Below, piece after piece: positions 1 to 64,000 of a stretch of DNA of 64,000 bases. Positions within the stretch are counted from its first letter, which is position 1. Every line of letters starts with the position of its first letter. The notes below the pieces were generated by a model. It searched no databases. It saw only the letters and a list, made by a program, of their open reading frames with translations, and was not told where the DNA came from. This stretch comes from Rubripirellula lacrimiformis (GTDB lineage: Bacteria; Planctomycetota; Planctomycetia; Pirellulales; Pirellulaceae), in contig NZ_CP036525.1 in NCBI RefSeq assembly GCF_007741535.1, positions 7,502,001-7,566,000 on the forward strand. The letters run 5' to 3'. A program made the translations under genes and the position numbers.

Positions 1-1388
1 CGAATACGCGAAAGGGCTTCGTGGACTACCGCGCCCACTCGCAATACGGCAACGGACGCGAAGGGGTCTACCACAAGGTGGATTTGGGAATGATCGAAGT
101 CTTCCTGCTGGACCCACGCTACTTCTCGCAAACCGAGCCATCGCCAGTCGATCCTTCGAAACCCACCTGCTTCGGTGCCGATCAATGGGAGTGGCTGTTA
201 ACGGGTCTGCGCCAATCCAAAGCCCCCTTCAAAGTGCTGGCGATGGGAGCGATCTGGCAGGACAAGAAGAATACAGAAACCGACGACATGTTTACGTACT
301 GGTACGAGCGCGACGCGCTGCTGGACATTGTGAAATCAGAAAACATTGACGGCGTGGTTCTGCTTGGCGGCGACATCCACGTCGCACGGCATCTGATGCA
401 CCCGCAGCGTGTCGGCTATGACCTTCACGATTTTGTGATTTCACCGGGACACACTCGAACGATCACCGAACTGGACGTCTACCATCCATCGCTGCAGTGG
501 TCGCTGGTCGAAGGGTGGCAGTTTCTGACCATGACGGCCGAAGAAACGGACGAGTCCGCGAAACTGATTGTCCAGTTTCGTCAGCCCGGCGGCGTCATCA
601 ACCGCACGGTCACCATTGCGAAAAACCAAATGACGGCCGCGACGGACCGGGGCGCTGTCGACGGACCACGTGCCCATTGGCCGTTGGACGACGACTTCAC
701 CAATCAGTCGAAACTTGGGGATCGTATCGATGCGGCCCCCGTTCACGGCGCGACGTTGAAAAGAGACAGTGGCATCATTGGTGGGGCAGTCCGGCTGCAT
801 CGCGACCAACAACAATACCTGAACGTTCCGCGAAGTTTCTTAGACGATAACTCGGCTGCGTATTCGGTGTCGCTGTGGTTCAAACCGACAAGCCTGCCGG
901 CGCACGATTCGTCGTCGCGGTCGTTCCTGCTGGAAAGCACAGCCGAGGGCCAACCAGAGAATCGCGGGGCATGGAGCCTATCGCTTGGCCTGCGATCCGC
1001 GGACACCGCCGACCAAGTGAATTTGCAGCTGTTCACATCAACCTTGCAACCGGGCTCGCTGCCCGAAGCGGCTCCCACGGCGATCTCGCAGGGGCCGTTT
1101 GACACGTTGGTCGATCGCGATCGATTGATGGACCAATGGAACCATGTCGCGTTCACGTTTGATTCACAATCTCTATCACTGTTTCTGAACGGTGAACGCG
1201 TGGCTCGGCATCCACTGCCGATCCCTGGTCCAACCAGCGAATTTGGCGGTCTGATCATTGGCGGTCACCGCAATGGCGTTGGCCGCAACTTTGATGGATG
1301 GATCGACGAGGTTTCCATTTGGCAGCGCTCGTTGACCCAATCCGAGCTTGCTAAGCTATCCGATGCGAAAGCTTCGTTGGCGGACTGA
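1..1388 (+). CDS. PhoD-like phosphatase with C-terminal LamG domain (5' end outside window)
   Basis: The reading frame is open from base 3 ([10 protein letters not shown]) to the stop at 1388, so the gene is cut by the left edge and the GTG at 21 is probably internal. The first 200 residues resemble the C-terminal half of PhoD/alkaline phosphatase D metallophosphoesterases: a QWEWL segment, then GGDIHVA, which fits a metal-ligand loop. Residues from about 230 to 440 look like a LamG/concanavalin-like fold ([15 protein letters not shown] start, [39 protein letters not shown]). Such LamG tails are common on planctomycete secreted enzymes and may bind carbohydrate. The likely role is extracytoplasmic phosphoester hydrolysis; the substrate is unknown. 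The signal peptide and the N-terminal metal ligands are not in the window. Confidence 0.82.
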
Positions 1389-1452
1389 ACGTCGGTGGGG
1401 CATCCGATCCATCGCTAGACACGCCCCCCATTCACCGACCAGAGAACACGCG

Positions 1453-2925
1453 TTGGAAAATCCAGAACTGCCATACTATGGCGTCTTTGATCTGTTCAAA
1501 ATTGGGATCGGACCGTCCAGTTCGCATTCGGTGGGTCCGATGCGTGCCGCAGCGATGTTCTTGGACGAACTGGCCGATCGAAATCTGACCGAAACGGTTC
1601 AGCGAGTCCGTGTGGACCTGTACGGGTCGCTGGCGTTGACCGGCATTGGCCACGCGACCGACGTTGCCGTGTTGATGGGGCTTCGCGGCGAAGTCCCCGA
1701 CCAAATCGATCCCGATTCGATTGCCGAAAAACTAAGTCGGATTCGTGATTCTGGAAAGATCGAATTGGCGGGCGATCGACAGATCCCATTCGCCGAAAAG
1801 TCTGACTTGATCTTCAATCGCAAGATTCGTCTGGATGCGCATCCCAACGGGATCCGTTTCCAAGCGTTTTGCGACCAGGATGCCGATGCCCCGGCGCACC
1901 AATCCATCTACTTTTCGATCGGCGGCGGCTTTGTCATCCCAGCTGTGGTCACCGACGAAGACGCATCCGACGACGGGGCAGCCGGGCTTCCCGGGGGTCA
2001 ACACGCACACGCGGTTTCGATCGCGATGTCCGTTCCAGCCCAGGATACGGTTCGTGTTCCGTATCCATTTTCGTCAGCCCGCGAATTGCTGGAACTGACC
2101 GACCAACACCAAATTTCGATCAGCGATCTTTCGCGTGCCAATGAACAAGCGCTGCGACCGGCCGAAGAGACGAGTGATGGCCTGCGGCGAATCTGGCAAG
2201 CGATGCAAGAATGCGTCCAACGTGGTTGCCGAACCGAAGGAATTTTACCGGGCGGGTTGAACATCCAGCGGCGTGCACCGGCTCTGCACCAGTCGCTGAC
2301 GCAGAACGCCGAATCGATCATTCGCGATCCGATGTCCATCTTGGACTGGGTGGACCTATTTGCATTGGCAGTGAACGAAGAGAACGCGGCGGGCGGCAGG
2401 GTGGTGACGGCGCCAACGAACGGTGCCGCCGGAATCATCCCCGCGGTCCTGCACTACTTAGAACGATTCTGTGATGGAGTGACACCGGACACGATCGAGC
2501 GATTCTTGCTAACCGCGTCGGTGATCGGGTCACTGTACAAACGCAACGCGTCGATCTCGGGTGCCGAAGTGGGATGCCAGGGCGAAGTCGGTGTGGCCTG
2601 TTCGATGGCGGCGGGGGCTCTAACGGAAGCCTTGGGTGGGACGCCACACCAAGTCGAAGAGGCAGCGGAAATCGGGATGGAACACAACCTTGGTCTGACC
2701 TGCGACCCGATCAAAGGACTCGTCCAAATTCCCTGCATCGAACGCAACGCGATGGGCGCGGTCAAGGCGATCAATGCAAGCCGATTAGCATTGCGTGGCG
2801 ATGGCAAGCACTTTGTATCGCTGGACCGAGTAATCCGAGTGATGAAACGCACCGGCGCCGACATGTCGACGCGTTACAAAGAAACGTCACGCGGCGGACT
2901 GGCCGTCAACCTAAGCGAATGTTAA
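1453..2925 (+). CDS. sdaA: L-serine ammonia-lyase (iron-sulfur type, single chain)
   Basis: The enzyme deaminates L-serine to pyruvate and ammonia. Residues 17-30 hold the family motif [16 protein letters not shown], and later come [13 protein letters not shown] and [14 protein letters not shown]. Cysteines 375, 417 and 428 have the 42/11 spacing of the three ligands of the catalytic 4Fe-4S cluster in one-chain bacterial L-serine dehydratases. The length of 490 residues is slightly above the usual 455-460. I chose the TTG at 1453 because homology begins at once ([17 protein letters not shown]); the frame is open back to 1348 but that part would overlap the preceding gene and looks non-coding. 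The stop overlaps the convergent DUF4129 gene by 4 nt. The symbol could equally be sdaB. Confidence 0.93.
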
Positions 2926-4772
2926 CCCGTCATCGATCGCCATAGTTCGCTAGCGGCAGCAACATCGCGGTCAGTCGCTTTTCCGCGGCCGTACAGAATC
3001 CGGTTGTAGGCTTCGACCAACCTAACCGCGTGAGCCGATAGAAGTCCGGTCGAAGCGTCGCCCTGGCTCGCCGTTGCCCGTCGCAGAAATTCATTGGGGG
3101 TTTCTTCACGCGACCGCTGGATTCCCTGTTCACGACAATAGGCTTCCCAGGCTGCGAAGGTGATCACGATCACTCGGCGAGGATCTTGTTCGCGACCGAT
3201 CGGGTTCGAAAAGGATGCGAACGAACGCAGCGGTACGCTGTTTTCCTGCGCCAAGAATTCATCGAACGACGGTTGCCCGTCATCGGCCTTGGGTTGGAAC
3301 CAATTTGCCCACCACAGACCGATCGCATGGCGGTGCATCCAAACAAAGGCGACGACGATCGCCACCAACGCCAAAAAGATGATGAACTTCAACAGACTTG
3401 ATATTCCGGGCATCGCGTTGGCGACCGACCGCAACGGGTTCGACTTGGCAGCCGACGAAGACCCCTGTTTGGTCGACCCAGCATCGTTGGCATCATTCTT
3501 GTCTGCTTGCGGGCTGCGATCCTGTTTGGCATCGCTTTCATTCGACGCCGCTTGGTCTTCATTGGCGGGTGATTCGCCGGATTCGGACTTCGCATCCTGG
3601 CTTGGTTGGGAATCGTTTTGCTGCGATTCGCTTGGCGACGACTTCGCATCACCGGAATCGCCTTTGCTTTCCTGCTTGCTGTCCGAGCTGTTTGATTCTT
3701 GTTTTCCAGACGGGGCGTCCTTTGATTCCGAAGACTTGGCATCCGAGGGTCCAGAGGCATCGGGGGACTTACCTTTCTGGTCGCCTGCTGGCCCGTCTTT
3801 TCGCTGGCCCGTGCCCACGTCGCCGGCCGGCGCGTCCTTGCCCGCGGCGATGTCCTGGACTTCCTTTTCGGCCGCGTCGGGATCACCGGATGTCGACGCA
3901 GCATTTTCGCTTGTCTTATCAGCCGCCTCGTCGCCCCAGCCACTTTTGCTGGCAACGGTGTCGTCTGGCGAATCGAGGAATTCAGGAAGTTCGATCGATG
4001 CGATCAATCGTCCCGGTACCGGTGCCATAAAAGCGATGAACAAGATCAACGCGATCATGGCGACACCGCCGGCCAACCATGCGACCGTCACATCGGCAGG
4101 CATTTCAACTTTTCGCTGTCGCAAATACCGCCGCAAACCTAGAAAACTAGTGGTGACCAATAACGAAAGGCTGGCGAACAAATAGAACGCCAACAATTTC
4201 TGTGCTCGCGCCCAGGTTTCGGGATCCGAGCGCAGAAAGAACTGCCCTAGACCGAACAGTGGCAGCGCCGCCAAAGCCAGGTACATCACCGTGCGTCCCG
4301 GCTGATGAGCATTTGTACGCCGCGATGCACCGGAGTTCTGTGGCGGCTGATCGGTGATCGAATCAGCGGATGATTCGTCCGGTGGTTCAGTCGGCTTGAT
4401 CTGCTTGCGAACAAACAACCGTCCCGAGTCGATCAAACCTTGCCCGCTGGCATCCACGTCATCATCGATCAAAGTGCAGTCGCGGACGATCCGATCGGCC
4501 AGCACGGCAATCACCACCAGGATCACGGCCGAAAAGATCGGCGAATCGACGAACCGCAACATCGACACAAACGTGACTAGGCCGAGGACGCCCGCGTAGC
4601 CCATGGAATAGGCGCGATCTTTTTCGATCGCGACCCGGGCGATCGCAACGACGCCCATGGTGAACATCAATAGCGTCCAAGACACACGGGCAGGGTAGCT
4701 GCCGTGGTAGAGCACCAGCATGAAGAAATTGGCAAGGCTGCTGATCATCAAGAAGATCAACACGGGCGCCAC
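2922..4772 (-). CDS. DUF4129-type membrane protein with Ser/Asp/Lys-rich linker
   Basis: About 616 residues. Hydrophobic segments lie near residues 1-25, 30-50, 60-90, 160-180, 190-215, 230-250 and again near 465-485. Between about 270 and 455 is a low-complexity linker of Ser, Asp, Lys, Glu, Gln and Ala. The C-terminal 120 residues ([38 protein letters not shown]) match the DUF4129 domain often found with transglutaminase-like and MoxR/vWA gene sets. No catalytic residues can be named. The start is uncertain: the GTG at 4772 has no ribosome binding site, and coding-like sequence ([14 protein letters not shown]) continues upstream in frame to the stop codon of the GYF-like gene without an ATG, GTG or TTG. 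The two genes are in the same frame, with one TAA between them. Confidence 0.72.
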
Positions 4773-4826
4773 CGCGATCGCGGCGTAGTCCGACGCCGTT
4801 TTGGTGCGAGGCGTATCGATGACCGG

Positions 4827-5048
4827 TTACTCTTGATTCTCGGGGTGAAGTGATCTCCACCGTTCCATGGCAGGACCGATCTTGTTCATCGGGATCCATT
4901 TCCCCTTCGTTTTGCTACTTTGCAGCAACGTTTCGGGACCGATTTGACCGCGATCAATCCGCAGCAGCAGGTCGCTTTCCGAGATCGGCCCCACACGACG
5001 ACCTTTACGGATCCAGCCGCTGGCCATGTAGTACCATCCGGTTTTCAT
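4827..5048 (-). CDS. Small GYF-like domain protein
   Basis: A 73-residue protein: WYYMASGWIRKGRRVGPIS, then DLLLRIDRGQIGPETLLQS and KGKWIPMNKIG. This is the pattern of GYF_2-type domains (W-Y, GP-S, DL---I--G-I---TL-----GKW), which bind proline-rich peptides or occur as fused modules in planctomycete membrane proteins. The ATG at 5048 is preceded by GGGAGAAGAG, one of the better Shine-Dalgarno sequences in the window, so the longer frame starting at 5213 is rejected. It lies just upstream of the DUF4129 gene, in the same frame and probably the same transcript. Partner unknown. Confidence 0.7.
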   Translation of the reverse strand: MKTGWYYMASGWIRKGRRVGPISESDLLLRIDRGQIGPETLLQSSKTKGKWIPMNKIGPAMERWRSLHPENQE

Positions 5049-5315
5049 CACTCTTCTCCCAACGAACGAGGGGCGGCGATGGTTGGGATCGATCGTGAAA
5101 TACAACCACCCACCAAGTGTTTGCCCACCCCACACCTTAGCGTGGCGATGCCAGCCCGTGCTAGGCTTCATCGACAAAATACCGCCGAACAGCGTATTTT
5201 GTCGGTTCACCAATGGGATTTGCCAAGATTCCTGATCACCGATGTCGATGGGGGATGTCGGTTGAATTCAACGACTTTCTCGTTTTCAGCGACCGCCCTG
5301 TGCGTGCACGCGCCC

Positions 5316-6092
5316 CTACCAACGACCGCTGTGCCGGTCGGCATCCACGATCCGCTTGGCCTCGGCGCTGATCCCATAGTGCAAACTGGGTTGGTTCAGT
5401 TCCATGAAGACCGTGTACTTTTGATGAACGGCATCCGAGTAAACGACAGGCGCGTGCGTCAGTCGCAAGAAGTGCACTGGCTTGCCGTTCCAACGTTTGG
5501 TGTAAACGCCGGCTTCCAAAGTCGGTTCAGCGGCCAGCCCATAATGCGATGTCGCGGCGTAAACCAGTTTGTTTGGATCGCCCGTGAAACCGTGAAAGGT
5601 GACCCGCTGCAACGTACTCTTCTGATCAAAATAGTAGGTCAACGTTCCTGCCAGATCATCGGCGCGAGTTCCGGTGACGACGGGAACTCGCAACCCTTCT
5701 AGATTCAGATCCGCCAACACCGTACTGACGCGAGCGAAGCGTCCGATCACCCACTGCGGTGTGATGTCGAACCGGATCACTTCGCGCAGATCGGTCACCC
5801 CTACCATCGCCAATTGGGGCACGGCGGCAGGGTCAGCGGGGATCGCGCCTAACTTGCGAGCCATGTCTTCGTCGAATCGATACCGCTGTGAGTTGACGTT
5901 GCGAAGTCCTTCGACTTCGTGGTGGGCATGCGCGGCACCGGTGACCGAAATCGCTCCCTCGCCCTGATAAGACACCGTCGATGCGCCACCGATCACGCCC
6001 ATGGCATCCTGTCCCCACTGGGTTTCAGATGCCACGTACGGTCCTCCTGCGGCGGCGGCTAGTAGCGCCGCGGTTTGCAATCGTGAAATCAT
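5316..6092 (-). CDS. Secreted or anchored planctomycete protein of unknown function (possibly DUF6690)
   Basis: 258 residues. The N-terminus (MISRLQTAALLAAAAGGPYVASE) looks like a short signal or anchor segment. The rest resembles a planctomycete-specific family that I recall as DUF6690, which follows amounts of material over a beta-rich fold: ADDLAGTLTYYFDQKSTLQRVTFHGFTGDP and KLVYAATSHYGL are the most family-like stretches. I do not recognise an active site. It is divergent from the methyltransferase at 6305, with a 212-nt gap that must hold both promoters; no clear -10/-35 boxes were seen. The family name is from memory and not verified. Confidence 0.68.
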   Translation of the reverse strand: MISRLQTAALLAAAAGGPYVASETQWGQDAMGVIGGASTVSYQGEGAISVTGAAHAHHEVEGLRNVNSQRYRFDEDMARKLGAIPADPAAVPQLAMVGVTDLREVIRFDITPQWVIGRFARVSTVLADLNLEGLRVPVVTGTRADDLAGTLTYYFDQKSTLQRVTFHGFTGDPNKLVYAATSHYGLAAEPTLEAGVYTKRWNGKPVHFLRLTHAPVVYSDAVHQKYTVFMELNQPSLHYGISAEAKRIVDADRHSGRW

Positions 6093-6304
6093 GGCGAACG
6101 TGACCGGAAGCGAAAATACGGAAGGGATCCAACAGGGACCAACCCGTTGTCAAATATCGGCGGGCGGTGGATGCGGGCGTTGACCGATCCGCTTGGCCCC
6201 CCCCTTGTCCCTATGATCGAGTCATCAATTACAATCCGGCCGGGTCGCAACACCGTTGCAAACCGACATCCGTCTTCCATCGCATCGCTTTCTAGAACAT
6301 CCAC

Positions 6305-7666
6305 TTGCTTGTCCCCTTTGATCACTACCGCGACGTCCTCGCCCAATGGTCGCAGTCCGTTGGCAACGGAGAAAACGCCAATGCATCGACGATCGCCCGA
6401 ATGCGACAGCAACTCGGTGAAGATGTCGCGCATGCGGTGATCTCTTCTGCGCAGCTGCAGACGAAAGCCCGCGCCAAGTTTGGCGAAGGCCATTGGTGGG
6501 TATCCGAAAAATCGCTGCAACAAGCGACACCCTGGCAGGTGGCGCGGCTGAAAGCGGCCTGGTTGGGCAACCGAGACGTCGTCGATCTGTGTTGCGGCGT
6601 CGGCGGCGACACCATGGAATTGGCTAGGCGAGGCAGGGTGCTGGGTGTCGATCAAGATCGAATCACAGCATCGATGGCACACGCCAACCTGAAACAGATA
6701 CAGGCCACCGCCGAGCCAAGCGAAGCTTCGACCGCATCGGATGTTTGCTGTGATGACGCATGCCGGATTCCGATCGATCCCAAATCAGCAGTGCACATCG
6801 ATCCCGATCGACGTGGATCCGGCAAACGCACAACCGATCCGGACGAATACCAGCCAGCCTGGACCGACGTTCTGGGCATCGTCCAGCGGCAACCTGCGTC
6901 CATCATCAAACTGGCGCCGGTGGCCGCCGGTGGCCCGAATTCGTCGTTGACCGCAACCATGGCGTCATGGCATCGATCGTGGATTTCATTGTCCGGCAGC
7001 GTGCGAGAGCAGTCGCTGATCTGTGGCGACGCGATCGACCAGGCCGACCTACCTGACAACGGACGTTCGGCCTACCGAGTTCGCCACGACGGATCCTGGG
7101 TGCGTTTCGTCGCCCACGCGGACGAGGTCGTTGACCTGCCTGAACAAACCGCCCAGCTGTGGAAAACAGACACCAACCCAGGTGGTTACATGATCGATCC
7201 CGATGCGTCGATCCGCGCGGCGGGATTGACGATCGCGTACGCCAATCGACATGGGATCCGACTGCTTGGCAAACCGTCCGGGTTCCTGACCTGTGACGAT
7301 CCACCCAAGGCGGACGAATCGGCAACCAGCACGTCGCCGCCACCGGATGATGCGAACCGAGATAGCGTGAACGGGGCCGGTGCCAACCTAGCGGTCCCCA
7401 ACTTGGCGGTGGTGGGCCAAGTGGTGTGGTCCGGTTCCGCGGACGATCGCAAACTTCGCCGTGAACTTCGTAGCCGGAACATGTACCCCGAAACCATCAA
7501 GGTTCGCGGCACCGACCATGACCCCAACATGTTATCGCGGCGATATCGGTCGACGGGCGACACGCCGGTGACCCTGTGGATCGGGCGTTCGGGCGGGCGC
7601 GTCTATGCCGCGATCACTACTGCATGGCAGGCGGCAGAACCTCTACCGCGTGCGGCAAGTCTTTGA
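6305..7666 (+). CDS. Class I SAM-dependent methyltransferase with THUMP-like C-terminal domain
   Basis: 453 residues. Residues 85-115 carry the SAM-binding motif I (VVDLCCGVGGDTMELARRG) and an acidic motif II (VLGVDQDRITASMAHANL). The middle holds HIDPDRRGSGKRT, typical of this family, and the C-terminus (LRRELRSRNMYPETIKVRG, LWIGRSGGRVYAAIT) matches the THUMP-like domain. Such proteins are probably RNA methyltransferases; the substrate is unknown. The TTG at 6305 is the first usable start after an in-frame TAG at 6293, and family-like sequence begins there. Its 3' end overlaps the convergent kinase gene by 50 nt, so terminators must lie within the coding sequences. Confidence 0.86.
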   Translation: MLVPFDHYRDVLAQWSQSVGNGENANASTIARMRQQLGEDVAHAVISSAQLQTKARAKFGEGHWWVSEKSLQQATPWQVARLKAAWLGNRDVVDLCCGVGGDTMELARRGRVLGVDQDRITASMAHANLKQIQATAEPSEASTASDVCCDDACRIPIDPKSAVHIDPDRRGSGKRTTDPDEYQPAWTDVLGIVQRQPASIIKLAPVAAGGPNSSLTATMASWHRSWISLSGSVREQSLICGDAIDQADLPDNGRSAYRVRHDGSWVRFVAHADEVVDLPEQTAQLWKTDTNPGGYMIDPDASIRAAGLTIAYANRHGIRLLGKPSGFLTCDDPPKADESATSTSPPPDDANRDSVNGAGANLAVPNLAVVGQVVWSGSADDRKLRRELRSRNMYPETIKVRGTDHDPNMLSRRYRSTGDTPVTLWIGRSGGRVYAAITTAWQAAEPLPRAASL

Positions 7667-10475
7667 CAACCTCGAAACTTGGATGCGCTGCAATCAACAG
7701 AGACATCATTGGCGGCATCGGATCGACCCAAGTAGCCACTTCCACATCATCGATTTTGGATTCCGCACGAACTTGCCAGATCGCAAGATTGGACTGTTCG
7801 CCGAACGGGCCATAGGGCAGTTCGGCCAGTCGTGTTTTTCGCTGGGGATAATAATCGGCGGCAGTGATGTCGTCGGCCACTTCAAACGAATCATGGAGCG
7901 CGGCCGCTTCGGCAAATCGCCCCTGCGATTCGTAGATGTCCACCAACAATCCGCGGGCCAGCGGGTGTGAATCAAATCGGCCCACCAAGTACTTGGCATC
8001 TCGGATCGCCCCATCCACATCGCCAGCGAACCAAATCGCTCGAGCCCGGTCGACTTTCACGATCATCGACATCGAATTCAGCAGGGACGCTTCCCGCAGC
8101 GTGCGGATTGCATCGTTTTGCTGGCCCAACGCCAATTGCAACAACCCGTACTGATGCTGGACCTGCCAACGGTAGGGCGCCACGGTGGCCAGTTCACGAA
8201 ACGTTCGTTCGGCCCGTGCGTACCGCCCCAGGGTTTGCCAATCCAACATGGCCATCGCTAGCCGTGCATCGATCGATGTCGGGTCACGCTGAAGCGCCTC
8301 TTCGGCCTTCACTGTCGCCTGACGCACCAATTCGGGAGTGGCATCCATCGACGACTGGCCGGCCAAGGTAATGGAGGTCAGCGCAATCCCAGCAAGCGGA
8401 TCGACAAACTGGGGATCCACTTCATGTGCCTTTTGGAAACACCGCAGCGCCATCGACAACCCACTAAGACTGTCGGGGTCCGACCGGGCCTCGCCATCGA
8501 CCAAGCAGCGAAACGATTCGGTCGTTGGTGGCGCCGACTCGGCCGCCGTCGAAGTCAGACTTTGACCGATGACCGCCGCGACCTCGGTGGCCAATCGAGA
8601 CTGTTCCAGAAAGTTCTCGCCGACTTGCCGGGTGATCTTTCGTCCCCAAATCTGATTGCCGGTTTTCGAAGATGTCAGCTGCAGATCCAATTCGATGATC
8701 GGTTGGTCGCCCTGGCGAACCGTTTGAATGGTCCCGCTTAACAACGCGTCGACTTCTAGCTGTTTCCCCAGACGCCGAAGTTCCTCGGGCGATTCGGCAC
8801 GCAGTGGCCGAAACCGAGGCACACGAACGCTGGACATTCGCGATAGTTCGTGGACCAATAGCACTGAAAGTTCTTCGCCCCGGTGCAACGGCCTGTCACC
8901 GACCGGTGGGCCGACCATCGCCCCCGCTTGATTGGGATCATCGGCGGGATCGCGGTCGTCGGCGTCCGACAAATCCACGAACGACAACACAGCCAACGAA
9001 TCGACATCGCTTAGCCCGGCGACTCCGGCGACGGACCGTTTCCAAAGGGCGAATGCCCCCACGACAGCCAGCAGGACTGCGGCAACCAATCCCCAACGCC
9101 GGACGACAGAGAGGGTCGATTTCGAATCGCGGCCCGAGGACTTCCCCATGATGCCGGAGTGGTACGAAATGTGGTCTTGCCGTAATTGTTGTGCGATGAC
9201 CGCAGCCGATGCGGGCCGTTTCTGTGGATCCTTTTCGAGACACTGGTCGATCAGATCCGCAAGATCCGGTGCATCGCGTCGGCGGACCGCGTCGATCGGC
9301 GGCGTTTGGTTCACCGTCGATGTCAATCGAGCGGCCTTGGTCGTCCCTTGGAATGCGTGACGGCCATAGAAAGCTTCATAGAGGATGCACCCCAATGAAA
9401 AGATGTCGGCCGCCGGGGTGACGGGTTCCCCGCGTGCCTGTTCGGGCGCCATGTAGCCGGGTGTGCCCAGGATCATTCCCTCGCGAGTCTCTTCGGCGTC
9501 TGGTTCCAGCGCCGACGGCGGGACCCGCGACAGCCCAAAATCGAACAGTTTGACGATCGTGGATGGTTTTCCGTCATCGCCATCGTCGGAATCGGATGCA
9601 GCCTCGGATCGCGACGCCGAACCGCCAACCAACATGATGTTGTGTGGTTTCAGATCCCGGTGGACAACACCACCGCCATGTGCGGCGTCCAGTGCCGCGG
9701 CGATTTGTGCGCCGAATTGGTAAGTTTCGTCCAACGACAGCGGCTTTCGCGCCAGCCGTTGGTCCATCGATTCGCCGCTTAGATGTTCCATCACGGCATA
9801 GGGCATCCCCCCGTGCATACCGACGTCAAAGAGTTCCACGATGTTGGGGTGGCTGATGCCAGCAACCGCCCGTGCTTCGCGCTGAAACCGCTCATTCAAA
9901 TCACGTCGGCTAGCGGCTTCGACGGCCAGCATTTTGATCGCGACAGTCCGTCCCAACCGTCCATCGGACGCCCGCAGGACGACGCCCATTCCGCCACGCC
10001 CTAATGTGCCTTCGATTCGGTAGGGGCCGACCAGCGATCCAACATCGGGAAGCGCCAGCCGCGGGGCAACGTTGGGCGATAGCGAACGAGAAGACGATCC
10101 CGAGCTTCCTGCGCCCGAGACAGCAGCATCGTCGATCCCGGCGGTTCCGCGTGTGACCGATGGGACGCCAGCCCCCGGCAATGGGCCGATGATGGTGGCA
10201 GCATCGTGACTTTCTTCGGCCAACCCTTGGCCAAAACTGTCTGCTTGACCTGAACCAAAAATCGGACTCGCTTCTTCGCGATAGCGTCGATCACGTTCCA
10301 GTTCGTCGTGGACCAGTTCCAGTTCGTGGCGCAGCAGATCCGAATTCAGACCACCGTGTCGCGAAACCAACGAATCGATCGATGGGCTGGACCCTCGTCG
10401 CAATTCCGATTCGTACTGTAAACAGACCGAATCGATCCTGGCCAATTCCGCTGCGGGTAATTTATCCAGGCTCAC
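7617..10475 (-). CDS. Membrane Ser/Thr protein kinase with TolB-like and TPR sensor region
   Basis: 952 residues. The kinase domain spans about 152-432: glycine loop GRGGMGVV, Lys181 in VAIKML, catalytic loop VHRDLKPHN with Asp274, FDFG at 311-314, GTPGYMAPEQ activation end. A membrane segment lies at 461-478. The outer part has a region similar to FlgO/TolB-like domains (LSVLLVHELSRM, VDALLSGTI, GNQIWGRKI) and then several TPR-like helices (about 660-900). All catalytic residues are present. The start GTG overlaps the stop of the ECF sigma gene in a GTGA junction, which suggests translational coupling. The layout sigma factor plus kinase is common in planctomycetes, where the kinase is thought to control the sigma factor; that link is inference here. 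Confidence 0.92.
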   Translation of the reverse strand: MSLDKLPAAELARIDSVCLQYESELRRGSSPSIDSLVSRHGGLNSDLLRHELELVHDELERDRRYREEASPIFGSGQADSFGQGLAEESHDAATIIGPLPGAGVPSVTRGTAGIDDAAVSGAGSSGSSSRSLSPNVAPRLALPDVGSLVGPYRIEGTLGRGGMGVVLRASDGRLGRTVAIKMLAVEAASRRDLNERFQREARAVAGISHPNIVELFDVGMHGGMPYAVMEHLSGESMDQRLARKPLSLDETYQFGAQIAAALDAAHGGGVVHRDLKPHNIMLVGGSASRSEAASDSDDGDDGKPSTIVKLFDFGLSRVPPSALEPDAEETREGMILGTPGYMAPEQARGEPVTPAADIFSLGCILYEAFYGRHAFQGTTKAARLTSTVNQTPPIDAVRRRDAPDLADLIDQCLEKDPQKRPASAAVIAQQLRQDHISYHSGIMGKSSGRDSKSTLSVVRRWGLVAAVLLAVVGAFALWKRSVAGVAGLSDVDSLAVLSFVDLSDADDRDPADDPNQAGAMVGPPVGDRPLHRGEELSVLLVHELSRMSSVRVPRFRPLRAESPEELRRLGKQLEVDALLSGTIQTVRQGDQPIIELDLQLTSSKTGNQIWGRKITRQVGENFLEQSRLATEVAAVIGQSLTSTAAESAPPTTESFRCLVDGEARSDPDSLSGLSMALRCFQKAHEVDPQFVDPLAGIALTSITLAGQSSMDATPELVRQATVKAEEALQRDPTSIDARLAMAMLDWQTLGRYARAERTFRELATVAPYRWQVQHQYGLLQLALGQQNDAIRTLREASLLNSMSMIVKVDRARAIWFAGDVDGAIRDAKYLVGRFDSHPLARGLLVDIYESQGRFAEAAALHDSFEVADDITAADYYPQRKTRLAELPYGPFGEQSNLAIWQVRAESKIDDVEVATWVDPMPPMMSLLIAAHPSFEVVKDLPHAVEVLPPAMQ

Positions 10476-11107
10476 GCTTCGGCCTCGTTGTCCGATGTAT
10501 CGACTTGTTCGGCCCAGATTTTACGAATCAGTTGCAGACGGCGTTCGACCGCTCGCTTGCTGACTTCCAAACGGGTTGCGATCTCGTCGACCAGGTACCC
10601 GTCCATCCGCATGATGGCAATCTGTTTCAATTGTTCGTCATCCAGTTGATCCAGCAGCACGTCACAGGCTTCGGCCAGTTCGGCGCGGATGTCTGCGGCG
10701 ACTTCATCGCCGGTCACACCGCCGATCCCACCGGATCGCAGTTCGCCAGCATGGTTCAGGAACACCGATTCGCCGCGGACCGATCCACCACCGCGTTTTT
10801 GTCGGGTTTGGCGACGCAGGTGAGCCTGCGATTTTCGGCTGGTCAACGTGATCAGCAGCCCCCACAGATTCTCGGGGCCGCTAAGGTCCGGGAACTGATC
10901 ACGGCGGATGCCTGCGATGAAGCTGTGAAACGCCGACAGGGCAATGTCTTCCTCGTCACCGCTGCGTCGCAGGTTGGCCGGCAACCGCTTGGCTGCGATG
11001 CGCACCAGCTGCTGAAAGTAGGACTCCCACATCTGCGCCGTGGCCTGCTCGTCCCCGTCGCGAACTTTGGCAAGCAGTTGTGCAAATGCTTGGGATGAAT
11101 CGTCCAT
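10472..11107 (-). CDS. ECF-type RNA polymerase sigma factor
   Basis: 211 residues. Region 2 is near residues 10-95 (DGDEQATAQMWESYFQQLVRIA, EDIALSAFHSFIAG) and region 4 near 140-200 (LDDEQLKQIAIMRMDGYLVDEIA, RLEVSKRAVERRLQLIRKIW) with a helix-turn-helix. A long loop rich in Gly separates the two regions, as in the planctomycete ECF groups paired with kinases. It overlaps the kinase gene by 4 nt and lies 47 nt downstream of ygfZ, so the three could form one transcript. Target promoters are unknown. Confidence 0.9.
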   Translation of the reverse strand: MDDSSQAFAQLLAKVRDGDEQATAQMWESYFQQLVRIAAKRLPANLRRSGDEEDIALSAFHSFIAGIRRDQFPDLSGPENLWGLLITLTSRKSQAHLRRQTRQKRGGGSVRGESVFLNHAGELRSGGIGGVTGDEVAADIRAELAEACDVLLDQLDDEQLKQIAIMRMDGYLVDEIATRLEVSKRAVERRLQLIRKIWAEQVDTSDNEAEA

Positions 11108-11154
11108 GTCCGCCGTCGGTTTAGAAGAAGAGATGAAGAGGACAAGAGCCGAAA

Positions 11155-12087
11155 TTAGGCCTCGGCCGCGCCGATCACCGTCGCTTGAAATCCGTCGCCG
11201 TCCGCCACCGCGCCGGGTTCAAAGTGACTCCGCCGTGCGAACCCAATCGCAGCAGCCTGGTCACCCTGGGGCTCTATTCTAGCAATGCTGGTCAGACGCC
11301 CCACGGTTTTTCCCGCTGCATCGACGGTTGCCCCGGCCGTTGGGATGGTGCCCTGGATGGACCAACGTACCAGTTTTTTCTGGACTTGCCCCAGCGCGTC
11401 TAAGCGAGCGACGGTTTCTTGACCAAGGTAGCACCCTTTGGTGAAGGAAACGGCCAGATCATCCCGGTCGGCTTCTTGAGGCAAATTGGCGTCGGTAAGG
11501 TCCAAACCGTACCAGGGAAAACCAACCGCCACACGCTGCTGGTGAAAGTCGTCCATTCCGCCCACAGCAACATCGTTGGCTGCGATCCACTGCTCGATCG
11601 ATGGCAAATCGTCGCTGGAAACCAGCACCGCCAGCGTTCCCTCGCCGAGCCAACGATTCTGATACACAACAACGTCGGTATCACCCCACTTGGCAGACCA
11701 CGATTGGATCTTTCCCAGGGCATCATCGCCACCCGGTTGGATCCCAAGATCGACCGCCGAAGCGCTAGGCACGGCAAAAACCACGAATTGTTCGTCCCGA
11801 ATCTGCGGCACGGCGTCTTCACGAATCGTGTAACGATCCAGGTGCGCGGCATAGACGGCCGAAACTCCTGACGAAGCGATCAAGCGAAACGCATCCTCGT
11901 GACGATACAAAAAGCCGTGCGCCAAAGTCTTGCCGCGAACATCCGTGATGAACGTCTCGCGACCCTCACCAACGGCCAATTTTTTGACCTCGTTCGTGGT
12001 GACGTTATGCACGATGGCAGCGGCGTCGGCACCGGTGACGTCGACGATGGACAGTTGTCCGAGGCGATAGATTGCGGTTGATTTCAT
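11155..12087 (-). CDS. ygfZ: Folate-binding YgfZ/GcvT-like protein
   Basis: 310 residues, in the aminomethyltransferase-like fold. The family signature KGCYLGQE lies at 217-224, with the Cys219 expected for YgfZ. N-terminal LSIVDVTGADAAAIVHNVTTN fits the folate-binding part, and the C-terminal barrel is short. YgfZ proteins help assemble or repair iron-sulfur clusters in certain enzymes and affect tRNA thiomethylation. The ATG at 12087 lies next to the intergenic region before rarA. No clear Shine-Dalgarno was seen. Confidence 0.88.
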   Translation of the reverse strand: MKSTAIYRLGQLSIVDVTGADAAAIVHNVTTNEVKKLAVGEGRETFITDVRGKTLAHGFLYRHEDAFRLIASSGVSAVYAAHLDRYTIREDAVPQIRDEQFVVFAVPSASAVDLGIQPGGDDALGKIQSWSAKWGDTDVVVYQNRWLGEGTLAVLVSSDDLPSIEQWIAANDVAVGGMDDFHQQRVAVGFPWYGLDLTDANLPQEADRDDLAVSFTKGCYLGQETVARLDALGQVQKKLVRWSIQGTIPTAGATVDAAGKTVGRLTSIARIEPQGDQAAAIGFARRSHFEPGAVADGDGFQATVIGAAEA

Positions 12088-12762
12088 TCCCGGAGGATAC
12101 CAGCTTAGGCAAGCGACTTGCAGATGGCGGGATCAACGCCATTATGTGCCATAGAAGACACCGCCATGGATCCCCCACCGGGAACTGCCATGCGGGTATT
12201 TACCCGCGAGTCCGCGTTCTGATATAGCCAATCGACATTGTTCTTTCGAAACATCCCTTTCCTAACAGATCGCTCGTCATGGCCGAAACGACCCAAACTG
12301 TGCCCGCCGCGATCCATCCACCTACCGGCAGCGTGGCGGCTAGCACCAACGACAGCTCCGGATCCGCCCAATCAACGGTGAACGAATCCAAACCGGCTTC
12401 GAATCCGCTGCCCTGGCTGATCCGCAACCTATGCGACCAGCAACATCGGGTAGCACAGCAGAACGCCGCCACGGTGTCTGCCGAATCATCCGATTCCTGC
12501 CGATCGCGGAACCCCGAATCGATTGCCCAGCCCGAGTAGTTTTCCGGCACCGACGGCCGTAGTGTCCCGGTCGAAAGGTCGACGGCCACAGAAAACGGCA
12601 AACCGCAATTGAAAACGCTGGCCCGCGAAACGCTGTGGTCATCGATCCGCTGGATCCGTCCGGCGGTTAACTCCAACACTGCGAAGCGATACCCTGACGA
12701 TCGGTCCTTTCCGATCTTGACTCTTGAAGCTGGCCATCGGCCGCACATCAGGGATACCAGCA
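12088..12762. other. Intergenic region between ygfZ and rarA, one weak ORF
   Basis: This 675-nt gap has no gene I can support well. A forward frame at 12279-12539 (86 residues, starting MAETTQTVPAA, rich in Ala, Ser and Gln) has GC-rich third positions like real genes here, but no ribosome binding site and no recognised motif. The opposite strand also has an open frame that runs into rarA. A short inverted repeat (GCGGGTA facing TACCCGC) lies at 12192-12207 without a T-run. It probably holds promoters for both divergent genes. Confidence 0.4.
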
Positions 12763-14097
12763 GTGAATCAGCCACCTTCGTTGTTCGACGATGCCGAAGC
12801 CGACAACCTTGCCAGCGCCCAACCGCTGGCTGCACGCATGCGTCCCCAGCGGCTGACCGAATACGTCGGCCAACAACACATCCTGGGCGAAGGCAAACTG
12901 CTGCGGCGAATGATCGACGCCGGACGTTTGGGAAGTGTGATTTTTTCGGGACCACCCGGCACCGGTAAAACCACTCTGGCTCACCTGTTGGCCATCGAAA
13001 CCGGCAGCCAACTGCGTACGTTGAGCGCCGTATCCAGCGGCGTGAAAGACGTTCGCGAGGTACTGGCCTGGGCCGGCGACCTGATCGCATCGGGGGGGCC
13101 AAGACCACTGCTGTTTATCGATGAAATCCATCGGTTCAGCAAAAGCCAACAGGACGCACTGCTGCCGGACGTGGAATCCGGTGTCGTATCGCTGATCGGC
13201 GCCACGACCAGCAATCCCTACTTTGCCGTCAACGGCGCGCTGCTGAGCCGCAGCCAGTTGTTCCAGTTGGAATCGCTATCGCCCGAAGACATCGAAGGCT
13301 TGATCCGCCGGGCTTTGGCCGATTCGAATCGCGGTTTGGGCGGCACGTCGGTGACGGTCGATGACGATGCCATCACCTATCTGTCGCAAGCCTGCGAAGG
13401 CGATGCCCGGCGGGCTCTTTCGGCGCTCGAGATCGCGGTCCGCAGTTCAGCAGACGGATCAGTCACGCGTGACGTGGTGAAGGAATCGCTGGGAAGTCGT
13501 TTGGGCGGATACGATGCCGGTGGCGACGACCATTACAACCTGACCAGCGCCATGATCAAAAGCATCCGAGGCAGCGATGCGGATGCCGGAGTCTATTGGT
13601 TGGCCCGCATGCTAGAAGGCGGCGAGGACATTCGATTCCTGTGTCGACGACTGGTCATCTTGGCCAGCGAAGATATCGGTAACGCGGATCCGCAAGCGTT
13701 GCCGATCGCGGTTGCCGCAATGCAGGCGTGCGAGTTCGTTGGATTGCCCGAGGCGCAACTAACCCTTAGCCAAACCGTCGCCTACTTGGCACTGGCTCCC
13801 AAAAGCAATGCCGCCACGGTCGCGATCACGTCGGCGCGGCGAGATGTCCGCGAAAACAAAATCATCCCGGTCCCCAAACATTTGCGAGACGCTCATTACG
13901 GCGGAGCGGAAAAGCTGGGACACGGCGAGGGTTACCAGTACTCTCACAATGCCGAAGACGGGATTGCGGCACAGGATTACTTGGGCGTGGACCGTTCGTA
14001 TTATGTCCCGGTGGATCGCGGATTCGAAGCCGAACTGAAAACGCGGATGGACAAGATCAAACAAATATTGAAAAGAAGCGACGGTTCGGAAGATTAG
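12763..14097 (+). CDS. rarA: Replication-associated recombination protein A (AAA ATPase)
   Basis: 444 residues. Walker A GPPGTGKT is near 63-70, Walker B LLFIDEIHRF follows, and sensor 1 lies in IGATTSNPYF. The C-terminal helical tetramerisation part (SARRDVRENK, VPKHLRDAHYGG) is intact, so the protein is full length. RarA/MgsA acts at stalled replication forks in the cytoplasm. The start GTG at 12763 is preceded by CAGGGA at a fitting distance, and the family-like text begins with SLFDDAEA; the upstream TTG at 12724 adds 13 residues that do not look like the family. Confidence 0.93.
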   Translation: MNQPPSLFDDAEADNLASAQPLAARMRPQRLTEYVGQQHILGEGKLLRRMIDAGRLGSVIFSGPPGTGKTTLAHLLAIETGSQLRTLSAVSSGVKDVREVLAWAGDLIASGGPRPLLFIDEIHRFSKSQQDALLPDVESGVVSLIGATTSNPYFAVNGALLSRSQLFQLESLSPEDIEGLIRRALADSNRGLGGTSVTVDDDAITYLSQACEGDARRALSALEIAVRSSADGSVTRDVVKESLGSRLGGYDAGGDDHYNLTSAMIKSIRGSDADAGVYWLARMLEGGEDIRFLCRRLVILASEDIGNADPQALPIAVAAMQACEFVGLPEAQLTLSQTVAYLALAPKSNAATVAITSARRDVRENKIIPVPKHLRDAHYGGAEKLGHGEGYQYSHNAEDGIAAQDYLGVDRSYYVPVDRGFEAELKTRMDKIKQILKRSDGSED

Positions 14098-14127
14098 GAT
14101 TCGCGAAGGGGAGTCGAAGAAGAAGAA

Positions 14128-14292
14128 GTTCGAGTTCGAGTTTAAGTTCGAGTTTAAGTTGACGGTGGGGCCCTAGCGTTGCTGGCACGAAACTTGAACT
14201 TGAACTTGAACTTGAACTTGAACTTGAACTCGAACTCGAACTCGAACTCGAACTCGAACTCGAACTTGAACTTGAACTCGTACTCGTACTCT
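14128..14292. repeat. Facing hexamer repeat arrays between convergent genes
   Basis: A short array of TTCGAG/TTTAAG units (14128-14160) is followed, after 30 nt, by about 17 units of AACTTG/AACTCG (14191-14292), which are the complement. The two arms can pair into a hairpin of more than 30 bp. They lie between the convergent genes rarA and the vWA gene. A bidirectional terminator is a plausible role; slippage would make the length vary. The frame across it would encode Asn-Leu/Asn-Ser repeats, which I do not consider translated. Confidence 0.85.
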
Positions 14293-14363
14293 CTTCCTAA
14301 CGCACCATCCCCCATCCCGACTGACGGATTCCCGGTCCCCGCGTTAGCTCCACTGACATCGTT

Positions 14364-16001
14364 CTATGGTTTGGGTACGTAACGGAACTGGCCATTGTGA
14401 CGATTGGCGATTCGCCGCATCCCAGCCTCGCCGACTTTGCTGTGGTAGGCGATGGTGTGGATGATGCTGATCGGCTTGCGATCACCGAACAAATTGGTCA
14501 CGACGTTTTCTTCGGCCAACATGTCTTCGAACTTCTGCGAGAACTCGCCGTCGGAGAGCAGGAAGATCACATCGGGTCGCAGCTTCAACGCAAACCGGGT
14601 TGGATCATACGGCGCCCATCCGGGTCCGCGACCAACTTGGCGAACCCACCGCTTCAACGCTCGCTTGTTCGCGTCGGTTGCAAAGACGCTTCGCGGTTCG
14701 TCAACACTCGGATCGCTAATCCGCATGTAATCCGGCTGGCGATCGAAAATGATGACATAGAACCGTTGATCGGGTGTCAGCAGATCGATGGACCCCAACA
14801 GTGCGGTGATCGCCGAATCAAAACCGCTTTTCATGCTTTCGGAACTATCGACCATGTACACAAAATGGTTCCCGCCACCTTCCACGCCACAAAACGTCAT
14901 CTTCTTGGCACCGGCTGAATTCATCGACCGGCCCAAGGTGGAACCAGCCGCCGAACTGGAAAGCGTCGACACCATCGCAGTTGGTGGTGTGGGCAATGCA
15001 TCCGGCGAAAATTCACTTGCGACCAATTCACCAACCGGACTCAGATCGTGCTGAGTCTCATTCGGCACCGGATCGGAAACCGTGGACGATGGCATCGCTT
15101 GGCTGGTTTCAATTTCGACCGTCTCAATCACCTCCTGATCCGCCGATGTGACCGAGGCCGATAGGGCGACCTGGTCTTTGGGGATGCGGGTCTGCAATCC
15201 GATCCCGGCCAACAAGATCAGAATGCCGACGTGTGCAATCGCACTGACGAACCACGCCGCCGGACGTCTGCGCCGATTCGCCTTGTCGTCATCGTCCTGT
15301 GTCACCAACGGTTCGATGCCCGGCAGACCGCCGACATCGTTTTTTTTGATCTTCGAATCGCCGGCCTGAACGTTTCGATTGCGTGCTTGGGATGCGGATC
15401 CCCCGTCGACGGGCGACTGAGGCAAAGGAGAGTGCCGACTTTGATCCATCATCCGCGGCCTACCAACGCGGCTGTGCTGGCCATCACGGCGTGTGATCGG
15501 TCGCGAAGGTTCGCGGCGTGTTCGGTTGGCAATGCTAGTCGGCGGAGAGTTCTCTACCGAACGGTCCGCTGCGGCAGGAGTGTTTCGTGGGCGATCGGTT
15601 TCCGCATCCGACTTCGCTCGCGCCCGGCTGTGACCGTTGGTCTGTGCGGACCGGACCGATCCCCAGTCCGCGAAAGTGGTCGGCGGATTGGCCGGCCCCT
15701 TCGGTCGCGGTTCGTGACACGGATCCCAACGCCGCATCGCAGGCGAACGCGAATCCGGGGCGAGTGAATCCGGGGCGAGTGAATCCGGGGCAGGGAAGTC
15801 CGGGATGGACGGCTCTGGCACGAACGAATCGGGGGATGGGGATCCGCCGACCGTATCTGCGGCGGGTCCGTGGCCGAGTCGCCGCAACATCATCTGGATC
15901 TCGGCAGCCCTGGCATTCAGCTTGGCGGCCGACGCCTCGCTGCGGACCTTGACCAGCTGCAGTTCCAATATCCGCCGCAATTCATTCGGATCGTCGTTCA
16001 T
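14364..16001 (-). CDS. Membrane-anchored von Willebrand factor A domain protein
   Basis: 545 residues. The N-terminus (1-45) is a coiled-coil-like helix (LRRILELQLVKVRSEASAAK). Residues 46-240 are a Pro/Ser/Arg-rich, poorly conserved stretch containing a small tandem repeat (APDSL twice, from a 15-nt DNA repeat near 15750-15795). One membrane segment lies at 250-269, so most of the chain after it is outside. The vWA domain spans about 378-540 with the MIDAS start DSSES at 385-389 and FLLSDGEF as a later strand. Metal binding looks possible. The role is unknown; such proteins often sit with MoxR ATPases, but none is near. Confidence 0.85.
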   Translation of the reverse strand: MNDDPNELRRILELQLVKVRSEASAAKLNARAAEIQMMLRRLGHGPAADTVGGSPSPDSFVPEPSIPDFPAPDSLAPDSLAPDSRSPAMRRWDPCHEPRPKGPANPPTTFADWGSVRSAQTNGHSRARAKSDAETDRPRNTPAAADRSVENSPPTSIANRTRREPSRPITRRDGQHSRVGRPRMMDQSRHSPLPQSPVDGGSASQARNRNVQAGDSKIKKNDVGGLPGIEPLVTQDDDDKANRRRRPAAWFVSAIAHVGILILLAGIGLQTRIPKDQVALSASVTSADQEVIETVEIETSQAMPSSTVSDPVPNETQHDLSPVGELVASEFSPDALPTPPTAMVSTLSSSAAGSTLGRSMNSAGAKKMTFCGVEGGGNHFVYMVDSSESMKSGFDSAITALLGSIDLLTPDQRFYVIIFDRQPDYMRISDPSVDEPRSVFATDANKRALKRWVRQVGRGPGWAPYDPTRFALKLRPDVIFLLSDGEFSQKFEDMLAEENVVTNLFGDRKPISIIHTIAYHSKVGEAGMRRIANRHNGQFRYVPKP

Positions 16002-16152
16002 CAGATTCGTCCAGCATCAGGCAGTCGTCATTGCCAACGAAGAACGCGTCGCCGAACCGGCCGGCCAAACGCCATCCGGAACGCAACGCCCCCCCATCAT
16101 AGGGCAAGTGGTATTGCGTCCACTCGATGAAATCAGCCGGACTCGCGAAAAA

Positions 16153-17352
16153 TTACTCCGCCGACAGCGACACCGCCGGGGCGGCCGTCCGATCCAGCGA
16201 AATTGCGGCCACGGGGTGTCGGCGAATCCAAACCCAACACACAAACGCCATCGCCGCTTCGACCAAGATGAACAGCACTCGCGCGGCGATCGCCGAAAGC
16301 AGACCGTGGGCGGGGCTGATCACAATGCCCAACACCGATGCCAAAACCAACTCGCGAACTCCCGCCCCACCAGGCAATAGCGAAGCGAACCCAACGACCA
16401 TCGCCAAACTGATCGCAGCGGTCGCGATCGGAAACAACTGAATCAGCGAGGGCACCGGATCCGCCGTCGGGACCGCCATGATCAACGCCGTGAAAGATCC
16501 ACCGATCAATAGCCACGACAACAACGACCAACCCCATCCGGCAAAGAACAGCGACCATCCGATCTGTTCATCCACTCGCTGTTTGTCGACGCCGCCGACG
16601 CGGGCTGCGATCCAGCGCAAAATCGGTGGCAGGGTAGGGATACCAGCAAGCAGCGCCGTGACGAGCGCCGTGATCGTGATCCACTTTGGCACCGGTGCCT
16701 CGGCCGTTGCGATCGCTGCCACCACCGCCCCCACCGCCATCATCAGGAACGTTTCCAGGAAGACGCTGATCGTTGATGTCAGCGGCCGAACACCATCGCG
16801 AGCCAGGACGCCGCCACGCAGCACCACCACCATCGCTTTGCCGGGAACGTACTTTCCAACATGCCCCAAAGATTGGGCGATGATCGCCGTTGACCGTTTC
16901 GGATGCCCACCCAAGGCATGCACGGCGCGGTGGAGCAACATCCCAGATGGCAGCAAGCCAAGGGCATACAACCAAGCAGCGACGGACAACCAAGCCAAAT
17001 TCAGATTGGCCGGGTGAGGCCGGCTGGCATTCAGCGCGGCCTGCTGTTGCTGCAATTCCCGCTGGACCGCTGGATCGGTTTCGACGTCAGCTTGCGACTG
17101 CAGTTCATCGATCGCCAAATCGATCTTGGCCGTTTCCGCACTCCACTGCTGGGCAGCCGATCGAAATGCCAACGCCAGGCCAATCACGACCACGACCAGG
17201 ATCACCAGCTTGGCCACCGCCATCCATCTCTTGCGTCCACCGACTCGGTTATCCTGAACACCGACTGGACCGCTGGCGTCGACTTCGTCTGCGTCCGCAC
17301 CGGAATCATTTCGAATCGGCTTGTCGATCACGTTGGTTTTCTTTCGGTGCAA
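16153..17352 (-). CDS. Lysylphosphatidylglycerol-synthase-type flippase membrane protein
   Basis: 399 residues with about eight hydrophobic segments. The hallmark stretches of the LPG_synthase_TM family (UPF0104/AglD2) are present: SLGHVGKYVPGKA near 165 and VGFASLLPGGAGVRELVLASV near 320. The N-terminus has one membrane helix followed by a coiled-coil-like loop of about 55 residues (DELQSQADVETDP, ELQQQQAALNA), which is outside the usual family core. Only the flippase half is present, with no aminoacyltransferase domain, so lipid or polyprenyl-linked substrate flipping is the likely role, not Lys-PG synthesis. The start is a TTG at 17352; a GTG at 17331 is also possible. Confidence 0.82.
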   Translation of the reverse strand: MHRKKTNVIDKPIRNDSGADADEVDASGPVGVQDNRVGGRKRWMAVAKLVILVVVVIGLALAFRSAAQQWSAETAKIDLAIDELQSQADVETDPAVQRELQQQQAALNASRPHPANLNLAWLSVAAWLYALGLLPSGMLLHRAVHALGGHPKRSTAIIAQSLGHVGKYVPGKAMVVVLRGGVLARDGVRPLTSTISVFLETFLMMAVGAVVAAIATAEAPVPKWITITALVTALLAGIPTLPPILRWIAARVGGVDKQRVDEQIGWSLFFAGWGWSLLSWLLIGGSFTALIMAVPTADPVPSLIQLFPIATAAISLAMVVGFASLLPGGAGVRELVLASVLGIVISPAHGLLSAIAARVLFILVEAAMAFVCWVWIRRHPVAAISLDRTAAPAVSLSAE

Positions 17353-17520
17353 AGGAGCGGGGCGTCGACAAAGGGTAGGGTTGGCGGTGAAGGGCAGGGC
17401 GGCGGCAAGGGGAATGACTGGTCAATGCCGCGTGAATCGTCCACAATCCCCGACCAACCGTGTTCCACCTCCACATGATCACCGATTTCGATTGATCCAA
17501 CACTGCATCTTGGATACTGC

Positions 17521-19224
17521 ATGACCAACCGTCGACGCAAAAGCAAATCGGACCGCCAACCAAACTCATCGGGCCGTCAGCCAAACTCTGGGGGCGAAGC
17601 CAAAGGCAGCGATCCGGCCGCCCCGCAGTCGCCCGAAACTCAGCAAGCTGAAACTCAGCAAGCTGAAACTCAACCGCTGACGAAAGATCCGACCAGCCCG
17701 ACCGACAGTGGTCAAGCCGCGGGCACCGCGTCGCGGGATCCCGGACTCCCGTCGCTGGCGCGTATCCTATCCGTCGTGATGCTGATTTTGGGGATCATAG
17801 CGGTCGGCGCCTTGTTCTACAAAGTGATGGCCGGTTTCTTTGTGCCGCTGTTTCTGGCCGCGTTGTTGGTGGTCATTTTCCGTCCCGTCCATCACTGGAT
17901 CTTTCAACACACCGGCCGGAAACCTCGAACTGCCGCGCTGGCGACCACATCGCTGGTACTTGCCATCGTGCTGATGCCGTTGATCCTGATCGTTTCGGTC
18001 GCGACCAGCCAGTTCACCGCGATGGTCAGCCAGGTGAATTTCAAAGACTTGACCGAGGCACTGGATCGTGGCCGCGAACAACTGGGCATCTCGCTGCCAC
18101 ATGCCGAACAATTCCGCCGATTGGACGAACTAAGCGATTCGCTGGACCAAGGCGAAGATCCCAAGCAGGTGCTGTCAGACGTCAAAGAGGCGTACACGCT
18201 GGTTGAGTACTTGCAATCCGAAGTCGCCGGGCCAGTCACCGCCGAACCGTTCGCCGAGGTGGCCAAGGACCGCCTGGATGAATTCGCCGGTTCGGTCCAG
18301 ACCAAACACGATGTCGAGTCGCCCGAAGGACTGGTCAGCCAACTGGATGCGGAAGAGGAATTCCATCAGGGAAGTTTGAAAGCGACGGCGGCCATTCGCA
18401 CTTGGATGAAAGCCAAACTCGGTGGCACCTTCACCAGCCAGGTGCGTCTTCTTGCCAACCCCAGCGCCGAAGACCTGAAAAAGCTGCTGCAACGGGCCCG
18501 CGAAACCCTCCAGCCTCGTTTTGTCTCCATCACCAGCGCCACCGGCAGTTACCTGATTCAAGTGCTGGTCGGATTGGCCGTCCTGGTGATCGCGGTCTAC
18601 TTCTTTCTGATCGACGGCGCGGCGATGATCCGCACCCTGATGCGACTGAGTCCGCTGGACGACAAATACGAAGCCCAACTGTTGCTGGAGTTCGATCGAA
18701 CCAGCCGAGCGGTTGTGTTGGCCAGCGTCCTGAGCGCGTTGGTGCAAGGCGTGTTGGCCGCCATCGCATTTTGGTTCTTCGGATTCGAATCGATCATCCT
18801 GCTGTTTCTGATCACGTCGATGATGGCCTTGGTGCCTTTCCTCGGTGCCGCATCGGTGTGGGTGCCATGTGCGATCTACCTGGGCGCGGTCGAACAGCGA
18901 TGGACCGCAGCAGCGATCTTGGCCATCTATGGCGCCACGGTCGTTTCATCGATCGACAACGTCATCAAGATGTACGTGCTGCACGGCCGATCGACGCTGC
19001 ACCCATTATTCGCACTGCTTAGCGTGCTCGGTGGCGTCAAAGTGTTTGGTCCGATCGGAATTCTGGTCGGTCCAATGGTCGTCGTCTTTCTGCAGACGCT
19101 GCTAGAAATCTTGAACCATGAATTGGCCGGCCGCGACGCCCGAGCGGCGATCGAATCAGGATCGGGATTGGATCCCGAGGCGGATGTGTTCGAAGCCGCC
19201 GAGAATCAAACCCGCACGGATTAG
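17521..19224 (+). CDS. AI-2E family permease
   Basis: 567 residues. After a hydrophilic N-terminus of about 75 residues (Gln/Pro/Thr-rich, with a 12-15-nt repeat giving ETQQAETQQAETQ), there are two early membrane helices (80-115, 140-165), a long extracytoplasmic or cytoplasmic loop with helices (170-340), and then four to five helices in 345-520 with the conserved PFLGAASVWVP and LSVLGGVKVFGPIGILVGP. This is the AI-2E transporter family (PF01594), whose members export small molecules or act in Na+/H+ exchange; the substrate cannot be told. It is divergent from the flippase gene, with a 168-nt gap. Confidence 0.88.
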   Translation: MTNRRRKSKSDRQPNSSGRQPNSGGEAKGSDPAAPQSPETQQAETQQAETQPLTKDPTSPTDSGQAAGTASRDPGLPSLARILSVVMLILGIIAVGALFYKVMAGFFVPLFLAALLVVIFRPVHHWIFQHTGRKPRTAALATTSLVLAIVLMPLILIVSVATSQFTAMVSQVNFKDLTEALDRGREQLGISLPHAEQFRRLDELSDSLDQGEDPKQVLSDVKEAYTLVEYLQSEVAGPVTAEPFAEVAKDRLDEFAGSVQTKHDVESPEGLVSQLDAEEEFHQGSLKATAAIRTWMKAKLGGTFTSQVRLLANPSAEDLKKLLQRARETLQPRFVSITSATGSYLIQVLVGLAVLVIAVYFFLIDGAAMIRTLMRLSPLDDKYEAQLLLEFDRTSRAVVLASVLSALVQGVLAAIAFWFFGFESIILLFLITSMMALVPFLGAASVWVPCAIYLGAVEQRWTAAAILAIYGATVVSSIDNVIKMYVLHGRSTLHPLFALLSVLGGVKVFGPIGILVGPMVVVFLQTLLEILNHELAGRDARAAIESGSGLDPEADVFEAAENQTRTD

Positions 19225-19428
19225 ACCCCCGCACCAAGCGAGAAGAACCAAGGTCCGCTTTGCTGCGGTCGCTTGCGAGTATTCCGCCGGAACTGAACGC
19301 TGAGGCAAAAGGCGTGGCGGAAGTCGTCAAGAATTTGCCGAGTTGATGAGCCGTTTAGGCGAATAGCCTCGGTTTCGTCACGCAACGACCGGGTTCCGGA
19401 ACGCCGTAGCGGGGTCGGGGTCGGGAAA

Positions 19429-19519
19429 AGTTCGAGTTCAAGTTCGAGTTCGAGTTTAAGTTTCCAACTGTCATGCAGCACCCAACTTAAACTCGAACTT
19501 AAACTCGAACTCGAACTCT
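19429..19519. repeat. Hexamer inverted-repeat hairpin after the AI-2E gene
   Basis: The left arm (19429-19463) is AAGTTCGAGTTCAAG-type repeat, and the right arm (19484-19519) is its complement, AACTTAAACTCGAAC-type. The 20-nt loop is unrelated sequence. The stem could exceed 30 bp. It lies between the convergent AI-2E and ABC-permease genes, so transcription termination from both sides is a plausible role. The same unit type occurs near 14.1 and 25.7-26.0 kb. Confidence 0.85.
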
Positions 19520-19523
19520 TTCT

Positions 19524-19592
19524 CCCCTCTATTCCTTCTCCCCCTCTATTCCTTCTCCCCCTCTATTCCTTCTCCCCCTCTATCCCTTCTCC
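19524..19592. repeat. Pyrimidine-rich 18-nt tandem repeat
   Basis: About four copies of CTCTATTCCTTCTCCCCC lie directly after the hexamer hairpin. Copies differ by one or two bases. The strand asymmetry (pure pyrimidine on +) means a triplex or a purine-rich RNA on the other strand could form. No gene is present in 19225-19633 apart from these repeats. Confidence 0.85.
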
Positions 19593-19633
19593 TCGCTCTC
19601 CCCTTCGTCATCTCAACAAATCCAAACGCAGCC

Positions 19634-20620
19634 TTAGTTCACCGGGACCGCTTCGCCAGCGGGGGTTCGAGTGGCTCTGTACCGATCCACCAAAATCCCT
19701 CGTTCGGGACCGATCAGCATTGCGATCAGCAGTTGCGCAGCGGCGACCAACACGATCGCTCCCGATGTGGTCACGCTTTCGACGTACGGCAAACCTAGCG
19801 CAGACGTGATGGGGCCGGGCAGGGTGATCGCCGCTAGGTGTCCCAAGACAGACGCAGAAACGGCGACAGACATCGAAACAGCGATCATCGGGCGCAGGCG
19901 ACGGCTGATGAAGAACGCCGTCGATGGCGGGATCACCAACATCCCGATCGCCAAAATGCTGCCGACGACCTCGAATGCGGTGACGATCGTGGCGGTGGTG
20001 ATGGTCATCAATCCATAGTGCATCCACTCGGGCCGCAGCCCCAGGGTCCCGGCCAATTCAGGATCAAAGGTGGTCAACATCAGTTCTTTGAACAGCACCG
20101 TGACCAGCACCAAGTTGACCACCAACATCAACGCACAAGTGATCGCTTCGGCCGGAACACCATCGGACAGACCGATCGTGTCCAGTTGGCCGTACAGGAC
20201 ACATTCCAAGTCGATATCGCTTTGATCCGCAAACTGCCGCAACATGATCAGACCGATCGCGAACAGAGTGGTGAACACGACTCCCATCGCTGCGTCGCCG
20301 CGAATCCATCCCGACCGCGACACCCATTGGGTCAAGAACGCAGTCAACAAGCCCGCCGTCATCGCACCGCCAAACATCAAACTCTGGCGGAACGTCCAAC
20401 TGCCGTCCTGGTCGATGATCCCGAACCCCTGTAACCAACCGGCGACAACGAATGCCGCCACGACACCAGGCAGGGCTGCGTGAGTCAACGCATCGGCGAT
20501 CATGCTCTGTTTACGCAGAAACAGAAAACATCCGGGGATCGCGCTCGATGCAGCGACCAACGACGCGGTCAACAGAATCCAGGTATCGATAGTGGACCAA
20601 ACCAAGGCCGCAGCGATCAT
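19634..20620 (-). CDS. Metal ABC transporter permease (ZnuB/MntB type)
   Basis: 328 residues with about eight to nine hydrophobic segments. ALTHAALPGVVAAF near residue 45 and the stretch FEVVGSILAIGMLVIPPSTAFFI are family hallmarks of ABC-3 permeases that import Mn, Zn or Fe. The ATG at 20620 overlaps the stop of the upstream gene (ATGA), so the longer frame to 20770 is rejected. The ATPase and the binding protein are not in the window, so metal specificity cannot be told. The coupled upstream gene suggests an accessory protein for this transporter. Confidence 0.87.
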   Translation of the reverse strand: MIAAALVWSTIDTWILLTASLVAASSAIPGCFLFLRKQSMIADALTHAALPGVVAAFVVAGWLQGFGIIDQDGSWTFRQSLMFGGAMTAGLLTAFLTQWVSRSGWIRGDAAMGVVFTTLFAIGLIMLRQFADQSDIDLECVLYGQLDTIGLSDGVPAEAITCALMLVVNLVLVTVLFKELMLTTFDPELAGTLGLRPEWMHYGLMTITTATIVTAFEVVGSILAIGMLVIPPSTAFFISRRLRPMIAVSMSVAVSASVLGHLAAITLPGPITSALGLPYVESVTTSGAIVLVAAAQLLIAMLIGPERGILVDRYRATRTPAGEAVPVN

Positions 20621-21087
20621 TGCAAAACCTGCCCATAATTTGCGACGAACAAAAACAAATGAATCGCCAACAGCCCCATCGCTGCCAGTCGATAGCTGGA
20701 AAATATCCCAAAAATCGACAGCACGCACCCCAGTGCGGCGACCACGATTCCGCCCGCCGGGAACCACCAAAACGCGGCCGTTGCAAATCCGACCACCATC
20801 ACTGACGCCGCCACGGCGCCCATCGCGGTGTACCGAATTGGACTGACGTCGACGACCGGCTGGACCACCGGATGCAGCGGCACCGGATCGCCGGCAAAGG
20901 GGGATCCGACGCGAATCGATTCATCCAGGTCACCGTCCAGTGTCCCGGAATCCGGGTCGGCGACGTCGCTCTGTGGCGGCATTTCCCCGGGCGACGACTG
21001 GGCTGGCGAATCCGAAAGCGACGCTCGGTCGGGCGGCGGTGGAGAGTCGGGGGGCAACATAGACTCGTTCGGGTCAGATGGATTCAT
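20617..21087 (-). CDS. Small membrane protein coupled to the metal permease
   Basis: 156 residues. The first 85 are hydrophilic and Pro/Ser/Asp-rich (starting MNPSDPNESM). Two to three membrane segments follow (about 88-130 and 130-150: MGAVAASVMVVGFATAAFWWFP, LAAMGLLAIHLFLFVANYG). No family recognised. The stop overlaps the start of the permease by 4 nt. The ATG at 21087 is preferred over the frame start at 21186, which would include the tandem repeat at 21108-21143 and has Cys/Phe-rich text unlike neighbours. Confidence 0.66.
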   Translation of the reverse strand: MNPSDPNESMLPPDSPPPPDRASLSDSPAQSSPGEMPPQSDVADPDSGTLDGDLDESIRVGSPFAGDPVPLHPVVQPVVDVSPIRYTAMGAVAASVMVVGFATAAFWWFPAGGIVVAALGCVLSIFGIFSSYRLAAMGLLAIHLFLFVANYGQVLQ

Positions 21088-21107
21088 GCAGATCAGTTTG
21101 TCCAGCC

Positions 21108-21143
21108 AGAAACAGACCACCGAGAAACAGACCACCGAGAAAC
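21108..21143. repeat. 15-nt tandem repeat upstream of the small membrane gene
   Basis: Two full copies and one partial copy of AGAAACAGACCACCG, directly upstream of the ATG at 21087 of the minus-strand gene. It would be in the 5' leader of that transcript. Confidence 0.85.
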
Positions 21144-21635
21144 TTCGTTGCCAATCAAACGGTCTGCCGACTATTCTAGGGTACAAGTCGGTGACAATCG
21201 TAGGTCAGCGAGCTTAGCTGATCCAACGAATCTGCGGGCGACGCGACCCATACGACATTCAACGATTTGCGATGCTTTGCCGCTTGGGGCTCCAAAACGG
21301 TCCCGACCGGTGATCCGGTTCCACTTATCACACGGTCGGCCAATGACCGGCCGGCCAATTGCGGTCGGCAAATCACGGTCGGCGGTGACCAGCGATCGGC
21401 CCCGTTGCCCATGGCGTTCTGTCTGGCCCCCGTGGGCGGGACACGGGGCGTCGCGGGTGATTCGCCCACGGTTCCCGACGGATGGGTTCCGAGCGGTGAG
21501 ATCCCGACGGATGGGGTTACCGGACCGGTGAGATCCCGGCCGGCGGGTTGACCGACCGCCCATCGCCAATGTCATATTTTCCTGACCGCTACTACATCCG
21601 ACACTGCCCCCCTCGAATCCGACTGGACTTTCTGA
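21144..21635. other. GC-rich gap before the PVC heme protein gene
   Basis: No gene was found. The stretch 21340-21560 is rich in CGGTCGG and CCGACGGATGGG-like short degenerate repeats (GTGAGATCCCG occurs twice, near 21500 and 21530). The role is unknown; promoters for the divergent genes should lie here. Confidence 0.45.
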
Positions 21636-24600
21636 ATGCCGTTGCCAACTCTCGGGCGTTCCCTATGCCGCTTTGCCGTGAACTTGCTGTGGGCGTCCCC
21701 CCGATCGTCATCCGCATTGGCAGCTTCCATTCTGCGACCAGGGCGATTGGGCAAACCGATTTGGACAGCAGGACTGGTCGGGCTGGGCCTGATTTCGGCA
21801 CTGGCGGGAACCAGCCCAAACGGCGTCGCAGCGGACTTTAAACAGCCCGCACCGCTGGATCCGGTGATCGCCGAGGCTTCCGAGGAAGCGGCCGAATCGA
21901 TGGCCGGAATCCGGATTCCCGAAGGCTGGAAGATCGAACTTTACGCGGCCGAACCAGAAGTCGCCAATGTGGTCGCCTTTGACATCGATCATCGCGGCCG
22001 TTTGTTTGTGTGCGAAACCTACCGCCAAAATCGCGGTGTGACGGACAACCGCGGGCATGACGAACAGTGGCTATTGGCGGATTTGGCAGCCGAAACGGTC
22101 CAAGACCGAATCGATTATCACAAACGTCTGCTCGGCGAAGCGGCCGTCACCTACGCCCAGCACGATGATCGCATCCGTCGCCTGGAAGACACCGACGGCG
22201 ACGGCAAGGTGGACCGATCGACGATTCTGGCCAACGGGTTCAACCGCATCGAAGAGGGCACCGGAGCGGGCGTTTTGGCTCGAGGCGATTCGATCTACTA
22301 CACCTGCATCCCCAAACTATGGAAACTGATCGACACCGACGACGACGGCAAAGCCGACGAACGCGTGGTGCTGTCCGACGGGTTCGGCGTCCGCGTCGCA
22401 TTCCGCGGCCACGACATGCACGGGCTGGTGATCGGCCCGGACGGGCGACTTTATTTCAGCATCGGCGACCGGGGCTACAACGTCACGACCGCCGACGGAC
22501 GGCTGTTGGCGGACCCACAATCGGGTGCCGTCTTCCGCTGCGAATTGGACGGAAGCGGCCTCGAAGTCTATGCCACCGGGCTGCGTAACCCACAGGAATT
22601 GGCGTTCAACGATGTCGGTGACCTGTTTTCGGTCGACAACAACAGCGACAGCGGCGACCAGGCTCGCATCGTCCATATCCTCGAAGGCGGCGACACCGGG
22701 TGGCGGATGCAGTACCAATACCTGCCCGATCGTGGCCCTTTCAACCGCGAGAAGATCTGGGAACCGTTCCACAACGAACAACCCGCCTACATCGTCCCAC
22801 CGGTGCTGAACTTCACCGACGGCCCCAGCGGGCTGGCGTTCTATCCCGGAACTGGATTCGGCGACGCCTTGAAGGACAAGTTCCTGATCTGCGACTTCCG
22901 CGGCGGACCAGCCAATAGCGGCATTCGATCGTTCAACCTGGACGCCGACGGCGCGTTCTACCAAATGGGCGAAGATTCCGACCCGATCTGGACCGTGCTA
23001 GCAACCGACGTCGCGTTCGGCCCTGACGGGCATCTGTACGTCAGCGACTGGGTCGACGGATGGGACGGTCTGGGCAAAGGCCGGATCTATCGGCTCAGCG
23101 ATCCAGCGGAACAAAAACAGCCGATCGTTGCCGAAGTCCAATCTCTGTTGGCCAGCCAATGGGCGGAACACCCAGCCGCCAAACTGTCCGAACTGCTGGG
23201 CCATGTCGATCGCCGCGTACGATTCGAAGCTCAATGGGAACTGGCAAGCCGCGGCGACATCGACACACTGATTGCCGTTGCCACATCGGCCGAATCGGAT
23301 TCCATCAAGCGTCTGCACGCCACCTGGGGCGTCGACCAAATTGCACGCACCAAACCCGCCAAAGCGGACGCGGCCATTGCGGGCCTGGATGGGCTTGTCA
23401 CCGACAAAGACGAAATCATCCGCACCGCAGCGATCCGAGCGTTGGGCGACCGAAGTGTCACCGCCGCCGCAGCGAAAATCCGCCAACAATTGACTGATCC
23501 TTCGGCACGCGTCCAATATGCTGCGATGATGGCGTTGGGAAAACTGAAAGACGCCGAAGCGATGGGGCATGTCGTCGGGATCCTAGCGACCAACGACAAC
23601 GCCGACCCCGCTTTGCGACACGCCGGATTCAGCTATCTGGCGAAGGCCATTTCCGGCAAAGCGATCGGCCAACTGATTTCGCACCCTAGCGTCTCGGTCC
23701 GCCGTGCTGCGGTGGTGGCATTGCGACGTCAAAAGAGCGGCCTGTTGGCGGAATTCCTGAAAGACCAAGATCCATTGGTCGTCCTCGAAGCGGCTCGCGC
23801 GATCCACGATGAACCCGTCCCGGTGGCTGTCAATTCGCTGGCCGCACTGATCGATCAACCGCTGACCGACACCAATCTGATCCGCCGCGTCCTGAACGCC
23901 AACTTCCGACTAGGAACGGCCGATGCCGCCACACAGTTGGCACAGTATGCGGGCCGCGTATCGGCAGTGCCAGAAATGCGAATCGAAGCCTTGGACATGC
24001 TGGCCGACTGGACATCACCGGACCCACGTGACCGCGTCATCAATGTCTATCGCGACACCAAAGCCCGGCCTCGCAAAGAAGCCGCCGACGCGTTGTCGCC
24101 GCAGATCGATATCCTGATGACATCGCAAGAATCGGTGCGAGAAAAGGCCATCGAAGTGGCTGCGGGATTGGGGATCGAAAAGATCGCACCGCTGCTATCC
24201 CAGCGAGTTGCGAATTCCGATCAACGTTCATCCAACCGAGCTACCGCCTTGACCGCGTTGGCGAAACTGAACGCTCCCTTGGCCGTCAAATTGGCCAACG
24301 AAGTCAGCCTGACACCGCCAAACGAATTGGTCCGGGCGGCGCTGGATGTGCTGGCGGCGAATGACCTCGAAGGATCGCTCGGCAAATTCATCAAAGCGAC
24401 CCAAAGCCGCAGCATGGATGTCCGCCAACTGGGATGGGACATCCTGGGGCGCAGCCAGTCCCCCGAAGCGCTCTCGGCGATCATCGGCGGCGTGGAAAGT
24501 TATCTCGATGACAAGCTTTCCTCGGACGTGCAACTCAACGTGCTGGAGGCCGCCAAAGGAAAACTGGACGACGCGCTCGGCAAACGATTGACCGAGTACC

Positions 24601-25103
24601 AACAGCAGTTGGCTCAGGACGATGCCTTGGCGAAGTGGCTGACCTCCCTGAACGGTGGCAATGTCCAACGTGGTTCGAAACTGTTCCTCGAAAAAACCGA
24701 ACTGTCGTGCTTGCGATGCCACAAGATCGATCGGGCGGGCGGGGAAGTGGGCCCCAACTTGACGGTCATCGGCAAGACTCGCGATCGACGCTATCTGTTG
24801 GAATCGATCTGTTTGCCCAACGCAAAGATCGCCGAAGGATTTGAAACCGCCGTGATCGCAAATGATTCGGGGCAAGTCTTCTCTGGCATCGTCAAATCCG
24901 AGAATGACGATTACATCGAATTGATCCAGAATGACGGTTCGTTGGTTCAGATTTTCACGGACGAAATCGTCGCCCGTCGCAAGGGAAAAAGTTCGATGCC
25001 TGATGACCTGACAAAGTTCATGACGGCCCGTGATTTACGTGACTTGGTGGCCTACCTGGCCAGCCTGCAAGAAGACCGACGGTCGGCCGCCGACGTCGAG
25101 TAG
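21636..25103 (+). CDS. PVC-type heme-binding membrane-bound dehydrogenase with HEAT repeats
   Basis: 1155 residues. A hydrophobic export segment lies near 41-66 after an unusually long N-terminus, so the true start may be further in (for example GTG at 21678). Residues 85-480 resemble a six-bladed propeller dehydrogenase domain (GWKIELYAAEPEVANVVAFD, GRLYFSIGDRGYN, ATGLRNPQELAFN, SDWVDGWDGLGKGRIYRL) with two DxDxDG-type loops. Residues 500-960 are HEAT-like helices. Near the C-terminus CLRCH (Cys1025, Cys1028, His1029) is a c-type heme site in the planctomycete family recalled as TIGR02603. It probably oxidises an extracellular sugar or alcohol and passes electrons through the heme. A strong hairpin terminator follows. 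Confidence 0.92.
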   Translation: MPLPTLGRSLCRFAVNLLWASPRSSSALAASILRPGRLGKPIWTAGLVGLGLISALAGTSPNGVAADFKQPAPLDPVIAEASEEAAESMAGIRIPEGWKIELYAAEPEVANVVAFDIDHRGRLFVCETYRQNRGVTDNRGHDEQWLLADLAAETVQDRIDYHKRLLGEAAVTYAQHDDRIRRLEDTDGDGKVDRSTILANGFNRIEEGTGAGVLARGDSIYYTCIPKLWKLIDTDDDGKADERVVLSDGFGVRVAFRGHDMHGLVIGPDGRLYFSIGDRGYNVTTADGRLLADPQSGAVFRCELDGSGLEVYATGLRNPQELAFNDVGDLFSVDNNSDSGDQARIVHILEGGDTGWRMQYQYLPDRGPFNREKIWEPFHNEQPAYIVPPVLNFTDGPSGLAFYPGTGFGDALKDKFLICDFRGGPANSGIRSFNLDADGAFYQMGEDSDPIWTVLATDVAFGPDGHLYVSDWVDGWDGLGKGRIYRLSDPAEQKQPIVAEVQSLLASQWAEHPAAKLSELLGHVDRRVRFEAQWELASRGDIDTLIAVATSAESDSIKRLHATWGVDQIARTKPAKADAAIAGLDGLVTDKDEIIRTAAIRALGDRSVTAAAAKIRQQLTDPSARVQYAAMMALGKLKDAEAMGHVVGILATNDNADPALRHAGFSYLAKAISGKAIGQLISHPSVSVRRAAVVALRRQKSGLLAEFLKDQDPLVVLEAARAIHDEPVPVAVNSLAALIDQPLTDTNLIRRVLNANFRLGTADAATQLAQYAGRVSAVPEMRIEALDMLADWTSPDPRDRVINVYRDTKARPRKEAADALSPQIDILMTSQESVREKAIEVAAGLGIEKIAPLLSQRVANSDQRSSNRATALTALAKLNAPLAVKLANEVSLTPPNELVRAALDVLAANDLEGSLGKFIKATQSRSMDVRQLGWDILGRSQSPEALSAIIGGVESYLDDKLSSDVQLNVLEAAKGKLDDALGKRLTEYQQQLAQDDALAKWLTSLNGGNVQRGSKLFLEKTELSCLRCHKIDRAGGEVGPNLTVIGKTRDRRYLLESICLPNAKIAEGFETAVIANDSGQVFSGIVKSENDDYIELIQNDGSLVQIFTDEIVARRKGKSSMPDDLTKFMTARDLRDLVAYLASLQEDRRSAADVE

Positions 25104-25120
25104 TGCAGCAGGGATGCGGA

Positions 25121-25153
25121 CATCGGGACAAAGTCAACATCTTTGTCCCGATG
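25121..25153 (+). terminator. Hairpin terminator after the PVC heme protein
   Basis: CATCGGGACAAAG at 25121-25133 pairs perfectly with CTTTGTCCCGATG at 25141-25153 around a 7-nt loop. The following CTTTGCC is only weakly T-rich. It lies 18 nt after the stop codon. Confidence 0.78.
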
Positions 25154-25279
25154 CTTTGCCGCAGTCGGTTTCGCAACCTAGGGTTCAGTACAAGCAGATT
25201 CCTTGTCCACCACCGATTCACGGGTGGCTAGCCTTATCTCGGGTCGCTCGCCCCGGCGACACGAGGCAAACCGAAGATA

Positions 25280-25618
25280 ATGCACATGACTTGTCACGAA
25301 CTGGCAAAACGCCTTCTGACCTTACAGCCCTCGTTGTTACCAACGGACGTGGCCAGGCTGTCGCTATTGATTCTGACGCAAGTCAGCGATGCAGACCAAT
25401 TGACCGATCCGGCGCAACTGACAACAGCGTGGAAGAACGCCAGCTTTCGATTGGAGGCTGCATCGGATCAACACTCCGCCGTGGCTGACGAATTGGAATC
25501 GATCTGCAGCGACGGCCCCACCGAATTTTCACCCGACCAATTGTGGGTCCTGCTGCGGGCAGTGAAAGTCCAAAGCCAACTCTTAGAACTGTACACCGAT
25601 CAACCCTCCCTAGCGTAA
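25280..25618 (+). CDS. Small protein of unknown function
   Basis: 112 residues, mostly helical in appearance (CHELAKRLLTLQPSLLPTDV, ARLSLLILTQVSDADQL, LWVLLRAVKVQSQLLELY). No membrane segment, signal or motif. Two starts are possible, ATG at 25280 and ATG at 25286. Codon use agrees with neighbouring genes. It ends just before the hexamer-repeat zone. Confidence 0.6.
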   Translation: MHMTCHELAKRLLTLQPSLLPTDVARLSLLILTQVSDADQLTDPAQLTTAWKNASFRLEAASDQHSAVADELESICSDGPTEFSPDQLWVLLRAVKVQSQLLELYTDQPSLA

Positions 25619-25647
25619 CGAGAAGCGGGGAAGGAAAGCGCAAGCCG

Positions 25648-25789
25648 AAGTTCGAATTCGAGTTCAAGTTCAAGTTCAAGTTCAAGTTCAAGTTCGAGTT
25701 CAAGTTCAAGTTCAAGTTCAAGGCGGATACAGGAACCAGAAATCCAGTTCAAAAACTTAAACTCGAACTTGAACTCGAACTCGAACTTC
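25648..25789. repeat. Facing hexamer arrays after the small gene
   Basis: An array of about twelve TTCAAG/TTCGAG units (25648-25722) faces a complementary array AACTTAAACTCGAAC-type (25753-25789) across 30 nt. The right arm is also the start of the first copy of the 220-nt direct repeat. Confidence 0.83.
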
Positions 25790-26197
25790 CCCCCTCCTCC
25801 CGATCAACCGCGTCCCCTCCGCCCCGATCCGCCCCGATCCTCTCCGGCAGAACCCATCTCGGCTTTGCCCTTCATTTTCCTGTCGCGGATCGCCTCTCTG
25901 CATCCGCCGGTGGCAAAGCAGCGGCCGCCCCAGCCGACAATCCGAATGACAACTAAAACTTCCAGTTCAAAAACTTAAACTCGAACTTAAACTCGAACTT
26001 GAACTCGAACTCGAACTCGAACTTCCTCCCCTCCTCCCGATCAACCGCATCCCCTCCGCCCCGATCTTCTCCGATCCTATCCGGCAGCCCCCATCTCGAC
26101 TCTGCCCTTCATTTTCCTGTCGCGGATCGCCTCTCCGCATCCGCCGGTGGCAAAGCAGCGGCGGCCCCTGCCGACAATCCGCATGACGACTTAAACT
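25743..26197. repeat. Tandem direct duplication of about 220 nt
   Basis: Two copies, 25743-25960 and 25961-26197, are read in the same direction and differ by a few percent to about ten percent. Each begins TCCAGTTCAAAAACTTAAAC, holds a hexamer array (the second at 25971-26024 is longer), then CTCCTCCCGATCAACCGC and a shared stretch ending near GACAATCCG. The second copy ends 7 nt before the ATG of the RlmA-like gene, so it may carry that gene's promoter. Confidence 0.88.
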
Positions 26198-26204
26198 TGG
26201 CGTC

Positions 26205-27080
26205 ATGTTTGAACTTCGTTGCACCGTCCGAAACTGCCTCCACCCGTTGCACCAACGCGACGGCGGACTGTTCTGTGATGCCGGCCACCATTTTGACCGT
26301 GCTAAAGAAGGGTACTGGAGTCTGCTGCAGCCACAGGATCGGAAGAGCAAGAATCCAGGCGATACTGACGCGGCCGTGCTGGCTCGCCACCGCTGGCTCG
26401 GGCGGGGGCATGCGGCCGGACTGATCGACGCGATTCGACCTTGGATCAATGAATCGCGAGGCTCCGCTGCGGACGCCCCACGCACGATCGATCTGGGGTG
26501 TGGCGAAGGATCGTTCGGCCCGGCGTTGTTTGCGGATGAAGCCGCTGGCTACTGCGGCATCGACCTGTCCAAACGAGCGATCAAGATGGCGGCCCGATCG
26601 TGGCGTCCGGGGACTTGGGTGCTGGCCAACGCGGATCGCGAATTGCCGGCCGCGGACGCCAGCGTCGACCGGGTCCTTTCGTTGTTCGGACGTCGTCCGG
26701 TCCAGGAGATCCATCGTGTGCTGAAACCCGGCGCCGTTTGCATCGTTGCCGTCCCGGGCGAAGCCGACCTGATCGAACTTCGCGAACAGGTTCAACAGGC
26801 CGGGCACCGACGCAGCCGCTGGGAAATGGTGGTCGACGAGATGAAGACCGTCGGCATGGAATTTTCGATACACCAGGCATGGCAACAGACCGTGCAACTG
26901 GACGCCGACGCGATCGCCGACGCATTGGCGATGACCTATCGCGGAGTGCGTCATTCCCAGGCCGGTCGATTGGAAGGGGTCACCGAGATGCAGGTCACAT
27001 TGGCGGCTGACCTGATCCGCTTTCACCGGCCCGTTCGCACGCCTCCCCGACCGATACAGTATCGCTCTCGAAAGCTATGA
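26205..27080 (+). CDS. RlmA-like 23S rRNA guanine-N1 methyltransferase
   Basis: 291 residues. The N-terminus resembles the zinc-ribbon of RlmA: ELRCTVRNC, then LFCDAGHHFDRAKEGYWSLLQP, which corresponds to the family's H-FD-AKEGY-NLL. A SAM-binding motif follows (TIDLGCGEGSFG near 90) and then YCGIDLSKRAIKMAA and FGRRPVQEIHRVLKPG. Typical members methylate G745 or G748 of 23S rRNA. The first Cys pair is spaced C-x4-C rather than C-x2-C, so zinc binding is less certain. The ATG at 26205 follows closely on the direct repeat. Confidence 0.83.
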   Translation: MFELRCTVRNCLHPLHQRDGGLFCDAGHHFDRAKEGYWSLLQPQDRKSKNPGDTDAAVLARHRWLGRGHAAGLIDAIRPWINESRGSAADAPRTIDLGCGEGSFGPALFADEAAGYCGIDLSKRAIKMAARSWRPGTWVLANADRELPAADASVDRVLSLFGRRPVQEIHRVLKPGAVCIVAVPGEADLIELREQVQQAGHRRSRWEMVVDEMKTVGMEFSIHQAWQQTVQLDADAIADALAMTYRGVRHSQAGRLEGVTEMQVTLAADLIRFHRPVRTPPRPIQYRSRKL

Positions 27081-27170
27081 TGGTGGCCATCGATTGCGGC
27101 CCCCACCGACGTCCATGTCGCACTCGACAACCGACACACACACATCCCCCACGCTGGCTGCTGTTTTCCT

Positions 27171-27833
27171 ATGGTGAAAAACGACATCGTTTGGCACGAC
27201 CACACCGTCACACGATCCGATCGCGAACAGCGTCTTTCCCAGCGCGGCGTGGTGGTCTGGTTCACCGGGCTTAGCGGGTGCGGAAAGAGCACGATTGCCA
27301 ACGAACTGGATCGTCAACTGAACCAATTGGGTCGTGCCACGATGCTGTTGGATGGCGACAACATCCGCCATGGCCTGTGCGCACCGCCAGAGCGACTCGC
27401 CGAGGAACATTCCCAAGAATTCGCCGCACGGTTCGGGCTGGGGTTCGGCGAGACCGACCGCGAAGAGAACATTCGTCGAATCGGATCGCTGGCGGGGCTG
27501 ATGGCATCGGCTGGGCTGATCACGCTGACCGCCTTTGTCAGCCCCTACCGCCAGGATCGCGACCGAGTACGCAAGATGATCCAGGCCAACCGGGCAGGAG
27601 ACTTCATCGAAGTGTTCGTCGACACACCGCTTGCGATTTGCGAATCACGCGACCCCAAGGGGCTGTACAAAAAGGCTCGCGCTGGCCTGATCAAGAACTT
27701 CACCGGCATCAGCGACCCATACGAAGCGCCGCTGGCCCCAGAAATCCATCTCGACGGCGGGGACGGCCGCAGTCCGGCCCAACAAGCCACCGAAGTGCTG
27801 GAAACGCTGCGAAAACAAGGCGTTTTCAAGTAG
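27171..27833 (+). CDS. cysC: Adenylylsulfate kinase
   Basis: 220 residues. It phosphorylates adenylylsulfate to PAPS. The P-loop GLSGCGKS is at 33-40, followed by DGDNIRHGLC at 61-70, the FVSPYR motif, FVDTPLAICESRDPKGLYKKA and FTGISDPYEAP. Relative to the usual protein there is an insertion of about 19 residues at 71-89 (starting APPERLAEEH) between the DGDN strand and the GFGETDREENIRR helix. Catalytic residues seem intact. No other sulfate-assimilation gene adjoins, but PAPS is the donor of the sulfotransferase encoded at 32.6 kb. Confidence 0.93.
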   Translation: MVKNDIVWHDHTVTRSDREQRLSQRGVVVWFTGLSGCGKSTIANELDRQLNQLGRATMLLDGDNIRHGLCAPPERLAEEHSQEFAARFGLGFGETDREENIRRIGSLAGLMASAGLITLTAFVSPYRQDRDRVRKMIQANRAGDFIEVFVDTPLAICESRDPKGLYKKARAGLIKNFTGISDPYEAPLAPEIHLDGGDGRSPAQQATEVLETLRKQGVFK

Positions 27834-27982
27834 CCATCCTGCGGTGCCCCTTCCCCCCGGCAATGGAACTTCCAAAGATCTCTGGAAAAGCGTCTGCATT
27901 TGCCGTTGCCAAAAACGGCGGCGTCGGTAAACTACGCCAAATTCATGTGAGTGTAAGAACGACGTAACAGACAAAAAAACGA

Positions 27983-28252
27983 ATGACGATCTCGAAAGAG
28001 CGAAAAACCGAGGCTATCAGCGAACACCGCAAATCGGATGCTGATACCGGCTCGCCTGAGGTGCAAATTGCCATCTTGACCGAGCGGATTAATGGGCTGA
28101 CCGAACACATGCGGACACACCGCAAGGACTACGCCTCGCGGCGTGGTCTTTTGGGGCTGGTCAGCCGTCGTCGGCGTTTGCTCGACTACGTGCGTGGCGA
28201 GGATCCTCAGCGATACCTCGACATCATCGGAAAACTGGGCATCCGTAAGTAG
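27983..28252 (+). CDS. rpsO: 30S ribosomal protein S15
   Basis: 89 residues, the normal length. The S15 pattern is complete: [59 protein letters not shown]. It binds 16S rRNA and starts assembly of the platform. It precedes pnp, the arrangement conserved in many bacteria. A gap of 363 nt before pnp is long and contains a possible terminator. Confidence 0.97.
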
Positions 28253-28259
28253 CCCCTCC

Positions 28260-28322
28260 GAGCCGCGATTCAAGCGAAGATGGCATCAGCCAACTCGCCT
28301 GTAACGGGCGGCCGGCTCTTTT
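28260..28322 (+). terminator. Possible terminator between rpsO and pnp
   Basis: GAGCCG at 28260-28265 can pair with CGGCTC at 28313-28318, and TTTT follows. The loop is long (47 nt) with further internal pairing possible. It lies just after rpsO. The remaining gap to 28615 shows no gene; PNPase leaders in other bacteria fold into an autoregulatory hairpin, but I could not identify one here. Confidence 0.4.
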
Positions 28323-28615
28323 CCCTCTCGCTTCGCAGAAACGCGGCTTCGGTCCGGCGCGGTGTCGGCTATGCATGCCAGCACGCCTCATCCTCCGATC
28401 AAGTCGGTGCTGCGTTCCGCTAGTGCTCTGTGGTCAAAGCGAATTCACGCATCTTGTGAATTCGCGTCCATTTGCCGCGCGGACGTCTCTTTGCGCATGG
28501 CCATCACCCTGGGTGGCCATTCACATGCTAAACCCGTGCGCGGTCCCCCGCAAAGAAATGGGCGACCGGGCTGCCAATTGAATGTTGTATTTGTAGGTTG
28601 AAGGAAGAAATTAAA

Positions 28616-30943
28616 GTGACTGAAAAGAAGATCCGAGTTGAAAAACAAATCGGCCGACACACGTTGTCGTTCGAAACTGGCCAACTAGCCAAACAAGCCG
28701 CCGGGGCCGTTCTGGTCCAGTACGGCGAAACCGTCGTTCTGGTTGCCACCGCCAGCAGCGACCCACGTCCGGGACTAGATTTTTTCCCGTTGACCTGTGA
28801 CTACCGCGAACGATTGGCTGCTGCCGGTAAGTTCCCCGGTGGTTTCCTGAAGCGAGAAGGCCGCCCCAGCACCAAAGAAATCCTCAGCTCGCGATTGATG
28901 GACCGCCCCATCCGCCCGCTGTGGCCCAATGGATTCAAGGACGAAGTCCAAGTCCAAGCTGCTGTGATCGCTAGCGATCAGCAAAACGATGGCGATGTCC
29001 TGGCCATGAACGGTGCCAGCGCCGCGTTGCACGTCAGCGAACTGCCATTCCAAGGCCCGATCGCCTCGGTCCGCGTCGGCAAGGTCGACGGCGAACTGGT
29101 CGCGTTCCCGTCGCATGACGACCTGGAACAAAGCGAACTGGACATGATCGTCAGCGGGTCGCGTGACCAAGTGGCCATGATCGAAGGCTTTGCCAACGAA
29201 ATGCCCGAAGACGAAATGCTGGAAGCGATCCGATTCGCTCACGGCGCCATCCGCGACGTCATCGACCTGATGGAAGAACTGTACCAAAAGGTCAGCCCGA
29301 CCAAGAAGGAATGGATCGCACCGGAAGACGACGGACTGTTCAAACGCCTGAACGATTCGTACTACGATCGTTTCCGCGACGCCCAACAAACCCAGGGCAC
29401 CAAAGCCGATCGCGCCAACGCATGCAGCAACCTGCGTGACCAAGCGATCAGCGACGTGATTCCTGATCCAAAAGCCGACGGTGCCGTTTGCATCAAACGC
29501 TTCAAATCCGTTTGGCACGACCTCGAAGAAAAGGTCGTCCGCGACCTGATCGTCGCCGGCACTCGCCCAGACGGACGTGACAGCAAGTCGCTGCGTGCGA
29601 TCTACTGCGAAACTGACCTGTTGCCCCGCGTGCACGGTTCGGCCCTGTTCCAACGTGGCGAAACCCAAGCCTTGGTCACCATCGCCCTGGGCACATCGCG
29701 TGACGAACAACGCGTCGACGGCCTGGCCGAAGAGTACAGCAAGAAGTTCATGCTGGACTACAACTTCCCATCCTTCTCGGTTGGCGAATGCCGCCCGATC
29801 CGTGGCCCTGGTCGCCGCGAAATCGGTCACGGTTGCCTAGCCGAACGAAGTGTCGCCCCGGTTCTGCCGGCCGCTGATGACTTCCCCTACACGATCCGTG
29901 TGATCAGCGACATTCTGGAATCCAACGGTTCCTCGTCGATGGCTTCGGTTTGCGGTGCAACCCTGGGCCTGATGGCATCGGGCGTTCCCATCAGCAACCC
30001 AGTGGCTGGTATCTCCATCGGTATGGTTCGCAACAGCGAAACCGATTGGGTCCTGCTGACCGACATCCTGGGCACCGAAGATCACTTCGGCGACATGGAC
30101 TTCAAGATCGCCGGAACTCAAAACGGCATCACCGGCATCCAACTGGACCTGAAGGTCACCGGGATCAGCGAAGACATCATTCGTGCGACGCTGAAGCAAT
30201 CACGCGAAGCCCGCATCGAAATCCTTCGCAAGATGCTGACCACGATCTCGCGTCCTCGTCGCGAAATCGCTGCAACGGCACCTCGCCTGCTGCGTACCAA
30301 GATCGCATCCGACAAGATCGGTGCTCTGATCGGTCCTGGCGGCAAGAACATCCGTGGCATTCAAGAACGAACCGGCGCAGTCATCGAAGTCGATGATGAC
30401 GGTACTGTCTTGATCGCCAGTAGCAACAAGGACACGGCCGAAGAAGCTCTGCGAGCCGTCGAAGCCTGCACCGCGACTGTCCAGATCGGCAAGATCTATG
30501 ACGGCATCGTCAGCAGCATCAAAGAATTCGGTGCCTTCGTCGAAATCATGCCTGGTCGTGACGGACTGTGTCACATCAGCGAAATCAGCAGCGGCTACAT
30601 CAGCAGCATGGACAAGGTTGTCAACGTTGGCGACGCGATGAAGGTCCTCGTGATCGACGTCGACGAGCACGACCGAGTCAAGCTGAGCCGTCGTCGCGCC
30701 CTAGAAGAACTGGGCGTCGAAGACGAACTGGCTGCCCTGGTCGAAGCGAGTGCCGGCGAAGGTGGCGGTGAACGCAGCGAAGGCGGCAGCGACGAAGATC
30801 GCCCACGACGACGACGCGGCGGAAGCGGCGGCGGTGGCGGTGGTGGCGGCGGACGTGGTCGCAGCGGTGGCGGTGGCGGCGGTGGTCGCAGCCGTGACGG
30901 CAGTGGTGGCGGAAACAACGGTGGCGGTCGCTACCGCGACTAA
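28616..30943 (+). CDS. pnp: Polynucleotide phosphorylase with Gly/Arg-rich tail
   Basis: 775 residues. Two RNase PH domains (about 10-230 and 310-540), an all-alpha linker, a KH domain (SDKIGALIGPGGKNIRGIQ near 570) and an S1 domain (KIYDGIVSSIKEFGAFVEI near 630). It degrades RNA 3' to 5' with phosphate. The GTG at 28616 is preceded by AAGGAAG at an ideal distance, so the frame start TTG at 28598 is rejected. Odd: the last 55 or so residues are RPRRRRGG followed by Gly runs broken by Arg and Ser, like RGG-type RNA-binding tails of eukaryotic proteins. A canonical terminator follows the gene. Confidence 0.95.
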   Translation: MTEKKIRVEKQIGRHTLSFETGQLAKQAAGAVLVQYGETVVLVATASSDPRPGLDFFPLTCDYRERLAAAGKFPGGFLKREGRPSTKEILSSRLMDRPIRPLWPNGFKDEVQVQAAVIASDQQNDGDVLAMNGASAALHVSELPFQGPIASVRVGKVDGELVAFPSHDDLEQSELDMIVSGSRDQVAMIEGFANEMPEDEMLEAIRFAHGAIRDVIDLMEELYQKVSPTKKEWIAPEDDGLFKRLNDSYYDRFRDAQQTQGTKADRANACSNLRDQAISDVIPDPKADGAVCIKRFKSVWHDLEEKVVRDLIVAGTRPDGRDSKSLRAIYCETDLLPRVHGSALFQRGETQALVTIALGTSRDEQRVDGLAEEYSKKFMLDYNFPSFSVGECRPIRGPGRREIGHGCLAERSVAPVLPAADDFPYTIRVISDILESNGSSSMASVCGATLGLMASGVPISNPVAGISIGMVRNSETDWVLLTDILGTEDHFGDMDFKIAGTQNGITGIQLDLKVTGISEDIIRATLKQSREARIEILRKMLTTISRPRREIAATAPRLLRTKIASDKIGALIGPGGKNIRGIQERTGAVIEVDDDGTVLIASSNKDTAEEALRAVEACTATVQIGKIYDGIVSSIKEFGAFVEIMPGRDGLCHISEISSGYISSMDKVVNVGDAMKVLVIDVDEHDRVKLSRRRALEELGVEDELAALVEASAGEGGGERSEGGSDEDRPRRRRGGSGGGGGGGGGRGRSGGGGGGGRSRDGSGGGNNGGGRYRD

Positions 30944-30971
30944 TCCCCTGCCACACCCAGCATGAATCACG

Positions 30972-31006
30972 AGGCCTGTCGAACCAAAGTTCGGCAGGCC
31001 TTTTTT
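30972..31006 (+). terminator. Rho-independent terminator of pnp
   Basis: AGGCCTGTCGAAC at 30972-30984 pairs with GTTCGGCAGGCCT at 30989-31001 (one G-U pair) around a CAAA loop, followed by TTTTTT. This is the clearest terminator in the window. Confidence 0.95.
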
Positions 31007-31119
31007 GTGCCGCTCGCCAACCGTCCCAGCGACACCGAAGCTGCCGCCCACACGTTACGCTCCGTTCGTACTACCGGCGGTGTGGACAAGGCGGGCGGCA
31101 CAAACCGGAACGCTCGCGA

Positions 31120-32367
31120 TCACGGGTCGCTGAAGAGAAAACGGGACAGTGCGGCCTGCAGTCCTTCTGGATCATTCAGAACCTGCTGCTCGGACACCCT
31201 CAAACAACTCGGCTGACGAACGCGCAAGAACTGCTCGCGTTGTCCCAGCAGGCGGCGCGTGGCCGAATACGATTCCGTCGATTGCTGGGCGGCGCGATCA
31301 CGCCTGCCATCCATCCCGCTTGAATCAAGCACGACGAAACGGGGCTGGTCCCAGGCTTCGACAAGCTCTGGCCCCAACAGACAGAAGGCGGGATCAAAAC
31401 CGCCCACCATCCTCGCCGTGTTCCGCGCCGCGTACGAACGTTCGACGGCCCAAACCTTGAGCCGGCGGACACTGTCGCCGGAACTGAGCTTGCGAACCAT
31501 CTCCGTACCCTCGAAAACTTCACGACAGATCCGGTGCAACTGTGGCGCGACCACTCGGCGTCCCGAATCATCGCTACCACCGATGGCTCCCATGTTCACG
31601 TCGAGCGACTGCAGCAAATCGACCAGCCGCTCCGAAGCCAGTGATGACGGCCCCAGGACAGCCACCGCGGGCAGGGAAAGCTGTTGCCGCACGAGAACCT
31701 CGGCACCTGGAAAATCCGTCCGATGATGTTGGCCGCCATTGATGTCACTGGCCCCTTCCTTCTGCATCACCAACCACTGGTGCGGCACGTACAAACCCGC
31801 AGGAAGGCTCATGTGCAGTTCGCCCATTCGATGATCCACATGATGCTTGGTATCCCACAGATGAAAATTCAGCAGATGGTGATACAGGCCACGAATCGCA
31901 TTGATCCCGCGAAGCGCGTAGGCATGCGCACGATTCACATTGAACGGTCGATAGACAAATCGATTGACAGCCACGGGCAATGAACTTCCCGTTTCAATGT
32001 GTTGACCGCCCAGATAGATGTACGACCAATCATGTGGAAGATGCAGGAAGAACCGTTCCACTGCGGAGGCAAATCCCGAACAACACAATGCATCGTCTTC
32101 CATCACCAGCAACGATCGGACGCCATCGTTGATGGCTTTCTCTAGAACAGCCAGATGACTGCGATAACATCCCCAGGCACCATCGCCCCCATTCCAATCA
32201 CTGGGACACTGAACCGATTGCCCATCAATCGCTTCGAACCGTTCTGGTTTCCGAAACGGCCAATCGACGGGAAGATCGTTTTGAAAACTACCCCAACGAT
32301 CAGAACGCCGAGCCAAGTTGATGCATACCACGTGGTCGAAACAATCAAACAACTGCAAACCATTCAT
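31120..32367 (-). CDS. GT25-like glycosyltransferase fused to a sulfotransferase-like C-terminal domain
   Basis: 415 residues. N-terminal 1-210 resembles glycosyltransferase family 25 (LOS/LPS type): VVCINLARRSDRW, then RFEAIDG, GAWGCYRSHLAVLEKA and LLVMEDDA, the acidic donor-binding motif. The remaining 190 residues begin AVAVLGPSSLASERLVDLL, which looks like a sulfotransferase P-loop that has lost its key residues, then LGPELVEAWDQPRFVVLDSS. I infer a degenerate or atypical sulfotransferase domain; this is not proven. The ATG at 32367 is chosen over the TTG at 32385. It is divergent from the TPR sulfotransferase, so both may act on the same surface glycan. Confidence 0.72.
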   Translation of the reverse strand: MNGLQLFDCFDHVVCINLARRSDRWGSFQNDLPVDWPFRKPERFEAIDGQSVQCPSDWNGGDGAWGCYRSHLAVLEKAINDGVRSLLVMEDDALCCSGFASAVERFFLHLPHDWSYIYLGGQHIETGSSLPVAVNRFVYRPFNVNRAHAYALRGINAIRGLYHHLLNFHLWDTKHHVDHRMGELHMSLPAGLYVPHQWLVMQKEGASDINGGQHHRTDFPGAEVLVRQQLSLPAVAVLGPSSLASERLVDLLQSLDVNMGAIGGSDDSGRRVVAPQLHRICREVFEGTEMVRKLSSGDSVRRLKVWAVERSYAARNTARMVGGFDPAFCLLGPELVEAWDQPRFVVLDSSGMDGRRDRAAQQSTESYSATRRLLGQREQFLRVRQPSCLRVSEQQVLNDPEGLQAALSRFLFSDP

Positions 32368-32604
32368 ACTGGGTTTCAATATCAATTGGTGTGGAACGAA
32401 GTCGAAGCCGAACTAATTCTGAAATTGATTCTACAAATTTGTTGCATCGCGATGGGCATAGCGGTACGCTCAACTTGTCAACTCAGAAAATCAACTCTTC
32501 TGACAAGCGTGAGACTTCAAGTACTAGTAGCAAGACGCTGCTGATTCGCAGCGTCGAACTTACTGAGCACAACCAACAGTCAAGAGCTTGCCCCGGAAGA
32601 CCAA

Positions 32605-34677
32605 TTGGGTCGATCGACAGCACACAAGAGGGCACACTTGTCTGTTCCGAATCTCGTCACACCGTTGGATGCTCGCTCGATCGCCGAGGATGACTCGGAT
32701 CTCGAGCGGACCAAACCGACCATCCAAGACATCTTGGATCCGGGCTACTGGCATCGCTGGGCGGTCGGTTCTTCCGACGATGGTCACTTCCTTCGCGCGG
32801 CTGAATTCTTTCGTTACGCCATCGTCCTGGCCCCCAGCGATGCGTTGTTGCGATTCGACCTGGGCATCGCGTTGATCAAGGCCAAACGCCTGGAAATCGC
32901 GAAGCGTGCATTCGTCGAAGTGTGCCGATTGCGGCCTTCCTGGGACGAACCTAGAACCATACTGCGTGAACTGCGTAATCAACCGGGTGATCAGCAACAT
33001 GCCGCCATGGGCCGGCATTATCAGCCGGCGGGAACAACCGCGAAAACACTTGAACCGCATCGGGTGACAGCAGCCGAAGAACCCCAATGGGTCGCAAAAA
33101 CGGGCTTTGCGTCCTTGTTTTCTCCTGATACCGACTTTCACGATGACATTCTCGCATGCCAGGATTTCGTTGCTGCGGCAGAACGTCTATGGCCGCAGCA
33201 CCAGACCAACGCGATGCTGCTGCACGTCGCCTCGGCCCATCGGGAATCGCCAGCAATGCTGGTCGCAATTGCCCGGCGGATCGCGGGCGTGTCTTGCCAG
33301 AACGAAAAAATTGCCCGTGATTGGATGACCATTCGGGACGGGCGGGAAGCCAAGCGATTGGCGCTGTTTGCGATGCGTCTGCGGCCCGATTTCGAAACCT
33401 ACTGCACGGCGGCCCAGGTTCTGCAGGCCCTCGGAGGTCACGAACACGCAGTGGTCGTTGCCGAACGCTGTTTGCATGCGCGGCCCAACGATCCCAAGGC
33501 GATGTTCATCCTGGGTGAACTGCAAATCGAATCGGGAAACATCGATCGCGGACAACAACAACTGCGAAGGTCCATCGAAGTTTCACCTGCCTGCGGCCGC
33601 GCACGCTTTGCCTTGGCAAGCATCACAGGATCCACGATTGCGGCCGACGAAATTTCGGAACTCCAAACGTTGGCCGATGACGCATCGATCCCACCGCCCG
33701 AACGAACACTGATGCTGTATACGATCGCACGTCGACAGGAGGAACTTGGTCACTTCGGCCAAGCATTCGCAACCTATCAACGTGCCTCGGACAGAAAGAA
33801 GCGTGGGTTGTTGGCGACCAACCCAAACCCGGAGAACTTTTTAGACCGCGTGTATGCGACCATGAGCCAGTACGGCCGAGATTTTTTTCAGTCGCGATGC
33901 AATTGCGGCCTGCCCACCGAGCGACCTGTTTTTATCGTTGGATTGCCTCGATCGGGAACAACGCTGACCGAACAAATTCTATCGAGTCATCCAGACGTGT
34001 TCGGCGCTGGGGAACTGCACGATCTATCGATCATCGGTCGAAACATCGCTGCAAGCTCTCCGGGATCGATTCGCCGATCGGGCAACAAACTCCCGTTCCC
34101 GCCCGGCCTAGAACGACTCTCACCGTCAGACATCCGAGGCATCGCGAAGCGGCATCTTTCGGCACTAAAAATGATGGATCGCAGCTCGCGATATGTCGTG
34201 GACAAGATGCCGACGAACTTTCAACTGCTTGGATTGATCTCGATCCTGTTCCCCCACGCCAAAATCATTCACTGCAAACGGAACTTGCTGGACACATGCG
34301 TTTCCTGCTTCCGAAACAACTTCTCTTGGCCGTTCTTTGAACTCGATGCGATGGCCGACTACATGGACGGCTATCGGATGTTGATGCGGCATTGGCAAAG
34401 CGTGTTGTCGCTAGACGTGTTCGAAATGCGTTACGAGGAAACGGTCGCCGATGCGAAAGGGCAAACCCGCAAACTGCTGCAGTTCCTAGACCTCGCCTGG
34501 TCCGACGACTGCCAATCGTATTACGACACGCCACGAAGTGTGCGTACGCCAAGCCGAGCGCAAGTCCGACAACCGATCTATGCCACATCGATCGGGTCGT
34601 GGCGAAGATTCCAACAGCATCTCGACGCCTTGGTCGAGCGGTTTCCTGATGAAGCAACCTATTGGCGCGACGACTAG
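32605..34677 (+). CDS. TPR-containing sulfotransferase
   Basis: 690 residues. TPR-like helices occupy about 60-420 (AAEFFRYAIVLAPSDALLRF, GLGIALIKAKRL-like, RPNDPKAMFILGELQIESG). The sulfotransferase domain starts near 432 with RPVFIVGLPRSGTTLTEQIL, the 5'-phosphosulfate loop, followed by VDKMPTNFQLLGLI and HCKRNLLDTCVSCFRN, the 3'-phosphate loop. PAPS is the expected donor; the acceptor may be a protein or glycan. The TTG at 32605 is the only usual start after a stop at 32542, and no strong ribosome binding site is seen. It ends 53 nt before the giant RHS gene. Confidence 0.84.
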   Translation: MGRSTAHKRAHLSVPNLVTPLDARSIAEDDSDLERTKPTIQDILDPGYWHRWAVGSSDDGHFLRAAEFFRYAIVLAPSDALLRFDLGIALIKAKRLEIAKRAFVEVCRLRPSWDEPRTILRELRNQPGDQQHAAMGRHYQPAGTTAKTLEPHRVTAAEEPQWVAKTGFASLFSPDTDFHDDILACQDFVAAAERLWPQHQTNAMLLHVASAHRESPAMLVAIARRIAGVSCQNEKIARDWMTIRDGREAKRLALFAMRLRPDFETYCTAAQVLQALGGHEHAVVVAERCLHARPNDPKAMFILGELQIESGNIDRGQQQLRRSIEVSPACGRARFALASITGSTIAADEISELQTLADDASIPPPERTLMLYTIARRQEELGHFGQAFATYQRASDRKKRGLLATNPNPENFLDRVYATMSQYGRDFFQSRCNCGLPTERPVFIVGLPRSGTTLTEQILSSHPDVFGAGELHDLSIIGRNIAASSPGSIRRSGNKLPFPPGLERLSPSDIRGIAKRHLSALKMMDRSSRYVVDKMPTNFQLLGLISILFPHAKIIHCKRNLLDTCVSCFRNNFSWPFFELDAMADYMDGYRMLMRHWQSVLSLDVFEMRYEETVADAKGQTRKLLQFLDLAWSDDCQSYYDTPRSVRTPSRAQVRQPIYATSIGSWRRFQQHLDALVERFPDEATYWRDD

Positions 34678-34715
34678 AAAGCCGCCGCACGCACTGAGAT
34701 TCCTTTGACTTGGAT

Positions 34716-34721
34716 GAGGAG
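34716..34721 (+). promoter_or_regulatory. Ribosome binding site that sets the RHS gene start
   Basis: GAGGAG lies 9 nt before the ATG at 34731. It supports that ATG over the TTG at 34710, which overlaps the site itself. Confidence 0.75.
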
Positions 34722-34730
34722 CCCACTCCG

Positions 34731-37700
34731 ATGCGAACTGAATCGACTGCAAAGACCGACCGGTCACACGACACTCCCAAACGTCGTCTATTGGTCGAAC
34801 AGCTTGAAGATCGCCGCCTGCTTGCCGGAGACATGGAACCACCGCCGGGCGAAGTCCACCAGCCAAACCAGTCGTCCGCTGCGGGATTTTCGTCCACGAC
34901 GACATCCAATCATACGCCACCGGATGATGGCAACGATGCATCGATCACGGAGTCAGATGCCGCGTCCAACATCCACCTGGACTCTCTGGAATACCGCTTC
35001 GAAGGTGGCCGGTCGATCTCTTCCGCATCCGACCAATCGCCGCTGTTTTTGTTCGGACACGCCGAAGGCGAGATGAACGATGGCTTCGGTTATGACTCCT
35101 GCAGCTACGGCGGCAGCTTCTGTTCTCCTGTTCCGGACCCATCACCGGATCCTGCCCCCGACCCAACGCCGAACCCGGTTCCCAATCCGAATCCAGACCC
35201 AACACCGAATCCGAATCCAGACCCAACACCGAATCCGAATCCAGACCCACGACCGAATCCAACACCCACCCCGAACCCGGATCCAACTCCCAATCCGACA
35301 CCGGCTCCCCATCCGAATCCGGGACCACCCAAGGGGCAAGTGCAAATCACGAATTCGTCATTCTATGAGGGTACTGAAACGACTTTTCGGGTCATTGGAA
35401 CGGGTCTGACCGGTGCGGTGTTCGTCAACATCGAACTGGTGGACGGTAGCGCCAAAGAAGGCTTGGACTTTCGCGACAGTGGGCCATTGTTGGTGTCGCT
35501 GTATCCGGACGACATGGGCAATGCAGAGACGGTCATTTATGTCACCGCGATCGATGACAACCTGGCCGAACGCAGTGAAACCTTTACGGTGGATGGCAGC
35601 ATTGCTTCGGGATTCGCCACCGTTATCGCCGATGGCACCGGCACCATCTTGGACGACTTCGACATCAATTACAAAGTCACGCTGACGCCCCACAGCAAGA
35701 CCGAAGGAAACCAAGGCTACCCTGAAACAACTCACGATCCCGCGATGGTCACGTACACAGCCACGATCGATCCGGCACCCGTCCCCGACGATGTGATCAC
35801 CGTCGATTACACGCTGTTCAACCCGACATGGTTCATGATCGAGCATCTGAATGAAGTCTTCCCGGCCAGCAGCAACGATTGGCGTCACGCGACGCTGAAC
35901 CAAGATGGCACGACGCTGGACTACACCCCCATGAACGACCAGCATGTCTATTCGGGGACTTTAACCTTCACCGGCGACTCTCCCACCAGCCAATTGATCT
36001 ACGCCCCGCTCAATGGTGAATGGCATGCCGAATATGACGAAGTGATCGCCGCAAAGCTGACCGGATCAAGTGCAACAAGACCTTACAACCACTTGATGGG
36101 CGAGATCACGGTATCGCATGAAACAGAGACCGAGTTTGCCTTGATCGAAAACGACGACGCGCACTACGAACTGAGCGTTTCGGACGCCAGCACCATCGAA
36201 GGCCAGGACGGCTGGAACGACCCGAACATCATGGAATTCGTCGTCTCCGTCGGGCCATCCATCCCATCGGGGCACAAACTGATCGTCGACTACGCGGTCA
36301 GCGATATCACCGCCACGCATGCAGTCGACTGGAAACTGGCCCAGCCCAACGGCGACGGTTACGAAATCATCGAAGGCGATACCGGAACAATCGAATTCCT
36401 GCCGGGGCAATCGACTCAAAAGGTCTATGTCGCGATCAATGGCGACTCGATGACCGAGGAAGAGGAAAGCATCCAACTGGAACTGGTGTGGACCGATTCA
36501 ACCGGCATCAGCTCCACCTACATCGACCGCACCGCGATCGGCGTGATCCGTGACGATGATTCGCCGATCGACATCACGGTCGACGACACCTGGGTGATCG
36601 AAGGAAACCACTATTTCGACGATCCGAACATCCTGAAGTTCAAGATTGAACTATCGCGTCCGCCGTCTGCCGGACACGAGGTAAAGGTGAAATACGATGT
36701 CCGAACGATCACGGAAGCGGAACTAGCGAGCGAAAAACAGATCACCGAGAACCAAATCAAATACATGGCTGGGCCAATATTTGACTGGAAACTAGACGGC
36801 AAGCACCAGAACAACGTGTACACCGAGATCGCCACTTTTGCCGCCGGTGAAAGCGTTCAAGAGGTGGATGTCTTGGTCCGCGGCGACTGGTTGGAAGAGC
36901 AAAGCGAATACCTGACCCTCGAAATCACGATGGAAGGATCGACTGCACCAGACGGTACCGACGGTCCCCAATTGAACGTTCCCAATCGGATCGCCATCGG
37001 TGAAATACGCAACGACGACACACCCATCGAAATCGAAATCGGCGACCAAGAATCGGTCGAAGGGAATGACGGGTGGGACCCCAGCGAGGTCAAACTGTTG
37101 AAATTTCCTGTCACGCTCTCTCGCGCCCCCAATTCTGGCGAGGTCATCCATGTCCACTACGACGCCAGCGAACTGGACCAAGACGACATCACCGAAATCG
37201 TCGGCGAGACGGACGATTGGACCGAACATATCGCAGTGTCCCCAGCCGACTGGAAACTTGCCAAGTACGACGAAGAGGGTGACCTGCAAATCAGCGACAG
37301 CAACACGTCCGGCACGCTGAAGTTCGAAGAGGGGCAAACAACCCAAGACGTCATCGTGGCGATTCACGGAGACCGTGATGTCGAACTGACCGAGTTTATG
37401 AAAGTGGAAATATCCGAAGCCTATTCAGAGAAATCCAGCATCGGACAGGAGGTCACCGTCATCGTTACAGATGACCAGGCGATCGGCACGATCACCAACG
37501 ACGATCTACCGGTGACCTTGGACGTCAGCGACGGGATCGACTTTGAATTCAGCCCCATCTTCTTCGCTCCCGGAAAGGTCTATTTCAAGATCTCGATCGA
37601 TGGACCTGTCGGGCAACCTGTCACGGTCAACTACGCGACCGCCGACGGCAGCGCCATCAGCGGCGAGGACTACATCACGAAGAAAGGCTCCTACACGTTT

Positions 37701-40700
37701 GGGCTGGACCCAGACCCTGACCAGGATGGCAAGCCGCTGGAACACACCGTCATCGTCGACCTAGCGGACGACAACATCTATGAACAAACCGAATCCTTTT
37801 ATCTGAAAGCCACCAGCGATAGCCCGTGGATCAAAAACCACGAAGCGGAGGGGACGGGCGACATCCTGGACGACGAAGAACGCCCGACCGTCAGCATCCA
37901 CGACACGTACGGCGAAGAGGGCAATACGTTTTTCTTTAAGACCACACTCAGCCATCCGTCCAAGTTTGACACCGATCTGACGGCCTGGACTTCGGACGGC
38001 ACCGCCAAACATCTGCTGGACTACACGGGGTTCCCCAGCGACGGCGACAACAGCAACGGCATCCTAAACCCGATCTCGATCACCATCCCGTCCTATAGCA
38101 CGTACACGAACGTCGCCGTCCCCACCATCGACGACAACCGAATCGAAAGCCACGAACAGTTCAACGTCCACATCGCACTGCCCACCGACACGGGATCCGG
38201 TGGCGCCCCGCTGCCGGCGGAAAATGCCGTCCAACCCGGCGATATGAATGCGTTGGGGACCATCGTCGACAACGACTACCAACTGTCAATCGGCAACGGA
38301 TCGGTCATCGAAGGCAATTCCTTTTACGAGGCGCCCAACACCATTTCGTTCCCCGTCACGGTTTCACCGAGTCCGCAAAAATGGAAAGTCATTTTCGTGG
38401 ATTGGGAAATTCGCGAACTCGGATCGAACTCGGGATTCCCCGCCAACCTACATGCAGAAACCCCGGACGATTTCCGACCGCTTTCGTGTGGCAGCACCAG
38501 TGGCCCGATCGGCAGTGACGGGCCACAGCATGGAACGCTGATCATTGGCGGAAACTACGGGAGAGACCAGAGCATCTCGGTCGCGATCAATGGCGACTGG
38601 AATCCCGAGAGGAATGAAAAATTCGAAGTGGTGCTCAGCAACGCACGACTCAAAGAGGACCTCGGCTATCCCGTACCCTCCAGCCCCCAAACACCGACCT
38701 GCAACACCAATCTGCCGTCGTTCCCCGCTGCTGCCCTGGGGTCAGTGACCATCACCGACGCACAAGGAATCGGCACCATCGTTGACGACGATGCATTTGA
38801 ATTTGACTTTGACCGACACTACGACTGGTTGGGACCAGACAACCCGAACGTGACCGTCGAATCGGGCGGCACGACCGCCAACTGGAATGATGCAGAGGGC
38901 ACTGCGATCCTTGGCATTGGCGCCGACCCGTTCGGCAGCCTGCATATCGACGGCCCGTTCGCCCCACGCCAAATCAGCCACTGGGAAATCCAGGTCGACA
39001 AGGACTCCACATTTTTGCCCGACTCGTATTCCGTCAAAATCGAAGCGGGTGGCACCGAACTGGAAGAGTTCTATGTCACCGGCGATGATCACTTTGCGTT
39101 CGGCAAGGCTCTGAAGTTCAACGGCGACGAAGGCCTGTACAAGAGCGACGTGACCGTGACCGCTCTGGTTAACGCGGGTGTTAGTGAACCGATTGGTTTT
39201 GGCAAATCGAAAGAGTTCATCTTTCCGGTGGTGAACCTGGACGATAGTGCGGGCGGAAAAGGATGGCTGGCCAACGAGACCTATCGACTGTTGCCGGTCA
39301 TCGAGGTTGATGGGACGCGGCCGTCCACGCTGCAGGAATCCGACGGGCTGGGACTGCTGAAACCCGATGGCTCGGTTTGGCACTACTCCAGCGCCGACGC
39401 CGGTACTTACACCGCCCCCGAAGGCACTTTCGAAAAACTAAAGTTCGAATACGACGAATTCGTCCTGCAAGGGACCAGCGGTGAAACACTCTATTTTGAT
39501 GCGCTCGGGCGACTCGATCGCAGGGAAGATCGAAACCACAACACTCGCAGCTATTCCTATGTCGACGGGAACGGCGATGGGGAACCGATGGAAATCGGCA
39601 CGATCACCAGTGCGACCGGTCTGGAAACGACCTTTGACTACGACGGCGGCACGCTGAACACCGTGACGGACTTTGCTGGCCGCGTGTGGACCTACGATGT
39701 CGTCGCCGACAAACTGGAACAAATCACGTGGCCCGACCCCGATGACCATGGCCCGTTGCCTGCTGCCGTCTGGCAGCTTCAATACGACGCAAGCTCGGAT
39801 CTCCCTAGACTGCTGCGAGACCCAGCGGGCGGCGAATCCAGTTTCCAGTACGACACGATCACCGACTACAACGTGGACTCGGAAAGCGGTGCGATCAACT
39901 GGACCTTCGACATCCATCGAATCGCACAGTTCACGCGTGCGGACGATGCCGTTCGTCAAATGGACGCGTTAAAATGGAAAGGTGTGGTCGACATCCCCAC
40001 GTCCAAGGATGCACCGTTCGAAGGGATCGATCCGGAGACGATCTTCGCATCCGTGGACTTCCTACAGGTGACAACCCAAACGTCGATGGACGATTTCCAG
40101 CAACCCACCGACATCACCACCAGCCACGAATTCACCGCCCAGATCACTCGCAACGAAGATGGTCTCCCTGAACAGATCCAGCAAACATCGGACGCCGACA
40201 CAGACACCGAAACAACCTACACGTACGACGATTTTGGAAGACCGCTATCGATCACAACCTCACGCGGCGTGGAAGAGTACACCTACGATGAAACCACCGG
40301 CCAGATCACACAGCACACCGACCGTCTGGGTCGGGTGACGACATACGATCTGGACGAATACGGCAATGTGCTGCATGTTTACAAAGAGATTTCATCGATC
40401 GCCAACAATCCCGACAACAACCGATCGGGCTACATCGGATCATCGACGAACCCGGCCGATCGGTTCGACGCCAACGGCGATGGCATCGTCAATGCGAATG
40501 ATGCGAGTGCCGTGCTGACAGGCATCCAGAGTTCCGCGACCGCCGCCGGATGGCTAGACGTTGACGGTGGCGGCTATGTGTCGGCCTCCGATTCGCTACG
40601 AATCATCAACTACCTTGGCCGGTTGAACCAACACGAACCCGAGCATGCGGTTGAAAGCTTCACGTACACGTCGGCAGGCTCGGCACTGGCGGGACAGATA

Positions 40701-43700
40701 GAAACCATCACCGACCGCGATGGATTGGTGACGCGATACGAATACTATCCGTCCGGCCATCGGGCGGGGCTGGTTTCCAGCCAAACGATCGGGGATGGCA
40801 CGACGGCGCCTCGCACGACGACTTACGATTACGACAACCGACGCAACTCAACGCAAGTCGTCGATCCTCAATCGCGACGACGAGATACCGCGTATGACAA
40901 TCTTGACCGCCCGTACGCAACCTCACGCGTGATGGCCGATTCAACTCCGTTGGAATATTCGCTGACGGGTTACGATGTCCTCGGCGCAGTGCTGTACCAA
41001 CACGACATGTTGGCCAATCGGCGAGTGGACTATCCGCAGCGTGACGCCATGAGCCGTCCAAAGAAGGTCCTTCAACCGGAGATCTACGGCATTCGTCCGG
41101 AGCAGACCTATACGTACGATGAATTTGGGTTCTTGGCGAGCGCCACGGATGCCCAACTTCGGCGAACCGAATACGACTATCAAGACGGCCGGCTGACCCA
41201 GAGCCGGACGCCCGGTGCGCTTCCCCAGACGACCGTCACGACCCAGTACACGTACACAGCGTCTGGACGTTTGCTCAGCGAGGTTACGACCGGATCCAAT
41301 GGCGAATTCTCTGAAACACAATACAGCTACTTTGACGACGGACTGCTGGAATCGAGCCGACAATCATCACATGCCAACCAGTCGATCTCGCAGCGGCATG
41401 ACTACGATGCGATTGGACGAAAGATTTCGACGCAGACCGCCGCAGGCACGACTCGACTGGTCTACGACGACCTGAACCGTCACGTCCAAACAATCCTCCC
41501 GTCGCCAAGCATCACTTCGGGGGACGGCAAAACGCCGATCCTTTCCACCCTGTTCGATGCGTCCGGGGCTCCCTCGGGCAATCGAGATGCACGCGGCAAC
41601 TTTACGGTTTCGGAGCTGAACCTGTTCAACGAAGTCGTCCAAACCAAATCGCCTGATCCCGATGGCAACGGGCCGCGACAGCCGATGGTGACGACCTACC
41701 AACGCGATGAATTTGGGCGAGTTCAAACCAAGACGAATCCGGCAATGAGCTTGGGGCAGGGCGTCATCACCACCTTCCAGTACGATGGCAATGACCGCGT
41801 CACCTCAGCCTCTCACTTTGACCCCGTCTTCGGCGATCAGGTCACGCAGACGCAGTACTACGATTCGCTGGGACGAGTCCTGTATTCCGCCTCGGGTGAC
41901 GGAACCAGCCAACAATTCATCTATGCGGTCCCCGGGATCGATTCGCCAACCACGATCAAGCTGCTGGACAGGTCCAAAAGCGAATGGTTGACCACGAACA
42001 TCCAGTACGACCAATACGGCCGCACCCAAAGCGTGACCGCCCCCGACGGCCAAGTCACTCAGTATCAGTATGACAGCGCCGGAAATCGAACGCTTGTCGA
42101 CAATGGAGTTCGCCAGAGCTATCTCTACGATGACTTCGGCCGCATGATTCAGGAAACGGATTCCCTCGGCATCACCACAGAGTACAGCTACTACGACAAC
42201 GGCCAACTGCGCCGTCAACGCAGCGGCGACAATGTGACAACCTACACCTACGATGCTGCCGGTCGCCGCCAGACGCTAGAGGACAGTGCTGGCAATATCA
42301 CGTCGTGGACCTACGATCCCCTGGGGCGAGTGCAAGCAGACGCGAATCCAACCGGCGCCCTCCGAACCTTTCAGTATGACGCGGCCGGCAACGTCACGCA
42401 GGTCACCAACCGCGACGGTCTGGTGACGCAGTACGAATACGACAATCTGGGTCTATTGACCGGCGAATATTGGATGGACCCCGACGCCCCGAGCCAATAC
42501 GTCAAAGAATTTGAGTTCCTCTACGATCCCGACGGAAGCCTACGATGGGTCAGCGACGCTGACACCGTCAATGCACTTTCGCATGATGGATTCGGACGTC
42601 TGCGGTCTGAATCATCCTTCGTGATGGCCTTCGACGATTGGGCAACCGTCCACTTTGATTACAACCCATTTGGCGACCGGACCGTCCGCGAACTGGACGT
42701 TCCCGCAACATCGGGAACGGAATTGTCGGACGTCTATGGATACGACAGTTTCGGCAGAACCAATTCGATCGATCGCGACAACGGTCCTGGACGTGGTGGC
42801 TTGCAGGCGAGTTTCGGATACGACCAAGCCAGCAGGTTGACGGCGGTCACCACGGGTACCACCACCGGCCCAGTGGTCGATACAGAATATCAATTCGATG
42901 CAGCTGGACGCCTGCATTCGATCCAGCATGACTTGTTGCAGAATGCTGGCGGCACGTCTCCCGCCGAACTAAACTATACACTGACCTACGGCGACAAAAC
43001 GACGTTGCTAAGACAGATATACTCAAACCTCGATGGCGTGCAATCGTTCACCTACGATGCCGCCGGACAACTCGACCAGGTTCAGTCGACCCTCATTGAC
43101 CAGCCGAACGATTACGACTTTGACGCCGCCGGGAATCGAATCCGAGTTGCCGATGGTAACTCGGTTCAAGACCTGGACGTCGCTGCCAACAACCAACTGG
43201 TCAGTGATGGCAAATATCAGTATCGGTACAACCAAGAAGGGGCAAGGATCCAACGCGGAACGGCGTCCGTTGGCGATGCAGGGTTTGATCGAGTCGTGAT
43301 CACGGAACTGATGGCCAACCCGACCGACCCGGACGCGCAGTACATCGAACTTGCCAACGTGGGCAGTTCGCCAGTGAACTTGTCCGAGTGGACGATCCAA
43401 GACGGATTGGAATTACGGATCCCCGCCGGTGTCACACTCGATCCGGGAGCAATAGCGGTGTTCGCCAACAACCCAACGGCCTTCGAATCCGCCTATGGAA
43501 CAGCCATCTCTCTCGCAGGAACCTTCAACGGTTCCCTGGATCCGAGCGGCGAAACCCTGACACTGCAGCGTGCCGATGGCTCAGTCGCAGATGTCGTGAC
43601 CTATGGCGGCAACGGATGGCCGACCGCTGGAGTCGGCGAAGCGATCCAAGTGATCGAGCCAACATCGCCAAACAATGTCGGCGACAACTGGGAAACCGTC

Positions 43701-45476
43701 CCCCACGGAACTCCCGGCAGCCACAACAGCATTGCACCGTCCACGAGCCCCGGCGGCGAAACCGGAGGATACGGGGGTGGTGGATACGGAAGCGGTGGAT
43801 ATGGAAGTGGTGGGTACGACTACGGGAGCTACGGAAGCGGAGCAGACAGCTACGGCGGGTACGAAAGCAGCGGGTCCGGCTACGACGACAGCTATGAAAC
43901 TTACCAGTGGGATCACCGCGGGCGACTGACCGACATCCGCGTCTTTGAAGACGGCAACCCATACCGTCACGTGCAATACACCTACGACGCCTTTGACCGA
44001 CGCGTTGCCAAACAGATCGAGGAATACAGTTCTAGCTACGACTACAGCGGCTATGACGGCAGCAGCGACGGGAATCCCGACGATGGCGACCAGCGATATG
44101 TGCATGATGGCGATCACCTGATCGCGGTCATGGACCGCGATGGCAATGTGATCGAACAGATTCTGCACGGCCCCATGGTGGACCAAGTGCTAGCCGAAGA
44201 ACACTTCGACGCTGTCACAGGCCAGCGACAGGACGTCAGTTTTGCGGCCACCGACCATCTCGGTTCCGTCCGCGACGTTCTCCGTTGGGATGAAGCGGCC
44301 GACACGGTCGTGGCTCAGACCCACATCTACTACGACGTCTTCGGCGTGGAGACCGAACAGACCAACTCCGAGGTCCAGACTCGATTCGGCTACACCGGGC
44401 GTCAACGCGACCTCGAAAGCGACCTCTACTACTACCGCGCCCGCTACTACGATCCCGCCAACGGCCAATTCATCAGCCAAGACCCCATCGGCTTCAACGC
44501 CGGCGACTCCAACCTCTACCGCTACGTAGGCAATAGCCCAACAAACGCCACGGATCCAACGGGACTCGTGCTCGTAGCATTTGAGGGGACCGGAAACAGT
44601 GACCTAAATACAGACTTTGATATTCCTGCACGAACTAACGTAAACATATTTAGACGCAACTACGATGGTCGAGTCCTATACTATGAGGGAGTTGGCGTAC
44701 GAAGTACAGATCTTTTCGGCGCCGCGTTTGGGGAAGGCGCCAAGAAAATCATCTACTCTGCCGTGAACGATGTAAAACGTCATTTCGACAACAACCCGAA
44801 TGCCGAGCGAGTAATTGACGTCATCGGTTTCTCTCGTGGCGCCGCTGAAGCTGTTGACTTCACGAACGAAATCATTGACTACGCAAACGCTAATGAAATC
44901 CTAATTCGCTTCGTCGGACTGTTCGACACGGTTTTTGCGATGGGATTGTCGAATGACATTGAGCCTGGATTCACGACCACGGTGCCTGCAGGAATCATGA
45001 CATTCCACGCAATGGCACTCGACGAGCACCGAAAGACCTTTCGGGTTAAACGTCAAAGTACCGCAGCAAACCAAGAACTTGTAACTGAGGTTTGGTTCGC
45101 TGGCGCTCATTCGAATGTTGGGGGTGGATACCTTGATCGAGGACTCTCTGATATTGCTCTAGGATGGATGATTGATCGAGCGAGAGAGTCTGGCGTTCCC
45201 GTGGCACAAGTGCCGCTGTCACCCGACGCAACTAATGGTGTTTTACGAGATTCGTACGATGAATACGTTGCCAACCGTTTCTTGAAAGTGGTCGATTCTG
45301 GATTTGCTCATCGCACGGTACGATCGACCGATATGCTCCATAACAGCGTTTGGTCACGCGGATCATATGACATGCGTTATCGAGCTAGACTCGAAAACTA
45401 CTATCGCTGGAGTACGCCTCAGTTCACGGACTCAGGGCGAGAATCAATTCCGAGACCAATTCCTCCAATGAAGTAG
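34731..45476 (+). CDS. Giant surface RHS protein with C-terminal DUF2235/Tle1-like lipase module
   Basis: 3581 residues. Residues 25-32 read LEDRRLLA, the planctomycete LEPR-XLL type export motif. A Pro/Asn/Asp linker spans 130-202. Calx-beta-like repeats follow to about 1360 (VEGNDGWD, DDTWVIEGNHYFDDPN). RHS/YD repeats start near 1585, with a dockerin-like insert at about 1892-1970 (FDANGDGIVNANDASAVL, LDVDGGGYVSASDSL). A lamin-tail domain lies at 2852-3000 and a Gly/Tyr linker at 3010-3057. The RHS core ends near 3280 with YRARYYDPANGQFISQDPIG and NATDPTG. The last 300 residues match DUF2235 lipases: FEGTGN, Ser3368 in GFSRG, and WFAGAHSNVGGGY. This is the layout of a contact-dependent toxin: a coated cage with a phospholipase tip. 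Base composition drops in GC from about 44570. Confidence 0.9.
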   Translation: MRTESTAKTDRSHDTPKRRLLVEQLEDRRLLAGDMEPPPGEVHQPNQSSAAGFSSTTTSNHTPPDDGNDASITESDAASNIHLDSLEYRFEGGRSISSASDQSPLFLFGHAEGEMNDGFGYDSCSYGGSFCSPVPDPSPDPAPDPTPNPVPNPNPDPTPNPNPDPTPNPNPDPRPNPTPTPNPDPTPNPTPAPHPNPGPPKGQVQITNSSFYEGTETTFRVIGTGLTGAVFVNIELVDGSAKEGLDFRDSGPLLVSLYPDDMGNAETVIYVTAIDDNLAERSETFTVDGSIASGFATVIADGTGTILDDFDINYKVTLTPHSKTEGNQGYPETTHDPAMVTYTATIDPAPVPDDVITVDYTLFNPTWFMIEHLNEVFPASSNDWRHATLNQDGTTLDYTPMNDQHVYSGTLTFTGDSPTSQLIYAPLNGEWHAEYDEVIAAKLTGSSATRPYNHLMGEITVSHETETEFALIENDDAHYELSVSDASTIEGQDGWNDPNIMEFVVSVGPSIPSGHKLIVDYAVSDITATHAVDWKLAQPNGDGYEIIEGDTGTIEFLPGQSTQKVYVAINGDSMTEEEESIQLELVWTDSTGISSTYIDRTAIGVIRDDDSPIDITVDDTWVIEGNHYFDDPNILKFKIELSRPPSAGHEVKVKYDVRTITEAELASEKQITENQIKYMAGPIFDWKLDGKHQNNVYTEIATFAAGESVQEVDVLVRGDWLEEQSEYLTLEITMEGSTAPDGTDGPQLNVPNRIAIGEIRNDDTPIEIEIGDQESVEGNDGWDPSEVKLLKFPVTLSRAPNSGEVIHVHYDASELDQDDITEIVGETDDWTEHIAVSPADWKLAKYDEEGDLQISDSNTSGTLKFEEGQTTQDVIVAIHGDRDVELTEFMKVEISEAYSEKSSIGQEVTVIVTDDQAIGTITNDDLPVTLDVSDGIDFEFSPIFFAPGKVYFKISIDGPVGQPVTVNYATADGSAISGEDYITKKGSYTFGLDPDPDQDGKPLEHTVIVDLADDNIYEQTESFYLKATSDSPWIKNHEAEGTGDILDDEERPTVSIHDTYGEEGNTFFFKTTLSHPSKFDTDLTAWTSDGTAKHLLDYTGFPSDGDNSNGILNPISITIPSYSTYTNVAVPTIDDNRIESHEQFNVHIALPTDTGSGGAPLPAENAVQPGDMNALGTIVDNDYQLSIGNGSVIEGNSFYEAPNTISFPVTVSPSPQKWKVIFVDWEIRELGSNSGFPANLHAETPDDFRPLSCGSTSGPIGSDGPQHGTLIIGGNYGRDQSISVAINGDWNPERNEKFEVVLSNARLKEDLGYPVPSSPQTPTCNTNLPSFPAAALGSVTITDAQGIGTIVDDDAFEFDFDRHYDWLGPDNPNVTVESGGTTANWNDAEGTAILGIGADPFGSLHIDGPFAPRQISHWEIQVDKDSTFLPDSYSVKIEAGGTELEEFYVTGDDHFAFGKALKFNGDEGLYKSDVTVTALVNAGVSEPIGFGKSKEFIFPVVNLDDSAGGKGWLANETYRLLPVIEVDGTRPSTLQESDGLGLLKPDGSVWHYSSADAGTYTAPEGTFEKLKFEYDEFVLQGTSGETLYFDALGRLDRREDRNHNTRSYSYVDGNGDGEPMEIGTITSATGLETTFDYDGGTLNTVTDFAGRVWTYDVVADKLEQITWPDPDDHGPLPAAVWQLQYDASSDLPRLLRDPAGGESSFQYDTITDYNVDSESGAINWTFDIHRIAQFTRADDAVRQMDALKWKGVVDIPTSKDAPFEGIDPETIFASVDFLQVTTQTSMDDFQQPTDITTSHEFTAQITRNEDGLPEQIQQTSDADTDTETTYTYDDFGRPLSITTSRGVEEYTYDETTGQITQHTDRLGRVTTYDLDEYGNVLHVYKEISSIANNPDNNRSGYIGSSTNPADRFDANGDGIVNANDASAVLTGIQSSATAAGWLDVDGGGYVSASDSLRIINYLGRLNQHEPEHAVESFTYTSAGSALAGQIETITDRDGLVTRYEYYPSGHRAGLVSSQTIGDGTTAPRTTTYDYDNRRNSTQVVDPQSRRRDTAYDNLDRPYATSRVMADSTPLEYSLTGYDVLGAVLYQHDMLANRRVDYPQRDAMSRPKKVLQPEIYGIRPEQTYTYDEFGFLASATDAQLRRTEYDYQDGRLTQSRTPGALPQTTVTTQYTYTASGRLLSEVTTGSNGEFSETQYSYFDDGLLESSRQSSHANQSISQRHDYDAIGRKISTQTAAGTTRLVYDDLNRHVQTILPSPSITSGDGKTPILSTLFDASGAPSGNRDARGNFTVSELNLFNEVVQTKSPDPDGNGPRQPMVTTYQRDEFGRVQTKTNPAMSLGQGVITTFQYDGNDRVTSASHFDPVFGDQVTQTQYYDSLGRVLYSASGDGTSQQFIYAVPGIDSPTTIKLLDRSKSEWLTTNIQYDQYGRTQSVTAPDGQVTQYQYDSAGNRTLVDNGVRQSYLYDDFGRMIQETDSLGITTEYSYYDNGQLRRQRSGDNVTTYTYDAAGRRQTLEDSAGNITSWTYDPLGRVQADANPTGALRTFQYDAAGNVTQVTNRDGLVTQYEYDNLGLLTGEYWMDPDAPSQYVKEFEFLYDPDGSLRWVSDADTVNALSHDGFGRLRSESSFVMAFDDWATVHFDYNPFGDRTVRELDVPATSGTELSDVYGYDSFGRTNSIDRDNGPGRGGLQASFGYDQASRLTAVTTGTTTGPVVDTEYQFDAAGRLHSIQHDLLQNAGGTSPAELNYTLTYGDKTTLLRQIYSNLDGVQSFTYDAAGQLDQVQSTLIDQPNDYDFDAAGNRIRVADGNSVQDLDVAANNQLVSDGKYQYRYNQEGARIQRGTASVGDAGFDRVVITELMANPTDPDAQYIELANVGSSPVNLSEWTIQDGLELRIPAGVTLDPGAIAVFANNPTAFESAYGTAISLAGTFNGSLDPSGETLTLQRADGSVADVVTYGGNGWPTAGVGEAIQVIEPTSPNNVGDNWETVPHGTPGSHNSIAPSTSPGGETGGYGGGGYGSGGYGSGGYDYGSYGSGADSYGGYESSGSGYDDSYETYQWDHRGRLTDIRVFEDGNPYRHVQYTYDAFDRRVAKQIEEYSSSYDYSGYDGSSDGNPDDGDQRYVHDGDHLIAVMDRDGNVIEQILHGPMVDQVLAEEHFDAVTGQRQDVSFAATDHLGSVRDVLRWDEAADTVVAQTHIYYDVFGVETEQTNSEVQTRFGYTGRQRDLESDLYYYRARYYDPANGQFISQDPIGFNAGDSNLYRYVGNSPTNATDPTGLVLVAFEGTGNSDLNTDFDIPARTNVNIFRRNYDGRVLYYEGVGVRSTDLFGAAFGEGAKKIIYSAVNDVKRHFDNNPNAERVIDVIGFSRGAAEAVDFTNEIIDYANANEILIRFVGLFDTVFAMGLSNDIEPGFTTTVPAGIMTFHAMALDEHRKTFRVKRQSTAANQELVTEVWFAGAHSNVGGGYLDRGLSDIALGWMIDRARESGVPVAQVPLSPDATNGVLRDSYDEYVANRFLKVVDSGFAHRTVRSTDMLHNSVWSRGSYDMRYRARLENYYRWSTPQFTDSGRESIPRPIPPMK
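35184..35249 (+). repeat. 24-nt tandem repeat coding the proline linker
   Basis: Two full copies and one partial copy of a 24-nt unit starting AATCCGAATCCAGACCC. It encodes NPNPDPTP in the RHS protein's linker. Slippage would change the length by eight residues per unit without a frame shift. Confidence 0.9.
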
Positions 45477-45503
45477 GCAATCCAAAGATTGCGACATCTC
45501 CGA

Positions 45504-45908
45504 ATGAACACAAAATCCATCTGGACGCTAGCTGCAGGCATCTTTTTCCAAATCTCCTTCACTGGATGTTCTGGCAAGACGAGCCAATTCTCATTTATCA
45601 ACAGTTCGGGACACAAAGTTTTCGTTGAAACTCTCGCGCCAATAAATCCAAAAATCGCTTGCGGGCTACTGGGAGAATATGAATCCTCCGCGACCGTGCC
45701 CCCAGAATACGTCCCTGAACAGCTCACCCTGACATGGTTCAAGGTAGATAGCGAAGGCATTGCTCGGGAAACTCCAATCATCGAACAGATCTCCATTGGA
45801 AATTTTGACTCTAGCACTGATCGAACTTGCTTGGAAATCGCATACAGAGGAGAAAACAAATGGGAAGCTCGTTTCAAGGGGCATCTTGCGTCAGCTGGAT
45901 CAGAATAG
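45504..45908 (+). CDS. Small lipoprotein, candidate immunity protein
   Basis: 134 residues. The N-terminus (MNTKSIWTLAAGIFFQISFTGC) is a lipoprotein signal with a lipobox ending at Cys22, so the mature protein would be lipid-anchored facing the periplasm. The rest has strand-like text (FSFINSSGHKVFVETLAP, LTLTWFKVDSEGI) and no family I recognise. It starts 27 nt after the stop of the RHS toxin, with similar lower GC. Tle1-type phospholipase effectors elsewhere are neutralised by periplasmic lipoproteins encoded beside them, so immunity is the best guess. The upstream TTG at 45489 is less likely. Confidence 0.68.
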   Translation: MNTKSIWTLAAGIFFQISFTGCSGKTSQFSFINSSGHKVFVETLAPINPKIACGLLGEYESSATVPPEYVPEQLTLTWFKVDSEGIARETPIIEQISIGNFDSSTDRTCLEIAYRGENKWEARFKGHLASAGSE

Positions 45909-45968
45909 TTCTCCGCGAATCAATTTAGACGACGCCTTCTAGACGCTATTTGCGAAAACGCAGTCAAT

Positions 45969-46290
45969 GTGCCCATCCCAAATTCCGATTGGCAGATTAG
46001 GCACTTCACAACTACCGGACGCCATGTGAAGATTTACCGCATCACGGGAATTGACTCAGACAACTCCTGGGCAACTCGAAATCGTCTGTGGCTTGTTCTG
46101 CAAGCGATTGAGATTCATCTCGGCGAAACCGCATCTTTGCCAGCCCTGTGATATCACCCGCCCCGCCAGTACCGACAATTTTTCGTACAAGAGCATCGCC
46201 CTGAGATTGCGAGAGTGCAGAACGACTTGATTCATAGCGTTGCGAGCAGGACAAGAAATCGCCAAGCGTCCCAGCGCCAGTAGTTGATTG
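45969..46290 (+). pseudogene. Decayed copy of the 3' part of the 46943 gene
   Basis: The nucleotide text from about 46108 aligns with the last third of the gene at 46943-48022, but in broken frames. The frame starting QFFVQEHRPEIA and running to HSVASR corresponds to QIFVRELTLEII to QSIASR of the intact protein. A second frame, KKSPSVPAPVVD then stop at 46290, corresponds to KKSPGAPATVAD. The piece in between is deleted, and a TGA interrupts the upstream part near 46149. The same 3' flanking sequence follows both copies. Whether 45969-46107 also belongs is unsure. Confidence 0.7.
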
Positions 46291-46421
46291 ACGAAGCAAC
46301 GGAGGAGCGTGTCCGCAGCCGTCATTGGCGCGGCCCTGGTCGCCCGCAAACGGAACTGCCGACAAGATGAGTCGCACCGTGTTGGAGACACTAATTTCGT
46401 CGGGAAATGGCTACTCAAGGA

Positions 46422-46850
46422 CACGCCACATTGGCTCCGTTTGTAGTACCGGCTTCAGCCGGAATCGAGCCGGGGCATTGGACATGAACAGAGCCAGGAA
46501 AGGAGAGGAAAGGCCGGCTGAAGCCGGTACTACGAACGGAACGTATGAACGAACGAGAAGAGTCTCGACGCGCCGGTAAAATCGCCGGGGTTTGGTCAGT
46601 CAGGGCACGCCACATTGGCTCTGTTTGTAGTACCGGCTTCAGCCGGAATCGGACCGGGGCATTGGACATGAACAGAGCCAGGAAAGGAAAGAAAATCCGG
46701 CTGAAGCCGGTACTACGAACGGAACGTACGAACGAACGAGAAGAGTCTCGACGCGCCGGTGAAATCGCCGGGGTTTGGTTCGTCAGGACACGCTGCATTG
46801 GCTCCGTTTGTAGTACCGGCTTCAGCCGGAATCGGACCAGAGAATCGGAG
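46422..46850. repeat. Tandem 184-nt repeat with hairpin-forming ends, cluster 1
   Basis: Units begin CACGCCACATTGGCTC at 46422, 46606 and 46789 (the third is cut short at about 46850). Each full unit contains TACCGGCTTCAGCCGGA (from 46443 and 46627) facing its complement CCGGCTGAAGCCGGTACTAC (46514-46533 and 46697-46716) across about 50 nt that include AGGAAAGG tracts. Only the forward half is present in the third (46810-46832). The CCGGCTTCAGCCGG core is itself self-complementary. It resembles a dispersed, MITE- or REP-like element. The gap between 46850 and the gene at 46943 shows nothing else. Confidence 0.88.
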
Positions 46851-46942
46851 ATAAAAGTCAGCACGGCACACAGCTGTTTCCGACCCAAATTTGACGCAGT
46901 AGCCGTGTTCCTTTCCCCATCCACAGACATGACGGGATCACA

Positions 46943-48022
46943 ATGAGATTGCTTGCCATTCCCCTGATACTTCTTGCGGCCTTCCTTGCTGAGACACTGC
47001 TTGCCGACGAACCTGATGGAGTCGTCTACAGTTTGATCGAGAGTGACTGGCCTACTGAACACGGAGTCGCATTCTACGCGCGTCAGTTCATAGAATTGGA
47101 CGATGGCGATACGATTCCGTTGTGTCATGGCATCACGCATGTAGTAACGAATCCGCAGTCAACGCACTCCCCTAAGACGCTTCCCAGCGATGGCTCACAA
47201 CAACCGAAAGCTCAATTTGACTATCTTGAACTGAAAAACGATTCCAACACACGAGTAATCCCAGCAAGCCTGACCCCCATGACATGGGACCTCGCCCCGC
47301 AACCGGGACAGCCAACCGCTTCGGCTATCGAGCTAGACCAATCACGAAAACTGACACTCCGCCCCCTCGCTTTCGTGCATTTACCGGAAAACGTGATCAC
47401 CAAGAGCTCCGTCTATGTTGGCAACAGTCCAGTCATGATAGATCGCCAAGAAAATGTCTATCTCATGAAGGCTGCAGGGCTACTAAAATTGGAGAACCCA
47501 AGCATCCGAAAGGCTGTCGACTTTGCTCGCACGCGTGAAGAGAAACGATTTCAGGTGAGATCCAGCCCCGGTGTCGACTTTATCATATTGATGGTAGACA
47601 AAGCGGCTTGGGCAGTCTCGAACGACAGTGTCCTACCGCTCCCAAGCTCCACCGAATTCAACATCTTCTACCCCTTCGGAAGCAGTTCAGAATCATCGGT
47701 TTTGCTAACCGGTTCGGTAGATGAGATTTTCGAACTGCGAAAGACAAGCGACTTTTCTTTGTCGCGAAGTGGCTGGCAAAAAGATCCATTGATGATCACG
47801 ACCGCCTACGCAAACGGACAACAAATATTTGTACGTGAACTGACTCTCGAGATTATAGAGTCGACCGATGAAAGCATTCAAAGCATCGCCAGCAGGGGCA
47901 CTCTGACGGTACTCACTGGCGATCAGGTGCAACAGATCCCGATTGACGCATCCAAGTTCTTCCCGGACCGCAATCGCGACAACAAGAAATCGCCGGGTGC
48001 CCCAGCGACAGTAGCTGATTGA
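46943..48022 (+). CDS. Secreted protein of unknown function in the toxin locus
   Basis: 359 residues. The N-terminus (MRLLAIPLILLAAFLAETLLADE) is a Sec signal peptide, probably cleaved after residue 21. No domain recognised. The mature chain is mixed alpha/beta with stretches such as VVYSLIESDWPTEHG, SKLTLRPLAFVHLPE-like text and VDFIILMVDKAAWAV. Codon use is more AT-rich than the core genes of the window. It sits between two clusters of the hairpin repeat, and a decayed copy of its 3' part lies upstream, so the unit has been duplicated. It might be a second immunity or accessory protein, but nothing in the text proves this. Confidence 0.72.
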   Translation: MRLLAIPLILLAAFLAETLLADEPDGVVYSLIESDWPTEHGVAFYARQFIELDDGDTIPLCHGITHVVTNPQSTHSPKTLPSDGSQQPKAQFDYLELKNDSNTRVIPASLTPMTWDLAPQPGQPTASAIELDQSRKLTLRPLAFVHLPENVITKSSVYVGNSPVMIDRQENVYLMKAAGLLKLENPSIRKAVDFARTREEKRFQVRSSPGVDFIILMVDKAAWAVSNDSVLPLPSSTEFNIFYPFGSSSESSVLLTGSVDEIFELRKTSDFSLSRSGWQKDPLMITTAYANGQQIFVRELTLEIIESTDESIQSIASRGTLTVLTGDQVQQIPIDASKFFPDRNRDNKKSPGAPATVAD

Positions 48023-48143
48023 CGCAGCAATGGAGGGGCGTGTCATTGGCGCTTACCCCTGTCAACTGCAAACGGAACTGCCGACAAGATGAGTTGCACC
48101 GTGTTGGAGACACTAATTCTGTCGGGGAATGGTTACTCAAGGG

Positions 48144-48400
48144 CACGCCACATTGGCTCTGTTTGTAGTACCGGCTTCAGCCGGAATCGGACCGGGGCAT
48201 TGGACATGAACAGAGCCAGGAAAGGAAAGGAAAGGAAAAGAACGGAAAGGAAAAGAACGAAAAGCCGGCTGAAGCCGGTACTACGAACGGTACGTACGAA
48301 CGAGTAGAGTCTCGACGCGACAGTAAAATCGCCGGGGTTTGGTTTGTCAGGACACGCCGCATTGGCTCCGTTTGTAGTACCGGCTTCAGCCGGAATCGGG
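48144..48400. repeat. Hairpin repeat, cluster 2, with expanded purine tract
   Basis: One full unit (48144-48352) and the start of a second (48353-48400) of the same repeat as at 46422. The forward arms start at 48165 and 48374 and the reverse arm is at 48265-48284. The AGGAAAGGAAAAGAACGG tract between the arms is about 29 nt longer than in cluster 1, which suggests slippage. The 120 nt before the unit also match those before cluster 1. Confidence 0.88.
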
Positions 48401-48940
48401 CCGGGGTATCGGATAGGAACAGAGCAAGCAAAGAAGATCCTCCTGAATGAGTCGACGCCTGGGATCGCAATTGAGCGAATCCATCTCGTCTCTGAAGGCA
48501 CCGTTACGTCATCAAGTGGGAAGCTTGATCCTGACGAAAACGGCATCATTCAAGTTGGATCACTGATACAAGGAGACATCCAGTGTCTGCTAGTGATCGA
48601 CCTCTCCATGGACAATGAAGCGATCGGCTCGGAGATTTACCAGCTAAGCTGCGAACGATGGGCTCCGTTGGACGAGCAGGGCGAACGCATTTCGAAATGG
48701 CGGGGAATCGAGTTGCGGCTGGTGGCGTGGTGCAGCCAACGACGCGACGGATCAGCCCAGCTTCGGGACTTGTCAGCGTCCGCTGGGGCTCAGCTGTCTA
48801 TTGGCGACGCGAAAAGACTGCTGGATGCCTTCCGGCAACGGAGCTTTCGATGGTGGGCAATACCTGGATTTCGATTCCCACCTTGGATTGGCTTGGGGCC
48901 ATGCATTGCCGGTCGTCACAAGCTTGAGTGGAAACGGTGA
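48344..48940 (+). pseudogene. Truncated gene fragment beginning inside the hairpin repeat
   Basis: The open frame runs 198 residues, but its first 25 (FVVPASAGIG and surroundings) are translated repeat. From about 48440 the text looks like real protein (RIHLVSEGTVTSSSGKLDPDENG, CLLVIDLSMDNEAIGSEIYQLSCERW). From 48798 it overlaps the end of the convergent DUF255 gene and loses coding character. I read it as the 3' part of a gene whose start was lost when the repeat moved in. Family unknown. It may still be expressed as a short protein. Confidence 0.5.
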
Positions 48941-51248
48941 ATGTCAGCACGGCCGAGCCTACTTCGGCATCATCAGGCAGTTGCAAGTCCGCAAAGAATG
49001 TGACCTGCCCCTGATACGTTTGCAGTTCCTGACCGATCGCTTTGTCCATCTTCCCTTGGCCCGCCGGAGACACCACATCCTGAACAACCGGAACGTTGGC
49101 CGCTGCGAAGGCGATCGCCGTCGGCTTCACAAAATCGATGCCGTCACTGGGCCCATAAAGATGGAACCCTTCGTCGATGTTTAGTTCAACCGCCAGCTGA
49201 AACGAGTCGCCCGGTTTCAACTTGACCTGCGACAGATAGGCTTTGCCTGCGACCGCGGTTGCCTCGAATGCGGCGTCGGCATCGTTGATGGAAACCGCCG
49301 CATCGGACTGTTTTTTCTGCAGCGATGTTGCCGCCGCAATCAGCAAATGGTCCGCCTGACCGGCCGATTGCCACAGGAACCCGGATAGGCCGTCCAGAGT
49401 TCGGTTGGCCGCAGTCGTGTACCGCACGTCGTCCGTCAGATCCCCCAAGTCGAATAAGACTTGCGCCATCACACCGTTGCCCGTGGGCAGATTGCCGCCA
49501 CCACCAAGATCTTTGGACCGGATCACAAACTCAGTTTGCTGGCCCGGCGACGGGGTGGCAGTGAAGAAAAATCCGCCGTTCTGCGGATCGGTGAAATCAC
49601 GCATCACGGTATCGGCCATCGCCCGGGCAGCGGTCAGATACTTGACATCATCGGTGGCATGATACAGTTCCAACAAACCAGCGGCGACAAAGGCATAGTC
49701 ATTCAAGTAGCCATCGATCTTTGCTGTCTCGCTTCGGTAAGTGCGTTGCAGCCGTCCATCTTTCACCATCTTGTCGAGGATAAAGTCGGCGGCACGCCCG
49801 GCTGCTTCGACATACTTCGGCTCGTCGAGCTGGCGACCGGCGTAGGCAAGCCCTTCGATCATCAGCCCATTCCAGGCTGCGATCACCTTGTCATCCAAGT
49901 GTGGATATTCACGCTTCTGACGCTCGCTTAACAGTTTCGCTCGCAGCGTCGACATCCGCTTGTCCAGGTCGCCGGAATCAAGCGAGTGCTGATCGGCAAA
50001 ATCTTGGATCGTCGCCTGCAGATGCAGGACGTTGTTCTCGGACGCCTGCCCCGTCGCCTCCTCTTTGAAGTTGCCATCCGGATTCACTCCATAGACGTTT
50101 GCCAGCAGTTCGCCGTCAACTTTTCCGAGCACATCGATGACCTCGTTGTAGGTCCAAACGTAGAACTTCCCTTCCTCTGCGTCGCTTTCGGAATCGACAG
50201 CCGAGTAGAAACCGCCATCGGGCGATGTCATTTCGCGGACCAGCCAGTCGTAGATTCCAGCGACGGTTTCGCGGTGGCGTGGATTCTCAGTTAGCAGATA
50301 GCCGTCGGTGTAGGACCGCATCAATTGACCGTTGTCGTACAGCATCTTTTCAAAGTGCGGCAGCAGCCATCGATCGTCGGTGGAATACCGGTGGAAGCCA
50401 CCACCCAGCTGGTCGCAGACACCGCCGCGCCCCATTTCGTCCAGCGTGGTTTCGATCACGTGAAGGATGTCGGGACTGGATTCGCGACGATATCGGTCGA
50501 ACAACAACGCGAGGTTCGCATGGGGTGGAAACTTGGGCGCGCCGCCAAATCCGCCGTGAGCTGGATCGAATCGTTGCAGCGAGATGTCGATGGCCGCAGT
50601 GATCAATTCCATCGTGACCGGTTTGCTTTCCGCATTGCCCGAGCCGAGCTTTTCGATCGCGGACGTCAACTGTTCCGCTTGCTTGGCAACGTCACCGCGG
50701 CGATTCTTCCAGACATCGGAAAGCTGCAGCAAGACTTGTTTGAACTGCGGACGCGGAAAGTACGTCCCCGCCATCCATGGCTTCCCATCCGGCGTCAACC
50801 AAACCGAGTTCGGCCAGCCGCCGCTGCCGGTGACCAGTTGCGTCGCCATCATGTACTGCTGGTCCACTTCCGGCCGCTCTTCTCGATCAACTTTTATCGG
50901 CACAAAATGTTCGTTGATCATGTCGGCGACATCCTGATGCTCAAATGATTCGCGTTCCATCACGTGACACCAATAACACGTCGAATAGCCGACCGACAAA
51001 AAGATAGACTTATTTTCTGCCTTTGCCTTCGCGAACGCTTCCGGCCCCCACGGCATCCAGTTCACCGGGTTGTGAGCATGCTGGAGCAGATAGGGGCTGG
51101 TTTCCTTGATCAGTGCGTTGGTGTGCTTGTGCATCTGCTGACCTGATTCTTTCGTTTGGGTTTCCGTAGAAGGCTGTTGCGATGACCCGAACGTTGGACA
51201 GAGTGTCATGCTGAGACAAAGAAGGATCCGCGAGGCAAAGTTTCTCAT
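48798..51248 (-). CDS. DUF255 thioredoxin-like protein with DsbD-type C-terminal domain
   Basis: 816 residues. A signal peptide ([23 protein letters not shown]) starts at the ATG at 51248; the frame start GTG at 51305 is less likely. The N-terminal thioredoxin-like domain ([34 protein letters not shown]) has a CYWC pair and [16 protein letters not shown] text, as in the YyaL/SPATA20 family. A long alpha/alpha-barrel part follows ([17 protein letters not shown]). The last 130 residues resemble the N-terminal domain of DsbD ([21 protein letters not shown]). It is probably a periplasmic redox protein. The last 27 residues overlap a fragment on the + strand. Confidence 0.85.
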
Positions 51249-51463
51249 TCTCGGAAGCTCGGTTGGTGGCATTGGGGTGGGGGTGGAAACTTCGCAGATC
51301 GACACGTTCGCCCGGCTATCTCGTTCAACGACAAGCCGATAGTGGATAGTTTAACGGCCAGCCTTCCCCTGCGCGGCCCAAGATTCGCCCAGCGATGTTT
51401 GCACACACCTTGTGTGGTGCCCGTCAATTCGGGCGGGCAATCGCGATCGTCAGCTCGGGACCC

Positions 51464-52489
51464 CTAGACGGATCCAGGCAGGTCGTTGATCCGGCGGGCC
51501 AGTTCAGCGACGGCGGGTTTCGATTGTCCGTAGGAAACGATACGGATGTCGAGCCCATGGTGGGCGTGTTTCCGGAATGCGAGATCGATCGCGCCGGCAA
51601 TCCATTCGTCCGAGTTCCCAAACACGCCTCCGCCGATCATCGTTAAGTAAACAACGCGGTTGCCCGACGGATTGCCATCGATCACCGCGGCCGCCAGCGT
51701 TGCTTCGTAGGCCGCGCCAAGAATCAACTTGGCGAACGGAGCCCATTGCTGGGTGGGCTGGCTGCCGTATGCAACGGGCAACGCCGAACAATAAGCTTGG
51801 CTGACGCGATGCCCGACACCATTGACCTGGGCCTCGTCAAGCGTCACCTCGGCCCCCAATTGCAATCCGATACGAAGATGCCCCATCAATTCCTCTCGTT
51901 CGGTTTCGTCGGCGGATCGGATCGCCTTCGTGATCTCGGCAAGTCCGTCGTCGCTGGGAAAGAGGTATCCGTTCTGCACCGTCCAAAGACGCTGGTCGAC
52001 GTTGCCCAGACGCCGCCCGAGGTCGGCCGAGCAATCGATTTGCTTGTCAGCCGTTTGACCAATCTGGCCATCGACGTCCGCGAAATAGTTGCGGTAGATT
52101 GTGCCCGCGCCGCAAGCGATCGCGCAGGCCGGTCCCTGCGTTGGATCGTGCTCGTAGATGCCGACGCCGCGCTCGGGTGTCACCGCAGGGCCGGTCATCT
52201 CCAAAAGGTTAAATTGCGACGCGACCTGGAAGAACGCACCTGCGTTTGCTGGGTCAGCATGGATCGCGCGGGCATCGCCAACGACTTCGCGGATGGTGCT
52301 GCGTTGCGGATCGACCTGCAATTTCGCAATGCTTTGGCGAAGATCCGCCAATGTCGGTGTTTCCAAACGGCCAAACGCCAACCGTTTACCGTCGGGGCAG
52401 ACAATGCAATCAGCGGCCACCGATAACTGGTCACGAACCTGATTTGGCGATTGTTCGTCGATCCCGGTTAGTCGTTGAAACCATGTCAT
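51464..52489 (-). CDS. Conserved protein, possibly macrodomain-like
   Basis: 341 residues, no signal or membrane segment. The pieces FQVASQFNLLEM, QGPACAIACGAGTIYRNYF and LTMIGGGVFGNSDEWIAGAI recall the ADP-ribose-binding loops of macrodomains, where a glycine-rich GGGVFG-type loop is typical. The order fits a macrodomain with insertions, but I cannot place it in a named subfamily. The ATG at 52489 is the first in frame. It is followed by the DUF255 gene on the same strand after 215 nt. Confidence 0.62.
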   Translation of the reverse strand: MTWFQRLTGIDEQSPNQVRDQLSVAADCIVCPDGKRLAFGRLETPTLADLRQSIAKLQVDPQRSTIREVVGDARAIHADPANAGAFFQVASQFNLLEMTGPAVTPERGVGIYEHDPTQGPACAIACGAGTIYRNYFADVDGQIGQTADKQIDCSADLGRRLGNVDQRLWTVQNGYLFPSDDGLAEITKAIRSADETEREELMGHLRIGLQLGAEVTLDEAQVNGVGHRVSQAYCSALPVAYGSQPTQQWAPFAKLILGAAYEATLAAAVIDGNPSGNRVVYLTMIGGGVFGNSDEWIAGAIDLAFRKHAHHGLDIRIVSYGQSKPAVAELARRINDLPGSV

Positions 52490-53209
52490 GTGTTGCCTCG
52501 GTTGGTGTTTGTGTAGCGAACCAGCTTAGCTGGCGAGCGATCAGTGTCGCGATGAAAGTCATCTAGCCCCCGCCGCGCAGCGGTTTGCGGGAAGAGAGAG
52601 TTAGAGAGAGGGGGAAGAAAGAAACGACATTGATTGATCGCTCGTTGCCCCCCCCTACGCCCTCAAGATCCTAACGTGGCGGGCGGCGAAGGTTGAATCA
52701 CGATCGTCAGCAACCTATATTTAGCAACCCTTGAAAGATATTTGTCGTTGCGGACGAGGCTACCAGTTCGTCTGACACGGATGCAGAGGAATCACGGCTC
52801 CGTTCAGCACATCCGTTTCGACAATCATTCATCGCGAGTGTTTTCGCAATGATTCGATAAGCAGAAAACTTCCCTCCTTTGAAAACGGCGGGATTCTGGT
52901 CCGAATTGCGAAATTCAGTTGCCGGACCTCTTCGTTGGTTCGCCAAGCGGGACGGATCAAAGCAGACAACGGGCTTTGCGGATCGCATGCTGAGCACGTT
53001 AGAAGAACGATGATTGCCTGTACCGGCAGGACTAGAATTGGCAGGACTAGAACTGGCAGGACTAGAAGCCGGCGTGATGCGACACCTGCCCAATCCGATT
53101 GGCAGCGACCACTGTCACGTCGCCGACGATAAACTGCTACGAAAACCGTTTTCGGAGGTTGCCCAATGGTGTGTCGAAGCCCCGGCAAACGCTCGCAAGG
53201 ATCTTTGTC
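52490..53209. other. Divergent intergenic region without a gene
   Basis: About 720 nt. It contains CCAGCTTAGCTGG, a near-palindrome at about 52521-52533, a purine-rich GAGAGAG tract near 52595-52620, and the 15-nt triple repeat at 53025. No start with a ribosome binding site, RNA gene or clear promoter was recognised. The leader of the PSD1 gene lies at the right end. Confidence 0.5.
53025..53069 (+). repeat. 15-nt tandem repeat, three copies
   Basis: GGCAGGACTAGAATT, then the same unit with ACT and AAG at the end. One frame would give AGLEL repeats, but no gene is supported there. Confidence 0.88.
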
Positions 53210-56200
53210 ATGACACAGCGACCAAGCAAACGCGTTCACCTGGGCGTCATTGGCATGGTTGTCATAATGGCCAGCTTCAGCCGCCTTTCGCCTGTGCAGG
53301 CCGATACGATCGACTTCGAAAAACAAGTCGCTCCCATTTTGGTGTCGCATTGTCTGGAATGCCATCGCTGGTCCGAACCGGCGGCGGGACTCAACCTGAC
53401 CGGGCGTACGTTGACGTTGGAAGGCGGCGACAGCGGCGAAGCGATCGTGGTCGGTAGTGCTGCGGACAGCCTGTTTTGGATGCAAGTCAGCTCGGATGAA
53501 ATGCCACCGAAACATCCACTGGACGAAACCCAAAAAGCGATACTGAAAACGTGGATTGACGAAGGAGCCAACTGGAATGGCGGTCCGCTAGACCTGTTCT
53601 CGATCACGACGGAAAGCCGAGGCGGTCGCGATTGGTGGTCGCTGCAACCTTTGGTGGATACATCGCCGCCGGTGACTGCATCCGACTGGGGGCGCAATCC
53701 GATCGACGCGTTCGTCCAGCAAAGACTGCAAGCCGATGGGCTGCGACCATCGCCTGACGCGTCCCCACGCAATCTCATCCGGCGTCTGTATTTCGATCTG
53801 ATCGGAATGCCTCCCACGCCGGATCAAGTTGCCGCCTTTGTTGCTGATCCATCGGAAGCATCGTATCAGAGGATCGTTGACGACCTGCTGAAATCGCGTC
53901 ACTACGGCAGGCGGTGGGGGCGGCATTGGTTGGATGTGGTTCGCTTTGGTGAAAGCGACGGATTTGAACGCAATTTCCAGCGAGAAAATGCGTGGCACTA
54001 TCGCGATTGGGTAATCGACGCGATCAACGACGACATGCCCTACGACGAATTCGTCCGCATGCAGTTGATCGGTGACCAGCTAGTCGGCGGCCACGACGGC
54101 GCAGCCGCAACGGGTTTCTGGGTTGCCGGGGTGCATAACACAGTCGTCGGCGGCAGCGAGCGAATGAAGCAACTGGCGCGACAGGACCAGATCGAAGATG
54201 TGCTGGCGACAGTGGGGCAAACTTTTGTGGGACTGACATTCAACTGCGCCCGTTGCCACGATCACAAGTTTGATCCGATCACTCAGGCCGAATACTATCA
54301 ACTCGCGTCCGCCATCTCGGGGCTCGGCTATGGCGAGCGCAGGATCCCCGTCCCCGGCGCCGACGCAGATCTGAAACATCTGGATCAACAGATTGCCGAA
54401 CAAGTTGCAAAGCTGGCAGCGATCGACCAAGCGGGGCGACGAAAGGCATTGGATGCCAGAGGAAACGGCCAGACCGTCGCGCGCGAATCTCCGGCCGCCG
54501 TGGCGCGATGGGAATTCGATCACGACCTGAGCGATTCCCTGGGTGCAATGCACGGCAAGGCGATCGGACAAGCACGCATCCAGGGCGGCGCCTTGATTCT
54601 GGACGGCGAAAGCTATGTCGAAACGCCAGCCATCCCATTGGACATCGCCGAAAAGACACTGGAGGCTTGGATCCAGCTGGACAACCTCGATCAACGGGGC
54701 GGGGCGGCAATATCGATCGCCAGCGTGGAAGGCGGCCTGTTCGATGCAATCGTGTACGGCGAACGTGAACCCAAACGCTGGATGGCCGGAAGCAATAGTT
54801 TTGCTCGGTCCGACTCTTTCGGCGGAAGCGAGGATGGGGATGCCGTCGATCGACCGGTCCACATTGCGATGGTCTACCACAAAGACGGAACCATCCGCAG
54901 CTATCGTGACGGAGCAGCGTATGGTCATTCGATCCGCAAATCGGCGTTGCAACCGTTTGGATCCGACGCGACGCAGCTGTTGTTTGGTCTGCGGCACAAG
55001 CCTGCCGTTGGCAACCGTTTTTTGAAAGGCAAAATCTACCGGGCGGCTTTGTACGATCGAGCGCTGACGCCAGACGAAATCGCGATATCGTCCGGCAGCG
55101 CTGCGGATTACGTATCCGAAGACCAACTGATGGATTCGTTGGATGATGCAAGTCGCAGACAACGCAAAACACTGAAGATTCGCATCCACGAATTGGAAAC
55201 CGATCGGGAGCAAAAGGCCGCCGACGCGAATTGGAACATGTACACGCTAACCGCTGGTGCAGGTGAAACCACACACGTGTTGCTGCGAGGCGATCCGGAC
55301 CATGTCGGCGACATCGTTTCGCCCGCGGCAACCAGCGCGATTGTGGGGCTATCTGCGGACTTCGGACTGGCGGCAGACGCACCGGAAGCAGAACGTCGCC
55401 GACGATTGGCACAGTGGGTCACCAATGAAAACAATCCGTTGTTCGCTCGCGTCATGGTGAACCGCATTTGGCACTACCATTTGGGTGCCGGCATCGTCGA
55501 CACGCCCAGCGATTTCGGATTCAACGGCGGGCGTCCCAGTCATCCACAGCTACTTGAATACCTGGCGTGGCAGTTTCGCAGGCACGGGTATCGTCAGAAG
55601 TGGCTGCACCGACTGATCGTCTCATCCAGCACGTACCGTCAGGCCACCGGCGGGCATTCAGCGGCCGATTTGCAGAATGCGTCCAACCAAGATGCTGACA
55701 ACCGATTGCTGTGGCGTGGGAACATTCGCCGGCTAGAAGCTGAATCGTTACGCGATGCGATGCTAATCGTGGCTGGCAAACTGAACACGAAAGCGGGCGG
55801 CCCAAGTTTCAAGGACGTGTCGGTCACGCTGAATAACGGCACCACCTATTACGAACCGATCGACGTGGACGGTGCAGAGTTCTTTCGAAGAACCGTTTAC
55901 CGTTTCAATCCACGCGGTGGTCGCAGCGCCCTACTGGATACATTCGACTGTCCCGATTCGGCGTCGACCGCGCCACGCCGTTCGGTCACCACAACGCCCC
56001 TACAGTCGCTAAGCCTGATGAACAATCGGTTGGTCCTGCGGATGTCGAACTACTTCGCCGATCGAGTGGTCGAAGACGTTGGCGATGATCGTTCCCATCA
56101 AGTCACCCGGGCGTGGCAATTGGCGATCGCGCGTGACCCGAACGAATCCGAACGCGCACTTTCCGAACGATTGGTGGCCGAGCACGGCTTGCCGGCTCTG

Positions 56201-56245
56201 TGCCGCGGGCTGTTCAACGTGAACGAGTTTGTTGTGATTCAATAG
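53210..56245 (+). CDS. PSD1 planctomycete cytochrome with DUF1549, LamG and DUF1553
   Basis: 1011 residues. A signal peptide ends near 31 (VIGMVVIMASFSRLSPVQA). The heme site CLECH (Cys48, Cys51, His52) is in the PSC1-type domain. DUF1549 lies at roughly 150-360 (NPIDAFVQQRLQADGLRP, RRWGRHWLDVVRFGESDG, FNCARCHDHKFDPI, a second CxxCH). A LamG domain covers about 455-625 (ARWEFDHDLSD, ALYDRALTPDEI). DUF1553 lies at 725-970 (NPLFARVMVNRIWHYHLG, SSTYRQAT, RRLEAESLRDAML). The ATG at 53210 is preceded by AAGGA at 8 nt; the frame start at 53099 is rejected. Together with the DUF1501 gene this is a standard planctomycete pair, probably for extracytoplasmic polysaccharide or sugar oxidation. Confidence 0.93.
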   Translation: MTQRPSKRVHLGVIGMVVIMASFSRLSPVQADTIDFEKQVAPILVSHCLECHRWSEPAAGLNLTGRTLTLEGGDSGEAIVVGSAADSLFWMQVSSDEMPPKHPLDETQKAILKTWIDEGANWNGGPLDLFSITTESRGGRDWWSLQPLVDTSPPVTASDWGRNPIDAFVQQRLQADGLRPSPDASPRNLIRRLYFDLIGMPPTPDQVAAFVADPSEASYQRIVDDLLKSRHYGRRWGRHWLDVVRFGESDGFERNFQRENAWHYRDWVIDAINDDMPYDEFVRMQLIGDQLVGGHDGAAATGFWVAGVHNTVVGGSERMKQLARQDQIEDVLATVGQTFVGLTFNCARCHDHKFDPITQAEYYQLASAISGLGYGERRIPVPGADADLKHLDQQIAEQVAKLAAIDQAGRRKALDARGNGQTVARESPAAVARWEFDHDLSDSLGAMHGKAIGQARIQGGALILDGESYVETPAIPLDIAEKTLEAWIQLDNLDQRGGAAISIASVEGGLFDAIVYGEREPKRWMAGSNSFARSDSFGGSEDGDAVDRPVHIAMVYHKDGTIRSYRDGAAYGHSIRKSALQPFGSDATQLLFGLRHKPAVGNRFLKGKIYRAALYDRALTPDEIAISSGSAADYVSEDQLMDSLDDASRRQRKTLKIRIHELETDREQKAADANWNMYTLTAGAGETTHVLLRGDPDHVGDIVSPAATSAIVGLSADFGLAADAPEAERRRRLAQWVTNENNPLFARVMVNRIWHYHLGAGIVDTPSDFGFNGGRPSHPQLLEYLAWQFRRHGYRQKWLHRLIVSSSTYRQATGGHSAADLQNASNQDADNRLLWRGNIRRLEAESLRDAMLIVAGKLNTKAGGPSFKDVSVTLNNGTTYYEPIDVDGAEFFRRTVYRFNPRGGRSALLDTFDCPDSASTAPRRSVTTTPLQSLSLMNNRLVLRMSNYFADRVVEDVGDDRSHQVTRAWQLAIARDPNESERALSERLVAEHGLPALCRGLFNVNEFVVIQ

Positions 56246-56273
56246 TGACCGAACCAAAGATCAGGAACAACTC

Positions 56274-57695
56274 ATGAACCACTGTGAAACGCTCGGTCGT
56301 CGCGATCTTTTCCACTGGGGCATCAACGGGCTTGGCGCAACGGCGCTGGCATCGCTGTTGGCTGGCGACACGGCATCCGCATCGGATGCCATCGGGTCAC
56401 CACCGGCAAAAGCGAAGCGGGCGATTCAAATTTGCTTGGTCGGTGGATTGAGCCATCTTGATTCGTTTGATTACAAACCGGAACTGACAAGGCTTCACGG
56501 CAAATCGCTTCAGACAGACGAGAAGCCGGACCTGTTCTTTGGAAAGATGGGACTGCTAAGAGGCCAGGATTGGAAGTTCAAAGCGCGCGGCGAGAGCGGC
56601 TTGATGATCTCGGACATGTTTCCTCGCATTGCGGAACTTGCCGACGATTTGACCATCCTGCGCAGCATGGAATCAAAATCCGCGAACCACACACCGGCGT
56701 TATTTCTTGGCAACAGCGGATTCGAGTTCAACGGTTTCCCATCGATGGGAAGCTGGATCTCGTACGGCATGGGTGTGGAGAACGAATCGCTGCCGGCCTA
56801 CGTCGTGCTCAATGACGAGCGAGGAGCCCCGAACACCGGTGCGTCGACGTGGAGCAGTGCATTTCTGCCGTCGAATCACCAGGGAGTCGTGCTGCGTGGT
56901 GGCCAGCAACCGGTACGCGATCTGTTTCCGGGCAACGAGTTTGACCCCATCACGGACGCGGCCACCCGTCAATTTGTGCAGGCGGTGAACCAGCAGCATG
57001 TCGACCGAACCGGGGCGAACGCGATATTGCTGGCGAGGCTAAAGAGCTACGAGCTGGCGGCGAAGATGCAGACATCCATTCCCAAGGTCAGTAGTTTTGC
57101 CGAAGAATCCGCCGCGACGGAGCAGATGTATGGCATCCACGACGCCCAGACCGCCGACATGGGCCGCCGCTGTCTGCTAGGTCGACGACTGCTGGAACAG
57201 GGCGTCCGATTCGTGCAGTTGTTCTCGGGCGGTCCGATTGCCGGCAGCCCAAGGGCCAGCTGGGATGCCCACGAAAACGTCAAAGAGAACCACACCGCGG
57301 AAGCCGCTCGCATCGACCAACCGGTGGCCGCATTGCTGAAAGACCTGAAGCAACGTGGCATGCTGGAGGACACCTTGGTTCTTTTCACAACCGAGTTTGG
57401 TCGCACCCCGTTTGCTCAGTCAGCTGCCGACCAGGTCGGACCTGGACGCGACCACAATCGTTACGGGTTCAGTTGTTGGATGGCAGGAGCCGGACTGAAG
57501 CCCGGATTCGCGTTTGGCAATACCGACGACATCGGCTGGAAAGCTGTCGAGCGACCAGTCCCATGGCATGACTTTCATGCCACGGTCCTCCACCTGTTCG
57601 GCATCGATCACGAAAAACTGACCTTCTACCACAACGGCATCCAACGCCGTTTGACCAACGTCCACGGCGAAGTGGTGAAAGAAGTATTGGCGTAG
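56274..57695 (+). CDS. DUF1501 protein with Tat signal
   Basis: 473 residues. The N-terminus carries a twin-arginine signal (GRRDLFHWGINGLGATALASLL). The family text includes ICLVGGLSHLDSFDYKP, RSMESKSANHTPALF, RASWDAHENVKENH and TTEFGRTPF, with a sulfatase-like fold. It is the usual partner of PSD1 cytochromes and starts 28 nt after that stop, so both are surely one operon. Substrate unknown. Confidence 0.94.
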   Translation: MNHCETLGRRDLFHWGINGLGATALASLLAGDTASASDAIGSPPAKAKRAIQICLVGGLSHLDSFDYKPELTRLHGKSLQTDEKPDLFFGKMGLLRGQDWKFKARGESGLMISDMFPRIAELADDLTILRSMESKSANHTPALFLGNSGFEFNGFPSMGSWISYGMGVENESLPAYVVLNDERGAPNTGASTWSSAFLPSNHQGVVLRGGQQPVRDLFPGNEFDPITDAATRQFVQAVNQQHVDRTGANAILLARLKSYELAAKMQTSIPKVSSFAEESAATEQMYGIHDAQTADMGRRCLLGRRLLEQGVRFVQLFSGGPIAGSPRASWDAHENVKENHTAEAARIDQPVAALLKDLKQRGMLEDTLVLFTTEFGRTPFAQSAADQVGPGRDHNRYGFSCWMAGAGLKPGFAFGNTDDIGWKAVERPVPWHDFHATVLHLFGIDHEKLTFYHNGIQRRLTNVHGEVVKEVLA

Positions 57696-57937
57696 ATCAT
57701 CCGTGAACGGGTTGCGAACGGTCACGGAACCTAATCCTGCCTAATTCCTGGACGGTGCATGTGATTCGCACCAGCGTGCCGTGACGCACATCAAAGCAGA
57801 TTTCGCTGTGCGGATGGGCCCGGTGTGCCTAGCGAAACGTGCGTCGCACGTAGGGGTTATGAAAGACGCTTGTTTGGTCCGAAAGATGCCTTGATGTGGT
57901 CCGAGCACTTCCTACCGTCACTGAAAGAGCGAACCAA

Positions 57938-58453
57938 ATGAGCCGGAAATCTTTGCAATCCCAATCTGTCAACGATGTCTATCTGCGGCCGGTGAAAGAC
58001 ATCATGAGCAGTGGCGTAGTAACTTTGCCAGCTGGCGCCACGGTTCACGAAGCCTTGACGTTGATGGGCGAAAATCGCGTGTCAGCGCTTCCGATTGTCA
58101 ACCACCAAAATGAGTGCGTTGGCATTCTGTCAACCTCTGACTTGGTGGACATGACACGGGATGTCGACGACGACATCTATCATTTGGACATGGTTGACAT
58201 GGGCGCAAAACGATTTTTGCTGGACAAACTGGCGCACAGCATGGGCAGCGAAACAGTGCAGTCGTTCATGAGCGAAGTGGTCACCAAAGTGCATTTGCAT
58301 ACAACGATCAGCGAAGCACTTCGCCAGATGCTTCGCAATCGAGTGCACCATCTACCGGTTGTCAACGAAGCCGATGCGGTGATGGGCATCGTATCCACCC
58401 TGGATATTCTGGGCGAATTTGCCGATGCGGCGCCCGACTCGATCGACGATTGA
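57938..58453 (+). CDS. Two-CBS-domain protein
   Basis: 171 residues. CBS 1 is near 20-80 (VKDIMSSGVVTLPAGATVHEAL, RVSALPIVNHQNECVGILSTSDL) and CBS 2 near 108-165 (VQSFMSEVVTKVHLHTTISEAL, VHHLPVVNEADAVMGIVSTLDIL). No fused catalytic domain. CBS pairs bind adenine nucleotides and regulate partners. The ATG at 57938 has AAAGAGCG at a fitting distance. The gap from 57696 has no gene. Confidence 0.9.
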   Translation: MSRKSLQSQSVNDVYLRPVKDIMSSGVVTLPAGATVHEALTLMGENRVSALPIVNHQNECVGILSTSDLVDMTRDVDDDIYHLDMVDMGAKRFLLDKLAHSMGSETVQSFMSEVVTKVHLHTTISEALRQMLRNRVHHLPVVNEADAVMGIVSTLDILGEFADAAPDSIDD

Positions 58454-58557
58454 TTCGAGACGTCTTCGGAATATCGTAGACTGGCGGATCGCACTTCGGT
58501 GCGACCCCTCACGTTTCCCAATTGCCATTCCAGCAAGTCCGCAAGACAACCGCCGAT

Positions 58558-59172
58558 ATGAAAACTCTATTTACGATGTCCCTGTCTGTTGCCCTCTTCG
58601 CGTGGAGCGGCTCGAAATGTGTGGCGGAGCAGTTCGTGCTTTTCGATACCACGTTTACGTTCACCAAAGCGGACGCCGACAATTCGAAACCAAGCCCGTC
58701 GCACTACTACGTCAAAGGGGACATGCTGAACGCTGAACGTCCGACAGACTGGACTTCGCCAGTCGACTATCGCAATGGAAGTGTGCATGTTCGTTTGGAA
58801 GTCATCGAGAAACCACCCGGCGACGAGCCAACGACTTGGAGTGTCTGCTACATCCCGAATAAGCGACAAAACGGAGGCTATGGTTGCATTGGCACCGACG
58901 TCTACCAGCAAGCGGGAATCTACGAAAAGGATGTCGACATGACAAAATTCTGGCAGAACGATGGCATTGTTTGGACAGAAGGCATCAAGGAAATGCATCT
59001 GGTGATCAAAGACAACACCGGCGGCAAGGGACATGCCCACAAACGTGAAGACCATGAGAAGTTCTTCCCCACCAAAGTCCGCATGACACTGGTCCAGGTC
59101 GCCAGGGGCTCGAAATACAATCCGAAACTCCTGCCGAGTCACCCCACGTCAGATACTGGCGACACACATTAG
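58558..59172 (+). CDS. Secreted protein of unknown function
   Basis: 204 residues with a signal peptide (MKTLFTMSLSVALFAWSGSKCVA). The mature chain is beta-rich with many Tyr, Trp and His (FVLFDTTFTFTKADADN, SHYYVKGDML, SVHVRLEVIEKPPGDEP, GCIGTDVYQQAGIYEKDV). I recognise no family; the look is that of a planctomycete secreted carbohydrate-binding protein. The ATG at 58558 is chosen because the signal starts there, and the text from 58522 is not family-like. Confidence 0.72.
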   Translation: MKTLFTMSLSVALFAWSGSKCVAEQFVLFDTTFTFTKADADNSKPSPSHYYVKGDMLNAERPTDWTSPVDYRNGSVHVRLEVIEKPPGDEPTTWSVCYIPNKRQNGGYGCIGTDVYQQAGIYEKDVDMTKFWQNDGIVWTEGIKEMHLVIKDNTGGKGHAHKREDHEKFFPTKVRMTLVQVARGSKYNPKLLPSHPTSDTGDTH

Positions 59173-60201
59173 GAATCACTACGCGAAGTCGTCTACAAGT
59201 CCGCCAGCGGGATTGCCGATTGTCTTCACTGCGTTGATCTGCATTGCGGAAGCCCCCGACTGCGTAAACGATTGGTTTCACTGTCGTGACGTCAGTCGCA
59301 ACGACAGTGATTGCGAACCATCCGGTTGCAAGGACGGGCAATCGCGGTTGCGAGAAAACCATCAAATTCAGGTTCCAGAGGGTGCCCCACCGCGGCTGGT
59401 GTTGGGCAGTCCACTCTTCCACATGGGCTGGCGAAAACACCAGGACCATGCGATTTGTCTGGATGCAGGGTCTAGCGAGCAGCGGTGGAGAATAAGCGAT
59501 GCGTGCCTCAAACTTGGTCGACCTGCGACTGGCAATGAGAGATTGAATTCCGGTTCATCATCACCGCCGTCGTTGGACGACCGTCTTGAGTTGAACACAG
59601 CGGATTGACAGACGACGGCGACACGTCCTCGCCGCCAAGCGGGAATGGCTGGGGACAAACCGTTTGGGCGTTAGCCCCGGCTTGGTCACGCAAAAATCCT
59701 GCGGCTAACGGCCTGCTTGGATCGTTGCGATCATGAACCGCTGGCCCGCACGATGATGATGCGGATCGTCCTGGCCTTCATCATGCACCGCGGTCGGATG
59801 AACTGCAGCGCCGCCGGAGCGATCGTCTGCGAGCCGGTGACAATCATTTCAGCGGCAATCGGCAGCCGTCGGCTGGATCCAATCAGGCATTCCCAGTCCA
59901 GTCGGCGAGCCCACCGTTAGATTATCAAACACAGAAATGTTCAGTCGCTGCATCGAATTCGGAGTCGATCCTGCTCCCGAATCGAGCAAGAATGTCTATC
60001 ATCATGACGATTGCGGTGGCCTCGGCGGCGACAAAACAGGACACACCGTCCGGCGGTGATACTTTGTCGCTAGGCAGCATTGCGTTGATGCAGGCAGAAA
60101 GCCGGACACCGGAATCTAGCAGACCGTCGCCAACGCAATGATCGTCGGCGGCAACTCAACCGCAACTTGCTTTTGCTTTTCCTATCTTCAAGGCATCCAG
60201 A
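59173..60201. other. Gene-free kilobase with inverted repeats
   Basis: No gene in 1029 nt passes; the longest frames are 60-150 residues and have no ribosome binding site or motif. Two inverted repeats stand out. TCACTGTCGT at 59278-59287 pairs perfectly with ACGACAGTGA at 59301-59310, with GACGTC in the loop. CGTTAGCC at 59669-59676 faces GGCTAACG at 59703-59710. They may be terminators or remnants of mobile repeats. Confidence 0.55.
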
Positions 60202-60942
60202 TTGAACCCGGAAACTGACCCAACGGTGCCGCCACGATCGCGTCGCAGGCCGTGGATTCGACCATTGATCATCCTGGGCTTGCTATGGATCGTGGTGGCA
60301 TACGCACTGGCGCCGCTGATGTGGGACGGTTATGCACGGATCGATCCGGCTCTTGATGACACGCCACGCATCACCAATACGGGCGACCATCATCCGGGTG
60401 ATCCGCTGAATGTCGAATTGATTGGATCCGAGCAAGAACTAGGCGACATCATGACGGCTGCTGGTTGGTATTTGGCGGCCGCCTTAGGCGTCGAAAGCGA
60501 CTTCAAGATCGCTGCCGACACGGTGCTTTCACGGCCGGACGATGCTGCGCCGGTCAGCAGTCTATATTTATTCGGTCGCAAAGAAGACTTCGCCTTCGAA
60601 CAGCCGGTGGGCGACAACCCACGCCATCGACATCACGTACGACTTTGGAAAACAGCCAGCCCCGACGTCGATGGTCGACCAAAATGGATCGGATCTGCGG
60701 TCTATGACCGACGAGTCGGAATCAGTCGGACCACCGGACAGATCACTCATGTCACCGCCCCGGATGTGGATACCGAACGGGACTACCTTTTTGAATGCCT
60801 AGAAAAGACGGGACAACTCGAATCGCAGTACATTGTGCAAGGGTTCCATCAACAGCTTTCCGGGCGGAACGGCGGCGGTGATCCCTGGCGAACGGACGGC
60901 GATCTGTATCGAGGCGTGATCCGATCAGCCGGCGCCGAATAG
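60202..60942 (+). CDS. LssY C-terminal domain protein
   Basis: 246 residues. One membrane anchor lies near 20-42 (IRPLIILGLLWIVVAYALAPLM). The rest matches the LssY_C domain: LNVELIGSEQELGDIMTAAGW, APVSSLYLFGRKEDFAFEQP, RHHVRLWKT, TGQITHVTAPDVDTERDYL. In other bacteria this domain is fused to a PAP2 or DedA part; here it stands alone. The TTG at 60202 follows AAGG at a fitting distance. It lies 114 nt before the sulfatase gene. Confidence 0.87.
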   Translation: MNPETDPTVPPRSRRRPWIRPLIILGLLWIVVAYALAPLMWDGYARIDPALDDTPRITNTGDHHPGDPLNVELIGSEQELGDIMTAAGWYLAAALGVESDFKIAADTVLSRPDDAAPVSSLYLFGRKEDFAFEQPVGDNPRHRHHVRLWKTASPDVDGRPKWIGSAVYDRRVGISRTTGQITHVTAPDVDTERDYLFECLEKTGQLESQYIVQGFHQQLSGRNGGGDPWRTDGDLYRGVIRSAGAE

Positions 60943-61056
60943 AGGCAGCAACCATGTTCCAACGATCAGCGTTGGACAACCTTGTCACGATCGCGAACGA
61001 CGGATCGTGTGCCAGACGAACCAATTTTTCAACTTTTCACTCGGGAGACTGATCTC

Positions 61057-63564
61057 ATGCAATTCAGAAATCTTGGATTTCTATCGCTCGTCTTATTCGC
61101 ATTCGCAGGTACTGCGGATGCGCAAGTCGAAGTGACGGGCGAACTGGGATCCGCTGGCGCCACGACCTCAATCGATGGCAAACAACTTCCGGCACCCGAT
61201 CCGAAATTTGGCGGTGTGATCAAGGATGATGCTTTGCAATCCAAAGCGTGGTGGGCGCCGCGCATCGTGCCTCCCAAGTCCGCTCCCAACGTGCTGTTGA
61301 TCATCACGGACGACTCGGGATTTGGTGTCCCAAGCACCTTTGGTGGCGTCATCCCAACGCCCACGATGGACCGTGTCGCCAACAACGGCTTGCGATACAA
61401 CAACATCCACTCCACCGCACTCTGTTCGCCCACCCGAGCCGCTTTGCTTACCGGTCGCAATCACCACTCGGTCGGCTTCGGCGTGATCTCGGAACAGTCC
61501 ACCGGTTTCCCCGGTTACAACGCGGTCATTCCCGAAGAAAAAGCCACCATTGGCCGCATGCTTCTGGACAATGGCTATGCAACATCTTGGTTCGGCAAAG
61601 ACCACAACACCCCCACCTACACAGCCAGCCAGATCGGTCCGTTTGATCGCTGGCCATCCGGCTTAGGATTCGAGTACTTCTATGGATTCGTTGGTGGCGA
61701 CGCCAACCAGTGGCAACCTAATCTGTTCCGCAACACAACCCAGATCTATCCGTTCGAAGGCAAACCGGGCTGGAACCTGGTTACGGGCATGGCGGATGAC
61801 GCGATCGATTACTTGAGCCGCATCGATCAGATTGATCCCAGCAAGCCGTTCCTTGTCAAATACGCACCTGGTGCAACCCACGCGCCGCACCACCCGACCA
61901 AGGAATGGGTCGAGAAGATCCACGACATGCACCTCTTTGATGATGGCTACGAAAAGCTGCGCGAGCGGATCTTCGAAAACCAAAAGAAGCTAGGCGTGAT
62001 CCCGCAAGACACGCAACTGGAACCATGGCCAACCAAAGTGCTGAAGCCATGGGCCGAGTGCACCGCGAACGAGAAGAAGTTGTTCATCAAACAGGTAGAG
62101 ATTTTCGCCGCCTACGCTGCTTACAACGACCACGAAATTGGCCGCGTCATCCAGTCGATCGAAGACATGGGCAAACTGGACAACACGCTGATCATCTACA
62201 TCAACGGCGACAACGGCACCAGCGCCGAAGGTGGACCGCTTGGCACGCCGAACGAAGTCGCGTTTTTCAACGGCGTCAACATGATGCCCGCGGAAACGCA
62301 ATTGAAGTGGTATGACGTCTGGGGCACCGAAGAGACCTACAACCACATGTCGGCCGGTTGGGCATGGGCATTTGACACCCCGTTCACCTGGTTCAAACAG
62401 AACGCATCCAAGCTTGGCGGGATCCGCCAAAACATGGCGATCTCGTGGCCAAATCGCATTCAAGATAAGGGCGGTTTGCGTGAACAATTCTGTCACGTGA
62501 TCGACATTGCTCCCACCATCTTGGAGGCTGCCGGGATCCAGCAACCCGAAACCGTCGACGGCATCAAGCAAGCGCCGATCGAAGGCACCAGCCTGGTCTA
62601 TACGTTCGACAAAGATGCCGCCAAAACACCTTCGCAGCACACCACGCAGTACTTCGAAATGATGGGCCAATGGTCGCTCTATCACGAAGGATGGTTGTTG
62701 AGCACGAAAGTGAACCGCGCCCCGTGGGAGGCCTTTGGCGTTGCCAATCCGGACCCATTGAACAACCAAGTGCTTGAACTGTACGACCTGAATACAGACT
62801 TTAGCCAATCCCAAAATGTCGCGGACCAGCATCCTGAAAAGCTGATTCAGATGAAGCAAATGTTCATCGACGAAGCGAAGAAGTATCAGGTGTTCCCCAT
62901 GGACGCGTCGGTCGCAGGACGGATCGTGGCGGATCGTCCGAACATCACGTCCGGTCGTTCGCAGTTCGTCTACACGCGACCAATGGTCGGTCTGCCGCAA
63001 GGCGATTCGCCGGCGCTGTTGAACAGTTCCTACACGATCACAGCCGAAATCACGGTCCCCGAAGGCGGTGCCGAGGGGATGATGCTGACCTCGGGAGGCC
63101 GGTTCGCCGGTTACGGTTTCTATCTGCTGAAGGGCAAACCGGTGTTCCTTTGGAACCTTTTGGACCTGGATCGCATCAAGTGGGAAGGACCTGATGCGTT
63201 GGCTCCAGGCAAGCACAAAATCGAGTTCGACTTTCGGTATGACGGACTTGGTACCGGCACACTCGCCTACAACAACATGAGCGGCCTTGGTCGTCCCGGC
63301 ACCGGTACATTGACCGTCGATGGCAAAGTGGTCGACACGAAGACGATGCCCAAGTCGTTGCCCATGATTTTACAATGGGACGAAAGCTTTGACATTGGCT
63401 CGGACACTCTGACCGGTGTCAACGATGCAGACTACCAGCCGCCGTTCACCTTCACCGGCAAACTGGACAAGCTAACGGTTGATATCGACCGGCCGAAATT
63501 GTCCGCCGAGGATATCAAGACCTTGGAAGAGGGAATGAAGAAGATCGAAGCGGGCAAGGAATAG
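61057..63564 (+). CDS. Formylglycine sulfatase with beta-sandwich C-terminus
   Basis: 835 residues. The signal peptide ends near 22 (FLSLVLFAFAGTADA). The metal-binding Asp85-Asp86 is in LLIITDDSGFG, and Cys123 in CSPTRAALLTGR is the residue converted to formylglycine. Further metal or substrate ligands lie in GKDHN and GDNGTS. It is intact, and the C-terminal 200 residues form an extra domain (ITAEITVPEGGAEGMML, YGFYLLKGKPVFLWNLLD), often seen in large arylsulfatases. Probably removes sulfate from marine polysaccharide or aryl esters outside the cytoplasm. The ATG at 61057 has GGGAGA 10 nt upstream; the frame start at 60982 is rejected. Confidence 0.94.
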   Translation: MQFRNLGFLSLVLFAFAGTADAQVEVTGELGSAGATTSIDGKQLPAPDPKFGGVIKDDALQSKAWWAPRIVPPKSAPNVLLIITDDSGFGVPSTFGGVIPTPTMDRVANNGLRYNNIHSTALCSPTRAALLTGRNHHSVGFGVISEQSTGFPGYNAVIPEEKATIGRMLLDNGYATSWFGKDHNTPTYTASQIGPFDRWPSGLGFEYFYGFVGGDANQWQPNLFRNTTQIYPFEGKPGWNLVTGMADDAIDYLSRIDQIDPSKPFLVKYAPGATHAPHHPTKEWVEKIHDMHLFDDGYEKLRERIFENQKKLGVIPQDTQLEPWPTKVLKPWAECTANEKKLFIKQVEIFAAYAAYNDHEIGRVIQSIEDMGKLDNTLIIYINGDNGTSAEGGPLGTPNEVAFFNGVNMMPAETQLKWYDVWGTEETYNHMSAGWAWAFDTPFTWFKQNASKLGGIRQNMAISWPNRIQDKGGLREQFCHVIDIAPTILEAAGIQQPETVDGIKQAPIEGTSLVYTFDKDAAKTPSQHTTQYFEMMGQWSLYHEGWLLSTKVNRAPWEAFGVANPDPLNNQVLELYDLNTDFSQSQNVADQHPEKLIQMKQMFIDEAKKYQVFPMDASVAGRIVADRPNITSGRSQFVYTRPMVGLPQGDSPALLNSSYTITAEITVPEGGAEGMMLTSGGRFAGYGFYLLKGKPVFLWNLLDLDRIKWEGPDALAPGKHKIEFDFRYDGLGTGTLAYNNMSGLGRPGTGTLTVDGKVVDTKTMPKSLPMILQWDESFDIGSDTLTGVNDADYQPPFTFTGKLDKLTVDIDRPKLSAEDIKTLEEGMKKIEAGKE

Positions 63565-63583
63565 GAACCGTTCGCTTTGCCAA

Positions 63584-63620
63584 CACGCGGGTCACGCCTG
63601 AAAGAGCGTGACCCTGCGTG
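63584..63620 (+). terminator. Hairpin after the sulfatase gene
   Basis: CACGCGGGTCACGC at 63584-63597 pairs with GCGTGACCC and GCGTG at 63606-63620 (one bulged T). The loop is 8 nt, and no T-run follows. It lies 20 nt after the stop. Confidence 0.6.
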
Positions 63621-63718
63621 CCGGTCATCGGAAACCCGCTGCCTGGCAACCTGAACGGTGATTCATCGGTGGGGATCTGCACCGGCGCGTCCCCGTTTTG
63701 AATTGACGGCTCGCTTGC

Positions 63719-63758
63719 AGACGCGTCGGCCTAGTTGCCACTAGGCCGGGTTGCGTCT
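63719..63758. promoter_or_regulatory. Nested hairpin upstream of the FkbM-like gene
   Basis: AGACGC at 63719-63724 pairs with GCGTCT at 63753-63758, and inside it CGGCCTAGT at 63727-63735 pairs with ACTAGGCCG at 63740-63748 over a TGCC loop. It could be a terminator without a U-tract or a regulatory RNA fold in the leader of the next gene. Confidence 0.5.
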
Positions 63759-63817
63759 AAAAACCGGTGCATCGTTTTCCCAGCACTAACGCCTTCACCT
63801 CAGCGAATTGAATCCGG

Positions 63818-64000
63818 ATGAAAAGCATGAAGTTCCGCGGTTTCAATTTGTTCCACAACAATCGCGAAGCCGCCGAATCGATGGTTCGTCAGATCGACGA
63901 ATTCCCGTCTTTCTTCACTCCCCAAGGCGATCGGCCGCTAATCGTCGATTGCGGAGCCAACATTGGTGTGTCCGTGCTGGAGTGGAAAACGCGTTGGCCA
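63818..64000 (+). CDS. FkbM-like methyltransferase, start only
   Basis: The ATG at 63818 opens a frame that runs to the window edge (61 codons). The text NLFHNNREAAESMVRQIDEF leads to LIVDCGANIGVSVLEW, which is SAM-binding motif I of FkbM-type methyltransferases. Such enzymes modify sugars or lipids in surface polymers. The rest is outside the window. A second ATG, at 63827, is also possible. Confidence 0.72.
   Translation, partial: MKSMKFRGFNLFHNNREAAESMVRQIDEFPSFFTPQGDRPLIVDCGANIGVSVLEWKTRWP

Follow-up and report, generated by a model that had tools for sequence, protein, structure and literature searches.

A predicted Tle1-type lipase tip on a giant RHS protein of the planctomycete Rubripirellula lacrimiformis, and its candidate immunity lipoprotein

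Tle1 of P. aeruginosa, an effector of the type VI secretion system (T6SS), has a lipoprotein immunity protein and carries a membrane-anchoring module at residues 451-882 (PMC13133936). DUF2235, the name that older papers give to Pfam family PF09994, is listed in a 2012 census as Tox-ABhydrolase-1, a polymorphic toxin domain associated with RHS repeats and with T2SS or T6SS, with planctomycetes among its lineages; its table row gives no immunity family, SUKH proteins are said in the text to serve two kinds of alpha/beta hydrolases, and Imm65 is described as the sole lipoprotein immunity protein of the collection (PMC3482391). The initial annotation of the locus presented here took its lineage to be one where such systems are little described, which is true only in part, given that the same census lists DUF2235 RHS toxins, planctomycetes included (PMC3482391). 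A literature search, covering sources that were accessible in part, returned no report of an RHS-Tle1/lipoprotein pair of this kind in planctomycetes.

The locus lies in a window of 64,000 nucleotides, the whole stretch of R. lacrimiformis DNA that was analysed. Its RHS carrier gene (34731..45476, + strand; P0004) is an intact frame of 3,581 residues with a C-terminal lipase tip. Near the N-terminus, a stretch containing RRLLVEQLEDRRLLA (34779..34835, +) matches the planctomycete extracellular motif PF07595 at 26.4 bits, a margin of just 0.9 bit over the Pfam cut-off of 25.5, and agrees with the planctomycete surface-export consensus RRLxxExLExRxLLA (PMC8567305). Reading by eye, we find ExLExR-like motifs also in the carriers of G158, G065 and G097. 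Pfam further recognizes Calx-beta (PF03160; two stretches pass, the best at 37578..37820, +), RHS repeats (PF05593, E 4.4e-46) and, within the RHS region, a dockerin type I stretch (40464..40616, +) and a lamin tail domain (43287..43607, +). RHS proteins undergo autoproteolysis at DPxG, and in our reading of the sequence the core ends at such a boundary, NATDPTG (44544..44564, +), near residue 3280 as initially annotated. The carrier has the layout of RHS polymorphic toxins, with RHS repeats, a DPxG boundary and then a toxin-type domain, and the PF07595 match supplies the exported or secretion-associated N-terminus of such proteins. From these motifs, the giant carrier is probably surface-exposed.

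Past the boundary lies a Tle1-type phospholipase-like tip of 303 residues, 3279-3581, with low GC3 (44565..45473, +), supported by Pfam, alignment, structure model and composition. The initial annotation had assigned it to DUF2235/Tle1, and the profile check bears this out: the tip scores 87.3 bits against PF09994 (cut-off 27, E 1.5e-24). Alignment places the proposed nucleophile at Ser3368 (codon 44832..44834, +) in GFSRG, as annotated, the proposed triad acid at Asp3399 (44925..44927, +) in FDTV and the proposed triad histidine at His3460 (45108..45110, +) in AHSNVGGG, so that the tip sequence has the Ser-Asp-His triad with GxSxG of the Tle1 catalytic domain. All three residues are invariant across seven RHS tips; among 28 relatives of the tip, Ser and His are invariant and Asp is present in at least 90%. 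In the alignment of these 28, the tip itself has Glu where FDGT has a near-invariant Asp. The model of the tip adopts an alpha/beta-hydrolase fold that is closest to Tle1, with VIA-align scores of 21.6 for 4o5p, 20.8 for TleB (9j3f) and 20.6 and 19.7 for the Tle1-VgrG structures 6ski and 6sjl, whereas generic hydrolases score at most 14.9, under all Tle1-type structures. Foldseek, comparing the whole tip model with 4o5p, gives a TM-score of only 0.53 and an rmsd of 7.6. These computations support the assignment of the tip as a Tle1-type alpha/beta-hydrolase with a putative Ser-Asp-His triad. In the C-terminus of the carrier, tip included, nothing corresponds to the membrane-anchoring D2-D4 module of P. 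aeruginosa Tle1, because the carrier stops 121 residues past the triad His and is too short for it.

The next gene, 27 nt past the carrier gene, encodes a predicted lipoprotein of 134 residues (45504..45908, +) with lipobox FTGC and Cys22 (codon 45567-45569); both size and gap agree with the initial annotation, and this lipoprotein call, like the others made here, is based on the lipobox motif and not on SignalP. A lipoprotein signal and a gene directly downstream of a toxin-type gene are traits of Tli1-like proteins, and the adjoining lipoprotein is most likely the antidote to the tip. No Pfam family matches it at E<=10, a null result to be read knowing that HMMER filters discard most weak matches, and a word-based search among 5.8 billion proteins returned no homologues. 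Membership of DUF3304, the Tli1 domain, was considered and rejected, with no Pfam match to E 10 and no NCBIfam match to E 1. The structure model of the lipoprotein alone is poor (pLDDT 57). Nor do the candidate immunity lipoproteins of the various loci form one sequence family: when eight single sequences were compared pairwise with hhalign and BLASTP, the sole significant pair was formed by two paralogues in the G065 locus (E 7e-12). The G097 lipoprotein, identified by reading frames, is without match in Pfam and NCBIfam scans. Some of these proteins resemble one another by eye, a resemblance to which we give no evidential weight.

Base composition changes within the carrier gene itself. Ten residues inside the tip, after residue 3288, lies the GC changepoint, the strength of which none of 1000 block shuffles matched. 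GC3 is 0.685 in the core, 0.465 in the tip and 0.470 in the lipoprotein. The tip has lower GC3 than the core in all seven RHS-Tle1 loci, and the next gene is nearer to the tip than to the core in five of the seven (exceptions: G065, G580). Tip and lipoprotein gene seem to have been acquired together and, because of their base composition, we infer that they came from a lower-GC source and that the DPxG boundary is where they joined the native carrier. The tip occurs in one of 22 genomes of the genus, being absent from all 21 congeners searched; a query with the RHS half is matched in 12 of the 22. Wherever the DPxG motif was found in the 12 matching RHS stretches (L198-L209), a different sequence follows it, as would be the case for variable C-terminal tips on related carriers, the comparison being one of stretches and not of established one-to-one carrier orthologues.

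How often does a lipoprotein follow such a tip? A lipobox frame is the next gene in 6/7 RHS-Tle1 loci with a readable next gene, a small set, as against 5/50 non-RHS relatives of the tip (Fisher 8e-5); the rule, which was drawn up after these lipoproteins had been seen, accepts any frame of at least 60 aa that starts -60 to +300 nt from the stop. With a stricter lipobox rule the counts are 5/7 and 4/50 (Fisher 0.0006). Five of the six frames overlap the carrier gene or start within 30 nt, and a gap of 198 nt separates the G674 lipoprotein from the short RHS piece upstream of it. Besides G674, incomplete carriers are those of G580, cut by a contig edge, and G527, whose start is unresolved. The controls are planctomycete loci that match the tip profile A1 at E <= 1e-6 and extend for 350 bases or more past the stop, loci with shorter flanks being excluded, and some are closely related to each other; the five positive ones are L046 and L047, both giant non-RHS proteins, L119, L150 and L148. 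The frame at L148 is GC-rich and appears spurious. RHS fusion was called from the 75 residues upstream of the tip, in those of the 146 ORFs matched by A1 whose tip starts past residue 60; loci without fetched sequence were classed by frame length alone, a criterion that can overlook short RHS pieces such as the ones in G580 and G674. One locus at a contig edge (G020:C14), which ranked best after our own in one tip search, was excluded, and two further RHS-Tle1 proteins (P0005, P0006), whose downstream gene is not visible, stand outside the count. Among RHS genes of the genus with other tips, a lipobox frame is next in 0/9, counted after setting aside three of the 12 stretches that extend past the fetched DNA (L199, L200, L202), and one of the nine (L201) has only 161 bases past its stop.

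These counts bear on two other ways of reading the pair. Such enzymes have a nutritional role in planctomycetes, and the carrier might be a surface lipase secreted to scavenge nutrients or turn over the envelope, with the lipoprotein as its foldase, anchor or secretion partner. The Calx-beta, dockerin and lamin-tail domains would suit such a protein, and in the MafA case a lipoprotein has been proposed to anchor a polymorphic toxin (PMC3482391). We nevertheless consider this account unlikely: lipoprotein sequences differ from locus to locus, their composition matches that of the tip and not of the carrier in five of seven loci, and such a lipoprotein seldom accompanies non-RHS relatives of the tip and follows none of the nine other RHS ends of the genus, the one with 161 bases included. 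Alternatively, the lipoprotein could be an unrelated neighbour, with the immunity gene elsewhere or absent and the toxin possibly inactive. Its orphan sequence, its poor model and the Glu in place of the FDGT Asp are in keeping with this, yet a lipoprotein occupies that position in six of seven loci, shares its composition with the tip and accompanies an open frame with a conserved triad; we regard mere adjacency as very improbable.

The remaining alternative concerns delivery. That no T6SS gene was in view, as the initial annotation had it, is true of the 21 proteins scanned in the window (a subset of the window ORFs, the pair included), among which Pfam found no VgrG, PAAR or DUF4123, but not for the genome, where a cluster at about 3.073-3.083 Mb encodes TssA, TssB, TssC, Hcp, a gp25-like TssE, TssF, TssG and VgrG. 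Imagine that this T6SS injected the carrier as an RHS effector and that the lipoprotein were ordinary Tli-type immunity, a scenario in line with the lipoprotein immunity of the T6SS effector Tle1 (PMC13133936). The cluster, however, lies more than 4 Mb from the carrier locus, and VipB was found in only 3/7 carrier genomes, the four others being listed as 91-99% complete. T6SS RHS effectors usually have PAAR at their N-terminus. At that position the carrier bears the planctomycete surface-export motif, and its Pfam matches include no PAAR, for which reason T6SS delivery is unlikely from sequence, and this scenario as a whole seems to us quite improbable.

We judge it probable instead that the locus is a toxin-immunity cassette on a planctomycete surface RHS protein, presenting a lipase tip to a neighbouring cell while the lipoprotein protects the producer. 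What stands of the initial toxin-immunity reading is a predicted pair well supported by position, composition, exported neighbours and an accessory tip. The carrier would be exported by its N-terminal surface signal and display a Calx-beta/RHS stalk; the tip would be delivered to the neighbouring cell and cleave membrane phospholipids through its putative triad; and the lipoprotein would sit in the producer's own envelope, bind the tip and shield producer and kin. Tip and lipoprotein may have arrived jointly and been joined to the native carrier.

Compared with Tle1/Tli1a of P. aeruginosa (PDB 4o5p; PMC13133936), the pair shares the Pfam catalytic domain, the fold, the triad and a lipoprotein gene directly downstream, in some cases duplicated, but the planctomycete domain forms the C-terminal tip of an RHS protein without the D2-D4 module, no VgrG or adaptor match lies beside its gene, and its lipoprotein has no DUF3304 match. 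With the Tox-ABhydrolase-1 toxins (PMC3482391) it has in common the same domain on RHS, planctomycete lineage included; unlike that entry, it has a proposed lipoprotein partner and a carrier with a planctomycete surface signal. Imm65 is likewise a lipobox-anchored immunity protein of a polymorphic toxin system, as the candidate here would be, but its toxin, Tox-JAB-1, is a JAB domain and is listed in Bacteroidetes (PMC3482391). In Neorhodopirellula pilleata (P0007; G158, L041), an RHS core carries a tip 47% identical to ours (alignment A1); the lipoprotein gene starts within the carrier stop codon and encodes 169 aa without sequence similarity to the 134-aa protein, and VipB was not found in that genome.

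More tentatively, planctomycetes may possess a T6SS-free form of contact-dependent killing, in which ExLExR-exported giant RHS proteins bear exchangeable tips, a minimal anchorless Tle1 among them, and each lipase tip is matched by a fast-changing or convergent envelope lipoprotein outside DUF3304; we hold this broader view as a possibility, with some doubt. If the reading is true, RHS toxins of the DUF2235 type, which the 2012 census lists with no immunity family, would gain a class of partners, the lipoproteins encoded by the next gene. The pair is compact and suited to testing in E. coli, and a drop in composition at DPxG together with a lipoprotein as next gene offers a search rule for further pairs. 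Toxin delivery in planctomycetes would then be linked to their own surface signal instead of to a T6SS.

The carrier RHS gene, read from an ATG at 34731 on the forward strand (open frame 34710-45476), encodes 3,581 amino acids. By Pfam, the protein begins with PF07595, an extracellular motif of planctomycetes, and a Tle1-type catalytic domain (PF09994, E 1.5e-24) comes last, with Calx-beta domains, RHS repeats and a dockerin stretch as further domains; a lamin tail domain also lies within the RHS region (43287-43607). The RHS core ends in NATDPTG (residues 3272-3278), and the tip runs from residue 3279. Counting from the ATG, the motifs named in the initial annotation lie where it put them, and the RHS-lipase gene with a lipoprotein beside it, which it described, is real. 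Membership tests assign this putative pair to PF09994 and the RHS polymorphic toxins. The second gene (45504-45908, forward strand) starts 27 nt past the carrier stop and encodes 134 amino acids with a lipoprotein signal and, judged by motif, the lipobox FTGC. In a word-based search of 5.8 billion proteins it matched nothing but itself.

Within the genus, the tip is present in only one of 22 genomes, while a query with the RHS half finds matches, many of them partial, in 12 of the 22, our own included. We fetched 12 RHS stretches from the congeners G190, G172, G181 and G185 and from our own genome: the tip is absent from these congeners and has no second copy at home, and none of the nine RHS ends with a stop in the fetched DNA is followed by a lipobox frame (locus L201 being tested on 161 bases only). 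The final stretch of the core together with the tip is 43-48% identical to three RHS-Tle1 proteins (P0005, P0006 and P0007), and the other RHS stretches are 22-30% identical. The tip is an accessory module. In the congener G172, the gene behind the RHS tip at L204 (G172:C4) starts at -4 nt and encodes a 210-aa product that looks cytosolic, which makes it a candidate for a different kind of immunity gene. Our genome holds another RHS protein (C1, near 6935624-6946588), which lies in an open frame of about 11,650 codons and whose C-terminus differs.

Base composition changes within the carrier gene. The maximum-likelihood GC changepoint lies behind residue 3288, so that the first ten residues of the tip precede it, and its score was matched by none of 1000 block shuffles. 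GC3 drops from 0.685 in the carrier to 0.465 in the tip, and the lipoprotein gene has 0.470; of 12 further genes measured in the window, 11 range from 0.627 to 0.704. Tip and lipoprotein look jointly foreign. In all seven RHS-Tle1 loci the tip has a lower GC3 than the core, and in five of them the next gene is nearer the tip than the core (exceptions G065 and G580).

Long direct repeats lie on both sides of the twelfth of these genes (46943-48022, 359 aa, GC3 0.553): two copies of 180 nt (46334 and 48056, 92%) and three of 165 nt (46508, 46691 and 48255). The gene has no Pfam match and was found in none of 21 congeners; the region (46334-48419) may be a mobile cassette.

Is the partner gene a regular companion of such tips? 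Searches of overlapping sets of 241 family, 396 order, 392 phylum and 397 class genomes yielded seven RHS-Tle1 genes with a readable next gene, and in six this gene encodes a predicted lipoprotein, at gaps of 27 nt (our genome, G000), -1 (G158, Neorhodopirellula pilleata, source of P0007), -4 (G065), 2-3 (G097), -4 (G527) and 198 nt (G674). In the seventh, G580, the next gene encodes 219 amino acids that include a hydrophobic stretch near the N-terminus but lack a lipobox. Under the same lipobox rule, devised only after the lipoproteins had been seen, 5/50 non-RHS relatives of the tip, taken from planctomycete loci, are positive, against 6/7 (Fisher 8e-5); with a stricter lipobox the counts are 4/50 and 5/7 (Fisher 0.0006). 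Scans of the six lipoproteins gave no Pfam match above cut-off and no NCBIfam match, and no significant alignment was found between lipoproteins of different loci. The partner gene is recurrent in position, not in sequence.

Behind the RHS-Tle1 gene of G065 stand two tandem lipoproteins (L042:3773-5873) that are paralogues (E 7e-12, about 27% identical), reminiscent of Tli1a/Tli1b. Separately, long non-RHS proteins with divergent Tle1-like ends occur in several genomes (L043-L047, L049 and L050 in genus g42; L048; L051); several frames approach 4,000 codons, the ends carry GWSRG or GFSRG plus HGEIGG-like motifs, and lipobox frames adjoin L046 and L047 downstream.

The initial annotation had no T6SS gene in view, which needs correcting for the genome as a whole: ours has a T6SS cluster with TssA, TssB, TssC, Hcp, a gp25-like TssE, TssF, TssG and VgrG at 3.073-3.083 Mb (C1:3073586-3083172, L214). 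As a delivery route we nonetheless favour surface display over T6SS injection, since the N-terminal motif of our carrier agrees with the consensus published for surface export (RRLxxExLExRxLLA, PMC8567305), similar ExLExR motifs, read by eye, lie near the carrier starts in G158, G065 and G097, Pfam finds no PAAR in the carrier, and VipB was detected in only three of the seven carrier genomes. The pair falls outside complete T6SS Tle1.

In a 2012 collection (PMC3482391), DUF2235 is listed as Tox-ABhydrolase-1, with RHS repeats and T2SS or T6SS, and planctomycetes are among its lineages; its row names no immunity family. According to the same paper, two kinds of alpha/beta hydrolases are served by SUKH proteins, and Imm65 is the sole lipoprotein immunity in that collection. 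A 2026 study (PMC13133936) shows that Tli1a is a lipoprotein of the outer membrane and carries a DUF3304 domain, for which a beta-sandwich is predicted; when those authors co-produced Tli1a with Tle1, E. coli was not rescued. We considered DUF3304 for our lipoprotein, which by sequence is not a member. Carrier tip and lipoprotein are quite probably best read as a putative toxin-immunity pair, and we propose that it would act like Tle1/Tli1a and the polymorphic toxin systems.
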